Assembly: GCA_947396885.1 (NCBI GenBank)
Contig: OX377205.1
Coordinates: 67,056,969-67,120,968, forward strand
Origin: Heligmosomoides polygyrus polygyrus
Taxonomy: Eukaryota; Nematoda; Chromadorea; Rhabditida; Heligmosomidae
Reading direction: 5' to 3'
DNA length: 64,000 nt
Shown here: one piece after another, positions 1 to 64,000 of the stretch
Layout of the letters: every line of letters begins with the position of its first letter
Position numbering within the stretch: position 1 is the stretch's first letter
Program-made: the position numbers and the translations under genes
The notes under the pieces: generated by a model
Database searches by the model: none
What the model was told of the DNA's origin: nothing
Seen by the model: only the letters and a program-made list of their open reading frames with translations

Positions 1-207
1 AGCAGTCCTTGACAACCATATCGAGCAGTTGATGAGCACCAGGCTCAAGCAGTTCTGGAGGGATGGGATCAGGAAGTTGGCTGAGCGATGGAAGCAAGGT
101 CCTTGCCCTTAATGGCAAATACACTCCTCAGCATCGTTGAGTTGTAATTGAGTTATAAGGAGATAAAGATTTTTTTCATTTTGTCTCATTACTTTTGCCC
201 CCCCCCC
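1..207 (+). mobile_element. 3' end of a mariner transposon
   Basis: The first 112 bases encode the C-terminus of a mariner transposase (reads HIEQLMSTRLKQFW, then LAERW, stop at 110-112). The non-coding end follows, with the terminal motif TCTCATTACTTTTGCCC and a poly-C run closing at 207 before a TA. The same C-terminus and terminus recur in the mariner at 21158-23522, so this is a second copy of that family. The rest lies left of the window. Confidence 0.85.
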
Positions 208-1311
208 TAATAATAAGGTAGTCCTCCAGTTGAAGATGTGGTAGCTAGAGCGGACCGGTCGCCTTTCTTCGCGCGATCACAGCTTCCAGTAGCTCAATGG
301 CTATAGACGAGAGGGTAGATAAGCGTTAGAAATTGAAGCACCACCCTTAGCCAATCACATCTGGTCAAGAACACTGGCAGCACCTTTTCCTTCGCAGCAT
401 TCATTCGCAAAATTCCAGGTTCTTTGAAATCGGTTTGAAACGAAAGATAATAGTTAAAGTGTTCCAGATCCGATTTTTTTATTAGCATACGTAGCTTCGT
501 TTGCGTAACGCTAGGTACATATTTAGCAGCTTTACTTGAAAAATAATCTGCAAAGGTTCACAATGAAGAGATTTCGGTGGACGATTGCAATACCTAGAAA
601 TCTGCTGCTCAAAAATTTGAACACCATGTCAAGAAATCGCTGCTCAGAAAAGTGTGCAACGACAACCTCATGAATTCTACTGTAGTATTATAAAACCGGG
701 AGTTCAGGTCTGCAGTCCTCGATTGCAATAAGCTATATCAAAAGTAGATTGCAGCGTTTAATGGATGAGCGGATTATAAACGTCACATGCGAAGTCCGGC
801 GGAGGAGAAGTCGTGAAAAATTGTCGGCAATTGGCGCCAAAGAGCGTGGACCGCGCCGGCAGTTGTATCAATGGCGTTTTGAGGAGGAACTGAGCGAAGC
901 GACACGCCTGGTAGGATACTCGAAACTCGGGTTTGACTGGATCGCCAGCGGAAGGAGCAACAGGAGCCACCCTCTCCGTACAGAGCTTGGGATCTCTGGG
1001 CCACAAAGACAAAGCTGGGGCGGCACAAGAGGTCCAGAAAGGGGATCATGCAAGGTCGCCCGCTCCGACTGAGCTCACAAGGCTGAAGCCATTACTATGC
1101 CCTGAGCGGAACTCTCTACACTCCACTTTGCCATTGCAGTTGGGGTTTCATATTTAAATGTTAACGACTTAACCATTTAACAAATTCAAAACAAATTCGC
1201 GTCGTCAGACTTTTTCGTTAAAATCTGCTTTGTCATAGAAAAAACGGAAATTTTCAGAAATTTAACGGATGTTCTAATTTTTCTAATTAGTGTTACAAAT
1301 TTTCCTTCCAG
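208..1311. other. Unresolved stretch with a GC-rich block
   Basis: No recognisable gene. The part from 740 to 1140 is GC-rich and open in several frames on both strands (a 107-residue plus frame rich in Arg and Ser, and antisense frames), which reflects base composition more than coding. Nothing else stands out. Confidence 0.4.
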
Positions 1312-1499
1312 TATTTAATGATGTTGCCCGCCCTCCCGATCAGCAGTACACCAGAAAATTCTTGAATTCTGCAAGAACCTTACAGAAATCTAGGCTAGCA
1401 GAACCATGGTTAACGGCAGAAATTCGCTCCTCTGGGCTCTCATTCCAAACAGTTGTCGCTCACATCCGTCAGCATGCGAAATCTAGATCGAAGATCTAG
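1312..1499 (+). CDS. Candidate terminal exon, unknown protein
   Basis: A polypyrimidine acceptor (AAATTTTCCTTCCAG) ends at 1311. It is followed by an open frame from 1314 to a TAG at 1497-1499, reading FNDVARPPDQQYTRKFLNSA at its start. Composition is balanced and unlike the surrounding AT-rich DNA. No upstream exon could be joined with confidence, and no family is recognised. It may be a real last exon or an exon relic. Confidence 0.25.
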
Positions 1500-3307
1500 C
1501 GAATAAGTTGCTGTTCTCAATTTATCGATTAGCATTGATCGCCAGTGACGCCTACTTTCTGCTGACTTTATATCTTTACATTAATTAGTATGGGACTAGC
1601 GCGTAGATGTCGATTGCTTGGTGATTATCCCGATCTCTTTGGGAGCCACCATCGCTGTTAGCTGAAAGGCTTTTCCTTTTCAAATCGCTTACCACAAATT
1701 CAAGCTGCATTTGTCTCCAGAAGAGTAGCGATTAGATCTGCAATGCGGTCGAGTTCATTTTGAATTCGCGACGGCTGTGCGGAGATGGCCCAGCCGAAAG
1801 AGCGGCAGTGACAGTGTCTCTTTGAATTCTCGGCGACGTCATCGACAGGAATAGCCGAGGGGAATTCAAACAACATGCAAATGCGTTGAACGGAAGACGA
1901 AAAACAGCGTCAGGATTCTGCTGAGGCGAATACTCGGCGAGATAGAAATGATAGGAGCATCGCGACGACAATTGCTACTCCTAGAGAAGTTCGGAGCTTA
2001 CAGTAACGGTGATCCACTAGTGCGCCACCCGTCGCAGATCAACCATTCCGATTTTTGCTCGAAGTAAACTCCAGCGGGCGCGCCAGCAGACGACACAACT
2101 ACGTTGCATTCATTTATTTCCGAGAATGTGCCAGGCACTCCAAACTCGAGATTTGTACCGCGTTATACGCATCATGGAACAGAGAAAACACACGGATTCG
2201 TACACAAATGGCGCTTGCGATTACATGCGGCGGCTAGATGACAAAAAGCATTCCTTCAGGCTTCCAATGGAGTTCTGTCACCCAGCTTTCGACTCCTAAA
2301 GACTGGAGGGCTCGGAAGCCGTTCTTTAACTCCATATAAGGTGCACTCGACAAAGAGCGCCGCCTGGAGGCCGATCCATCGATGACGAGAAGCCAGTAAG
2401 GCCCTTCTTTTAGGATCGAAGAACTATTACTCCACTTGCTTGAAGTGAATGAAACAAGGAGTCCTCGTATACGTGTAGTGCTACCGGTACAATATTTTAA
2501 AAAGAAATCTCTTCAATTAGAACATGCGAGGTGTCAAGTGATACGTGTTGTTGAGACAAAATGTTCCCAGAGAATCGCATCCAACAATTCAAACTGAAAG
2601 TCTCGCGAGATTCGAAGATGTTAACAGATCGCAAAGAATAGGGAAGATGCGCTTAGCAGATGACGTCAACAGAAACAGATTTTGATGCGGAAAAACGGCC
2701 GACAAGGCGAATAGAAGGCTGCCATCATTCAAAAGGACACGTCAGCTTTTCAGCAGCCGGACGAAATGGCCGGACGGCCAGGCACCTATCGGTCGCCTCC
2801 CTCGCTGTCCTCTACGCAATGCGAAGAAGATGACGGGCGGAGCACGTCCGGGGTTAATTGCGTAGAGGTCGGTCAGCAAGTGACAGGTGTAGTTAGTCAG
2901 CCAGTCGGCCCGTCGGGTCGGCAAGCGCTACTGGATGAAATTCACGTGCTGGAGAACGGGCCTGACACTCGCTGCTACAGGGCAAGGCGAATTCGAGCTG
3001 TGTGTCTACTCCAGTAAGCCAGTGTGCGGCTCGCCGCGTAGCTGGGGTTGAATTTTTATGAGTCGCCGGAGCCATGTGGATGTGTGTCGGCCGTTCGTAC
3101 GAATAAACAATGAGGCGGTAGTGCCCATTCATAGAGATCTCAGCAATAGGAGCACGACGTTGGGAGATGCTGACGAATTGAGGAGAAAACCTCGTTCTCC
3201 CTAATGCACTTTAAACCACTTCGTTATTTTGTGCAGTCTATTTCAACGCCTCATTCTTAATAACTATTGGTTTCTGCGACTAATATTTAATTACCGTTAT
3301 TTTTTAA
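1500..3307. other. Unresolved intergenic DNA
   Basis: Open frames of 60 to 83 codons occur on both strands (for example 2766-3017 plus and 2893-3132 minus). They overlap each other, lack splice partners and match nothing recognisable. I see no repeat shared with the rest of the window here. Confidence 0.4.
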
Positions 3308-3592
3308 GGCGCAAGTAGCGCAGTCGGAGGACGTGCCGCCTGTCGCGTGCACCCAATAGCAGGTCCTTGGTTCGGATTTCCCTCCTAGGCGAACCAAGTC
3401 TTCCATCCGGGTCGGTGAATTTCCCTGGGAAGGTTAAAGCGCTGACTCGCTCATCGACTGGCCATCGCAAGTCACTGAATGGTCATATACGCGTCCAAAT
3501 CACTTCCACGACATTCCGTAGAAGTAGAAGGCGTGGCGCATCCCAAAAGGGATTAGGCAGCGCCGTCCTTTGTCCTTTAATTTTCAAGTTAT
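3308..3592 (+). repeat. tRNA-derived SINE, copy 1
   Basis: The head carries RNA polymerase III promoter-like boxes: an A-box-like AAGTAGCGCAGTCGG and a B-box-like GGTTCGGATTT. The body holds blocks shared by all copies: CCAACCAAG with TCCATCC, GCTGACTCG, GGCCATCGCAAGTCA, CGACATTCCGTAGAAGTAG, GGCGCATCCCAAAAGGGATT, and a 3' end rich in GTCCTTTATCC-like motifs. About nine copies occur in this window in both orientations. Confidence 0.8.
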
Positions 3593-3756
3593 GAAAGCGA
3601 TTCCCGCTTGACTGATATTTATGTAAACCACATTCCAAATTAAAAATCGAAATGGATGTGATCTACACTGTTTTTTATTTTACTTTCATTTGATAGGCGC
3701 GTGAGATAGTGCAGCAATAGCAACTGTTATTTATTTACTGTTATTTTTTAAGCTAT

Positions 3757-3955
3757 GGAGCGCGTGTAGCGTAGTCGGGGAAGTACCGGTTCACACGAGC
3801 ACCTGATTCCAGTTTCTTGGCTCTGGTCTTCCGCTCAGGCCAACCTCCCTCCACGTACAAACGGATTCAAACGACCTCCGCGAATTCCGTAGAAGTAGAA
3901 TTCGTGGCGCATTTCAAAATAGAGTGACTAACGCCCTCCCTTATTTTTTATCCTG
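3757..3955 (+). repeat. tRNA-derived SINE, copy 2 (internally deleted)
   Basis: Starts GCGCGTGTAGCGTAGTCGG and ends in the shared CCGTAGAAGTAGAATTCG and GGCGCATTTCAAAA blocks. The middle of the family body is missing, so the copy is about 200 bp instead of about 290 bp. Confidence 0.7.
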
Positions 3956-5930
3956 CACTTTTACTTGAAAAATACAGAAATAGTGTTGTAACGTGAAGGA
4001 ACTGAAGATCAGAATCGCTAAACATTGGCACGGTTCTAGGCGGTTGCGCCCGTAATGTCTACAGCGAAGGTGCTGGCTCAGAAATAAGGGATAAGGCGTA
4101 AATCAAGGAAATTCGCCAATCCCTTTGTGGGATACCCACGTAATACATTTTTCGTAGATTTCTTGGTCATCCTGGAATGGTGTCGAATCTCACCTCATCA
4201 ACTCGAGCTCACGAAATTGGGACTTCGGTCAACTGCAGCAAATGCGAGTCGAAACTTGAGTTCAAGGCAAAGTCGCTTAAGGTTGAAAGTGGTACATGCG
4301 GCTGAAAGTAGAGTGCGGAAGGGTGGGGAGAATGAAATTCATTAAAGATGTGTAGGGAATTATTTGATGGTGAACAGGAAATAGGCGTACAGCTCCCTCC
4401 CGTTGTAACACATTTTAAATGAGCAGTAAAAATCCGAGTGTAATGGCTGTCGCATCCTAAGCGGAATAGGTCTTTTTAACACTCTTTCATGTGCAGATTT
4501 ATTTAAACTCTCATACAGTGGCCGAATAGCAATGAACTATGACCAAAAGAGAGCTCGCAGGCATGGAATAAGAAAAAAGGCAAAGGAAGACACGACACGA
4601 GCACACGACATTGAATGGCTTTTAGAGACGCCAGAAAGGGAGGAGAGAAGATGTCATCACCCAGTGCTGCAATTTTTAAGCTCATTCATTTCGCTTCGCC
4701 ACCAATATGGAAAAAAGTGGAAACTGAGTGGCGGAGAAATCGCCGCCTCGTTGAAAGTAGTTTAGCTGGAGCGAAAACTGGTTCTGAATGTCGCCGTCCG
4801 ACTGTTTTCACTTCGATTTAAACGCCCTTCCCAAGGCTCAGAGCTGTTCTCACACAAGTGAGAAGAAGGCGAAAACTTCGCGTGCAGGTGTCAACGCCCT
4901 AAATAAACTTCACAAGCCAGCAGCCCATTTTGAGGGAATTGAAACAAATACTAATGGCAGGCTACAAACTGTCCACTCCTTAATATGTAAGTACGACAAT
5001 ATACATAATACTTCCGACTGCCAAAGGTGCTACTTAATCCTTTGTATATGGTTCGATCAGGTTCCGCTCCGCGCCCGAGCCAATCGTGATTTCTGCCGAT
5101 ATTTAAAAATTTGAACTCGAAACTTATCAGAGCACTTAAATCACCGTTTTGTTTGATGGACGCAAAGTGTAAAGCTAAAAGCAAAACGCACCATAATAAG
5201 GTGGGTGAAGCAATTCCCTAGTTTTAATCCTTCGGCAGAAATTATTTAAATATTTGAAGAGCTATGAAGTGACAGAAAAAGAGAAATCGACATAGAAAAA
5301 CCAGTGCTGAATTTAACTGCGGGACGGAATGCATTTTCTTGACACTTTCTTCGAATCTTAAGAGTAATGGGAAGAACGACCCGAACCAGTTTTTTCTTGC
5401 AATGAACCACGTACTTGAGATCTGCAGTACATCTTAGAAACATTGTGAAGGCATTGTTAGCCTCTAAAACAAGTCACGGAGCCAGTCGTCAGTGGACAGG
5501 TCAGTGTATCTTCTCTAGATAAGCGTTGCACTCTCACCGGTACCGGGAAAATTGGCTATTACGAGGTTGGTAGCAAGTCTAACCTAAAATCTACTCGAAG
5601 TGCAAGCGAGGTCCGAGCACATATTCTGCCGGTTGCCCGTCAACACTAACCCTGGTCATGCCCACTAAAGGAACGAATAAAGATGGAAGGGTAGAATAAA
5701 AAAAGAGGGGCGAAAAAAGAGGGGCGAATAAAGATTGGTAATTTATTTTCTGACTGGGATGCGCCACGCATTCTATTTTCCTGTGAGATGGAAGCAAATC
5801 GGGTGCGTTTTTGGCCCATGAAATGATTCCCGGTGGTCCGTCGATGCACAGCCTAGCGTTTTTCCTTCATAGACAAATTTCACCAATCCCACAGTGATGG
5901 AAAACTGGGTGTACTGGATGGACACCGATT
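3956..5930. other. Unresolved DNA
   Basis: Contains scattered frames (4127-4345, 4503-5114, 5591-5849) with no recognisable domain and no convincing splice partners. Several overlap on opposite strands. No transposon signature seen. Confidence 0.4.
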
Positions 5931-5934
5931 CAAA

Positions 5935-5979
5935 AGTTTCAATAGCGGTGCACGTGACAGAGGCACCGCTATTGAAACT
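5935..5979. repeat. Perfect 17-bp hairpin followed by poly-C
   Basis: Positions 5935-5951 and 5963-5979 are exact inverted complements (AGTTTCAATAGCGGTGC and its reverse complement) separated by 11 nt. A C-rich run of about 15 follows immediately. It could be a small palindromic element end or an RNA hairpin; function unknown. Confidence 0.7.
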
Positions 5980-5995
5980 CCCCCCCCCCCCCCAA

Positions 5996-7410
5996 CTATC
6001 ACACGGCTATCACCGATTATTATATTTCTGTTACATGCGTATCAAGGAACGATGACTAAAGTTGCAAGGTTGGCAGTAGCAGAATGAATGAGTGAAGGTC
6101 AACCGGCTCAATTCACTCACTATTGCTGTACGTTTAGAGTTCGCCGAAATTCTGCTCGAGTACTTAGACGAACATTGACCCCTTACATGAGAAACGAAGT
6201 CCATTTAAAGCACACCTAATACCCAGGAATTAAATTTCGTGCAGTGTGAGGAACACAGACGATGGACTGTATCAATTTAGGAATGCAAAATGTCACGGTG
6301 AAAAACTTTGGGAAGGCTGACTGATGTGGATGTGAACCAACTGACATTTCTGCTGGAATCGAATCAGCGACCTCGTCGGCGTCATCGTCTTTGAAGCTAC
6401 CACAACAAACTGGTTGGCAGTGCCTAGTGCCCAAAGCAGATGTGAAGAATACTAGGGCCGCTTCAGCAGTGAACCATCTACGTATTCACGCATGTACTAC
6501 AACATCACGAGAATCTTAACTGCACGTGCTGGGACCAAAAAAGTCCCATTAGCGAGGTCCGATCGGTGTGTAATTAGATCTGAGCGTGTGACAGGTGACG
6601 ACGGTGACGACAAAAGGGTCCCATCGTCCGAATCTCACACGTGGCTGAAGTGGCTAAGTGGTCTCGGGCGGGCGCGAGTCGCCCGTCATAATCCCCGAAG
6701 GGCGCTGCTGCTGCTCCGCCGGCCACCGCTCTCGGCAGTGCGCTGAGCTCAGCCTGCTCATGCTCCAGCTGCTTTTACTGCTACTGGAAATCGATTCCAC
6801 AACGAACGTCGATGGAGCTGCTACTGCTGCAGCGGACGACGGAGTATTCAACACAATTTTCGAGAGGAAAACGCCTGCTTTAGCCAGTGAGCTCGGCGGA
6901 AAGGAGGAAATGCGCGCGATTCTCGCCTAGCGGCACTAACCGGCTTCCACTCCTGGAGAGGCGCGGCGGTCGATGGATGTCGTCGTGCGATGCAGCCGAC
7001 GCCGCCGCTTGCGACGCCTTCGCCACACTTGAACATCGCAGAAATGGCCTGAAGATGGCCGAGCGTGGAGTCGCTGAAGCCTTGTGTTGAGTGTCGCACA
7101 CGTTGTGTCTGGAGGAATCCGGGAGTCGCACAGGTAATGCAGCGTCTTCGCGACAGGAGGTGAAAAATCAGTTCACTGAAGCTGTAAGAAGGGTAACCAG
7201 TTTCCATAAAAACCCTCGCGCTAGATGTTACTTGAACCCGCACCTTCTGCTTTCCGGGCAACGGCGTGCTACGCCTAACACATCAGTCCATTGAAAATCG
7301 CTTCTGTACAAACTAGAAGCTCGAAACATGTGCTTCATATGCTCATTTAAGAACATCGTCTTCTTTGACTTGGATCCTTTCTTACTGTTTACTGTCTCCT
7401 ATCTTAACGT
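5996..7410. other. Unresolved DNA with a GC-rich island
   Basis: 6600-7110 is GC-rich with CTG/CTGCT runs and is open on both strands (plus frame 6658-6930 with a Leu-rich stretch, minus frame 6848-7261). This could be a 5' exon or promoter-like island, but no exon chain with consistent phases could be built. Product unknown. Confidence 0.3.
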
Positions 7411-7722
7411 TTGGGCGCGTGTAGCGTAGTCGGAGGAGGCACGACTGTCGCGTACACCCGATACTAGGTTCCTGGTTCGGATTTCACGCCCAGGCCAACC
7501 AAGCCGTCCATCCCTCGGGAGACGGTGAATTGGTACCAGACTTGTCTGGGAAGGATAAAGCGCTGACTTGTTCATCGGCTGGCCACCGCAAGCCATTGTA
7601 TGGCCAAATACGCATTCATGTCGCCTCCACGACATCCTGTAGAAGTAGAATGCGCTGGCGCATCCCAAAAGGGATTGAGTAACGCCGTCCTTTATCCTTA
7701 TCCTTTATCTTATCTTTTACTC
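7411..7722 (+). repeat. tRNA-derived SINE, copy 3 (near full length)
   Basis: Well preserved: GCGCGTGTAGCGTAGTCGG head, GGTTCCTGGTTCGGATTT B-box region, the shared body blocks, and a 3' tail of repeated CCTTTATC motifs. The minus-strand copy at 19258-19552 is its closest relative in the window. Confidence 0.85.
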
Positions 7723-7770
7723 CTGAATAATATAGTGCCTCTGTTTCTTAAAAACTGCAGTTCTACCACG

Positions 7771-7860
7771 CGATTCACCCGCTAATACGGTGGCCGTGCA
7801 GTCGAACCGAGGCGACGCTCGCACACACACGAACTGATATAGTTCGAATTCGCCTCCATT
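7771..7860 (+). repeat. Second tRNA-like repeat, copy a
   Basis: A 90-bp block beginning TTCACCCGCTAATACGGTGG, with an A-box-like GGCCGTGCAGTCG and a B-box-like TAGTTCGAATTCGCC. A near copy lies at 15286-15372. It is distinct from the main SINE family and does not fold into a standard tRNA that I can recognise. Confidence 0.6.
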
Positions 7861-8039
7861 CCACGAAAAGGTGTGGGTAATGGCGATTTTCGATTTTACG
7901 ATTTTACAATTTACGACGATTTTTGGCACATTTTTTACAATTAACGATTTATTACATTTTGGGTCGTCAATATTAAATTTTCGTAAATGTTATCAATCTA
8001 ACCAGGGAATGCCTTCAGCTTCTCATGGAACTTCGGATT

Positions 8040-9503
8040 TTATTTATTTATTTATTTATTTATTCATGACGTGAGCTAAGGCCACACGTGAAAATACAAT
8101 GTTAGAATAAAAACGCATAAACTCAATCAAAAACAAACGAATACATCCGAAGGCACTCATTGCATACGCAAAACAGCTTCTTGAAACCGTGCAAGGATAG
8201 ACCTAAGACTTCGTCATTTGTGCTCAAAATGTGGTTAAACTCCTTTAAATTTCTGTAGGTGAAAAAGCTTGCTCGGGCTCGCGATTTCGCCACCGAAACA
8301 TAAAGTCTGAGCTTGCCTCTTATGTTTCTTGTCAGCCTAGTGCCAAAAAAGTTGAGTGGGTTTATAGAAACCCTACCAGTTAGTATCTTAAACATCATGA
8401 GGAGGTCAGCTCTTTTCCTTCTTATGAAAAGGCTTGGTAATCCTGACATCTTCGTTCTTTCGGCACCATTTGACATCTGATAATAGTTATTCCCGTAGCA
8501 CCTCATCATCAGCTCACGAGTGAAACTATTCTGAACATTTTCTAGAAGAAGAATGTCTTTTTTCTTCGAATGATTAAAAACTGTTGTCCCACACTCTACC
8601 ATGGGTCTCACATATGTCTTATACGCCCGCAGAAAGATTTGAGGATCTCTGCTCATCATTGCTTTAAAAAGGTTGTAGATGCGGTAGTTAGCTTTCTTGG
8701 TCAATGCTTTATGATGCAAGTCAAAACTGAGGTCCTTAGATATTAGGAAGCCAAGATCGCGAATGTCAGCAGTTGTTTCTAATGTGACACCTCTCAGCTT
8801 GTAAGATGGGGTTACGACAGTGCGATTGGTCCCAATGACAAAACATTTAGATTTTTCTGCTGCTACAGGTAGTTCCCATTTATCAGCCCAGGAATCTATG
8901 TAGTTCACTGCTTCTTGAACTGCATATAAATCATCTGTACTTTCAGTGGTTTTATAGATCTTGATATCATGAAAGAGACTCTGGCAGTTCGTGGGTATAG
9001 AGCAGGAAGAGCAGAGGGGAAAGAACTCCCCCCTGCGGTACTCCGCTGAAAGCCTTAAAGATCTCGGAAAACTGCCCATTTATCTTAACTTGGTAAGTTC
9101 TTTCTGAGAGGAACTCACGTTTCCAGTTCACTATCATGTGATGAACACCGACCAATCTTAATTTTAGTAGCAGCTTTGATAATGCAACTCTATCGAAAGC
9201 CTTAGAGAAATCAAAATAGATCACATCTATACGCTTCTTTTCCTCAACAGCTTTCGTCCAATCACATAACGCTGTAAGTGTAGCAGTCTCAATCGACCTT
9301 CCCTTCAAAAAGCCAAACTGATTATCAGAAATAATGTTCTTTTCTTCAAGATGTTTTAAAATGTGTTTGCTAACAATTTTCTCAAAAACCTTTGCTAATA
9401 CAGACGTAATACTCACTGGTCTGTAGTTCGTGGGATTGCTATAAGGGGCTTTCTTAGGAATAGGAGTAACGAATGCATGTTTCCATCGAGAGGGGACCTC
9501 TGC
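8040..9503 (-). mobile_element. 5'-truncated CR1-like LINE inserted in the foldback element
   Basis: Minus-strand non-LTR retrotransposon fragment. It starts just upstream of the reverse transcriptase fingers and ends 3' in a (TAAA)n tail, seen as (TTTA)n at 8040-8065. It is flanked by an imperfect 8-bp duplication TT[C/T]GGATT (8032-8039 and 9504-9511). The uninterrupted sequence is present in the other arm of the foldback element near 10880-10890, which proves the insertion. Confidence 0.85.
8123..9490 (-). pseudogene. CR1-like LINE reverse transcriptase, broken
   Basis: The reading runs from 9490 (KAPYSNPTNYRPVSIT) through motif A (IYFDFSKAFDRV) and motif B (GVPQGGVLSPLLF). A deletion with frame change near 8970-9000 then removes the catalytic YADD segment. 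The second frame resumes at HDIKIYKTTE and continues through the thumb and C-terminal region (RAYKTYVRPMVE, NFTRE-like) to a stop at 8123. Loss of YADD makes the copy catalytically dead. Same family as the open frame at 21880-23193, but diverged. Confidence 0.85.
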
Positions 9504-9905
9504 TTTGGATTGAGACCTATATCATGTGAAAGAGCTTGAGACGCTGATCACAGATATGTAGACCGAATTTGCTAAATGGATCTTCTAAGCGAGTTATGGC
9601 CGGCAGAAGCCGCGATGTCTTCCATGTGTTAGGCGCGGTCAATCAGCGTTGTGCGCAGTATTGCGCGGTAATCAGCGGCTCGGCTATCAGAGCCTCCAGC
9701 AGCAGCGGCGGCGCAGTGGTAGAGTGTTCGCTAACAAAGATTGGGTTCACTGGTTCGGTTCCCGCCGTTGACGGCTTTTTTTGCATTTTGTGACCTATCT
9801 TCGACGAGCACCTATAATATCATTTTTTAGCACATTTTTGACCGCACGGCTTATGGTGACTTACATTTACGTCTATTTGAAGACGGAAACGTGTTTCAGG
9901 TAAAA

Positions 9906-10015
9906 TGTTTTATTCATGACGTGAAGCAAGTCAGAAATTCAAATCAAAACAAAATAAAAAGAAAAAATAAAATCGAAAATCAACAAAACTTAATAAACAT
10001 AATAAATAAAAAGTA
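9906..10015 (-). mobile_element. Short LINE 3'-end-like fragment
   Basis: Shares TTTATTCATGACGTGA with the 3' end of the LINE at 8040 and is otherwise an A/T-rich, AATAAA-rich tract. It interrupts the left half of the foldback element relative to its right arm. Confidence 0.4.
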
Positions 10016-10922
10016 AAGGCACTAGTTAAAAGTTCCGACTCCACCGACACGACTTCGTTCGAAAAATTTTTTTCGCTGAAACTTCGTCTAGGGGGGTTAT
10101 TTGGGGTGCTGATCACGAATCTGACATCCGTTTTTCACGATTCGGTCGGAGACCACTCAAACCTTTAACAAGGGTGGTCCAGGCAGAGTCATCGATTTCG
10201 CTGAAACTTCGTCAGAGGGGTTGCCTGGGGTGCTAACCACGAATCTGACATCCGCTTTTCACGGTTCGGTCGGAGATCACCCATACCGTTGCTACAACTG
10301 TTCGGCCGAAGTCGTGTCGGTGGAGTCGGAACTTCTAACTAGTGCCCAGCGAAATCGGTGACTCTGCTTAGACCACCCTTGTTAAAGGTATGGCTGGTCT
10401 CCGACCGAATCGTGAAAAACGGATGTTAGATTCGTGATCAGCACCCCAAATAACCCCCCTAGACGAAGTTTCAGCGAAAAAAAATTTCGACCGAAGTTGT
10501 GTCAGTGGAGTCGGAAATGCAAAAACGTAAACGTAAACGTAAATGCAAGTCGCCATAAGCCGTGCGCTCAAAAATGTGCTAAAAATGAGATTATAGGTCC
10601 TCGTCGAAGATAGGTCACAAAATGCAAAAAAGCCGTCAACGGCGGGAACCGAACCAATAAACCCAACCCTTGATAGCGAACACTCTACCGCTGCTGACGG
10701 CGCTGATAGCCGAGCCGCTGATTACCGCGCAATACTGCGCCCAACGCTGATTGAGCGCGCCTAACACATGGAAGACATCGCGGCTTCCGCCGGCCATAAC
10801 TCGCTTAGATGATCCACTTAGCAAATTCGGTCTACATATCTGTGATCAGCGTCTCGAGCTCTTTCACGCGATATAGGTCTTAATCCGAAGTTCCGTGGGA
10901 AGCTGACGGCATTCCCTGGTAA

Positions 10923-11253
10923 GGACAACTGACGTCCAAATGAAGTGATGCAGCTCGGTTTATGCCACTCGATTTTTCCGATAACCTAGTAGGAAACCTA
11001 AGACCTTTTGGTGCATCATAGGGTAGAGTTACGCCATGCTCGGTACTAGGTATTTTTGTAGAAATGCATGCGCAGTTGCTGGTTTCCCCGAGTTAATGTG
11101 TAGTGAAATGAAAAATTGTCCTGATAGTGGCTTTTTACTATTGTTTCTGCTAAATTTTAGATTTACACTCATTTAAAGAACTGGTAGGAGGTTGGAAAAT
11201 TAATGGTCATTCAAACGATGAGAGCTTTTAATTGAAACACAAACAGCTTTTAA

Positions 11254-11284
<31 letters not shown>

Positions 11285-12830
11285 ACATCATGCATAGGTT
11301 AATGTAAAGATTTTGATTGAACAATTTTTTCGATTTTCTTAGACGTGTAAAGTCTGACTTGAGGGAGTTTGAACAGAAGGAATACTGGAAGTAAATAAGG
11401 GGAAAAGGTTTGACAAGAAAACTGCCCAGCTTGGGCTGAAAATAATAGGGTAAATAAATCCCAGATCACTCCTATTAACATTAGCAGAAAATTCAGTTAT
11501 ACTGCACTACACGTCACCTAATTCTTATGATTAACGATTTACGACGGTTTTTCCGTAATTGCGAATAGTGATTTACGAAATTTCGAATTTTATCTACACA
11601 TACCCCTGATTACAAACCTCTTCTCTGTGTTACGAATCGGTGGCCCCACTCGTGAGGGAGCACGCCCCTGTTGAGTGTGGTCCCCCATTCACCCCGAGGT
11701 GCTACGAGGTACCCAGGAACCCAGGACCCGGGGGACATACGGGGGACCCCATGGTGTGAACAGGCCACGCCCCCTTCCCTGGCAGACGGGGGCCCCGCGT
11801 GGTGACTTCTCTCCCATCGCGCGCGCTGGACAACAACTGGATGGACGCACGCCCGCACCACGCACCAGTCGCGGGTGCCTACAGGCGTGCTGTAATGAAC
11901 CCGAACTGTATTGAGCGCACACAACCCCCGAATACTACTCGACGACCCCATGGTACCCAACTACAACGCTAACCCCTAACTGATCCACTAACAACAACAA
12001 CAGCAATTATACACAGCAATACCAATACCGATAAGGCACTGATAGGAGACTCACCACCTTCCTCGTCACATGAAGCACAGTAGATACATATAACCACGGT
12101 TCATTCCATATATCAGCATCACACAGCCACAGCAGTATAATACCAGAGACGGGTGTTAGATAATATGGAATACAGGGTTGAAGGGACCGCTCCGGCTAGA
12201 TGGACTGTATTGGCTATCCCAGGTTAGGCGAGCCCCATCCAGGCTCGCCGTCCTCCCTGTATTGCAGCCGGCTGGAGTGCGACGTGAGGAGCGGCAAGGC
12301 TCCGCTCAGGGGATCCCCGGGATGATGACAGAAGCGGGCTCAAATGTGCGGCGCCCCAGAGCCGCGCCCGCGCAGCCGCTCGACGTGCCGACCGAAGTAT
12401 AGAATGAGCCGGGCGGGGGGCGGCGCACCGCGGTCCCCGCCGACCAATGGCGTGCTCGGGCAGGCCGAGCCTCGGGAGCACCTCATCGGGGTCCAGAGCG
12501 GATACGGCAGCCCGCGGGAGTTTGAATATAAGGGATCGTCGCGCAGGTACAAACCCGTGCCATCTCTTCTCACTGATGAAGGCGCTGACGGTAGAGCTGT
12601 TACAACGAACGCAAGAAATACCGAGTTTCACTTGAAATGCTTTCACAAAGCGTCCGACACACACAACAGGCTCGCGTCTCCGCCATGCAACAGTTTACCG
12701 GAATGACTCGTGGTGTATGGTTTTACGAAGAGGAAACTGTGAAAATGATTCAAAGCTGACCATCATCCTATGCTTTCACAGCAGACTTTGTTCCTCCGTC
12801 TTTTGTTCAAAATATAGCTGCATGGCTACG
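10923..12830. other. Unresolved DNA with simple repeat and GC-rich block
   Basis: Contains a (TAAA)n-type run at about 11250-11285, which may be a LINE tail without its body. A GC-rich block at 11640-11900 and 12170-12540 is open on both strands (for example 146 codons minus at 12224-12664). No domain, exon chain or RNA gene is recognised. Confidence 0.4.
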
Positions 12831-12839
12831 CTATCGTCT

Positions 12840-14240
12840 TGAATATACAATATTTTCAGTTCAAACATGATGAGGGGAGAGGTGCCTTATCGGTGGAGAC
12901 ATGCTCTGATCACTCCTATGCCAAGGAGAAACTGTCAAATGATCCAAACAACAACCGCCCATTCGTCGATTCACATCAATTTTTGCTCCTGCTTCAGAAA
13001 CTTGTTAGAGAACGCATTTGAGCGCGCTATATCATTTTACTCAATCAATTTTTTTTAATGTCGATTTGCAGAAGGTGCGGTACTCTTAATTTCTAAATCA
13101 CTGCAGCAGCGTCAACAAAAAGTAGATGTTGTTTGTTTCAACGTAAAAAAGGAAAATGTTCGACATGATTTTTTGCGAAATTATCTGATAAGCGTAAGTT
13201 GGCAGGGATTCATCCCATAACCGTCGAGTGGATAAGATGTGTCCTTTCGAATAGCTCGTATCAGGTTCGTGTTGGAAAGGCTCTCTTTACTTCATCAAAC
13301 TAGCAGCCTTGTCAGTGTGGAATGCTGTCACCTAAATACACCGTTTCTCATTTATTCTTTCGAAATTTCTTCCAACTTTGCCCCATTGGACAGTAAGTGC
13401 AAATTTTATGCGGATGACCTTAAAAAAGTCATTGAGTCTCCCCACTGATTCCGCCAGGCTCAGGCAGCTATCGACATCAGCGAATGGTCAACTCAGTGAG
13501 AGCTGCCTCCCTCCGTGGAAAAATATTTGTTTCCCCTATCGCCCGCGGCTCTAATCCCCCCACTCCAAGGAGTCGCACAGATGGTGCACTATCTAGGGCG
13601 GCTGGCTCGCGATCTAAGCTTCCTCAGTAAGTAAACTGAGGAAGCTAAGTTGGTAAACCTCGCTGAATTTCTCTGATCACCTGAAAAGGACAGTAGGCAA
13701 GGCAAACGGGCCGAACGTGAAACGTATCTAAAACATTCAAATAGAGGGACCCAAAAGTCTTGATCCGTGCTTCCAAAAAATACATTCGCTCAGTAGCTAA
13801 AAATGAAACCATTGATTTCAATCCCTTAAAAGGTACAGGTATTCTAGAAAATGTTCAAAGTAACCTCATACAAAAACTGATTACTAGATATTTGATTCTA
13901 GACTATTCTTCAATTCCTAACGGTGCTGAGAGAGCTCGACAAGGATTGTTGCAGCTTAGGAGGAGGAGAGCTAAAAACGTTTTTTATTTTGTTATTAACT
14001 TTTTTAAATTCTGCTACTTTCTTTCGTTTGCAATGCCTTTAAATTCTTAAAGGCATAGCAAACGTCTACACTACGTCTCCAACTTTGCACCCAGCAACAC
14101 CAGTACCAGACAAGGAGGGAAAGGATCAGATCAGAGCTAGCTCTCCCTCGGAACTTTTCGGTTGTTTATTTTCTTCATGTGGGAGAGAGCTTTACAAATG
14201 TCACTCATTCTAGAAAGCATGTTGACTGGTGATTGCAACT
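12840..14240 (+). pseudogene. Decayed CR1-like LINE
   Basis: Same family as the 21.9 kb LINE, heavily mutated and spread over all three frames. Recognisable pieces in order: RWRHALITPMPRR near 12890, the catalytic KFYADDLKKVIESP near 13400-13445, QAAIDISEWSTQ near 13460, and FNPLKGTGILENVQSN near 13820 with IPNGAERARQ after it. A C-terminal stretch follows to about 14240. Stops and frameshifts throughout; no function. Confidence 0.75.
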
Positions 14241-14430
14241 TATCTCTTGATTTCTTTTAAATGCCTCTATTGCCCAGTCAGGTCCTTCTAACAGTGTTGT
14301 CATTGTTCCTAATTGGTGGTTTCTTTGTGTTTTTCTTTTCGTGTCAACTTTTTACGTTGTCTGTTCACGTCTCAATAAGCTAAAATACGTTCGTGACCTA
14401 GATTCTGCAATTATACTATGCAGTTCACCT

Positions 14431-15222
14431 AATCCTTGGACGTTGCTTTATGCCGATGACGTGATGCTCGCTAGCGAAGATAAAGGAGAACTCGGGCGAG
14501 AGTTGCAAGCTTGGTGTGATCGCTTGGAGCGGTTTGGACTCAGATTGAACGTGAAGAAGACCGAGTATTTAACGACGGACGTTACTGAGTCCAGTTCCAT
14601 CAAGGTTAACGGCATCGAGCTTCCACGCACTGCGGTCTTTAAGTACCTGGGATCAGCAGTCGCGTCTGACGGCAAACTGATGGTCGAAGTGAATTCACGC
14701 GTGAGTGCAGCTTGGTCCAAGTAGCGCTCGTTGACTGGCGTGCTCTGCGACAAGAAGATACCAGAGCGCTTTAAGTCGAAGATCTACAGAGCAGTCGTCC
14801 GGCCGGTAGCAATGTACGGCGCTGAGTGTTGGGCAGCGACCAAGGAAGTTGAAACGCGCCTCAGCGTCATGGAGACGATGATGCTGCGCTGGACGGCAGG
14901 AGTTACGCGCATGGACCGCATCCGAAACGATGCTATTCGGCAGAAGTTCGGTGTCGCGCCGATAACTGACAAGATGCGCGAAGCTCGCTTACGATGGTAC
15001 GGCCACGTTCTGCGTGGAGAAGAAGACAGCGTCCGCAAGATAGGCCTTAACTTCGAGGTAATAGGAAAGCGGCCTAGAGGGCGACAGAAGCAGCGCTGGT
15101 CTGATACGTTACATACGGACTTGAAAGTAGCTGGTGTCCACCCCGATCTAGCGCTGGATCGGGAAAGGTGGCGTCATGACACCAGAATAGCGGACCCCGC
15201 CACGAAGCGGGACAAACGCTGA
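14431..15222 (+). pseudogene. LINE reverse transcriptase C-terminal half, GAA-tailed family
   Basis: Begins just before the catalytic motif (WTLLYADDVMLASED). It continues through KYLGSAVASDG, a TAG at 14722-14724, then RAVVRPVAMYGAECW, LRWTAGVTRMDRIRNDAIR, LRWYGHVLRGEED and RPRGRQKQRW, to a TGA at 15220-15222. This C-terminal pattern is typical of RTE/RTE-X-like non-LTR elements in nematodes. The upstream half is missing (5' truncation). A (GAA)n tract follows the stop directly. A longer relative lies at 51038-52330 minus. Confidence 0.85.
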
Positions 15223-15254
15223 AGAAGAAGAAGAAGAAGAAGAAGAAGAAGAAG

Positions 15255-15284
<30 letters not shown>
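15221..15284 (+). repeat. (GAA)n tract forming a LINE 3' tail
   Basis: About 20 GAA/AAG triplets start at the stop codon of the preceding LINE frame. The related LINE at 51038 ends in a mixed AAT/GAA run at 51016-51037, so the tract is best read as the element's microsatellite tail, later expanded here. Confidence 0.8.
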
Positions 15285-15285
<1 letters not shown>

Positions 15286-15372
15286 TCACCTAATAATACG
15301 GTGACCGCGCAGTCGGACAGAGGTGACGCTCGCGCGCATAAGAACTGATATGGTTCGAATTCGCTCTCATTA
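15286..15372 (+). repeat. Second tRNA-like repeat, copy b
   Basis: Near copy of 7771-7860: TTCACCTAATAATACGGTGA, then CGCAGTCGGACAGAGGTGAC and TGGTTCGAATTCGC. It starts two bases after the GAA tract. Confidence 0.6.
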
Positions 15373-16120
15373 CATGCAGTCTACCTGTACCTTTTCTCCC
15401 TGTAGTTGAGCAGCTGCTTGAACGCTAAGATGTTGGTTCGCTCTTTCTATTACGTCGGAACGAAAGTGTTCGCCATTTTTGTGCTCCGAAAGTTGCCGCC
15501 TTTCTTTCAACCTTTTAGTACTTGACTTTATAGAATTTTTTGGAGCTTTTGGAGAGAGAATTAGAAATAAAGAGTTTAATCCACTTTTCATGAGAGAATG
15601 CAGTCGAAGTTTGGGAGCTAGGTTAGGAAGTGATTGTTTAGAAGCTAGAACAAAAGTGCTGACGCGAGATTCTTTAAACTAGAGGTTTAGAGTTTTTAAT
15701 TGATCGGAATCCTTACTCTGAAGAGACAATCCACTGGATTGGTGTATTGAGGGATGGCTTTTTCATGATTGTGCTCGATGCTTAAGGTAGTATCAAGAAG
15801 TATGTCTCTACGCAGCATTCTTGCATAAAAAAGAACGTTTATTTCGTTTGTACTCTACGATCTAGCGCGTCGACAGACACATGCTGCAACAGCAATCGTT
15901 ATTTTCTTTTTCTTCTGGAAAGTGGAAAAGGTTTTACACAAAAAATAAATAAAGATTAAGGTAAATAAAAATTTAACACATTCGAAGGGCAACTCCAAAA
16001 AGACGCTTTTCAATCCAACCACTCAAAATCCTTGAACGCTGCAGTTATTTACGCATAATCCCAGAATGTCTTTGCTTCCTTACTGTTGTTTTTTTTAGAT
16101 TTCTAGGAGATTTTTTTAGA
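15373..16120. other. No gene recognised
   Basis: AT-rich DNA with overlapping frames on both strands (15370-15591 minus, 15479-15682 plus). No motif, repeat relative or splice chain seen. Confidence 0.4.
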
Positions 16121-16232
16121 AACCCCAGAGGGATGAAAGACTTTGCTCTCCTGGGCGGGAAATCCGAACCAGGAATCTGGTATCGGGTGCACTGAACAGC
16201 CGGCATCTCCTCCGACTGCTCTGCACGCGGCC
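16121..16232 (-). repeat. tRNA-derived SINE, copy 4 (5' part only)
   Basis: Minus-strand head and early body of the SINE: AAATCCGAACCAGGAATCTG is the complement of the B-box region, followed by TCCTCCGACTGC, the complement of the A-box region. The 3' half is absent. Confidence 0.7.
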
Positions 16233-16452
16233 AGTAAAAATAAAAAAATAAAAGCTTTAAAAATTAAAAATAAAATAAAAATTGCGTAAATTATAACACC
16301 TCCTTTCTTTACTGATTAGCCAGTTAGGAGATGCTATAATGAATATGGCTCAACATGGGTGAAGGGAGCCGGCGTGGTGAAACAAATCATTGGAGTTCGC
16401 TTTTATTATTATTTCTCCATTATATTCAAGTATATTTAAATGCATTCATAAT

Positions 16453-16755
16453 GCGATAAAGGATAAAAGGCGGCATCAGTCAAACCTTTTGCATCCACCA
16501 CGCATTGTACTTCTACTCGATATCGTGGAGGAAATTAGAAGCGTAATTGGCCTTTACATACAATGACTTACGATGGCCAGTCGATGGATAAAACTGTGTA
16601 TTGTCCTTGTCACTTTCAGACAAGTCTTGTGTCAATTCATCGACTTCGAAGGAACGAAAGGCCTGGTTGGCCTGTGTGGAAAATCCGAATCAAGGGTATT
16701 GAATCAAAATGCACGGGACAGCCGGCGCCTCAGACTGCGCTACCATGCGCCCAAG
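16453..16755 (-). repeat. tRNA-derived SINE, copy 5
   Basis: Full-length minus-strand copy. Starts on the plus strand with the complement of the tail (GATAAAGGATAAAAGG) and ends with the complement of the A-box (CAGACTGCGCTAC). Diverged, with small deletions. Confidence 0.8.
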
Positions 16756-16828
16756 CTCTTACCTAGTGCCTAACGTCGGCTTAACTTACACATTTAGCAA
16801 CGTCTCAACGAAGGTGTTTCCACTTTCA

Positions 16829-16918
16829 GAGTTCTACAGAAAAAAGACTAAAGATCTGTTGCACTCGAAGACCTTGGTCAAGACTTATGTGAAGGAGAGA
16901 AACCTCCTGCGAATCTAG
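16829..16918 (+). CDS. Candidate terminal exon, unknown protein
   Basis: The acceptor GTTTCCACTTTCAG is followed by an open frame (FYRKKTKDLLHSKTLV, then YVKERNLLRI) ending in TAG at 16916-16918. It is Lys-rich with balanced codons. Upstream exons were not identified because the preceding 370 bp is SINE. Could be a true gene end or a relic. Confidence 0.25.
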   Translation, partial: EFYRKKTKDLLHSKTLVKTYVKERNLLRI

Positions 16919-17689
16919 CTCGCGTCATTTCTCGCGTTCCTAACTACTAGGGGCCAGTTTCTGTGTGATGTTAAAAGAAAGGCTAGTCAGTTGCAAGTGG
17001 GCAGCGACATTCGCTTACTGCAGATGAGAATAAGGACCTGCCGGAACTTCCCACACTTCCGATTGCACTGCCTGGTAAGGTGTGTAATTAACAGACAGCG
17101 GAGATGCGATCGCGTTCGTCATGCCGGGGAACGGGCGTCGCAGTGGCATGATTTCCCAATGGCCCGCGACCCGTTCGCCGCTCACTCTCTTCAAGTGACA
17201 GCAGGGAGAGGCAGCGTTCGTGCCGTAAGGGCCACTTACAGTCAGCAGCACATTTGCATTCATTCGCAAAGGTCATCGACGTCATTCTGTCGATGGATGA
17301 CGGCTCGCACAGATAGCGCCAGCGCTTCGCTCTTCTGGATTAACGCGTGAAGAGTTGAAGAGGATTCATCTACAGATGGAAGACTGGTGAGCCGGTGATG
17401 GTAAGGGAAATGTTCGAGCTCGCGTGACCGCCTACGGATGCCTTGACAGGCGAAACGAGCGAGGTGAAAGCGTGAAGGTGAAAGTGGGCCGTTTCGATAT
17501 CTGCAAGTCGGAGGAAATAACAGGTCTGAAAATGGGCCAACGGGATTTCACGCCCGGATTGAGTGCAAGGATTTCAAAGCCCTCCGGGATCAGCAGAATC
17601 GTGTTCTAGTAGAAAAAATCAAAAACACTCTAGGGCAGAAGTATTAACCTGTCCTGCCAGCAGGGATGTCTAGACAGACTATAAACCTC
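16919..17689. other. Unresolved DNA, partly GC-rich
   Basis: Overlapping frames on both strands at 16991-17350 and 17424-17609 with no recognisable domain. Nothing convincing. Confidence 0.35.
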
Positions 17690-17945
17690 GGTTAGGCGCC
17701 GGCTGTCGAGTGCACCCGATTAAAGGTTCCTGGTTAGGATTTCCCTCCAGGGCCTACCAAGCCTTTTATCCATCGGGGAAGATGGCTCGTATGGAAAGAT
17801 AACATACTGATTTGTCCATCGGCGGCACCCGTAAGTCATTGTATGAGCTAAATACGCATTCCAATCGTCTGCACTACATCCTTTAGAAGAAGAATGCGTG
17901 GCGCATCTCAAAAGAGAATGAATACCGCCGTTATTTGTCTGCCTT
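17690..17945 (+). repeat. tRNA-derived SINE, copy 6
   Basis: Plus-strand copy lacking a clear A-box (starts CGGTTAGGCGCCGGCTGTCG) but with GGTTCCTGGTTAGGATTT, the CCATCGG...GATGG body and the GGCGCATCTCAAAAGAGAAT 3' block. A poorly preserved further piece may sit near 18050-18150 (CAAATACGCCGTGGAG, then CCACGACATCC). Confidence 0.7.
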
Positions 17946-19257
17946 AAAATTAACTTATATGGTCCCACATAACTAATCACTAGACAAAAGATAGAGGAGA
18001 AAAGGTGTTAATCACTTTCGGAGTCGCTGAAATCACTCTGGACTTTTCTGTGGGGATGGAAGACGGGTTTAAATCTCAGATCCTAGGGAAGTCATAGTAA
18101 AAGTCAAATACGCCGTGGAGCTACGTCCACGACATCCTGGGCGCTAGTATGGAGTCGTGGAGCACACCGCAATCTTCGTTTGCTTTTTTTCATGTCGAAG
18201 AGAAATGCGCAACGCATTCAGCGGCGATAGAAGGTTGCAAACTCCGGGAGCACATTTTGAGCTGACACCACTAATTCAGTCATAACAACAACTAACTAGA
18301 GGCAATTCAACGTTAATGACCAGTCAGGCAGTCAGCTCTACTACTATGGTCCATAATGTCCATAACAGCCGTGGCTGCTGGATCGTAACAAAGGAGTTCT
18401 TGACGCCTTCTCTTTCAACAACAAGCTGGTTAGCATGTGTGCGTAGGTAATTGGGCTGCAGCGTTCCCTCGACCAGTCGTCTAATTCCCGACTAATCGCG
18501 AAGAAATCAAATCGAATGCGCTGTGTGTCGCAGGAGAAGCTGGGCGATGGCCTCCGGATAATTAGTGGCCTTAAGATGCGGCACCCCCACAGACGGACAC
18601 ACGCAACCGGAGCCCACATGCATCTGGCCGAGTGGACAAACAGATCGCGGAGGAGATCGTGAGTGCAGCACTGGAGAAGCTGGGGGAGGGAGGACCAAAG
18701 ATCCAAAGAAGTGAGAAAGAGGCGAAGGCAACTGTGAAAACTATGACGTTCATATCGAAGGAAAGAATGCTGGGAGAACCGATCGGCTAAAAACGAGACT
18801 AAAGAGCCTGAGAGTAGGTGGCTTATAACGCCTAGAGCTCGTGGTCAAAACACAGTTGAAAATAATGTGCAGGGATTGAAAATGTGCCTTAAACAACAAT
18901 GGACCACTTTTATATGCATTCAGAAGGGGTCGCTCCACCGTCTACCATATTCATGTGAGTCCCACCTCAATAACTCTGAAAAAATCGATTGACAATGATT
19001 GTCGGATCGATATTGTCCACTTTTTGTGGAGTCAGTCCGTAGGTCCAGCACGTGTGATCCCCTCTTCTAACGGTCGGGACTGAATAAAATCGAAAAAGTC
19101 GTTCACTGGTGGCCGCCAGATCAATACTGCCTACATGTTGAGAACCCTACACATATCAAACATCAATCATTATCAGATATCTATTGTCTGCATAGAGAAG
19201 CCAGCCTAGGGGCCGTTCGACTTGATGAGGAAACACACTAGCACTTTATGTACGTAT
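17946..19257. other. Unresolved DNA
   Basis: Minus frames at 18344-18938 show no recognisable domain. Apart from the possible SINE remnant near 18.1 kb nothing is identified. Confidence 0.35.
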
Positions 19258-19552
19258 AAGGATAAAGGATAAAGGACGGCGTTACTCAATCCCTTCTGGG
19301 ATGCGCCAGCGCATTCTACTTCTACGGGATGTCGTGGAGGCGACATGAATGCGTATTTGGCCATACAATGACTTGCGGTGGCCAGCCGATGAACAAGTCA
19401 GCGCTCTATCCTTCCCAGACAAGTCTGGTACCAATTCACCGACCCCGGAGGGATGGAAGGCTTGGTTGGCCTGGGCGGGAAATCCGAACCAGGAACCTGG
19501 TATCGGGTGCACGCGACAGTCGCGCCTCCTCCGACTGCGCTACACGCGCCCA
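19258..19552 (-). repeat. tRNA-derived SINE, copy 7 (near full length)
   Basis: Minus-strand copy, close to copy 3. On the plus strand it begins AGGATAAAGGATAAAGG (tail complement) and ends CTCCGACTGCGCTACACGCG (A-box complement), with the complement of the B-box at AAATCCGAACCAGGAACC. Confidence 0.85.
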
Positions 19553-19626
19553 TGTACGTATACTAGGTGTTAAATCTGGAAACGTTGGGTAATGTAATTC
19601 TGGTTGTCCAGGCAAGTCGGCAGCAC

Positions 19627-19832
19627 GACAGGAGGTACACCCGACCCCTGCTGGTGGGCGTGGCGTCAGGAGGTACAGCCGCTGTTGTGCGGACCGGAAA
19701 CTTTTGTTTTGCGTATCAAAGGTTTCGTAAGGCAGCCGTTAGACTCTCGATGAAGCCCAGGGGGTTGCGGTGGGTGATCAAAGGGGATGAGGGGAGGATC
19801 GCACGCCCCAGCAGGGGCGGGTGTACCTCCTG
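19627..19832. mobile_element. Small MITE-like element with about 28-bp inverted ends
   Basis: CAGGAGGTACACCCG(A)CCCCTGCTGG at the left end matches the reverse complement of the right end (CCAGCAGGGGCGGGTGTACC). A further CAGGAGGTACA block occurs inside near 19668. No coding capacity. A target duplication is not clear, so the superfamily is open. Confidence 0.6.
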
Positions 19833-19983
19833 ACCGTCCCCCAGGCAAGTCCAGGGGAGAAAAGTTGAAGGCATGACTGTTCTATGAGAGCACTGGAATT
19901 TTGTGCGTCGCCAACAGTGAAATCGAAGCAATATTGTTCGATTATGCAACGAATTGGCGGACGCCTACATGAACCACCTATAT

Positions 19984-20036
19984 GAACGACTACCTTTATG
20001 AACGACTACCTATATGAACGACTACCTATATGAACG
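19984..20036. repeat. 16-bp tandem repeat
   Basis: GAACGACTACCTATAT is repeated three times with one substitution, plus a partial fourth copy, and is preceded by a shortened unit at 19968. Confidence 0.85.
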
Positions 20037-21157
20037 TATATGGGCAATATAGGGTAATGGAAATTACTAAAACAGCTAGGAGAAATTCGAATTCAGTTTT
20101 TTTTTCATTTTTCTCTTTAATGATACGAAAAGCAAGAGAATTCTACTAGACCTGTAAATGGATCTGTGTTCAGCCGCAATGTCGATTGTTCTTTCGCAAA
20201 AGTTGAATATGTAGGGATGGGGATAGACTTCCTTCTCGTTCATTGCTCATTCGTTGGTCTTTGAGAGCTGCTCAAGTCACTGCCCTTTATCTGCCTAGTT
20301 CCGACGCTAGGTTGATCATGCTGCTTCCTCGACCTAGTCTGCGTAACCAGATTTCGTTAAGATGGAAGTGTGTAATAGCTTTTTCTCTTTCCTAAATTGT
20401 CAGTGAAAGTGAGATCGTCAGCAAGGCATTCATGGTGCAGAATTCAGCTGTCCTCTTTCATTTTTGTGTGGTCCTATTCGTACATATATATGGTATCCCC
20501 TGTCGGAGAGCTCTCCTCTGGACGATAATGCCAACATTCTAAAAGAACAAGGTCGTTTGGTTTTGCATTCTGAGGTCTCTCGGTGATGATGAAACAGAGA
20601 CTTAAGTATCGTACGCTCTCCGTTGGCCATTCTTTAAGCCGATCTCATGATAAAATGAATATCAAAAAAGCAAAAGTAGCCCTAGCACTTGCTTCAGCAC
20701 TTCCCCCCCCCCCCATATAGTAATGTGCCTGGCGTGTCGGTGCCACATATAGCTCCATCGCAACGACAGAATAGATCAGAACATTATTCTATAGGGTACT
20801 ACCAATCCTCGCCTTCCGACAACTGAAAGACTATCCAGGCAGGAGTAAGAAACCGAGTAGAGAATGGAGCTTAGCGGAAAGAAATGCAGTCCGAAGGCGC
20901 CAGTGTTTTCGCAAGCAGCTATTATGTGAAGTAAATGGGGCTGTGAAAGCCCGTCTGGTAGATGTTTTTTCCTTTCACTCCCTTCCCCCAACGATGGCAT
21001 GCTGGAGAAGCACAGACAGCAAGCAGCAAAGCTTCAATTTTAGGAATTTGGCACTTACCGCACTCAAAGGGGAAATAAAAAGTATGCTAGTATTTGTGAT
21101 TGTAATTTGAATTGTGAGTAGCACTTAGGGAACAAGCACTGTTTGATAGCTATTATA
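20037..21157. other. Unresolved DNA with poly-C run
   Basis: Contains a run of about 12 C at 20704-20715 and scattered frames. No gene is recognised. Confidence 0.4.
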
Positions 21158-21854
21158 GGGGGGGGGGGCAAAAGTAATGAGACTCTCCACGCCGTGTCCA
21201 TATATCTCGTGATGCAGTCTGTTTCGTGCTTATCGCACTTGTATGTTTGTATGCTACCTACTGAAGGCCACCTTAGAAGTTACCACTTCCGCCCTTTCAA
21301 GAAGCATGCCAAAACGCAGTCTGTCTCATGCCGAAACCCCAGCCTCACGAGATGACCTGTGTCGCGAAAATCTCTCCCGATTCCCAACCCCGAGCAGTCT
21401 GGACTCAATCTTAACACAGGATGAGAAGTACGTCTTCTACCTTAACCCTGCCAAGCAGCCAGCCTGGATGAAGCCTGTTGACCCGTTACCGACCTTCGTT
21501 CGGCGAGATGTTCACGGCGAGAAGCACCTTCAGAGCTTTTGGGTCTGCGCCCATAGAACGGTACTGGAAGCTGCTTACCAAAAGCACGACGATGGAGTCC
21601 AAAGCCACGGTAAACGAAATAGAAGAGATGGACCTGCGACTCGAACTTATTCAGGTAGAAGAAGGTCCTCTTCGACAACGCCGCACCCCATCGGGAACAA
21701 GTGACCACGGATAAGCTTGCCCAGTTGGGCTACGTTCACATGCTTCACCCACCGTATTCGCCGGACATCTCTCCATGCGACTACCACCACTTCTTGGGCC
21801 TACGGGACTTCCTGGTCGGAAGGGACACAAGAACCAAAGCAGTCTTTGACAACC

Positions 21855-23332
21855 ACAACCACAACCACGACCACACGACAATTACAGGCCGGTGAGCATA
21901 ACGTCATTTTTCTGCAGGCTTTTTGAGAAGGTTGTTAAGCAGCATTTAGTGCACCATCTTTCTGTACATAGGATCATTCCTCAACAACAGCATGGTTTTG
22001 TATCAGGAGGATCTGTAGAGACGAACTTAATCAAATGCATGAATGATTGGACTGAAGCGCTTGATAGCAAGCGCTGCTGTGATGTTATTTATTTTGACTT
22101 TGCCAAGGCGTTTGATAGGGTATCTCACAAAAAGTTGTTGTTCAAATTAGAAGAACTCAAGATACATCCAATTTTAACGAAGTGGATCGCTGATTTTCTA
22201 AATGAGAGAACGTTTCAAGTTAAAATTGGACATGTGTTCTCCGAAGTTAAACGTGTTACAAGTGGAGTACCTCAAGGAGGGGTATTATCGCCTATATTGT
22301 TTAACATTTTTACTTCGGAAATACCAGAAATTTTGCGTAATGTTTGTGATTGTGCCATGTATGCAGATGATGTAAAAATATACAGGGTCATTGATGGTGT
22401 TGATGATGAATTATGTCTTCAAAGAGGAATCAACTTATTGGTTTCCTGGTCTAAACAATGGCAGCTCCCCTTGGCTCCGCACAAAACGAGTTTCATTCGT
22501 ATTAGCAGCACTCCTTCAACTGCACAGCATACATATGAAGTGGATGGTCTCCACATCACATCGGTGGATCTCATTAGAGATCTTGGTTTCACATACAGCA
22601 GCAAACTAGACCTTTCCGAACATGTCAAAAATCGTTGTAGGATAGCGCTTCTGCGTACATTCCACATATTTAAAGCCCTTTCTACAAAGACCAGAGCTCT
22701 TTTAATAAGGGCTTACAAGACTTACATACGACCATTAGTTGAAACGAGCACTACAGTATTCAACCCTAGTAGGATGAAAGATATCTCCAGAATTGAGAAG
22801 GTCCAAAATAATTTTACTAGGAAATTATTTATTCGCATGGGAGGCTTCATATGCTGCAACATCCCCAACGCAGTGTTCAGAAATAGACATTTGGATCTTC
22901 CATCCCTCGTATCACGACGAAAGGTGTTTGATGTTTGTCTCGTTCATAAAATTCTGCACCAACCTAGTGTGGCTGTGATTATGAAATTATTTAGTTTGAT
23001 GCCTTCCCGAACTAGAGGTGGTATAATGAAAGTAGCCTTGCCTTGTCCGAGATCATCAGTTCGCGCTTCTTTCTTTACGCATAGAGCAGGTAGCGCTTAC
23101 ATAAGGATCACGAAAAACCTATCAAATGCTTACTCTATACCCCAGTTCAAGCAGTATGCATCAAAAATGTTGCTTAAGTTTGACGGACTCTAGTCATGGA
23201 GATCGACCACACCCAGTTCTTGATTGATTGTGCCTTTTTCTGAAGTTTGTTTGTCTGTTTGTACTGTCCTATTTCTATCTCGCGTCTGCCTTTCGCGACG
23301 TAATAAACATTAACATTAACATTAACATTAAC
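21855..23332 (+). mobile_element. 5'-truncated CR1-like LINE nested in mariner
   Basis: Inserted within the mariner transposase codons for FDN|HIEQL. The intact target sequence (GACAACCATATCGAGCAG) is seen in the copy at position 10-27. The left junction is a short CAACCA-like repeat run; the right junction is (CATTAA)4. AACCA is duplicated at both sides. Differs from the 8.0 kb copy in tail type: (CATTAA)n here, (TAAA)n there. Confidence 0.9.
21880..23193 (+). CDS. CR1-like non-LTR reverse transcriptase, open frame
   Basis: An uninterrupted frame enters from the 5' truncation (NYRPVSITSF; first Met codon context at 21892) and runs about 433 codons to TAG at 23191-23193. It has RT motif A (VIYFDFAKAFDRV), motif B (SGVPQGGVLSPILF) and catalytic motif C (AMYADDVKIY). 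The thumb and a conserved C-terminal region (IRAYKTYIRPLVE, NNFTRKLF, RASFFTHR) follow. The endonuclease and RT N-terminal part are missing. Such proteins copy element RNA at nicked chromosomal DNA. The frame is intact but, lacking endonuclease and promoter, this copy is presumably inactive. The intact frame suggests a fairly recent insertion. Confidence 0.9.
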   Translation, partial: NYRPVSITSFFCRLFEKVVKQHLVHHLSVHRIIPQQQHGFVSGGSVETNLIKCMNDWTEALDSKRCCDVIYFDFAKAFDRVSHKKLLFKLEELKIHPILTKWIADFLNERTFQVKIGHVFSEVKRVTSGVPQGGVLSPILFNIFTSEIPEILRNVCDCAMYADDVKIYRVIDGVDDELCLQRGINLLVSWSKQWQLPLAPHKTSFIRISSTPSTAQHTYEVDGLHITSVDLIRDLGFTYSSKLDLSEHVKNRCRIALLRTFHIFKALSTKTRALLIRAYKTYIRPLVETSTTVFNPSRMKDISRIEKVQNNFTRKLFIRMGGFICCNIPNAVFRNRHLDLPSLVSRRKVFDVCLVHKILHQPSVAVIMKLFSLMPSRTRGGIMKVALPCPRSSVRASFFTHRAGSAYIRITKNLSNAYSIPQFKQYASKMLLKFDGL

Positions 23333-23621
23333 CATATCGAGCAGTTGATCAACACCAGGCCCAAGCAGTTCTGGGAGAATGGGATCAGGAAGTTGGCTGA
23401 GCGATGGCAGCAAGGTCACTGCCCTTAATGGCAAATACATTCCTCAGCATCGTTGAGTTGTAATTGATTTATAAAGAGATAAAGATTTTTTCAATTTGTC
23501 TCATTACTTTTGCCCACCCCCTTAAGAGAGCTAGCTACACTGTATGGTAAGGTTATATCTATAGACAAGCTGTCTAAACCTTCAATATTAGGCCTTGACT
23601 GTAGAAGAAGGAAATCTGCGC

Positions 23622-23788
23622 ATGCTTCGACGTCTTCTAATTTTCTTAGGGTTTGTTCTTGTAAAATGTGCGCTATCGAAGGAAAAGGCCTCGTTCAGAA
23701 ACCGTTGTATAAGGATAAGAAGCACCAGTGCCTTGCCGTCTTACTTTTCAGCTCTTTCTTCGTTTTTTTGCCGAATGTGCTGGGAATG
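23622..23788 (+). CDS. Candidate first exon of a secreted protein
   Basis: ATG at 23622 opens with a signal-peptide-like start (MLRRLLIFLGFVLVKC), stays open for 55 codons and reaches a consensus donor (GAATG|GTAAGTGTG) at 23788. Downstream is a reversed RTE 5' region, so no following exon could be matched. An alternative frame from 23510 is also open. Weakly supported. Confidence 0.3.
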
Positions 23789-23965
23789 GTAAGTGTGCAG
23801 GATTGTCCTGCCATGGAGGTGACTAGATTTCTGCTGTGACCATTACCAGGTGTTTTCGAGCTACATCTACAAACCTTCGTTCAAGCTCATCTGAGCACAA
23901 CGAACACCCTGTTGAGATGTAGCATGTGCGCAGTAGACTACTCCTTTGTTAAAGGAAAGGGGATG

Positions 23966-24420
23966 AAGGGATGAACCACGAACCAAATGCGACCGTGTAT
24001 TGCCTAGAGACGCATCTGTGATGCAGTAGATGGACTCCCTGCACCTGCTGTGTCGGGTCGAGTCGTTCCTTGTGTGTGGGCGTGGCATGTTTATGCATGC
24101 ACAGAGTAGGTGGTTGTATTCGCACCTGCCCGGATTGTATCTGTGTTGGCCCGGCTAAAAGCTTGCACTCGGGAGACTGGGAGTACATCGTAAGGCGACT
24201 CGAGGCCGCCTGAAATCTCCCATCGTCCTTTCCGGCAATGGCCGTTCGGAGTTCCTCGCTTGCACGGCAGAGCCTGACTACCCGCGTGTACCCCAGTCAA
24301 ACACAGAGGAAAAGAGCTTCATTCCCCTGAATACGAAAGATCCACATTTCTGCAGTGATGGGAAGCAGGAGTACGGAGAGGCTGCTAAAATCTCAAGGCC
24401 TAACCAGACTGCGCAAATTG
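23966..24420 (-). mobile_element. RTE 5' untranslated region, inverted piece
   Basis: Homologous to the region upstream of the RTE endonuclease at 36136-36600, same orientation (minus): CACCTGCTGTGT...CCTTGTGTGTGGG...GCACAG blocks, AAAGCTTGCACTCGG, and CAGTCAAACACAG further upstream. It abuts a plus-strand RTE coding fragment head to head. Confidence 0.75.
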
Positions 24421-24429
24421 AGAAGGGCT

Positions 24430-25085
24430 AGGATAAAAATCTGTACTAACAACGCTCTGTACCAGCTGTGTCTGTATTCGTCGCGTACACTCCAACACCC
24501 AACGAAACAATGAGGAAGAGCAAACCTTCAATGTAGCCTTCCAGAAGCCTTCTACGTAGGGAATTCCCCGGTGGCCAGTTCCACAACGAGATCGACCACA
24601 TCATCTTCAACAGCAAGTATTGCTTGACCGACGTCTCCGATGTTCCCAAGTTCTACACGGGATCAGACCACCGACATATCCGGCAAGGTTCGACTTTTCC
24701 CGTCAAGGAGAGAGAATAGCGAAATTCAAGAGAAGGAGAGCAAGAACGATCATCAACTGGGACCACTACACCTCTCTTGCCGGCCATCGACACAGCACGA
24801 GTTGTGCCGGCGAGGTGCCTGCGACCTTCAACAACAGTCCGTGCATCGTCGGATTTGCGTACAAGGCTCGCACCGGCGATGATTTGGGAAGGCACCGTCA
24901 TGGGCAACATTGACGAAGAATACGACCGCTTCGTGCACCATCTCTGCGATAGTGTGACGATAAGTGGGGATCATTGGGAGAAAAGGGCGGAAGTGTTGGT
25001 CGAAGCTGCAGAGGCAGGGTTGAGCATCCATACCATCCATGCCTACTGCCGTGGTGTCGTCGACAACAGCGGCTACGTTCAATGA
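24430..25085 (+). pseudogene. RTE LINE fragment: end of endonuclease and linker
   Basis: Short internally deleted start (KICTNNA), then a Val-Ala-Tyr segment. The C-terminal catalytic part of an APE-type endonuclease follows (HNEIDHIIFNSKYCLTDV and PKFYTGSDHR, giving the Asp and Ser-Asp-His residues). A basic linker comes next (NWDHYTSLA-like, NIDEEYDRFVHHL, EVLVEAAEAGLSIH). Frameshifts break it near 24550 and 24900. Same family as 30285 and 36082. Confidence 0.85.
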
Positions 25086-26989
25086 GAGAGTGGTGTCTTG
25101 TTTTAAAAAACCAAGGGTTTTTCTAAATTGGAAGAAATTAAAATCTGCGACGACGAATATTACAGCAACGTGTCGATACCGTCTACGAGCAAGGTTTCCT
25201 TCCGTGTGACAACCTCTATATTACCTGATATTTTTCCATATGTTACTTCTGTTAGGCATCAGTTTCGTTAAATCGTGTTGTATTCATTTCTTTGTTTTTA
25301 AGTAACGTGTTACTGATTTTACTTTCAAAAACTCGTTTTCATGTTTCTATCATTCTCAGTGAAGCGACTGGCACAAGCACAGCGTAAGAGAGCTTGGCCT
25401 TTGATTACATATTTTTTACATACATTTACATACATTTATTTGCTCATACATATTTACATTTATACATATTTTCGTTCCTGTCACTTTTCTTCAATTCATA
25501 AAAGTACTCGTCTCGTGACTCATTCTAGGCAATCGCTGAGGTGCGTACCAGTTCAAAGAGACCCTTGAAAGATAGGGTCCCCCCCCAGGATGACGTGCTT
25601 TGTAGGCCGTATCGCCAGCGCCTTCAGTATATTTGAAATTTGTGACACCATCCTGTTTCTACAATATTCAGTTTTATTTTTTCCCTTTCTTCAATCTTTT
25701 CAATAGCACAGAAGTCTTGGGCTGCCCTCGAGCTGTGCTAACCTGAATTCCAGGAGCAGTGTTTTTTGTTCACATTACTATATGACCAATCATGGAATTT
25801 CTTTTTCTTATGTCTAACGGTGTCTACTACATATGGTTATTGGCTGGAACAAGCATAAACATAAACATATACACAAGGGCCACAGAAACTTCTCCAACTT
25901 ATGACCGCTCTCCGGCGCTCTGATGAAATCATCAACTCTTTCGGAAGGACAATATTGAAAGTCATCCACGACTTCTACTCCGATCCTTCTATTGTGCTTC
26001 GATATTCCACCATTTTAGCGATGGACAGCGTTAAGGCGTTTCGAACCTCCGTTTGATCCTTTGCACTATGGACACCTTGTATCCTTGATTTAAGTAAGCT
26101 TATCAGATCTATAAAAATTCTCTGCGAGATGAAAAATAATAGGGTACCAAGCGGGCTTGTGCCCGCATCGCCTCATCGTGATATCCTACCAAATTAGATC
26201 AGGGCATCCTAGTGTTTCTCTCCATGCCTAGCTCCGTCACCTACACCACGTCAACGCAAAGCAGTCATTCTGCCGCCTGTTGCTGGAAGAGGGGCGACAG
26301 TAAATCTGATGCGGACATGAAGCAACGCAGTGCTGAGAACTGATAAACTTTAATAAGGGCAAATTCTTCGCTCTAAGGCGGCATATGAATGCCAAACATC
26401 CCGGCTCCAAGATGCTGAGTGCGCTCAACGTCAAGCTCCAATTGCGGTTTGTAGTGATGTGAACACCTTAGAGCTGCATGATTGACGAGCACGACGCGTT
26501 ATCCAGACAACCTAGCAATGGATCACAAAGCATCGTTTCAGAGTTCTGTGAACCACCTCCAAAGATCATTTGAAGACCGAAGCAAATCCGACCTTACCTG
26601 GAGGCAGCATATGGATAGGCTGGAGAGTGTTGAATAGCGCACAACTACATGCATATCACTGAGCAGAACGCCGCTTTGTAATGTTTTCATGATGACTCAC
26701 TCAACTTGTACCAGCACTGAAATGTTTCTGCTTTGCAGTGTTCCGGAGGAACAATCTATTTTGGATTAGGCAGCTAATCAAGACGTCCCTCAGCAAAGAA
26801 CAAATCTGAAGCAAAACGGAAAAGAGATCAAGTAATAAGGGGTAGCTGTGTTTTTTTGTTGTTGAGCAAACCATGCGAACAAATAGAGGTCGATCAGCAA
26901 GCGTCGTGTACATACAGATAGACACCGCCATCGGAGGAGGAAGTGATAGACACGGTCATGTGTAGATAGACAGGGCCATCAGAGGAGGA
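25086..26989. other. Unresolved AT-rich DNA
   Basis: Low-complexity TACATTTA-rich tract at 25410-25480. No gene, transposon signature or splice chain recognised; frames are short and overlapping. Confidence 0.4.
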
Positions 26990-27507
26990 AGTGCCGGACC
27001 GGAGATTTCAGCCTCGAAAATGGCCACCGTAGCGGTCGACCTAGAGCAATCTTGGACGACGAGTTGAAGGAATTGGTGGAGGCTGAGCCATCCCAAACAG
27101 CTCGCGGGATCGCGGAGGAGCTAGAAGCTCAGTAAACCTGCTGTTGTGAATGCTTTGAAACGCCTTAGGATGGTGAAAAAGGTCGAAAAGTGGGTGCCCT
27201 ACGAGTAGAGTGAGTGGCAGAAATAGCCACGTTTCGAGATTTGTTCTTCTCTACTTTTTTTAACAAAACTGACCCGTTTTTAGATCGAATAATCACTTAT
27301 GATGATAAGGATGGACGCCGACGAACACCTAGGCATTTTCCAAAGGCGAACCTCCACCAAAAAAGGTTATGGTCTCCGTGTAGTGGTCGATGGCTGGTGT
27401 GATCCATTACAACTTTTTGGTACCTCGCCAAACGATCACAGCAGAGTCCTACTGTTAGGAAATCGACAAAATGCCCCGAAAATTGCGTCAACTCCAGCCA
27501 GCATTGC
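26990..27507 (+). pseudogene. Mariner transposase, 3'-truncated (Hsmar1-like type)
   Basis: Reads across several stops: RTGDFSLENGHRSGRPRAI, then the second helix-turn-helix (LKELVEAEPSQTARGIAEEL), a first-Asp region DPFLDRIITYDDKD, and a piece corresponding to VWWSAAGVIHYNFL. It ends abruptly near 27507 (LRQLQPAL) before the DNARPH catalytic segment. Same subfamily as 47585-48840 by its HTH and central motifs. Confidence 0.8.
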
Positions 27508-27588
27508 AGTCGTCGTCCAAGGTGAAGGAGAGGGGAGTATTCGGATGCAGGGGCTGATCAGCCTCCTGAAGGTGCTCCACAGTTACAA
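27507..27588 (+). repeat. 82-bp dispersed block shared with 37.3 kb
   Basis: CAGTCGTCGTCCAAGGTGAA ... GCAGGGGCTGATCAGCCTCC is repeated on the minus strand at 37308-37390 with few differences. Here it sits between a truncated mariner and an RTE start. Origin unknown. Confidence 0.7.
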
Positions 27589-28690
27589 TCAGCACAGGCG
27601 CGAACACATCCACGCACACTGTGCATTAGACATGGAATCCGAATCATGCATTTTCGGATATCCGGCCGGATTTATCCGGTTTCGAATTATACGAAATCTG
27701 GCTCGGTTAAAAATGGCCACATCTTAATCATCCGAAGATCCTGGGTTTTCAAAATTGCCCTCATCTGAATCACCCGAAAATCCGGGGTTTTGAAAAACGC
27801 AATGATTCGGATAAAATCGGATAAAAATCGGATAATGGGAGGTTAGCGCGCCCTGCTGCCAAACTCTGCGCCGATGATAACCTGACGCTTTTGGCAAGAT
27901 TTTGCAATAATTTGGCTCGAATTCTCTCACAAGGGAGGGGTCTGAAGTGTATGTCTGAACGGGGAGATCGAGTCACATAGGAATAATCCCCGCCCCCAAT
28001 TAGTATAAAAATGTTTTCTTTCTTGCCAAGTCGTTAAACCCGAGTGGGGGGGGGGGGGGGTCCTTGAAGCTAGAATGGAATCGGCACCTCACGAGTTCGA
28101 GGTCTTGTATGCCTGCGATGCCTTTAAGGGCAAGCAGCTCGGAGTGCACTGAGTAATGAGGTTGCTTCATGAGAGGCACCGGGGGTTCGATTCTCACTCG
28201 CTGCTGCATTCTTGCATTACAACTAATTGGTTGCGATATGAGGGATTCTGACGTCGTTTCCATTTTCAGATGGTTTGGGCGCATTTTCCAGCTGCATGCT
28301 GTGGTATTCAGCATGAGGATGTATAAATGTTCAACACAAGTGACACACGGTAACAAAGTGCATGACGCAGCACTGGTCACAATAGCTGCGTATAAAAGCT
28401 ACAGGCTCCTCACAGTTTATTTCCCTACATCGAACAACGACCTCGAGTAAAACCATCCTGCTCAGATCTTCAAAAGCGACCAGGATGTGACGTCAGAGGT
28501 AGTTAAAATGTGAAACGAGGTCAGTGAATTCAGCAAATTAACATAAACGGCATCGATCCACTCTTTTCCTCATCTTTGCCTGTCATCTGGAAATCAGAGG
28601 TCTGCTAAAGGTTCTCTAAAACCCAAGAGCGACAACCCATGCTCGAGTGGTCATCCACCTGCTCACGCTGAAGTGTGGTCCATTCTTTAG

Positions 28691-28836
28691 ACAAGGAGCG
28701 TTTGAGTGAAGAAATAAAGCTGGTCGAACGGACTGCCAGCATACTCAAGGACTTAGAACTTGAAGATGGCGAACGCGAAAGCTGGAAGCGATGGAAAAAC
28801 ATGAAGAAGCTTGAAATCCGCAAGATGAACGGATAG
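28691..28836 (+). CDS. Exon-like frame inside the 2.4 kb element
   Basis: The acceptor GGTCCATTCTTTAG is followed by an open frame, KERLSEEIKLVERTASILKD and so on, rich in charged residues and predicted coiled-coil-like, with a TAG at 28834-28836. It looks like a host-type terminal exon. It lies wholly inside the insertion, so it may be a captured gene fragment or a remnant of the element's own gene. No homologue recognised. Confidence 0.35.
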
Positions 28837-29859
28837 ACATGGAAAGGCTAGCAAGAGGTGGACATATGGCAACGTTTTCGGGTGGAAATCTTGTTTCGTA
28901 GGAAAGGTACTCCTCAATTGCATTTCGTCTATGGAGCCGATGTCATTGGTTTATGTATGGTTAGAAACTATGAAAAGCCTAAGCACCGGTCAGTAATAAA
29001 CTAGTGGCAACAAAGTTACTCTCCACGACACACATCGGGAAAAATTGCGCAGAAAATATCTAAAATGGTACAGACGTCAGAATCCCTAAAGTCTCAACCA
29101 ATCAGTTGAAATGCAAAAATGCAACAGCGCAGAAAAGTCGGACCCCGACCTTCTTCTCATTTAGCAACGCCGCTATGAACTGCGCTCCGAGCCGCTTCCC
29201 GCCAGCGACATCGCCCGAACTCGTGAGGCGCCGATTGCATTGTAAATTCAGGGACTCCCTACAACTTGAGCTGAAGAACTTCGCAAAAAGAAACATTTTT
29301 ATACTAACTGAAGGGTGAGGACTCTTCCTGTATGACTCGCTCTCTATGTTCAGTCATACGCTCCAGACAATCCCCTCTTCAGAGCTCGAGAAATTCCTTT
29401 GCGGGATGTTTCGCAATCGTTTCATTGTCCTTTACACGGCTTCGCTGTGCATTGCCAACTCATTATTGAGTCGGTAGTGACTCGTTGGGGTCTTAATGCT
29501 GTTTTTTGCTTATTCTGGAGGCGCACAGTAGCTCTGAGGAGGGCTCTCGTTGTAAGGCAGCCAAACACGATATCTTTTATGTATTACTGGTGTGTTCTGC
29601 TCCAGTGGTGGACTGAGCTACGCCAGTTATGGTGTAATAATTGTGCATTCGTTGCCTTGCTATCGCGGCACATAACCACTTAATTCAAGGTGGTGCGCTG
29701 CTTTGCGTGCTCTTGGCTTCTTTTGGTCAAGGAAATAAACACAGAGTTACTGATGTGTTCCGTTTTTAAGAATTTGCGTGCCCCTACTCCATCACTTATC
29801 CGGTTGTACCCGAATCGGATATCCGAAATCGGCTTGGTTGAAAATGGCGTTATCTGAAC

Positions 29860-29999
29860 CATCCGAAGATCCAGGGTTTCTAAAATTGCCCTCATCTGAA
29901 TCGACCGAAGACCCGCGGTTTTCGAAATTTCCCTCATCTGAATCATCCGAAGATCCGGGGTTTGAAAAAATGGCCTATCCGAATCATCCGATTATCCGT
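29860..29999 (+). repeat. 42-bp subterminal tandem repeat, right array
   Basis: Three units of about 42 bp built on CATCCGAAGATCC...CCCTCATCTGAAT. The same unit occurs about twice at 27729-27800, in direct orientation, near the other end of the 2.4 kb element. The unit length keeps one frame open (SSESSEDPGF-like), probably by chance. Confidence 0.8.
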
Positions 30000-30284
30000 A
30001 AAATCGGCGTCGGATCCAATGCTTACTGTGCATGAACATGCCACTCCCACACACAAGGAATGCGTGGACCCGACACAGCAGGTGCAAGGAGTCCAACCCC
30101 TGCATCCCACCTGCGTTTCTGAGCAGTACACGTCGCATTACAATTGGTCGCATTTGGTTCGCGATTCATTCCCCTATCCACCACCCGGGGACGCGCCACG
30201 TGGCCCTGCGACAAGCGGCCCGAGATCCCTCTTAACAAGAGAGCCCGGTTTTCTATCGAGGGAGATCCGTGGAGACGGACCAGG

Positions 30285-31205
30285 ATGACGATCTGTACTT
30301 ACAACGCCCGCACGCTTGCTTCGGAAGCATCCCTCGAGGACCTGATGATGCAAGCCATGAAGATCAAGTACGATGCCATCGGGCTGACCGAGACGAGAAG
30401 ACACCACCCCTTACACCCCGCCTACGACTCGGAGAAGAACTGTTACTCGGAACGTGCGACAGCAGGGGAGTAGGCGGCGTTGGTGTGCTCGTCAACACAC
30501 ACTTAGCCATGAACATCGATTCGTACGAGTCTCTGACAAACCGAATCGGACGTCTACGACTGAAGCGATGTGGCTCCGTGCCAGCTTTGACTGTGTTCGT
30601 CGCGTACGCCCCGCCCCTACGACGACGATGAGGTCGAAGCCTTCTACGTGGAGCTGGAGAAGTTTTATAAGGAAGATCACACCTTCTACAAGGTGATCGT
30701 CGGCGACTTCAACACCAACATCGGACCACGAAGGTCGCCGAGAGAACTTCACATCGGAACCCACCGTTTGGTGTGGAACGAGCAAGGTGAAAGGCTGTCT
30801 GTAGCACCAGAACCGAGCAGGAAGAAACGAGCGGCTTGGGGAGCTTTCAAGAGCGTCGAAGAAGTCGTGAAACTTTCGACTCCGTGCCCACCTATTCGAC
30901 TCCACTGTTCTTCCTGCCCTGACATACGCCCCAGAGCTGGGCTATGCGAAAGCAGGATGAACACGCGATCAGCGTCTCGTAGCGTGGAATCGAGAGGACG
31001 ATGCTCGGAGTGACACGACTCACGCAAGTGAGAGAAGGCCTTCGGAGTTCCGAGCTTCGCCGACGTTCGAAGATCAGAGACGCTGTCGCATGGGCCGAGT
31101 CGTCGAAAATTAGGTGGGCCGGCCAAGTAAAGCGATCCGCAGACACCCGCCGGACGAGAGCCATCAGCGACTGGATTCTGCGGGATGTCAATAGAACCTC
31201 AGGAT
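30285..31205 (+). pseudogene. RTE endonuclease joined to reverse transcriptase tail
   Basis: ATG at 30285 starts an APE-type endonuclease (MTICTYNARTLASEAS, AIGLTETRR). After frame changes it reads GVGVLVNTHLAMN, VFVAYAP and VIVGDFNTNIGPRRSP. Most of the linker and reverse transcriptase are deleted. The frame picks up again with the LPALTYAPE-like segment near 30910 and WAGQVKRSADTRR near 31115, typical of the RTE C-terminus. Not functional. Confidence 0.85.
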
Positions 31206-31209
31206 GCCC

Positions 31210-31675
31210 ACCAACGTGTTTGTCGGACTTCTTCGTGAAAGCCCTGAACGACTTCCTTTATCGCCGCTCTGCATAGCTTCGCAAGCTCGGACGTCAGCTG
31301 GTAGTTACCTGACGTTCCTGCTGCTTCATGCTGGCGTACAAGCTCGAGAGTTTCCGGAGATAGGTGTCCCTTGGTGGTCTTCAAGCTCTCGGCTCCCTTA
31401 GCACTATCGTGGATATGATGCGCGAAGCGGTCGTATTCCTCATCGACGTTGTCCATGACGGCATCTTCCCAAAGGCCGACAAGAGAGGTGTAGAGGTCCC
31501 AGTTAATGGTCGTTCTGGGATTCCTCTTCTTGAACTTCGCGGCCTTCTCTCCTTGGCGCTAAAAGCGAAACCTCGCGCGAAGGAGGCGGTGGACCGATCC
31601 GGTGTAGTACTTAGGGATAACGAAGACGTCGGTCAGGCAATACTTGCGATTGAAGATGTTATAATAACTCCGAGC
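31210..31675 (-). pseudogene. RTE endonuclease-RT linker fragment, opposite strand
   Basis: Minus-strand reading from 31675: a CLTDV-like segment, PKYYTGSVHR (the Ser-Asp-His catalytic triplet here reads Ser-Val-His), TTINWDLYTSLVG, MDNVDEEYDRFAHHIHDSAK, SPETLELVRQH and LTSELAKLCRAAIKE, ending near 31210. It converges with the plus-strand RTE piece that ends at about 31205. Confidence 0.85.
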
Positions 31676-31792
31676 GCCCACTGTGTTCGACAGTGTAGCG
31701 GGTGAACGCCCGGTGTTATTACATTTTATTTCATGCTCTATAAGTTTACGAACAAAACGCTCAGTCCTCGCATTAGTTTATTATAATTTCAG

Positions 31793-34555
31793 ACATCCTT
31801 GGATTTTGTAGTAGGTAGAACGATCTAGTAGTACGCTGAAGTAGAGCGGGGTAGCTTAGGAAGAGGCAATGTTACAGGTGTGCGAACATGAAGGTGAGGC
31901 TTGTGTGACGTATTTTTTCCGATTTCGGTGGATCACTGCGGGAAGACGCGGCAAGCTAACAGCCTCAAAACGCGTAGGCGAACAGGCAGTTTAGGGTACT
32001 TTACAATTGCATGCTCAGAATACCTCAGCTGCCTAAACTGCCTTAGCTTCAGCTGCCAGTTTGAAGCGGCAGAAGATAGCAGTTAGAGTTTCTTGCGCTC
32101 TCACTCGGCCAGAATTGAGTTTTCGACACTCGCTATGGTACCACTCTGTTCACCATGAAAAGCGCTATCGAATGGTATCAATTTCGACCGATTTCGGGAA
32201 CATCGATTTTTTGACGGTTTCCCATCGAGGACGAGACCGCTCGAGACCGAGGCCCACGGCAGGGACGGTGACGTCATCAAAAATCGATGTCTTGAAATTG
32301 TGCCATGCTTGATACCATTCGATAGAGCTTCTCATGCTGAATTGAACGGTGTTATTAGGACTAGTCAGAACTGTAATCTGGGCGAGTAAGAGCGAGGAGA
32401 GCACCGTTGTTGTGCTAAATTGCACGCGCAGGCGTGTTCGGAGCGCGGCAACTCTGTCAGCTTCAAATCTTTCTGGCTGGAACGTGTGGATTCCGTAGGC
32501 AGTAATATGCTCTAGTAAAGCGCCAAAGCACAGCAAATTACCTTACGAATTGGCAAGGTTACCGCGGTGCGAAAATGCAGGCTGTAACATGGCAAAATCG
32601 GCGGAATTTTCAAAGACAGACGTCGAATTCGTAATCACCGCCCCAAACGATTTTGGACGAAGTTTGGGCAAGAAAATTTGGCCAATTTCGAAATCGTGAC
32701 TATCGATGACGTTATCGTCCGGGCAGGCTTGGCGAAGAGCGAACGGCCGCGTCCTCGAGGGAAATTGTCAAAAAATCAATTTTCCCAGAATTGGTCGACA
32801 TTGATACTGTTCGATAGGGCTTTTCATGCTGAACAGAGTGGTACCCTGGCTGGGGCTCGAAATCTCGAACATGGGCGAGTAAGAGCGGAAGAAACTTCGC
32901 CGCTGCCCTCCGCATCTCCAAAATGGGAGCTGGGACTAATGCAGTTAAGGAAGATGAGGAGCTGTGGACACTTCATCGTAAAGCAGCTTAACTGCTTTGA
33001 TAGCCTACGTATTCATAGGCCATTAGCTGATCGCGCGTCCCCACAGTGGTCGACTGAAATCGGAAAAAATCGTGTCACACAAGGTTTACCAGCATTTTCG
33101 CACCGCTCTAACTTTGTACCATCATAAGCTACGTTGCTACGTTTCAGCGCACTTCTTTATCATTCTACTGCCTACAAAACCCACAAGTCTCAGCCGGAAA
33201 GATTCAAACGTGACAGAGTTATGGCGCTCAGAATACGCCCGTGCGTCCAATTTAGCACAGCAACGGTCTATGTTCTTCGTGCTGTTACTCGCCCAGATAA
33301 CAGTTCTCGCGACTCATAGTAACACCGTTCAATTCAGCACGAAAAGCTCTATGAAACGGTATCAAACTCGACCAATTTCGGAAACATCGATTTTCGATGA
33401 CGTCATAGTCCGCCTGGCGCGGCCTAGAGGCCATCTTCGATGAGAAACTGCCAAAAAGTCGATGTTTTCAAAATTGGTCGAGAATAGTACCGTTTGATAG
33501 GGCTTTTCGAGCTGAACAGAATGGTGCCCTGGCTGGGGCTCGAAAACTCGAACATGGGCGAGTATGGGCGGAAGAAGCTTCATCGCTGCCCTCCGCATCT
33601 CCAAAATGGGAGCTGGGACTGATGCAGTTTAGGTATCTAGAGAGCTGCGAGCACGTCATCATAAAGGGCCTTCGGTGCTTTGCTCGTCTGCGAATCTGCA
33701 TGCCGTTAGCTCGCCTCGTGTACCCGCAGCGGTCGACCGAAATCTGAAAAAGTCGTGTCACACATGCCCAACCTGCATTTTCGCACCGCGGTAACCTTGC
33801 CAATTCGTAAGGTAATTTGCTGTGCTTTGGCGCTTTACTAGAGCATATTACTGCCTACGGAATCCACACGTTCCAGCCAGAAAGATTTGAAGCTGACAGA
33901 GTTGCCGCGCTCCGAACACGCCTGCGCGTGCAATTTAGCACAACAACGGTGCTCTCCTCGCTCTTACTCGCCCAGATTACAGTTCTGACTAGTCCTAATA
34001 ACACCGTTCAATTCAGCATGAGAAGCTCTATCGAATGGTATCAAGCATGGCACAATTTCAAGACATCGATTTTTGATGACGTCACCGTCCCTGCCGTGGG
34101 CCTCGGTCTCGAGCGGTCTCGTCCTCGATGGGAAACCGTCAAAAAATCGATGTTCCCGAAATCGGTCGAAATTGATACCATTCGATAGCGCTTTTCATGG
34201 TGAACAGAGTGGTACCATAGCGAGTGTCGAAAACTCAATTCTGGCCGAGTGAGAGCGCAAGAAACTCTAACTGCTATCTTCTGCCGCTTCAAACTGGCAG
34301 CTGAAGCTAAGGCAGTTTAGGCAGCTGAGGTATTCTGAGCATGCAATTGTAAAGTACCCTAAACTGCCTGTTCGCCTACGCGTTTTGAGGCTGTTAGCTT
34401 GCCGCGTCTTCCCGCAGTGGTCCACCGAAATCGGAAAAAATACGTCACACAAGCCTCACCTTCATGTTCGCACACCTGTAACATTGCCTCTTCCTAACTA
34501 CCCCGCTCTACTTCAGCATACTACTAGACCGTTCTACCTACTACAAAATCCAAGG
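31793..34555. repeat. Four-unit palindromic and tandem repeat array
   Basis: 31793-32573 and 33774-34555 are nearly identical inverted arms of about 780 bp: frames at 32165-32536 minus and 33817-34188 plus translate identically over 123 codons. The 1.2 kb centre holds two more diverged units in the same direction as the right arm (about 32680-33130 and 33130-33790), sharing GGGAGCTGGGACT and CTGGCTGGGGCTCGAAA. The array is thus one inverted unit followed by three direct units of about 0.65-0.78 kb. The translated frames are not conserved among diverged units, so it is probably non-coding. Confidence 0.85.
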
Positions 34556-35470
34556 GTTGCAGCCGAAACGATTCGAATTTGACAGAGTTATTGCGCTCTG
34601 AAAACGCCCGCGCGCGGAATCTGCGAGCGATTGCCCCACTCGATTGATAGGTTCGATTCTATATGCATTGCTCCCGGCGCACTCCTAGGTCTCGCCGGAC
34701 AGAGTACAGCAAATACTGAGTAGGGCGGCTGCGAATTTCTGATAAAAACTCTCTAAACGCCCACTCTACGAGCTGTCGCGCCCTGTCGATTGATAGGTTC
34801 GATCCTATATGCATTGTGCACGGCGCACTCTCAGAGGATTCCTGGCATGACAAAACACTTTACGCCATGCTTGAGATGCTCCGAGAACATGCAAGTCCTG
34901 GAATATAAGCTTCTTCAGTGCCAAAAAGTCTGCTTCAGTCATTTTTGACCACCCACTGCGAAAATGCGGTGGTTTGGTGAAGTTGTACACATGGTTGTGC
35001 AGATCCCGAAGAGACGAATCGAACGGTACCAACCGTTTCTCAAAAAACCTCAAATTGGAGGAATTGTGAGCATGCAACGGTTTTCGACGCCTTGCGGCCG
35101 ACAACTCGTCCGCAGCCGGCCTTCTCAATGGAGCGCAAGTTTTCAATTTTGGCCGTTTTTGATCTTTCATATGAAATGTATATACCAAACGATAGAGCTC
35201 GATCTCCTAAGCTCAGATGTGCCCTTGGTTTTTCAAACGGATGACCTTTGGGCGAGTTATAGCAAAAAGACGCAAAAACCGCAAAAGTGCGGTTTTTTCG
35301 GCGTCTATTCAAAAGGCGCGTCCGCTACTGTAGGCGTTACTGGGTGACCTAATCAATCTCCCGTGCATTGGCTATCCTTCTCTTCTACCGTAGCCTACGT
35401 CCCATCTCCCTACAGGATTTCATCCCCTTACAATTTCCTTACAATGTTTTGGTTGATCTCGTTGTGGAAC
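34556..35470. other. Repeat-like DNA next to the array, no gene recognised
   Basis: Two direct copies of CGATTGATAGGTTCGATYCT followed by ATATGCATTG and CGGCGCACTC lie at 34641 and 34787. A related TCAATCGA...GGGCGCGACA segment is near 43710. Frames at 34964-35347 (plus) and 34805-35188 (minus) overlap and match nothing known. Confidence 0.4.
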
Positions 35471-36600
35471 TGGCCACTGGGGGATTACCAGGTCCATCGT
35501 AGGTAGGGAGGCTTCTGGAACTGTGAGTTTCCATGGATGGTCTTGGTCGACATTATAAGCTCAGACAGCTTTTCACCTTGCTCGTTCCACACCAAACCGT
35601 GGGTTCCGATGTGAAGTTCTCCCGGCGACCTTCGTGGTCCGATGTTGGTGTTGAAGTCGCCGACGATCACCTTGTAGAAGGTGTGATCTTCCTTATAAAA
35701 CTTCTCCAGCTCCACGTAGAAGGCCTCGACCTCATCGTCGTCGTAGTCCGATGTTGAGGCATACGCGACGAACGCAGTCAAAGCTGGCACGGAGCCACAT
35801 CGCTTCAGTCGTAGACGTCCGATTCGGTTTGTCAGAGACTCGTACGAATCGATGTTCATGGCTAAGTGTGTGTTGACGAGCACACCACTCCGCCTACTTC
35901 CCTGCTGTCGCATGTTCCGAGTAACAGTTCTTCTCCGAGTCGTAGGCGGCGTGTAGGGGGTGGTGTTTTCTCGTCTCGGTCAGCCCGATGACGTCGTACT
36001 TGATCTTCCTGGCTTGCATCATCAGGTCCTCGAGGGATGCTTCCGATGCAAGCGTGCGGGCGTTGTAAGTACAGATCGTCATCCTGGTCCTTCTCCACGG
36101 ATCTCCCTCGATAGAAAACCGGCCTCACTTGTTAAGAGGGATCTCGGGCCGCTTGTCGCAGGGCCACGTGGCGCGTCCCCGGGTGGTGGATAGGAGAATG
36201 AAACGCGAACCAAATGCGACCGTGTACTGCTCAGAGACGCAGCTGGGATGCAGGGGTTGGATTCCTTGCACCTGCTGTGTTGGGTCCACGCATTCCTTGT
36301 GTGTGGGAGCGGCATGTTCATGCACAGTGTGCGTGGATGTGTCCGTGACTGTGCGGATTGTAACTGTGTCGGCTCGGCCAAAAGCTTGCACTCGGTAGAC
36401 TGGGAGTACATGTAAGGCGATTCGAGGCCGCCTTAAGTCTCGCCCCGTCCCTTCGGGCAGTCTGGCTGACTGCCCGGAGTTCTTCGCCCGCACAACAGAG
36501 CCCGACTAGCTACCCGTGTTGTATTGCAGTCAAACACAGCAGCACTAAAGGACCTCATTCCCATGACCATTTTTGCAGCGATGGGAAGGACGAGTACGGA
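35470..36600 (-). mobile_element. RTE LINE 5' half, minus strand
   Basis: 5' untranslated region 36600-36083 (CAGTCAAACACAG, AAAGCTTGCACTCGG, the GCACACTGTGCATGAACATG block, and the CACCTGCTGTG block), then the endonuclease frame to about 35485 where the element is truncated. This copy supplies the undamaged reference for the insertion site used by the 2.4 kb element. Confidence 0.85.
35485..36082 (-). pseudogene. RTE APE-type endonuclease, one frame break
   Basis: ATG at 36082. N-terminal catalytic segments TICTYNARTL (Asn) and VIGLTETRKH (Glu) run to a stop near 35894. The frame change continues as GVLVNTHLAMNIDSYES, VFVAYAS, EVEAFYVELEKFYKED and VIVGDFNTNIGPRRSP (Asp and Asn), LVWNEQGEKLSELI, then a truncated end. 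The enzyme nicks target DNA in target-primed reverse transcription. The best-preserved RTE endonuclease in the window, but incomplete: no NEIDH or SDH segment. Confidence 0.88.
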
Positions 36601-36699
36601 TAGGCTGCTAAAATCATGACTTTCAATGTGTGGACCTAATTACACCAAAGCGACCAGGACAGCTGCCAATTGCAACATTCCGTCTATGTTGAGCTATGT

Positions 36700-36762
36700 T
36701 TATCTTTATCTTTATCTTATCTTTATCTTTATCTCTATCTTTATCTTTAAAGATAAAGATAT
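36700..36762. repeat. TATCTT microsatellite with terminal palindrome
   Basis: TTATCTTTATCTTTATC-type repeats run for about 50 bp and end in CTTTAAAGATAAAG, which can fold back on the repeat. Confidence 0.8.
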
Positions 36763-37285
36763 GTTGAGCTATAATAATCGTGAGCAAATGGAGCTGAAGA
36801 AAGCTACTATGAAAACAGCTGGGAGTGCGATGAGTGAATAGCCGCCTTGTTGCTGAACCGGCACCACCCAGCGTCTCCGACGGGAAGAACGTCGCCCTTT
36901 CATTGACGGCCCAGATTCTGAACGTGCCTCATCTCAGAAAACATTTCTGGTGAAATGGGGTTCTTTAAGTGGAGGCCCTGCGCAACGTGATAGCCAGGAA
37001 AAGAACTTGGCTTCTGGACAGAGTGGATCCGCACACGCTAGAGGTTTAGCGGATGGGGTTCGGGTGCATCAGAACCGCGTGAAGATAGAAGGAAAGCGGG
37101 GTTATGAGAGCGAGAAGTTATGGACGACAACTACTGAGTTACGGTGCCTGATGTCGAGCTATAACACTGCTCGTGCGACACCGCTGCATTCCAGAGACGT
37201 CTACTGCCATGATCCTGCTTCGCAGGATGAACCTGGACTAGTGGCCTACCAGCAAGGAGGCTCGCCGTCGGGAAAATCGGCGACG
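36763..37285 (+). other. Unresolved open frame region
   Basis: A plus frame at 36950-37429 (159 codons, Ser/Gly/Arg-rich) has no recognisable domain and overlaps the repeat block at 37308-37390. Treated as chance. Confidence 0.25.
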
Positions 37286-37597
37286 CTAGGTATGTCGCAC
37301 ACGGGACCTGCGGAGCACCTTCAGGAGGCTGATCAGCCCCTGCACCCGAGTACTCCCCTCACCTTCACCTTGGACGACGACTGCGCAGCGCGATCGATCG
37401 CAGCGGATCCTGCGCGCCGGCAGCCCTGAATCCGGGTCAGACCGTCGTTGTCGAAACGGTCGATGATGGTGGTCACCTGGGCACCTGTTGCTCGTAGCTC
37501 GTACTGCTCCAGCTTCTCCCTCAATTGTGCCTCTTCGTGGTTCTGTTGTTCCGCGTGCTCCCGCCGTTCGAAGAACTGTTAAACGCCCACGAGCCAC
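37286..37597 (-). other. GC-rich minus-strand frame including dispersed block
   Basis: In the minus strand the reading LREKLEQYELRATGAQVTTI followed by DRFDNDG is well behaved and polar, like a short coiled-coil segment. It runs into the 82-bp block shared with 27507-27588 and ends. It may be a remnant of an unidentified retroelement protein. No family assigned. Confidence 0.3.
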
Positions 37598-37869
37598 TGT
37601 AAATCAGCTAAACTCTGCTGTGGTTCTTTAGAAGCTCATTCTCTGCATTTATGAGAGCAACCATTCAGAAGGAAGGCTATACGGTCTTCACTTCTGCCCT
37701 CAAAAAAAAGTTAACCCTTGCTGATTTTCTATTTTTTATATTTGTTCAAAACATGCACGTGGACGCGAATCGACACTTAATACAATGGACAATTGCAAAA
37801 CAAAAGAGGACCTAGATAACCGATGAGAAATATTTTCAAAGCGAATATTGAAGTAGCAATTCTTCTATC

Positions 37870-38722
37870 GAACTTTTATACCGTTCTCCCATCGAACTGG
37901 ACACTTTTCAATTCACATTGGGTATTCTTCTAAGCTAGCTTCTGGACTTCTAAAATCAAAGCGAACTCTTCCAAATCGAAATGACCTTCAGGCATGTTAC
38001 GCTGCAGACTTAATAAGATGCTTATAATAAAATTTGGTGCAACATTCCTCGAAATTTTTAGTTTACCTGCCCCAATAAGTGTAATAATTTTATAAAATTT
38101 CTATTTTTATAGAAAAATCAAGAAACTAAACTTTGTCTTAAAGCACAGCAAAGAAGCAAGCATATAGCACATTTAAAGGTCAGATCTCGCCATGCAATCA
38201 AGAAGTTCGCCGCAGCTTTTATTTGATTGATAGTGTAAGTGCCACTTACATGAGCCATGAAAGTGAGGATATCTGTTCTTACAGTCGTTTTTGTTGTATT
38301 GCCAACACATGCTAACCATCATACAAACAGAAAATCTGCTATCAATCAAATAAAATCGCGACGCCTTGGAGGAGGGCAATCTCTTTTTTGGCATTAATAA
38401 TGGCCGCTTTTCTGCTTTTTGAAACAAGCTTTAAGCCATTATTTGTCCTCATAAAATAATTTTTTATAAAATTAAAAACAATATGTTCACTTATTTACTA
38501 GATGAACTACAACTTTAATGAAAGCTGTTCTAAAATTTTCCTTGAACAAAAAATTATTTTAACCTTATTCGAGAGTCTCTTGTTTAATGTAGAAGAAGCT
38601 CATTTCAATTTGAAAAAGTTCGCTTTGACATCGAAGGTCCTACTTGGGCTAGTTTAAAAGAGTGTCCAGTTTGGACGTGAAAAGTGTCCAAATCGATGAG
38701 AGAATGGTATAAATCCATTTTA
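37870..38722. mobile_element. Foldback element, about 850 bp, non-coding
   Basis: Outer arms about 37870-37985 and 38595-38722 are imperfect inverted complements (ATACCRTTCTCYCATCGA, ACTGGACAC, TCAAAGCGAACT with AAATYGAAATGA). Inner palindrome TTTATTTGATTGATAG at 38217 pairs with CTATCAATCAAATAAA at 38340. AT-rich, no transposase. Class unknown. Confidence 0.65.
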
Positions 38723-38884
38723 GAACAAACTAAGAAAGCTGTCGTTCTGGAAACAGCAAATAGAACTCAACGAACCCTGAGCGTTCTGTCATCTAAAACA
38801 TATGTCAAGATCCCTCCATTCTAGTTCTTGACAGTGTTTCGCAATGAATTTTAATGACGATTTTTTGTCAAACATACAAATAGG

Positions 38885-39168
38885 AGAAGCTGGGTGCGTT
38901 GCGGCTCTTCTGGAGCCGGCTATTGCGCGTACCCGATTTCAGGGTCTTGGCTCGGATTTCCCGCACAGGCCAACCAAGTCTTCCATCCCTTCGGGGTCAA
39001 CGATTTGGCACCAGACTCGCCTGTGAAGCATGAAGCGCAGACTTTTTCATCCGCTGACCACCGCAAGTCATTGTATACGCCAGATATGTATTCAAATTAT
39101 CTTAACGACACCCGTAGAAGTAAAATGCGCATCCCCAAAAGGGATTGAGCAAACCTGTCCCATTATCA
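38885..39168 (+). repeat. tRNA-derived SINE, copy 8
   Basis: Diverged head, then GGTCTTGGCTCGGATTTCCC, GGCCAACCAAGTCTTCCATCC, ACCGCAAGTCATTGTAT, and the CATCCCCAAAAGGGATTGAG 3' block. Confidence 0.75.
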
Positions 39169-39382
39169 TTTAAGAGAACGTTCGGCCGTACATATTCTAG
39201 TGCTTCGGCCTAAACAAAGTTGTTATGGTGAGTTATAACATTATGATCACAAATTCATTTTTCAGGCTGAACTAAGCCACCACTCCACTTCCTAAGCCAT
39301 GACGGCGATCATAAGTGAGGTACCAAACGTAAACTAAGGTTCTCGCCTTGCCATTTAACTACTTAATCTCTCTTCCTCTTAG

Positions 39383-39472
39383 AAATCCTCCAGCTGCCCA
39401 CCGCACTATCCGACAGCCTGTTGTGAGCTGCTACACGCATCTGTGGCGTCGTACGTCACCGCAGCTCTGCAG
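39383..39472 (+). CDS. Candidate internal exon, cysteine-containing
   Basis: Bounded by CTTCCTCTTAG and a GTCAGTCAG donor, with about 30 codons open in phase 0 (SSSCPPHYPTACCELLHASV). No partner exon identified; it lies about 2 kb upstream of the membrane-protein start and could belong to a separate gene. Confidence 0.25.
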
Positions 39473-41455
39473 GTCAGTCAGCCATTGCCATATATAGGCA
39501 GCCTTGCCTTATTTTCGTCCTATTCTGCTACACCTTGTTGCTTTTACTCTACTAGTTTGCGTAGTGACCGTAACACAGAGTGGAAAAAATGCGAGTGAAC
39601 CTCTACTTTGTCCCACTGCCGCTCTTTACTGACTCTTTGGGATTGATCAAATTCTGAATTTCCGAGGAGACAGCTCAAAATGCGATGAGCGATGAAGAAC
39701 CTAAAGACCACCAAGGATAAATGCAGCTCTCACATAGCTGACGTGCTTCATCAGAAAGCAATTCTGATTTTGGAACACAGCTTCTCGCCACTGCTGGTCT
39801 GTCAAGAAACCCCGCTCTCTTGCAGAAGTTCAGAACCATCCTTAGCATAACTGTTATGCAAACTGTGGTTCACTTCACGAAAGGCGGCCGTGGTGCAAGG
39901 CTCGATCAGAAAACGCTACAAGGATCATATATCCAAAAAACCGCCTTTCTTACGGTCAAATATCAGACTTCAAAACGGATCCTTGTGGGGTGTGCTACAC
40001 CGAAGTAGACCATACTCCTTGGCCCTAAACTCAAGACCTGTGCTCGAACGGAAGCAATTTGTTTGCGAGTGTTTTCACATATTCCGTGATGGTGCTATAT
40101 AACTACACCGTTGCGCCGAAACGGATCTGCAGTCTTTCTTTCTACCGCGTTTATAGGAACTCCTTTCGTGTACGTATCTATGGCGCATTCTGCAAATTCA
40201 TAAACAATGAACAATTCTCAGTCGAAATTTGTCAAAGGAGACAAAGGAGTGGCATCGAGACGTAGTCCTACAATTGTTCTCCTAACCTCCCTGACTAGTG
40301 GAACGATTCAAGATGTCGCTGCCAACCTATAGCCTGCTAAACTCTCATGCTCTTTGCACTTTTACTACACTTACACTAAATGTTATTTAAAAATATTATA
40401 ATATAATAATAGTATTTACTTACTAGTAGGAAAACAAGTTTAGAAACATGGATGGGTGAACTACGGTGGTTTCTGCGCCGAGTAATGACTGTTAACTGTT
40501 ACCGTTAGAGCTAAACTGTCTGATATCGCGTCGGCTACATAGTGGGGGTAAAGGAACTGATCTTACCATCCAGACCGAACAATCACTCAAAGATGGTTTC
40601 GACTCAAGGAGGTGCAAGACGTAACCAATGTCAGAGAAGACTGAACGCAGTCAAGTCTTCCCTCCGGCCGTTTCAAGGTGATGTTAGCCTTTAACGTTAA
40701 GAAATACTGTTAAGAGGAGCAGCTAGAACAACTGCTCGTCGAGCTGCGAGCATTAGCGAAACTAGGCTCGTGGGGGAACAGGGCGCGGCTTCCTCTTTGG
40801 AAATAGAGCCGGACGGAAGGAATTCGGCTAGGTATTGTACCATCGATGAGTCACGGCCACAACACGTTTAGTACGATTTTTCATCCATGGAATCTTAGGT
40901 TTGTAATGGAGGCTGACTAACCTCGTTGATTTGACGCTGCGTGCCGTTGTTGACCACGACTGCAACGATTACTTTCAACAGGACTCAGATCGCTCCTGTC
41001 CTAATGGGACAGCGTTATCGGTTCATTTCTTGACCGGATCCTGTGGAAATGGACGAAAACTCCGTATAACGAGCAACACTTTCACCTCATCAACAGAGGC
41101 TTAGCTCCTTCCAAGGTCAAATAGCGCGCCGCAAATCGACTAGTGAATTAGATAAGCACTGGATTCAATCGTGAAAGATATATCCTTGACAGTGTATGTT
41201 CAAATCCGGACATGAAAATTTAATTTGGATTCCGGCCGTATTAATAGCATGGTCACGCGTGGATTTAAGATTTTGTCTTTTACACCTATTTTAATATGAT
41301 GTTAACAGAGTACTAACGCAGAGGTCGTCTAGTTGGTTTGCCCAACTTTGGCTTCATAGCTCATTCTTCGCTTTCAGTTATCAAGATGTTCTCTGCACTT
41401 GCCGTCATCGAATCCGCTACCGAAAATCAGACCTAAATTTTTTTTGCTGACTGTC
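39473..41455. other. Unresolved upstream region of the membrane-protein gene
   Basis: Small frames at 39820-40265 have no recognisable domain. No transposon is recognised. It may hold the promoter of the gene that starts at 41471. Confidence 0.4.
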
Positions 41456-41470
41456 CCCTTACAGCTAAAA
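41456..41470 (+). promoter_or_regulatory. Predicted spliced-leader (trans-splice) acceptor
   Basis: TGTCCCCTTACAG ends 6 nt before the ATG at 41471, after a T-rich stretch. This spacing is typical of nematode trans-spliced mRNAs. Inferred from position and consensus only. Confidence 0.5.
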
Positions 41471-44400
41471 ATGAACTACTTGTTCAGTTTCTGGTACAAA
41501 GCATCGAAATGGTACACGGAAAGGCTCCACATTGAGGTCTCGGCGGCTTCAGGTGCCCTTATTGTTAGTAAGGAGTGGGTCCATTTAAGCTGACATTTGA
41601 TCGCTGAATATGATGAAAGTGTGGGACGATACCAGCATGACAGCAGCAACAATATCATCACCTGTTTTCCTACCATCCCCTGCCTGTATACGGTCTATTT
41701 ATTTATTTATTTATTTATTTATTCTATCTATTTATTAATGGTTTGCAAATCAAAGTGCGCATCACAATGGGCATATTAACAAGCTAGTTAAGAAATCATA
41801 ACAAACCTAAGTTGAGTTAGCACTATAAAGCTTGTACCAGTTAAGTTTCGCTGAATTAAGTTAATTACGTCGGTGCTGTCTGGTCGTAGAAATTTGGTAA
41901 TACCGATGGTTAGTCGATTATTTTGAAGTCCTACTGCACATACTCGTTTGAAAAGGGAAAAAGGCGTCGGAAGTTTTGCAGCGCTTTCCCTTCGAATCCA
42001 TCTATATGGTCAATGTTTATCGAAGTATATATCTTTGCCATGAAGTTAACATTAAACTGAGCAGACGTTTATAAGTAAGCTGGGAGTGTATGAAGCGTCA
42101 GTCATCCAATTTCAGTTGTTCCTGCTGGTGCTATTGGGTCTCACGTACCATGTGTTCGAAAAACGAGGCTACTTTGTGAATCCGGAAGCCTTCCGACCTG
42201 TCGTAGCCGCTATGGGAACGCTATACGCGCTGGGAGCGATCGCAGCGGTACGTTAGGCTTTTCTTATTCGAAGCCAAGATTCGTTCAGTTCGTACACCGA
42301 CTACCGCTTCCATATTTCTAACCATAACTGCAGTTAGTAGTTTTGTACTGTTTTTCTTTTTTCAAACCCCTTTTCCTTATCTCCATCACCACTCGATAGG
42401 GAGGGTGGTGACTTTGTGATTTGCTGTGATGAAGTTGACTGCAATTGTTAGCCAAAATTGGTATTGATTTTGTGATTGCCTTTCGCCACAGAAACATGAT
42501 TGGATAAAGTAGGACGTCTTTAGGTTTATATTAGGAGCACAGTGAATTGAACGGGTTTATGGTTATGGAATCCCATCATATCTACTTATAAATACTTGGA
42601 CCTGAAGTAGTGGTTTGGATTTCATGCCGGGCCAAGTAAGCTTCCCACCCCTTTAAAGTTGCCGTATTATTATCAGACTTTCCTGAAAAGAACGAAACCC
42701 TGACTTGTCGATCTGATGGGCATCGCAACAAATTGTGCAGACCAAATACGTACTGAACCGGTCTCCACGATTTCCTGTGGAAGTAGGGGAACTTATCGTT
42801 AGACACATAGACGTGGTGCATGACAAAAAATAGCACCATAGTTTTCGATTTTCATCATTTTCTTGAACTTATCGTTAGACATATAGATGATGGTTCCGAT
42901 TTGCTTCATTCTGTTGCTAGCGTCATCCGGGATGTTGCTGCCAATCGAATTTGATGACGCTGAACAGCATCTCTCTTTCCAACCCCAATGCCAGCTGATT
43001 CTTCTGTGGTAAAAGTGTGTCGACCCCCTGTCGAAAGTCTCGGACGTATAGCGGTTTTTGCGATCCACTATAGTGTTCTCGTCGTCCAACGGTCATCTTG
43101 TCTTATCACGACGTGACCGGCCCGCTTGGATTTAGTCTTCTAACCCGCGCAGTCACAAAGGCGAGGGTCGCGTGTCGGAGTTTCGAAGTCCTGCTCGGTG
43201 TTGAGATCGTCAGTTTTATTTCAGAAGAGGTTGTTTAGCGCGCTGTGTGTGTTCCTTGCTGTGGCACTTGTCCGAGGTCCGAAAAAACTTGTCCGGGCAG
43301 CACTTTTCCTCCTGTTTAGCTCGTCTCCGATATTGTTCTCTATGTTCACCGAACGTCCGGGATACACTCAAGATGACGGTTCCGTGAGTTTAGTTCTTCC
43401 CAGTTGGAGTCCTCCCTCACGCAATAAACGTTTCTCGTGAACTGTACCTTTCGTAGTCTTATCCTTTCTCCCTTCGTTTAGCTTAGAAAGCATCTCTTCT
43501 GCTCCAAAGGTGCACTACAGGACGTGCCGCTCCTGCCAACATGCACAAGCGTCGCATATTTGAGCCGAACAGCGCCGTTTTATAATATTAATAATAATAA
43601 CTGCTTAAGAATTCTATGTTTTGAAATAAAAGGCATATATTTTTGAGTTCACTAGCTCAAGGTCTATCGTTTGACATACCAGTTCCAGCAGAGTTGAACA
43701 ACGCATATAGGCCCGACAGAATCAATCGAGTGGGCGCGACAACTTGTAGGGTGAGCTTAGTTTGACACAAACAGCTTATCTAAACGCACAAAATGGATAG
43801 GAAATAAGTTAGCTTTTATATGTCTAGTTTTGCGATTCCACCAACTATGAGGGAGTTTCCACGAATACTGCCAAATTGAACACGCGGGGGTGTTCGGAGC
43901 GCAATCACTCTCTCAGGTTTGTATCCTTCCGTCTGCAACTTGTGGGTTTTGTAGGCAATAATAAGCGGTAGCAGTGCGCTTAAGCACGGCGATATGGCTT
44001 AAGACCGCACAAAGTTGCAGTGGTGTGAATATGCAGGTTAGGCTTATGTGACTCGATTTTTTCCGACTTCAGTCGACCCCTGCTGGAAGACACGGGGAGC
44101 TAACGGCCTACAAATGCGTAGACGTGTAGAACACTTCAGACACTCTACGACGGCGTGCTCGAAACTGCCTAAACAATGGGCCACTATTTCATAACCGTAT
44201 TAGTAAGCCCTCTGAAATATTTATTGGTCTGAATGTAATGCCATTTGAGCCAGCTGGTGAAGGTGATTGTTATCATCATGAGTTAATGTCGCTCCATACC
44301 CATTTTTTGAAGACATTCTTTCCGTAAAATCGACACTTTCTATGACACATAATTCTTATTATTAGTACAAATAACTCGTCAATCGCAATCACAATCAAAC

Positions 44401-47053
44401 ACCAAGGATTGAAGAAACCCTACCCTACTGCTCTTGATATTGATTGCAGGAAGTGTCAGTACCTGTCATGAGGCTGTTGTTGTGGATGAACGCTACTTTT
44501 CAGGTGGTAGGGGTCGCTTCGGAACGACGATTTCTTGTCAACGCCCAGATAACTCTGGTCACATCGCTCATGGTCTTCACCGATATCATCGCTGTCAGCA
44601 TCATACTCATCATGGCAATCGGTTGGAATTACAGCTTTTCTGTTTTTTCCATCTTTATGCGATAGCTAAGATGAAATTGCATATTTCATTCCTTTTTAAA
44701 GAGATTACATTTAAGTGTGAGAAGAAGAGAAAAGAAAAAGGGAATCTTTTCATCATGGGAATACTATGCAATATTCAATGAACCACAACTCATCACGGTT
44801 AACACTGCGTATATGGTGCCTGCTCCAAGGTTTGGCAGAACTTCAATCTTGCAAGCAATTGCTTTGAGGGTTTATCTTACTGAGCTGTCTGCACAGTAAC
44901 TTGTTATGCTGTGGTACCGCGTGAACCGGGAAACCTGCTCATGGATAAGTGGCATTGATCTGCTGGGTTGTCTGTGCCTTCCACGCACTTTCAAGTTCCT
45001 TGAAACACCTGGATTTATGGAGTAACGCGTTCTTACGCAAAGCACCTCTCGCTTCCAGGTTCCTCATCCATAACATTAGCTTCCGTTGTGCTTAGACGTG
45101 TCGCAAGTTATGTCCCCACCTAACGTGCTATGTAATTTTTCACATGTAGGGAAAGGAAAAATTGTCGGTAGAGCGGACTCGTGGAAGGAAGTAGATCTTG
45201 TCTCAAAGAGTTGTAACTTTCATCGATTCCACTTTGCATTCAGATCGAGAGTCCCGTCCTATTCAGAACCTTCCAGTTCTTTGCTATTTTCGAGTAAAGC
45301 ATTGGAAGGAAAAGTTATAACCGTACTAAGAAAAGTTCGATAACATGCCACTAAATTTATGAAAAGCTCCACTAAGTAGTTAAACTAAATTTTAAAGGGA
45401 AATGCCGTTCATAGATGTACAGGCCTGGCAAGCTCCTCTCTACTGCTGTACGGCGTCTTTCGCTGCGGACCGAGTCGCGACCCAAGATGGCGACTTTCAT
45501 ACCCCAAGGAGCATACTATGTATTAGGTTGAGTCATACATTTTGCAAAAAAATTGAATTCCAGCAAAGAATATCATTATGACGAAAGAAAAGTGATTGAC
45601 TTAAACGAAGTAGTTACAGTCATTCTCAATGGGTTTCTTCCGCCTTCCATAAACTGAGTTGATTCCATCTCTGTAAAATTTGGTCGGTTTCCACCTGAAA
45701 GAGTCGTATACCACTGCCGTGACTCGTCGACTTCGATGAAGCGCCTACAGCGGAGAAAGTGATTTCTTCGGAACAGATGGTAGTTGCCCGGCGTCTAGGC
45801 TGTATGAGGTTGACTGATTTTCCTTCAGACCAGCTCCTGCCAGCCTCCGAGGAGGGCGCCTGCCATAACGGGTCGGGTGTAGCACTGGTAGAAGAAGCTT
45901 CGACTCATATCAACTGCTTTCTCCACTAATTTTTGCTTTGGTCCAGGTGATATCAGTAGCGAGCTTCGACGATGCTTGACTTTTCAGCCATTGTTTTGCG
46001 AGTGCACAGTTGTCATAAAGCACTCGTTTTTCATCGATGGTAAGGATTCGATCCAGGATCTCCCGCTTGAACCGATGCAGAAGCTTTCGGCAGTCGGAAG
46101 CACAGCGATTTGTTTGAGTTTCTGTTAACGGAGGACTGTCGTCGGCGATTTTGACGCCCCTCAAATCGAGTGTGCAGTTGACGAGTGCTGGGTCAGTATT
46201 CAGTTCCCTTGTAGTTTGGGAAGGATTTGGCATGATGGATTTGGTGGTTGTCCCGTGAGTGGTTTATCTTTTTTGGCCTTCTGGGCGGAAAAGTACTTCT
46301 GATACCGTGTTCAACAATTTTTTTCGGTCGGGAGTGAACCTGTCGGTGACTTGATGAACTTGTTTTACTTCCATCGCTGGAATGCTGTCAAACTTGAACT
46401 CATTGAAAGTGTAATCACAAACTTTTTTTACTTTGAGTCGTCGTCGTTCTAGATAAATCTAATAAAACTAAAAAACGATATAACTTTTAAACAACGCAAA
46501 GCTAATTAAGGATTCATAACCCTGAATATCACTGGTAAACAAGATTCCAAACAAAATACACTGAACAACACTCCAACGTGTTTGTTTTGAATTCCAGAAA
46601 AACAGAAATGTTGCAAAGTTTATGACCCATCCATGTCGAATGGTCACCAAGCCACCTAAACGTGACATGTGTTTGACGTTTGGTGGAGAAACAAGCACGG
46701 ATGGAGCTTTTCTTACACCATATTTCCAGAGCAAGTGACTCTGGAAATATGGTGTAAGAAAAGCTCCATCCGTGCTTGTGTCTCCGCCATCCGTGCTTGT
46801 GCTTGTATGCTTTAAGGACATATCGGGTTATCCGAACAGATTTTAAAATTCGCTTTTAGGCAATCGCAATGACTTCACAAACTCGATTCCAAGCCACTTC
46901 GTCGACGAGCGGAAGTTCTACGATGCGTTCGGTCCCTTCTGGATGTACCTTGGCGCGTTCTGCCTCCACATTACCGTCGCAGTGAACATGTGCTGTCTGC
47001 AGCCGTACAACTCGTTCATCGGCTTTCTGGATGTGGGTGTGTTTGCGAGATAA
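41471..47053 (+). CDS. Multi-pass membrane protein, five exons, unknown family
   Basis: Exons: 41471-41563, 42116-42247, 43225-43383, 44450-44621, 46860-47053. Phases agree: the first three end in phase 0, and the fourth ends in phase 1, completed by GC of the fifth. The product is about 249 aa, starting MNYLFSFWYKASKWYTERLH. About six or seven hydrophobic segments follow: ALILFLLVLLGLTYHVF, VVAAMGTLYALGAIAA, FSALCVFLAVALV, AALFLLFSSSPILFSMF, a LITLVTSLMVFTDIIAV-like segment, and WMYLGAFCLHITVAVNMCC. It ends FLDVGVFAR. Acceptors are TTTCAG or close. The first donor (ATT|GTTAGT) is the weakest and an extra small exon in intron 1 is possible. I do not recognise the family; a nematode-restricted membrane protein is likely. 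Introns 2 to 4 carry a SINE, an array-type repeat and a mariner. Confidence 0.75.
41697..41728. repeat. (TTTA)n microsatellite in intron 1
   Basis: About seven ATTT units, then TATCTATTTATTAATG. Could be the tail of a lost LINE on the minus strand, as at 8040. Confidence 0.7.
42600..42840 (+). repeat. tRNA-derived SINE, copy 9, in intron 2
   Basis: Diverged plus-strand copy: GTGGTTTGGATTTCATGCC (B-box region), CTTGTCGATCTGATGGGCATCG, CCAAATACGTACTG, CCACGATTTCCTGTGGAAGT. Confidence 0.6.
43694..44135 (-). repeat. Diverged unit of the 31.8-34.6 kb array family, in intron 3
   Basis: Shares TGTTCGGAGCGCAATCACTC, TGTGACTCGATTTTTTCCGA and GGAAGACACGGGGAGCTAAC with the left arm at 31793-32573, same orientation. 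Its left edge (GAATCAATCGAGTGGGCGCG) resembles the complement of the repeats at 34641 and 34787, so the family may have defined ends. Confidence 0.65.
45523..46430 (-). mobile_element. Decayed mariner in intron 4
   Basis: The 3' terminus TTAGGTTGAGTCATACATTTTGC at 45523 follows TA and matches the usual cecropia-type mariner end. The minus-strand transposase is broken: around 46233-45910 a first-Asp region (DRILTIDEKRVLYDN), then a YHLF segment near 45800 and FYRDGIN and NYFV near 45640 in another frame. The catalytic middle is deleted or scrambled. The 5' terminus is not seen. Confidence 0.75.
46691..46779. repeat. Perfect 41-bp hairpin in intron 4
   Basis: 46691-46731 and 46739-46779 are exact inverted complements (arm begins ACAAGCACGGATGGAGC) with the 7-nt loop CAAGTGA. 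CCATCCGTGCTTGTG is repeated directly just after. If transcribed with the host gene it would form a long perfect double-stranded RNA stem. Confidence 0.9.
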
Positions 47054-47584
47054 GTTTTTCTTGAAGCTGGAAGCTGTGACGGCAATTTCGATGATTTCGG
47101 CGGTTTCAGGAAAAGGCGAAGCAAAGGCTTTCTGCTGTTCATGAGCATCCTAAGCAGAAAGTGGAAGATGTGCCTTCCGAATGAGCATACTTTCTGCTGC
47201 ATACACTGCTTGATGTAGATATTAACAGAGCGTTGTATTTGTTTTAGTTTAACAAAAAATGCGTTTGAGAATGATCTGATGTCTATGCCTGACACATTCC
47301 TGTATTACCACCGTGTGTAGATCTGTACCTGTTACCTGTACCTTGCATTGCATATTTATTGTGATATACCTGGCCACTATGTTCTTGTTTGAATAGTGCA
47401 AGTCCCCATAGCCATTGTCCTAGGCGAACAGTGGAACCCGCACGCTACATGCGTTGCGGTATGTAAGTTGACGATGAGACAACAGACATCAGTGCATAGC
47501 TTGAAAAATCCTTTCTGCTTTGCAGTTATCCCAGTCCGATAAGCCTAATGATGTCGTACTCTGTCGTTGCATACGAAATGGACG
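47054..47584. other. 3' flank of the membrane-protein gene
   Basis: No AATAAA could be tied to the gene with confidence. A minus frame at 46918-47295 overlaps the terminal exon and is a shadow. Nothing else recognised. Confidence 0.4.
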
Positions 47585-48840
47585 ATTTTGGTTTAAAACT
47601 TTGTCAGATCATAACTTTGCCCTGAAGCAATTTCATTACTCGAAATAAGCACTTTTACAATTAACCCACTATTTCCAATGCGACAATAGTTTAGACATTC
47701 CATCCCTGCAAAAATCAGAACTGCGAGAATTAATGAAACATAAAACATTTTGTCTCTCAATCCATTCAGTTTCTGGAGAGCAATTTTTGGAACGTGCGGA
47801 CGCGCGTTGTCGTGCAGTAGGATTGGGCCTCTTCGATTGATCAAAGCCGGCTGACTGCTTGTCAATCAACGTTTGCTGCACCACTTCAATTTCGGCACAG
47901 TACTTCTCCGTTATGACAGTCTCTCTAGTCTTCAAGAAATTGTAATAGACTATACCAGCCATTGTCCACCATACGGTCATCACGAGCTTTTTTGGATGGA
48001 GTCTTGGTTTCGACACCCTTGGGACTCTCAGTCATCGTGCAGAGCGACTCCGATTGTCATAGAGGATCCGATTTTCGTCGCATGTAAAGACCCTGTCCAG
48101 AAAGGCTCCTTAGATTCAAATCAGTTTCTTTAAGCCACAATTGACTGGTACCGAGGATGTAAGCTGTTACAACGATGTTTCGTTGCGACCAAAACTTCTA
48201 GTACCAGGCGTGACTCGAACCCGCACTTCCCTCTGACCGGGCGGGAGTGCTCTACGCCATTACACCACCGGCGCTGTTTGATCGAACGCAACATCCACAC
48301 CTCGTGGGACCCATCAGCACTAAAGAAACTGATTTGAATCGTTTCCATCAAGACTATCAGCTTAACTGGTTCCATGCTGATACCAGCGGCCGGCTCATCC
48401 CGATATACGGGTGAGTGCTGATGGGTCCCACGACGTGTGGATGTTGCGTTCGATCAAACAGCGCCGGTGGGGTAATGTTCATTTATCCAATTTCTTTACT
48501 TTTCCGATCGCATTTAGGTGGCGACTGATAGTGCTGCCGTTAACGTTGAAATGCTGCGCTAGCTCCCTCACAGCTTGACGTGGATCTGTTTCCACCATGG
48601 GTTTGAGTTGTCATCGTTAAGGAGTGATAGCGGCCTACCTCGGTCTTCATCTTCAAGACTTTCATCTTCAGGTCGAAGCCTTTCAAACTAGTGGCGAATT
48701 GTGCGTTCCTTACCAAAATCCTCCCCAAAGGCAGAGTTGACGTTACGAGGTGCGGCCGCGGCCTTGTGTCCACTTTTCCATTCATATAATTCGAGCACGC
48801 AAATATCACCTTGAATCATACTATAAAACCGGCATTAAAA
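47585..48840 (-). pseudogene. Mariner transposase (Hsmar1-like), split by an insertion
   Basis: Minus-strand order: N-terminal HTH region at 48809-48540 (GEDFGKERTI-like, LEDEDRGRP, IGKVKKLDK), interruption 48475-48130, then FLDRVFTCDE, RLHPKKLVMTVWWTMAGIVY, INRRGPILLHDNARPHVPK and a decayed end near 47593. The DNARPH catalytic block is intact but frames change at least twice. Terminal inverted repeats were not found. Confidence 0.85.
48113..48475 (-). mobile_element. tRNA-derived palindromic insertion within mariner
   Basis: On the minus strand from 48280, GCGCCGGTGGTGTAATGGCG and GCGGGTTCGAGTCACGCC give A- and B-box-like signals of a tRNA-derived head. 48266-48322 and 48412-48470 are inverted copies (GCTGTTTGATCGAACGCAAC and CATCCACAC blocks). 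A second pair, 48113-48131 and 48322-48340 (GATTCAAATCAGTTTCTTT and its complement), includes flanking mariner sequence, implying the rearrangement happened after insertion. Confidence 0.65.
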
Positions 48841-49421
48841 ACTCGTCGAGGCGCAATTGTGTCACAAAGGATATAAACGGTAAGAAAGCGGCGATTCTGC
48901 GTTTTCAGTAGCTATGTACAGTGTCTGAAACGGGTACATTCGTAACCACGAAAAATCGACAGGAATTCGAGTTGCAAGAGCGGCCATTTTATATGCAAAA
49001 ACCTAATATTTGCCCGCATCCTTGCCGCACCACTATCCAAAGCTGTTCTATGTTCAAAGCCCGGTTTGCTATTCTCAACATCGTTGTCTCTCAGGATACC
49101 TTTTCGCAACTCCTTCATGTCCTACATGCTTCACAATCCTCCTTCTCAGTGTAGTGATGGAGTCAGTTAAGGTTAACCTCAGTTTCCCTCCCCATCCTTA
49201 AACATTCAGCATCAGAAAAAACTATACCAGCGCTAGGTCAGCTATCGACCAGCATTGACCGAAAGATCCAAACTTCTTACTCGCTATCAAACACATTCAT
49301 TGGCCACGTATTCGCGTGACTTCCACTTCGATCACTCAAGTCTGCGCGAAAACTGATGCCAACGTTAAAAATCAACAACGTCGATCAATATTGATCGCCC
49401 GATTAAACTTTTGATGAAGTA
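48841..49421. other. No gene recognised
   Basis: Overlapping short frames at 48912-49201, no motif or repeat relative. Near 49240-49400 the words GACCAGCATTGACCG and GTCGATCAATATTGATCG look palindromic but short. Confidence 0.35.
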
Positions 49422-50309
49422 CCAGGCTGTCCAATAATTCTTGTCCGAAAATTTCACAATTTTTAATTTTTTTAAACTTTATTGAAAAACAAGTCTAATC
49501 AACAATATAATCACCACAGTTATCCACAACAGTGGCCCATCGATTGGGCAGGTCGCCGATGCCCTTCGCCCAGAACTCCGGGGGCAGCGACTCGAAGAAG
49601 TCCGCGATGTCGGATTTGAGGTTGTCGTAGTTGGTGAATTTTCTTCCGGCCAAATGGTGCTTCAACGGGCGGAACAAGTGGTAGTCGGAGGGGCGCGGTC
49701 CGGGGAATACGGCGGATGGGCAACCGTCTTCCAGCCGAGCGTCACCAACTTCTGCTGGGTCTCCTTCGCCACGTGGGGGCGTGCGTTGTCGTGCAGCAGG
49801 TGGACCGAGGCCCGTCGGGGACGCTTTTCTCGGATGGCGGCGGCTAGTTTCTCGAGCTGCTCGGTGTAGATGGAGGCGGTGACCGTCCTGTCTTGCGGGA
49901 GCAGCTCGAAGTACAGCATGCCCTTGGCGTTCCACCAGCAGCAGAGCATGATCTTCAGCGGGTGTTCCCTGTCCTCGAGGCTCGTGTCGCCGCTCCCGAA
50001 ACGATTGAACCAGCGCCTAACTGTGCGTTGGGACCCTGCATCCTCCCTGCACGCTCTGCAGATGTTGGCGACCGCGGTGCCCGTGTCGTTGCCCAGCAGC
50101 CACTCGTAGTACACGAACGTACGAATTCGACCTTGGTCCATTTTAGCTTGTACTGGAAGCTAGACGCGGCGACTGCGCCTTATATACCCCTAGCGTGGAA
50201 CTCTGGAGAACCTTCTAGAAGGTTTTTACACTTGCCTGATATTATAACACTTCTAAGGAAAATTATAGAATTTTAAAAATTTTCGGACAGGAATCATTGG
50301 ACAGCCTGG
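49422..50309 (-). mobile_element. Compact 888-bp mariner with both termini
   Basis: Flanked by TA (49420-49421 and 50310-50311). Terminal inverted repeats of about 34 bp start CCAGGCTGTCCAAT and contain TGTCCGAAAATTT, with few mismatches. It encodes a shortened transposase on the minus strand. Complete ends and a GC-rich open frame unlike the AT-rich surroundings suggest recent or horizontal arrival, which is an inference. Confidence 0.9.
49495..50141 (-). pseudogene. Mariner transposase with internal deletion and one frameshift
   Basis: The start at 50141 (MDQGRIRTFVYYEWLLGND) leads through the first helix-turn-helix (GSQRTVRRWFNRFGSGDTSLED). It then jumps straight to LKIMLCCWWNAKGMLYFELL, so the second helix-turn-helix and the first catalytic Asp segment are missing. 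The rest is well kept: LLHDNARPHVAKETQQKL, AHPPYSPDRAP, then a one-base frame change near 49685 and SDYHLFRPLKHHLAGRKF, FWAKGIGDLPNRW, to a TAA near 49495. It has two of three catalytic Asp positions, so it could bind ends but not catalyse. Confidence 0.88.
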
Positions 50310-51015
50310 TACGTCCGAGTTCTTTACTATTCCTCTGGCTCTGAGTGCTCGCTGCACGGCTGGACATGTTCTGAATCCGAAAATAATGCCCCAGTGTGGT
50401 AGTAGAGGTACAAAAAACATGTAGTCTTGCCCATGAATAGCATAATGACGCTGTCGCCACAAAATTGTTAAAAATCACCTATCCTATTATACGCAGAGGC
50501 GTCGAGTTACTATACAAATGTCGTCGAAGGAGAGCTCTTTTGAGCTCTTTTGTACATAACAGTGGGGTCTTTAGGTAATAATGGACCGTTTCAGAGCAAA
50601 CTGAACACTTCTGAACATCTTCCAAATAAAACCGAATCTGCATGAATTGAGCACCTAAACGTTGCGATTCAATTTGATAATTAATTTTTGTTTTAAGGAA
50701 ACTTACTATCACTTTCTTAGAAAATATGCCATTCATTTCTCCCATAAAGGTGAGCGCCCTGCTTGGAACTTTATTGAATTTTTATCTTTATAGAAAAGGT
50801 AATCTTTTAAAGATTAAACCGCGGAAAAGCAGCAACTTTTGAGTATATCAAAAGATGAGATTTCACAATGCCTCCCCAGCACGTCGCGGACTTCCTATGA
50901 ATGATGGTGTAAATTCTGCTTTTAAGACTGAGAAGTAAAGATATGTATGCTCTCGATAATTATTTCAGTTGTACCTCAAACCGGCTTGTAAGTTCACGCA
51001 AACAGAATTTTTACT
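50310..51015. other. No gene recognised
   Basis: A minus frame of 88 codons (50479-50745) has no recognisable domain. AT-rich, no repeat relative seen. Confidence 0.35.
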
Positions 51016-52330
51016 ATCTTCTTCTTATTATTATTATTCAGCGTTTGTTCCGCATCGTCGCGGGGTCTGCTCTTCTGGTGTCGTGACTCCATCTGTTCCA
51101 TTCCTGCGCTTGGTCAGGGTGGACACCAGCTACTTTCATGTCCGTGTGTAACGTATCGGACCAACGCTGTTTCGGGCGCCCTCTAGGCCGCTTTCCTATT
51201 ACCTCGAAGTTAAGGCCTATCTTGCGGACGCTGCCTTCTTTCCCACGCAGAACGTGGCCCTACCATCGCAAGCGAGCTTCGCGGATCTTGTCCGCTTTCG
51301 GCGCGACACCGAACTTTTGCCGAATAGCATCATTTCGAATGCGGTCCATGCGCGTGACTCCAGCCGTCCAGCGCAGCATCTTCGTCTCCATGACGCTGAG
51401 GCGCGTTTCAACTTCCTTAGTCGCAGTCCAACACTCAGCGCCGTTCATCGCTACCCGCCGCACGACGGCTCTGTAAATCTTCGACTTCAGGTGCTCTGGT
51501 ATCTTCCACGCGTGAGTTCACTTCAACCATCAGCCCACCGTCAGACGCTATTGCTGATCCCAGGTATTTGCATGCAAGTTCAGTGCGTGTAAGTTCAGTA
51601 CCGTTAATCTTAATGGAGCCGGACTCGCTCACGTCAGTCGCTAGGTGCTTGGTCTTCTTGACGTTCAATTTGAGTCGAAACCTTGCAAGACGATCGCACC
51701 AAGCTTGAACCCGCCGCTCAAGATTTTTATCTTCGCAAGCGAGCATCACGTCATCAGCATAAAGCAGCGTCCATGGAACAGGCTGCTGAAGATCTCCGTA
51801 ATAGCATCCATGACGACAACGAACAGAAGTGGAGAAAGCGCAGAACCCTGTTGCACCCCAACAGAGATGGGAAACTTTGAGGTTCCAGCTGCAGCTTGCA
51901 CTCTACTCTTTGGGGCAAGAATAGAACATCCGCACCCACTCTATGAGATCCTCAGGTACGTTGTGTTGTCGCAAGGAGTACCATATAACCTCTCGCGGTA
52001 CGCGGTCGAAGGCCTTCTCCAAGTCGAGGGTGGCAATATGCTCTGCCTTTTGTTTCTGATACTGATACTTCTCCACCAGGAGGCGGGCGGCGTGTATAGC
52101 ATCAATGGTCCTACAACCAGACACAAAGCCGCACTGTTTGTCGGAGAGCTTGACGATTGCACGAATTCGTCTATCGAGGATTTGCTCGAAGATCTTCATG
52201 CTGTGCGAAAGTAAGCGAATCGGACGGTAATTGAAGCAGTCCGCAAGACTGCCCTTCTTCTTTAAAATCGGAATTGTCGTACTGTTGTGCCAACACTCCC
52301 GACTTTCTTCTCCTTTACTACCTGGTTGAA
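51016..52330 (-). mobile_element. GAA-tailed LINE, second copy (minus)
   Basis: Coding region 52330-51038 followed by a mixed AAT/GAAG run at 51016-51037. Homologous along its C-terminal half to 14431-15222, and longer at the 5' side. Confidence 0.85.
51038..52330 (-). pseudogene. LINE reverse transcriptase, GAA-tailed family, multiple breaks
   Basis: Minus-strand order: IPILKKKGSLADCFNYRPI-like start near 52270, MKIFEQILDRRIRAIV, motif A (IATLDLEKAFDRVPRE) near 52020, and motif B (a GVQQGSALSP-like segment) across a frame break near 51850. The catalytic WTLLYADDVMLACED follows near 51740, then KYLGSAIASDGG, MNGAECWTATKEVETRL, LRWTAGVTRMDRIRNDAIR and PATMRNKR at the stop. Motif C is intact but at least three frame changes and an internal deletion near 51500 kill it. 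Confidence 0.87.
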
Positions 52331-53430
52331 GAACTCAGCCAACCACTCAGCAGGATACCTGTTTGGGATGCATCACTTCCCAATGTAAATGAAGTGTGTA
52401 TTCCGCTGTTTTCTCACACTTGTATTTCATACACTTTATTGTCTCTGACCCACAATCAGCCATAAAAGTAAGACTAAAACATAGAGCAACAAATCGACCT
52501 TCCAAGTAATCAAATTGAGGGGAGCTAGCGGAGTTTGAGTTGTTTGTTATTTAGAGACATCCAACTTAGGCTTAATTGAACTATTTGAATTGGATCGCTT
52601 TCTTATTCCTTGTCTCTTGGTTAGTCAGTTAGCGGGTCCGCTCAAGTCGGTGCAAATACCGCTCACCATCGCGGGTGACGATGTCCGTTCCTTCACGTTG
52701 TGCCACTGGAAACTGCTCGCTCTGCGAGCTAAGCTAATCACTGACATTTGAATGCAGGCGACAGGCCCTTGTGACAGGCCGGCCTACGAAGACCCATGTC
52801 ACATCACATGATGTATGACAGTTCAAGAATTTTTACTATCATTTAAATGGAAATCGTGAGGTGCTGGAAGACTGTATGATGCAACTTGTTCTTTTATTAT
52901 ATGAAAAATTAGCGACTTTTCCGCACTTTAGAAAAAACTTTAACTTCATTATGTTATTAAAATTAGCAATTTGCATAAGGTTTTGAACACTGTGCTCACC
53001 AAAACGACGACGACAACGTCGCAACGGGCAATAATGAAGTTTCCACCTAAAAACTTCGTTGGCAGAAGAACACACTGAAATATACATCACAGTACCTACC
53101 TTTTCGGTTCTGATAAATTTTAAAATATCTTAAAGAAAGACACACTATATTTACATATCTATATTTTTTATACACTATATTTTTTATATTTTTTCCTTGC
53201 ACAAAAGATTTTACCAAACTTCTCAGAAAAATCAGTGCTTAATCTCGAAAACGTTCGATTTGATTTCATAGATAATCAAATCAATTTTGTTTCAAAATCG
53301 TCTACCATGTCTCCGAAAATGTCTAATTTGACCTGAAAATGGAAATACGCATGGCACCATCCTCTACCAATGGCGGCGGACAAGCGTTCTACCCCTGGCC
53401 CGCCCACCCCCGACCCCTGAGCTTGCTCGA
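52331..53430. other. No gene recognised
   Basis: AT-rich DNA with a minus frame at 52839-53090 lacking any known domain. The stretch 52620-52700 is more GC-rich with no identifiable structure. Confidence 0.35.
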
Positions 53431-53439
53431 AACTCCAGT

Positions 53440-54161
53440 GGCTGCCTTACGAGATAGTGGAGTATTTTCTCCAATTCTGTTCCTCGCATACACTTCCGAC
53501 CTTCCTGTGAGTTTAGTTACAGACTCTCGTGTAAAGGTACAAGGGTATGCCGATGATATAAAGGTCTACGGAATCTATAATGATAACAACAAGGCTCAGG
53601 CCTTGTCTCAGTCCGCCAATAATATGATAGAGTGGGCCAATGCTTGGCAAATTCCCGTTAATCTTTCCAAAACTTCAGCCTTTCATATTGGCAATGCACA
53701 CAATAACGAGTACTGTTTCAGTGATTGCACTCTCATTTCTACATCCGAGGTTTGCGACCTCGGAGTTCATCAGATCTTGGATTGTACCTTTGAGAATCAC
53801 CTTGATACCATAGTTCGGAAAGCTCTCTCCATGCTGTTTTTGACTTATAGAAACACCAAGTGTGATGACAGCTCGGTATTAGTTAGCTCATACAAGACAT
53901 ATGTCATTCCAGTACTAGAGTATTGCTCTCAGGTTTGAAGTCCTTACACAAAGAAGCTTTGAGCTAAAATTGAAGAGGGGCAGAGAACTTTTACAAAAAT
54001 TCTGGTCTATATGTATATAGGTGTGTGGGTAGTCCCAGAGATGCTCGTACGATTCTTAGTTATGAGGAAAGACTTAAGCTTTTTAACCTAAAAAACAAGT
54101 GTTACCTTCAAGCCTGCTGGATGCTAAAAACTCCTCTGATTTTGGTAGAAAATTGAACAAA
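53440..54161 (+). pseudogene. CR1-like LINE reverse transcriptase fragment
   Basis: GVFSPILFLAYTSDLP (motif B remnant), catalytic KVQGYADDIKVYGI, IEWANAWQIPVNLSKTSAFH, YKTYVIPVLEYCSQV, then a stop at about 53936. Weaker reading follows (SYEERLKLFNLKNKCYLQAC) up to the break point. Different subfamily from the 21.9 kb copy, judging by divergence. Confidence 0.8.
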
Positions 54162-54797
54162 TGATAAATAAGTGAAGCCATATAATTGTGATAATTTAAT
54201 TATGAAAGTATGAAAAAAAAATTAGTTTGGTTTTCGTTTCGCACGGGCTTTTAGACGAAAACCAAACGGACATAGTATCCTTCCCCCCTGTGCTCGTCAG
54301 TAAGGGAGGGGAAGGAAGAGGGAGTTGCTGCTTAAACTAACCTGAGCTCCTCCTGTTGAAGTTGGATTTGGCGAGCAATAATTGAACGTAAAGAAGCAAG
54401 TTTTAGATGTTATAGATAATTAACGCTATAAGGATACCACCGGAAAAGAATAAACCTTGAGTGAAAGGTGTTAAGGAGATGTAAGAAGGGTAGCAGTAAA
54501 TTAGAATAGAAAGAGCAACTCGCAGCAGTGGCACGGAGAGCGCAACGTGGCTCAACGAGAAGATCCACCACGGGGAAGGGACTGGATTAGTTGAAAAGGG
54601 GGAATGGTTGTTAGGGAAGGAGTTAGTTAAGGTGAAGGAGGAAATAATGATGAGGTAGACCCCCACGCCGAACCACCAAACGCCCTCCAGTCCACCACCA
54701 CGAGCCCAATAAGTTAGGCAGTATGTTTTTGTAGTTTATGTACTAGGACTTTAAGAGTGTTAAGAGTGATAAAATTAATGAACCGCTGGAAACAACA

Positions 54798-56846
54798 CTA
54801 ATCAAAGCACTTACATAACGAGTCCATTATTTGAATTTTAGAGTGACCTAGATCGTATTTATATTGGATAAATTTGTTTATATGAATGCATTTAAATAAC
54901 GAGCAATTGAAAAAGTTACTGTCATATCCTGACTCAAATAGTTGCCTTTTAGTATGCAAAAGTCTAGTTACGAAATCATCTTTAAAACTACAGGTGCGTG
55001 CAGTTCTTAGAATTTCTGCATAGATCGTGGCTTTTTTGATATTAGATGACAGATTGGCATCGAAATGAGGAAATCTCTTGATACTAAGATTAAAGGAATC
55101 TGTCTTATTATAAAGCTTAGTGGTTAGTCGATTGCCTGAGCTCTTTATTTCCATATCTAAATAGTTGCACGAGTAGTCGTTGTCATGAGTAATATCTAGG
55201 TTCAAGACATTATTATAGACGTTGATAAGTTTGTTATAAATATCATTAGTGCTGCTGTTATGGACAACTAAAATGTCGTCCATGTAACGGAACGGAATGA
55301 ACAAGTAGAGATTAGGATGAGTAAAAGAGTAAACATATTCGAAATATGTGAGAGTTAGATCAGCCATAAGAGGACTTGCATTACTACCCTGCGGTACTCC
55401 CACTTTTTGAATAAACAAATGGTCAGAGAATTTACAGTAGCTGTTACTAAGAAGGTAATCTATAAAATAAATAATATCGTGTATAGTGTAATATTTATAG
55501 TTTTTATTTCCTACAGAGTTACTGTAGAAGGGTTTATTATAACCATTATAGGCAATGAAGTTTTTGTTAGCATTTTTAAAACAAATTTTGAGTATCTCTC
55601 TAATATTGTTCAGAATATTGCAGTGGGGTAAATTAGTAAACATATTGGTGAAATCCGCTGAAAAAACTTTTATATTGTGCCCTCGTATATTTTGTATCCG
55701 TTCGCTTATATTAATGTTTTGAATAGACCAATATCCTATAAATCCTCTATTTCTAGTTCTAATGGTGTCGACGTAGTTATTAAAATGATTCCTAATAAAC
55801 TTAAGAATATTAGCTAGAAAGACGGAGAGTGGTTTAAGGCTGCTATCTGCCGCACCAGTTATGAACCTGAATTTAACTGGTGTTTTGTGTAGTTTAGGTA
55901 TACCATAAACTATTGGAATATTACTTCGCGGCAACAATTGTAGTTCATTAACAGTATTGAATTTAATGTGTTTTTGAATAATTTCTGCAGTGGTGTTAGA
56001 GTCTACTAAGGTGTACGTGTTATTTGTAGATGAAGACGTAATGGTTTTATTAACCACACTAAAGCCCATTTCTTTCATAACGCATTGAAGATAAAACTTC
56101 TTGCATACAATACCATAATTATTAGAAGCCTTGTCTAAGGGGCAAAAAACCCAGGTGTTTTGAAGACTTCTGATTTCCCGAAACGTTTTATTGTCTACAC
56201 TATCGTTTGTTTGGTAAATGGGTTTGTAAAATAAAGGCTTGATTACGTGTTTAAAGTTTCTTTCCAATATGGAACGAATCAAATTACTAACATTGTTTTT
56301 CAGTTTATATTTGTTTTTTATTACCGTTGTATAATTTTCGACATTACTTTGTATCCAATATCTGACAGCTTCTTTGTTGATTTGAGGGGTAGGTCTGAAT
56401 TTGCAACCTTTGTTTAGCAATTTTCTTATGCTGTGGTTAGTTATGACTTTAGTATTCCCTGTAACAATATGTCCTGAGTGTGGATCCACAAAGTTTTTAA
56501 AGCACGGATCAGTGCAAATGCATTTACTTTCTATAACCGTAGTAATTTTACGATCATCAATGTTTTTCAGAGTGTAATTATAATTGAATATAGTTCTTGA
56601 AATGGGAGGGTTATAAGTGAAGACTATTCTGATGGGAATGAAACCTACCTTCGAGTTTGATTTAATAATGTTTAAAATACTTTTCAAGTTTACCACCTTA
56701 TTTAAATTGGTATTATCTAAAAACCTATGTAAGAAGGGAGTTTTCAAAATGCAATAAAAATTTTGTGAAACACTGTTACGTTCCTGTGTGTTAGTAAATT
56801 GAAACTTACACAACAAGCAAAGCAGCATAAAAGTTTTTCCTTGCAA
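54798..56846 (-). CDS. Penelope-like reverse transcriptase, apparently intact
   Basis: 682 codons; the true start is probably by read-through or splicing from the endonuclease frame, not the Met at 56846. Conserved Penelope RT landmarks in order: FCPLDKASNNYGIV (about 234-247), YGIPKLHKTPVKFRF (314-328), motif A FSADFTNMFTNLP (395-407), motif B GVPQGSNASPLMADL (483-497), catalytic FRYMDDILVVHN (519-530), and YLDMEI (562-567). No stops or frameshifts inside. These RTs are the closest retroelement relatives of telomerase RT and prime on exposed DNA ends. With both catalytic domains intact the copy looks recent. Confidence 0.92.
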   Translation of the reverse strand: MQGKTFMLLCLLCKFQFTNTQERNSVSQNFYCILKTPFLHRFLDNTNLNKVVNLKSILNIIKSNSKVGFIPIRIVFTYNPPISRTIFNYNYTLKNIDDRKITTVIESKCICTDPCFKNFVDPHSGHIVTGNTKVITNHSIRKLLNKGCKFRPTPQINKEAVRYWIQSNVENYTTVIKNKYKLKNNVSNLIRSILERNFKHVIKPLFYKPIYQTNDSVDNKTFREIRSLQNTWVFCPLDKASNNYGIVCKKFYLQCVMKEMGFSVVNKTITSSSTNNTYTLVDSNTTAEIIQKHIKFNTVNELQLLPRSNIPIVYGIPKLHKTPVKFRFITGAADSSLKPLSVFLANILKFIRNHFNNYVDTIRTRNRGFIGYWSIQNINISERIQNIRGHNIKVFSADFTNMFTNLPHCNILNNIREILKICFKNANKNFIAYNGYNKPFYSNSVGNKNYKYYTIHDIIYFIDYLLSNSYCKFSDHLFIQKVGVPQGSNASPLMADLTLTYFEYVYSFTHPNLYLFIPFRYMDDILVVHNSSTNDIYNKLINVYNNVLNLDITHDNDYSCNYLDMEIKSSGNRLTTKLYNKTDSFNLSIKRFPHFDANLSSNIKKATIYAEILRTARTCSFKDDFVTRLLHTKRQLFESGYDSNFFNCSLFKCIHINKFIQYKYDLGHSKIQIMDSLCKCFD

Positions 56847-57767
56847 AGCTGATCCAAAAGGTTACCTTCGTAACAGTTTTTTATAAAGAAATTAATTACT
56901 TTCTTTTTGAGACTGTATAAACAGCACCTGATTATACTAATGTTACAGGTATCTCTAACAACGTTAATGAATGCTTGGGCCTGCTTAGCTATATCTACAT
57001 GAGTTTTTTGTTTCTTAGGTCTATGCGCCGGACGATTTTTTCCCTTAGTAATTTTGAGGTTAAAGTATGGATGATTAGGTTTGTAAGTAAGGGGATTATT
57101 GATACTAGATATGTTCCCATACGATTTAACGCAGTCATTGTTTCCAAATGGATAGGCAGTAATTAAAAGTTTAGTCCAGAAGAACTCTTTTTCTTGTAAA
57201 ACTGCTTTATCTGTATTATCTGGCAGATTGTCCAAGATAGAGAAGGAATAATCTGCACACTTACAAATATTGCTAAAATGGTTGTACAAAAAGTTGAAAT
57301 TGTCACGTTTTTTGATGTGGTAAATATGTTCCCTCATACGGTCTTTAAACGTTCTTGTAGTGAGTCCTACGTACTGGAAACCGCAGCATAAACAGTTGAG
57401 GCAGTAGACAACGTTTGTGCTGTTGCAGTTTGCTTCGGTAGTAACGTATGTATTTACTTTAAGTTTCGTAGTGTTGGATATTACAAAAGGTTTTTCCTTG
57501 ATGAGGTTACATTTATTGCAGTTTGTAGAACATTTTAAAGGTTTATGTAGGGTACCAAAGTTTGTTATTTGGTAGTAACCATCAACCTTGCTCTTAGTGA
57601 ATGAACGGCATAGGTAATAGTCGAGACAGTTGGAACGGTTGTTTGTAGACCCATAGGATAAGTATATGGTGGGCCTAAACCATATAGTAGGGAGGAAGGT
57701 TTTGGGGAGACTGCCCCACAGGTACCCGCGAACCCAAAAACAGAAACAAATTGAGTAAACAAATTGA
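56744..57767 (-). CDS. GIY-YIG endonuclease part of permuted Penelope-like element
   Basis: The frame is open from the element edge at 57767 (the upstream extension to 57778 is LINE flank) to a stop at 56744. After a Cys-rich segment (KCSTNCNKC, residues about 82-90 counted from 57778) comes the GIY-YIG core: VVYCLNC (123-129), YVGLTTRTFKDRMREHI (136-152, with the conserved Arg), and the metal-binding Glu in LQEKEFFWTKLL with TAYPFGNND after it. All key residues are present, so the domain looks catalytically sound. A basic stretch (KGKNRPAHRPKKQKTH) follows. The last about 20 codons after 56809 are replaced if the 26-nt candidate intron is removed. No ATG precedes the domain, consistent with 5' truncation. 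Confidence 0.85.
56784..56809 (-). other. 26-nt GT...AG segment, candidate mini-intron
   Basis: On the minus strand it starts GTAAGTTTC and ends ACTAACACACAG, including a CTAAC branch-like word. Deleting it moves the upstream frame (CFACC) directly into the downstream frame (ERNSVSQNF), giving one continuous endonuclease-RT protein of about 1000 residues. At 26 nt it is shorter than usual nematode introns, so a programmed frameshift or a later indel remains possible. Confidence 0.55.
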
Positions 57768-58194
57768 GTTACCTTCAAGCCTGCTGGATGCTAAAAACTC
57801 CTCTGATTTTGGTAGAAAATTGAACAAAATCGATCTGCTCTCAACCTTGTATTTGGATCTATATCTTAGATTATATCTTAAAGACAACTTTTTCTTTCCT
57901 ACTGGTTTTTTAGTCTTTGTCTAGTTTTCTTTAAGTTTTAGATTTTTTCTGTTTTTTGTTCAATTTTTTTACATATTAGATTGTTCCTATTCATTTTTTT
58001 CAGCATTACTATATTCTTTTGCCAGCTGTTATTTTCTGTCTTACTCTGAATTGTTGTGCTTATCTGTTTAATTGTTCGCTTGCTTCTCAAATTTTTCTTC
58101 GCTCACTTGATTTGTTTCTGTTTACTGCCATTTCTATATGTTTTCTTCGATTTATGTCACTGCCTGAAACTCTCTCTACTGGGTCTACCAGGTT

Positions 58195-58491
58195 TTGTCC
58201 TGCGAAGAATTTTATATAGGTGAAACAGCGAGACCACTATGGAAGAGAATGGATGAGCACGTGAGAGCTCTGCGTAACCCTCAGAGCTACCTGGACAATC
58301 CATTCTCGAAGCACCGCACCCTGAGACACACGCGTGAGCCACCGCCGCAATTGCGGATTTCTATCCTCCACAAAAATCTGGCAGACCCAGTAGAGAGGAA
58401 GATCAAGGAAGCGCTAGAAATAAAAAACTGGGAGCCACCGATTAACAATAGTGAAGAAATGAAGTATGCGATGAGTCTTATCACTCTATAG
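58195..58491 (+). pseudogene. C-terminal GIY-YIG domain of canonical Penelope-like element
   Basis: Reads VLSCEEFYIGETARPLWKRM, then DEHVRALRN, HRTLRHTRE, ADPVERKIKEALEI and NWEPPINN, ending ITL. YIGET and the following Arg and Glu-His match the second half of a GIY-YIG core; KEALEIKNW carries the conserved Glu region. The RT and the first GIY segment are absent, so this is a 5'-truncated copy. It is clearly a different lineage from the element at 54162-57767. Confidence 0.85.
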
Positions 58492-58715
58492 GGGCTAGCG
58501 ACGTGACCGCTGAAGACCATCGTGACATATAAATGACTAGTCACGACTCGACCATATATAAAGAGTCCGAGCACCCCTGCACTTCATTTCCTGCCAACCA
58601 ACGTCCAAGAAGACCTTGGCCCTTCCCTCCCCTTGTAATCCGTCGTGGATCCCAGGTCCGTATTTCTTGCCGCTTTACTGTATGTGTGTGCTAAGTAGCA
58701 TTATTGTATTCAGAT

Positions 58716-58740
58716 CTGAAGAAGGGCCTATGCCCGAAAC
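58716..58740 (+). ncRNA. Hammerhead ribozyme-like core
   Basis: CTGAAGA followed by AGGGC-CTAT-GCCC and GAAAC matches the minimal hammerhead pattern (CUGANGA, stem II, GAAA) with one extra A before stem II. Small hammerheads are known in the untranslated ends of Penelope-like elements. Stems I and III were not convincingly delimited. Confidence 0.5.
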
Positions 58741-58790
58741 GTTGTCACCAATAAACATCAACTTCGAGTTTCAAGCAATCACATAAATCG

Positions 58791-59064
58791 AAGAGAGAAT
58801 ATGAAGCTCGGGGAAGCATCCATTTTGAATAATCTATATGCTTTCGTTCGCTTTTTCTTCTCAGCCGACACTGGTGGAGGCAGCGCACCTTACCATCGTT
58901 AGTCACTATTGCCTCCCAGCTTATGAGTGCTCAGCGATTCCCCTCCTCCCGAAATGGGAGACTGTGAATGAAGAATTCGCTGACCGCCCTTCAACATCTT
59001 AAGTTTTGGTGACCTTTTTCTCCGCTATGGTTGCTTCAGGAAACGACATAGGTGATTGTCAGAG
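58791..59064. other. No gene recognised
   Basis: No motif or repeat relative seen between the Penelope-like end and the next mariner fragment. Confidence 0.4.
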
Positions 59065-59400
59065 GCGCTATAACATGCGAAACCGTGCCCCAGTCCAGCT
59101 TCTCCAATTTCTCACGATCTCTTTAGCTACATGAGGCCTGTGGTGATGGTGGAGTAGGTGGACAGAAGATTGGTTCGAACGTTTTTTTGCGTGCTCCTGT
59201 TTCTGGAGCTGGTCGGTGTTCATTTTACGCTTACGGAGTGTACGTGCGAGAGCAATTTGTGATGCAACATTCCTGCGAATACGAGAAGAAACAAAGGCGA
59301 GACTTCTTGGGTTGGAGGTCCAAATTGGATTGCGTCGGTGGGTCTTCTCCTCGAGAGAGCCAATCGACACGATGCGTGCAGGAATCGTAGAGGACTCTCA
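59065..59400 (-). pseudogene. Mariner transposase fragment
   Basis: Minus strand: SRIRRNVASQIALARTLRKR, SSVHLLHHHHRPHVAKEIV and RFRML. This corresponds to the segment around DNARPHVAKE, where the catalytic Asp-Asn has become His-His. Related to the 49422 mariner by SVHLLHDNARPHVAKE. No termini. Confidence 0.75.
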
Positions 59401-60621
59401 TCCCCACTAATCAGGTCTTCCAGACACTCCTTTCGGTACGAGCGCAGAAGAAGACAGTGACCAATAGATACCTAGATGGATACTCATGGGCCGCATTCTA
59501 TCGCTGAAGGCATTACGGATCAATGGAGGCAGCATTTTTCTCTAGCCGAGTTGGAGGCGAATGAGGACTGTTGGATGGGTGCACGCGAGTCCCGCAGCAG
59601 GGCTGCTTGTGCTAACCTTCGGGTCCTCTTTTACAGCGTTGAGAACGACTGAGTCTCCCACTGTATGGGAGTCCTGACTGATCGTGAGACCCGCCTTGGA
59701 AGTTCGTGCCTTCTTTTCTGAAGTGGACAAACGGACGTTTGACAGTGTTAATGAAAGCGAAGCTGTCCTCTCCTAATGAACTGTTGTTGCATCGACCGGT
59801 TGCCACCATTCCAGGGCCTCGACACCTCTCATAGAAGACAGTGGCTAGAAAGTACCTTACTAGAACTAACATCGTGACCAAAGTCGAGGAGGGCGACGTG
59901 GTTATATGCATCTATCTCGGAAAGGTTTCGAGAATAATCTACAACTACAAAATCAAGAATAGAAAGTTTTACAACTTTCGCAGAATTGGCTTAAGACTTT
60001 TTGACCAACCTCATATAAATTTTGCCGCGCCCTTCCTAGTTCGTGCAGTCTCAGTGAGGCTGAACTAGTGTACAACTCTACGAAAATGTGCAGGATAAAC
60101 ATAGATGTAAAACAGCGACAAAGCTTAGCCTCTTGAAAATAACCTCTTTTCCCTCACGGCGCAGTCGCAAGTTGAGGTGATTTTTCCGTAGCTTTCTCTC
60201 TTGGGAAGAAACCACAGATTTGTTGGAGGTTTTTCTGCATCCTAATTTTAGTTGACCGTATCATTGACATAAAGCGAATTTTATTCGAGGAAAAAGCTTC
60301 ACAGTTTAAGCAGCATGATTGTCACTGATTGGATGTGGGCTTTCGGAGAGAAGAGAAAAGCCGCACAAGTATCACAGTTTGACACAAAAAGAATGTAAGT
60401 GACACAAAAATGGTACGATATCCCGCAATGTCGAGTATGTAAGGCTCAAAGCATCAGTGTATCAGAGAGGCAACAAGGAGAACAAGAAAGTGAAGAGATG
60501 GCCCGCGGGTTCGTTCAATGCGTAGTGATTTACATCGAAGGCAAGTGTTTCCTAGTCGCGCAAGTGATGAGCAAGGGATAGGTACAGAAAGCAGGACCAC
60601 TAGTCCCGTTGTGGGGGAGCA
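59401..60621. other. Unresolved DNA
   Basis: Frames at 59542-59911 (minus), 59841-60068 (plus) and 60399-60581 (plus) contain no recognisable domain and no consistent splice chain. Includes the 3' flank of the minus-strand gene ending at 60622. Confidence 0.35.
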
Positions 60622-63600
60622 TTAGACGCTCGTCTGAAGGTGAGTGGCGCAGGTGGCTCGGAACGTCGTGCAGCACATCGTCGGCACGTGCTTCACCTGC
60701 GACAGCAACGTGCACGCCTTCCACATCTGCTCGCCGACCAGCTGATTGTGCTTGTCGGCCCACTCTTTCACCTTGGCCAGATAGTCGGCAAAGTACCGCT
60801 CACAGACCTGCAAGTCGGTGTGGTCCTCGGTGCACCCTGAAACCAATAAACGTGAACTACGGAGACGCGGTGGATTTGCAGGGAGCAACCCACCGTTCTT
60901 CAGAATCTTCGCAACGGCTGGCGCCACTGTTCTCGATAGCACTAGAGGTCGACCAGTGGTGCTTGAGGTTACCGTAACATTCACAGCTTCTGTCGTTGTC
61001 GTCGCGGCAACGGAAGCGGTGGAACTAAGGTTCGTGGTTGGCAGTGGGACCTCTGCTGCCTCGGCCTCAGCCGTCTGTGGAATGCTGTCGATAACCGGAG
61101 CTGTTGCAGGCGCTGCAAATTCAGCAATTCACAAAAGCAAAGGGAGCAAGAGGTTTCATTCCAAGTAGCGCTCCAGTGTTATTCGAAGCTCGGGACGTAT
61201 ACAAAATTGTGTTAACTGTAGCATACAGAAAACACAGTGCTCGGCATAAGAATTTCAATCTTACTGCAACCAAACGGACAATGGCGACGAAATAAGGATG
61301 AAAGGAATCTCTTTCAAAATCCTAAAAGAGTAGCGAGAAATGTGTGACTAGTTTGCCTTTCAGGATAGATGTCGGATAGACGTCAACAATTCGGATACCG
61401 TATACTGCAACAAACCACCACCCCCGAAAGCCTCAAATGTTCACCCACCACGAAGCTGATCTCCACCAATGATTTCCCTTATTCTTATTCTGGTTCTCCG
61501 TGTTCTTTGTACTGTGTGGTCTAAAGAACATACTTTCTTCTCTTCTTTCCAGCTTCCTTATTCTTTACCTTATAATGTCTTAGGACTGGAGGAATTGGCG
61601 CAATGCAAGGAGGCGAAGGAGGCACCTTTTCTCGCCTGATTAGAAAATCTGCTTCCGTCTCATTTCAAGCCGAGATCAAACAAGCCTCCTGTCCTTGGGA
61701 TCGGTGTTTCAGGCAACTAGGAGAACTATCGAGTTCCCTGTCCCACCGCAACTCACTGTGTACTAGTGTAAACTTCGAAGCAGGCTCTACAATATCCAGT
61801 GGCGGAGTAATGCGTTAAGAATGCCGAAAAGCAATATTGTCTTACGCCATTCTTAATCAAAATCCTTAAGTAGACCACCTCGAGGAAAGTATAGAGTTGA
61901 CTATAACCAATCCTATTTGTCAGAAATCAGTAGAAACTGAAGATGCGTTCTTGGCTTCAATAGAAGTGAACAGAGTGAACACCTATGCTTGGCCAATCAT
62001 GCCCTTGGTATGGACATTCAACCCAAATTTAAGGGTAGTAGATTTGAGGAATGTCTACGTACTTGGAGCCACATCTGATAAGGACGCGTTCGATGTCGGT
62101 AACGGCGAGGTTCTGTGGGCTTCACCATCAACAGTGGTTAGCTTTAGCTGAAAAGAAAGTCGATAAAACATTAAAGTTCAAAATGAGCATGTGCTTTGAA
62201 AACACTCACGGCTCCTTCAGAAGATAGAGTCCCAGAGGAGGTGAGCTGAAAATTGGTGGTAAAAATCTTTCAATATAACTGCTACAATATAGCATCAATG
62301 AAAATCCTATAAAGTGTATTAGCAGCAACTGGTCTCAAAAGGAAGCGTGACAGCGTTGCCGAATTTAGAGCCATTGTCATGAAGGTCGTACAAACTCGTT
62401 TCTGTGTGTGCAGTGGGGTTTGCAAAGGTGGCAAGGAGCTAGCAGAATCATTATGTACAGAAGTAGAGAACCGCGGACAATCTCTTCGTCACTGAGACAT
62501 GAAAGCGCATTGATGTCCTGAAGGTCCGACCACTACTGGACGAAGATTCATCTTCTTCCAGTGGCTTCCAGGGCTATCAGATCCAGGCAGAGCGCAAATC
62601 TGCCCACTCAGATGCACTTTATAAACAAACGTGAACCAGTTCTTTAAAGTCAGCCAAGTGGAGACGTTTCAAGCTAAACAAGAGCGACCCGTCGTGAACT
62701 GTCCTTGCTATAATATTAGAGGTCCCAACAACAACTGGGTGCAGAGAAGTTTGCACGGAACCGGCGAACCTACGAGTTTGACGTTATCGAAGGTTTTTTT
62801 TTACTGATTTTGTGTTCTAAAAATGTCTCTGTTGTTTAGATTACGAGGTGCTTTGCTAAGTTTAAGATCTGAAGATTTTATGGCTTTTATTGATATGGTG
62901 GGATGTGCATAATGATTAAGCACACGATTTTCGAAGAGAACATGGTATAACCAATGCATGGCAAAATCTGATTCTGTATCTGTCCTTCAACTTTCAAGAA
63001 GAGAATGATTAGATTAATATGATTCGATGGCTGAAAAGGATCGCCCATGCCCGAGGTGAAGGTATGGAGGAGGGACACTAAATAAAGAGTGGGGAATCTT
63101 CAATCATGAAGCTTCTAACGTCATTACCTGCAAAAACTATTGGCTGGTGTTGTAACCTCTGATTTCCTTACCTCGTTGTCCTGTGCAGATTCAACATTGG
63201 CAGTTTCACCGCTAGCACCGGACGCATCGCCAGAGCCAATGTCACCAGAGCCAACATCGCCGGATCCTGAGCCTGAAGTTTACCATTGAAAAGTTGTTAT
63301 TTGAACATTACAAGGCAGTGAACTCCTCGCAAGCAATGCTGAAGTAGCCATTCGAGTATAACCGACTTCCATTTCGTGACTTTAAAGGCAACATTTTCAC
63401 CGGAAGACGGCAGAGGATACAGGTGTGCTCACGTGTCCAAACTGTGAGATCTTTCTTGTTTACCGTTGTTTACCGATTCATAATCGCAACGAGAAGGACT
63501 GTTTCTATTCGATTCTCTCAAGTGTTCGCTGAATTTGTGTCTATTGAAATCAACTTCTACCAACCAAGATGAACAGTAGAACTAACAAGTTTTTCGAAGG

Positions 63601-63783
63601 AACCGCAAGCCTTCTGAAAGAGGTTGCGTTGCCAAAGGTTAAGAAAGGTACCCTCTGGAATCGAGTCGATGGCTTGAGCGGCAGAGGAGAAAATGGAGGT
63701 CGTGTCGTTGAGTGCTGGTTCGATGCCGCTCGAATCTGGGTCCACGGACTGCAGCGTCTGACGGACGCCAAGTGGTACCTCTC
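60622..63783 (-). CDS. Ser-Gly-rich secreted proteoglycan-like protein (5' end outside window)
   Basis: Exons on the minus strand: 63783-63565, 63272-63172, 62147-62063, 61112-60894, 60836-60622. Every junction is phase-compatible: G|GC, phase 0, A|CG, G|GG. The last intron is 58 nt and could also be read through partly, since the frame is mostly open. Exon 1 here encodes [35 protein letters not shown] and [13 protein letters not shown]. Exon 2 encodes six Ser-Gly pairs in acidic context ([16 protein letters not shown]), like glycosaminoglycan attachment sites. Exons 3 and 4 are Thr/Ser/Ala-rich ([16 protein letters not shown]). The last exon is a Cys-containing helical domain ([37 protein letters not shown]), stop TAA at 60624-60622. 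It resembles nematode chondroitin-proteoglycan-type proteins; the exact family is not certain. Confidence 0.7.
61113..62062. other. Intron and flank within the proteoglycan-like gene
   Basis: No mobile element recognised. A plus frame at 61603-61818 has no known domain. Additional small exons cannot be excluded. Confidence 0.4.
62148..63171. other. Intron within the proteoglycan-like gene
   Basis: About 1 kb without recognised repeats or exons. Confidence 0.4.
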
Positions 63784-64000
63784 CTAAAAATCGGATGCAT
63801 TTTTATCGGCTGAAAAATCCTTGTCAGTCCATTTTATTGCGCGGCGGGATTAGGTTCTCTGTGAGGGAAAAAGGTTTCAAGCACAGGCCAGCAGTAGTGA
63901 GTTCATGGAATCAAAACTTCTAAGAGTCTTTGTTATAATTTCTTAAGTGGCACAGCACCTTGTTGGAATATGATCTGTTGTTTATATTTCTGTTTATTTA

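Follow-up and report, generated by a model that had tools for sequence, protein, structure and literature searches.

Naiad elements are reportedly Penelope-like elements, described in 2021, with an endonuclease (EN) N-terminal to the reverse transcriptase (RT); Chlamys is the corresponding group with an N-terminal EN from green algae, spike mosses and slime moulds. Members of the Naiad/Chlamys clade have a CxC motif between EN and RT and an insertion-in-fingers domain in the RT, and Naiad has in addition a CCHH zinc motif in the EN, which Chlamys is not known to have. Naiad elements also form pseudo-LTRs and partial tandem insertions and show an insertion bias for microsatellites, and they are not known to carry a canonical hammerhead ribozyme. 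Both names are in use as repeat-library classes, PLE/Naiad and PLE/Chlamys, in the accessible portion of one study (PMC10941475).

The window, a stretch of 64,000 nucleotides of the Heligmosomoides polygyrus polygyrus genome (C1:67056969-67120968 in an assembly of 656 Mb and 1130 contigs), contains with little doubt a dead, 5'-truncated copy of a multi-copy, Naiad-like retrotransposon of the N-terminal-EN Penelope type, inserted beside or in a LINE. Judged by its sequence features, the element is most like Naiad as that group is generally described: EN before RT, a CxC linker, CCHH-type EN residues, a long spacing between RT motifs A and B, partial tandems in the family in which the 3' end recurs at the 5' end, and no hammerhead match in Rfam. 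Apparent differences from Naiad are that the window copy is 5'-truncated and broken and that it lies by a LINE rather than a microsatellite, with a flanking repeat of 61 bp. It resembles Chlamys in having EN before RT and departs from it in possessing the CCHH residues.

The EN-first order is already known for the group, and the present family changes nothing in that respect; it adds a multi-copy family to the permuted, telomerase-like branch of Penelope elements. Its fuller copies with pseudo-LTR tandems, together with one clean flanking repeat, are useful for studying how GIY-YIG retroelements cut and prime, and the family is useful in classifying repeats that are put together with LINEs by standard software, a practice that the available part of a report on Pristionchus pacificus describes (PMC9297572). 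A literature search with most subscription papers outside its reach found no paper on a nematode Naiad, nor do we claim that one is unpublished.

Domain architecture of the window copy

The element and its parts, all on the minus strand, are as follows.

54162..57767, minus strand: Penelope-like element copy, 5'-truncated, EN before RT, alignable with other genome copies and flanked by 61-bp repeats
57790..56744, minus strand: EN frame (P0002), 348 codons from stop to stop, containing VVYCLNC, YVGLTTR and EKEFFW
57092..57439, minus strand: GIY-YIG endonuclease domain (P0002 residues 118-233)
56798..56826, minus strand: frame break; in alignments to P0027 and P0003, homology leaves the EN frame here and continues in the RT frame
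54798..56861, minus strand: RT frame (P0001), 687 codons plus stop, comprising a region before the RT core, the RT core and the thumb
56514..56522, minus strand: CxC linker motif (C114 and C116 of P0001)
54969..56153, minus strand: RT core (P0001 residues 237-631), containing SADFTNM, GVPQGSN and YMDD
54162..54797, minus strand: 3' untranslated region, ending at the 3' end common to the family
54225..54267, minus strand: hairpin with a 13-bp stem near the 3' end, from an RNA fold

All six motifs on which the initial annotation had based an EN-before-RT Penelope element of permuted kind are present on the minus strand, three in each frame, and the domain order, trees, CxC linker and motif spacing agree with that identification. 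Its description of the copy as complete and open does not hold: the copy is 5'-truncated, its frame is interrupted on the way from EN to RT, and the EN frame has its first Met at residue 152, within the EN domain, leaving no ATG before the GIY-YIG core. The first codons of the EN frame fall inside the 5'-side flanking repeat. The two frames differ in phase and overlap by 118 nt; neither this nor the position of the first Met had been recorded by the initial annotation. The open frame of 687 codons greatly exceeds chance expectation, the longest frames in 500 first-order Markov versions of the element having a mean of 90 and a maximum of 186. GC content is lower in the element (0.35) than elsewhere in the window (0.46).

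Pfam matches to both domains are weak, that of RVT_1 to the RT (2.8e-6, 27.6 bits) lying below its curated cut-off of 29.6 and that of GIY-YIG to the EN (0.01, 16.6 bits) below its cut-off of 22.6; the identity of both domains is nevertheless settled because of their relatives. GIY-YIG domain residues of P0002 include Y129, C133, C136, Y140, G142, R151, H155, H171, E202 and N218, and the solved structure that best matches the EN model is I-TevI. An AlphaFold2 model of the RT frame (pLDDT 88.5) finds telomerases as its 14 best matches among solved structures in the PDB; the likeness to telomerase reverse transcriptase is one of fold, as the element is mobile and carries an endonuclease, and identity in the structural alignments is 10-14%.

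The predicted hairpin lies about 63 nt before the 3' end of the element; the fold of 54225-54275 has an energy of -16.3 kcal/mol (z -4.42), and 0 of 200 shuffles were as low. As a modelled structure, it is a possible candidate for RT recognition or binding.

Relatives and phylogenetic placement

Relatives were gathered by a search with P0001 (35 proteins), a profile search (25 rows) and a search with a canonical relative (best 120 of 345 listed). Domain HMMs placed EN before RT in 37 and after RT in 119 of the resulting 179 proteins, the window's two included, and left 23 unjudged; the EN-first order is genuine. One protein of EN-first order, P0029, scores best with the canonical HMMs. At E values up to 10, P0001 has a match in every one of the 37 EN-first proteins, with a median of 249 bits, and in 117 of the 119 canonical ones, with a median of 64 bits; P0002, under the same limit, matches 37/37 (median 81 bits) and 119/119 (median 33 bits). 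EN-first relatives carry EN and RT in one protein and one frame.

In an RT tree of 82 rows, in which canonical rows with numbers above 65 are represented by multiples of 5 alone, a 100/100 branch parts the EN-first rows, the window's included, from the canonical rows, and P0001 groups with P0003, P0004 and P0005 (100/99). The same split recurs at 100/100 in a second RT tree of 58 rows, built from columns filled in at least 85% of rows and without P0058, P0059 and most unjudged rows. The grouping of the RT with canonical C-terminal-EN clades that the initial annotation had named as evidence against its reading was thus not observed; forcing P0001 to the canonical side worsens lnL by 14.5, which an AU test does not reject at 5% (p 0.0735). 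In the EN tree (71 rows), P0002 joins P0027 (100/95) and P0003 (100/90), so that EN-first P0003 is the nearest full-length relative of both window domains, and a 98/93 branch separates 29 canonical endonucleases from the remainder. The canonical rows as one group are unsupported there (20/0) because P0058 and P0059, which are canonical by label and sit on very long branches, group with the EN-first side.

Diagnostic features agree with this placement. The CxC linker pattern of the window copy occurs in 36 of 37 EN-first proteins (it is absent from P0049) and in 0 of the 119 canonical ones gathered. A strict CCHH-type EN pattern, represented in P0002 by C133, C136, H155 and H171, is found in 28/37 EN-first proteins; in the EN alignment, the columns of C133, C136 and H171 are invariant and that of H155 nearly so. 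RT motifs A and B are 85 residues apart in the window element, compared with a median of 84 (60-101) in 36 EN-first rows and of 59 (55-60) in 111 canonical rows. The spacing of 85 vs 59 and the telomerase fold agree with a putative insertion-in-fingers domain. The element shares with canonical Penelope-like elements such as P0037 a GIY-YIG EN, a telomerase-like RT and tandem organisation, and is unlike them in its domain order, its CxC linker pattern and its longer motif A-B spacing.

That the element belongs to an EN-first clade of its own, distinct from Naiad as well as from Chlamys, is suggested by the low identity of its closest full-length relative among the matches (42% in the RT, 45% in the EN; a partial relative reaches 52% in the EN), but we consider this unlikely, given that the element nests inside the EN-first set in both trees and possesses the CCHH-type EN residues that mark Naiad rather than Chlamys. 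No related locus was confirmed in viral and bacterial genome collections.

The EN/RT junction and the genome family

Alignment of the window element to its own genome, for which the initial annotation had recommended a search, reveals a multi-copy family: scoring of 40 candidates out of 1061 gave at least 55 match rows, a single copy in some cases being split over several rows; on the same basis 31 of the 55 rows end at query position 3604-3606, a shared 3' end. Alignments with other copies span the window element from query position 6 to 3604-3606. We fetched 28 copies including the window's own, the 8 best and 20 chosen mostly for reaching the 3' end; the sharing of that end by 27 of the 28 (all except L007) is accordingly in part an effect of selection (L009-L028), the unbiased figure being that of the match rows. 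In the main stretch of the other 26 copies with the 3' end, identity to the window copy ranges from 90 to 97%.

At the EN/RT junction, five of seven other assessable copies (L002, L003, L005, L006 and L013) continue in one frame, whereas the frame changes in the window copy, in L028 and in L008, which is interrupted there. In the partial protein P0027 a single frame crosses the EN/RT linker, and its alignment with the window EN frame extends to the point where the window RT frame takes over. None of the fetched copies has a single open frame over EN and RT, the longest frame being one of 698 codons in L004; an ATG is present at the start of the EN frame in L003. On this evidence the family codes by descent for a single EN-RT protein, and the window copy is a broken one. 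In L002 the EN core sits in another frame further upstream.

An element of two frames, yielding EN alone or EN-RT through programmed frameshifting, would account for the length, openness and overlap of both window frames and for the change of frame in L008 and L028, but we regard it as very improbable: the junction is continuous in most assessable copies and interrupted in L008, EN-first relatives use a single frame, a stop in the RT frame immediately precedes 56861, and the single in-frame X_XXY_YYZ heptamer found from about 56890 to where the EN frame ends, at 56882, leads to a stop. Frameshifting of an unusual sort at the junction is conceivable. Still harder to credit is a canonical C-terminal-EN Penelope in tandem, with the EN frame belonging to an upstream copy, even though Penelope elements do occur in tandem, here as elsewhere, and the two domains of the window copy do not share a frame. 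No EN was found between the RT stop at 54798 and the 3' end of the element; the relatives carry EN and then RT in one protein; both window domains have P0003 as their nearest full-length relative; and the other genome copies carry EN and RT in the same order, mostly in one frame across the junction, contrary to the origin from an adjacent tandem copy that the initial annotation had raised against itself. We therefore retain the reading of a broken copy of a one-protein, EN-first element.

The start points of the fetched copies are scattered along the element, which together with the fixed 3' end gives a picture of 5' truncation. A search for a fuller 5' end, also proposed initially, found three fetched copies, L004, L006 and L013 (L029 being a second label for L013), with about 750-770 bp of extra 5' sequence; the 5' extensions of L002 and L003 measure 239 and 223 nt. 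Because other copies have a fuller 5' region, of which about 770 bp is absent from the window copy, the latter is 5'-truncated. In all three fetched full-5' copies (L004, L006, L013/L029), the 3' end of another copy lies immediately before the 5' region, in a head-to-tail arrangement; the family thus has the partial tandem, pseudo-LTR arrangement of Penelope elements, seen in the fuller copies only and not in the truncated window copy.

No hammerhead ribozyme was matched in Rfam at E up to 5 within 53500-58500 of the window, or at E up to 2 in L004, L006, L013 and L029. A half motif resembling a hammerhead core at 54300 (1 in the window, 0.3 expected) has no visible stems I and III and was rejected. 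Matches to mir-297 in the 5' region of L004, L006 and L013/L029 (26.9-39.2 bits against a gathering threshold of 90; best E 7e-4) were also set aside as presumed low complexity.

These features suggest the following course of events. A working source copy would encode one protein consisting of EN, linker and telomerase-like RT; the GIY-YIG domain would nick the target; the RT would start on the element RNA from its fixed 3' end, as in target-primed reverse transcription; copying would often stop early, leaving 5'-truncated copies; and a second-strand cut far from the first nick would give rise to the 61-bp duplication at the window copy. The EN/RT break and the missing start codon would be damage to this copy and not a programmed two-frame design. 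A Poseidon element examined in vitro (PMC11167929) serves as the analogy: EN nicking, target-primed copying that begins in the 3' part of the RNA and frequent early stops would be the likely path for the window family.

Flanking repeats and insertion site

Two direct repeats, which the initial annotation had not noted, flank the element exactly and are identical, and they adjoin the edge of a LINE remnant on the left.

54101..54161, no strand assigned: 61-bp direct repeat, 3'-side copy, probable target-site duplication
57768..57828, no strand assigned: 61-bp direct repeat, 5'-side copy, probable target-site duplication
53453..54052, plus strand: degraded LINE reverse transcriptase in the left flank, on the strand opposite to the element

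The LINE, which we take to be CR1-like, was recognized in a tblastn search whose query was a different LINE-type RT from the window (E 3e-22); to the right of the 61-bp repeat, no significant match to a continuation of it was found. The initial description of the copy as recent is plausible, given identical repeats and nearest other copies that are 96-97% identical, and on these sequence grounds the copy may be fairly young.

All 30 other loci, representing 27 other copies, lack the 61-bp sequence, and the 200 nt after the 3' end differ among 27 copies, except between L023 and L024 (97.5%). Because the repeat is absent from other copies and the 3' flanks differ, it appears to be host DNA duplicated on insertion, and is best read as an unusually long target-site duplication. 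Inspection by eye of the 40 nt after the 3' end of 27 copies showed that L012 continues into copies of the element's own end, and no common short repeat was seen in the remainder. TTTG directly follows the aligned end in 11 of 27 copies, so the true 3' end may be a few nucleotides longer and the duplication correspondingly shorter than 61 bp.

An improbable alternative is that the 61 bp are a terminal repeat of the element itself. In its favour, pseudo-LTRs are a feature of Penelope elements; the flank contains, 126 nt beyond the repeat, an inverted match to it of 13 nt (of 2000 Markov flanks, 0 reach 14 and 25 reach 11); and target-site duplications of canonical Penelope in Adineta vaga measure 8-10 bp in the part of the source available (PMC3846280). 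Against a terminal repeat stand the confinement of the 61 bp to this locus, the divergence of the DNA beyond the 3' end and the fact that the pseudo-LTR of the family is its own 3' end, a different sequence, and a target-site duplication remains the preferred reading.

At the 5' edge of the other copies, no matching duplication was found in the 23 of 26 with 500 nt of upstream DNA searched (L004, L013 and L026 had no upstream DNA in this search), so 61 bp may be exceptional and is not shown to be typical. Matches of 6-12 nt obtained in 7 of 26 copies by a strict search (L004, L006, L011, L017, L019, L023 and L024) were taken as the element's own repeated end or chance, and a wider search gave only matches of 10-11 nt, away from the expected place (L013, L025 and L028). 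Tentatively, and with the odds well against it, this nematode EN-first Penelope lineage might make very widely staggered cuts, of tens of base pairs and 61 here, with most insertions lacking a clear duplication; it would then differ from canonical Penelope in a rotifer, with its duplications of 8-10 bp in the same partial source (PMC3846280).

Other copies of the family in the genome

Two other copies of the element's family in the same genome, the loci L023 (contig C39) and L024 (contig C27), lie on different contigs. Both begin at 1453 on the 5' side, both have a gap at 2208-2278, and their 3' flanks are 97.5% identical, as if they had been duplicated together with their surroundings or transported within a larger repeat. 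At a further locus, L012, the element's own last bases recur repeatedly beyond its 3' end, joined to TGAGCT.

Ends of the element

The 5' junction of the element is spanned by an exact twofold repeat of a 13-bp unit (57744-57769), possibly a product of insertion. The 3' region includes, at 54235-54300 on the minus strand, a hammerhead-like half core (CUGANGA ... GAAA with a 4-bp stem), a pattern observed once in the window versus 0.3 expected.

Endonucleases of canonical or possibly canonical elements

The relative proteins P0058 and P0059 carry the GIY-YIG endonuclease after the reverse transcriptase (RT), yet in the endonuclease tree their endonucleases, which sit on very long branches, are closer to those of proteins with the endonuclease first. 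Upstream of the element, an open frame on the opposite strand (58168-58491, plus; YIGETARPLWKRMDEH) resembles, as judged by eye, the C-terminal endonuclease of a canonical Penelope element; no GIY-YIG match was found in this frame with Pfam at E values up to 1.

Other features of the window

Further RT frames and a tRNA gene call in the window
8123-9521, minus: LINE-type RT frame (RVT_1, 9.8e-27, in 8970-9521)
21850-23193, plus: LINE-type RT frame (RVT_1, 4.7e-36, in 21850-23190)
48199-48275, minus: tRNA-Thr(ggt), called by ARAGORN in its bacterial setting
51903-52334, minus: further RT fragment (RVT_1, 1.5e-16)

Both LINE-type frames are similar to the degraded RT on the element's left flank.
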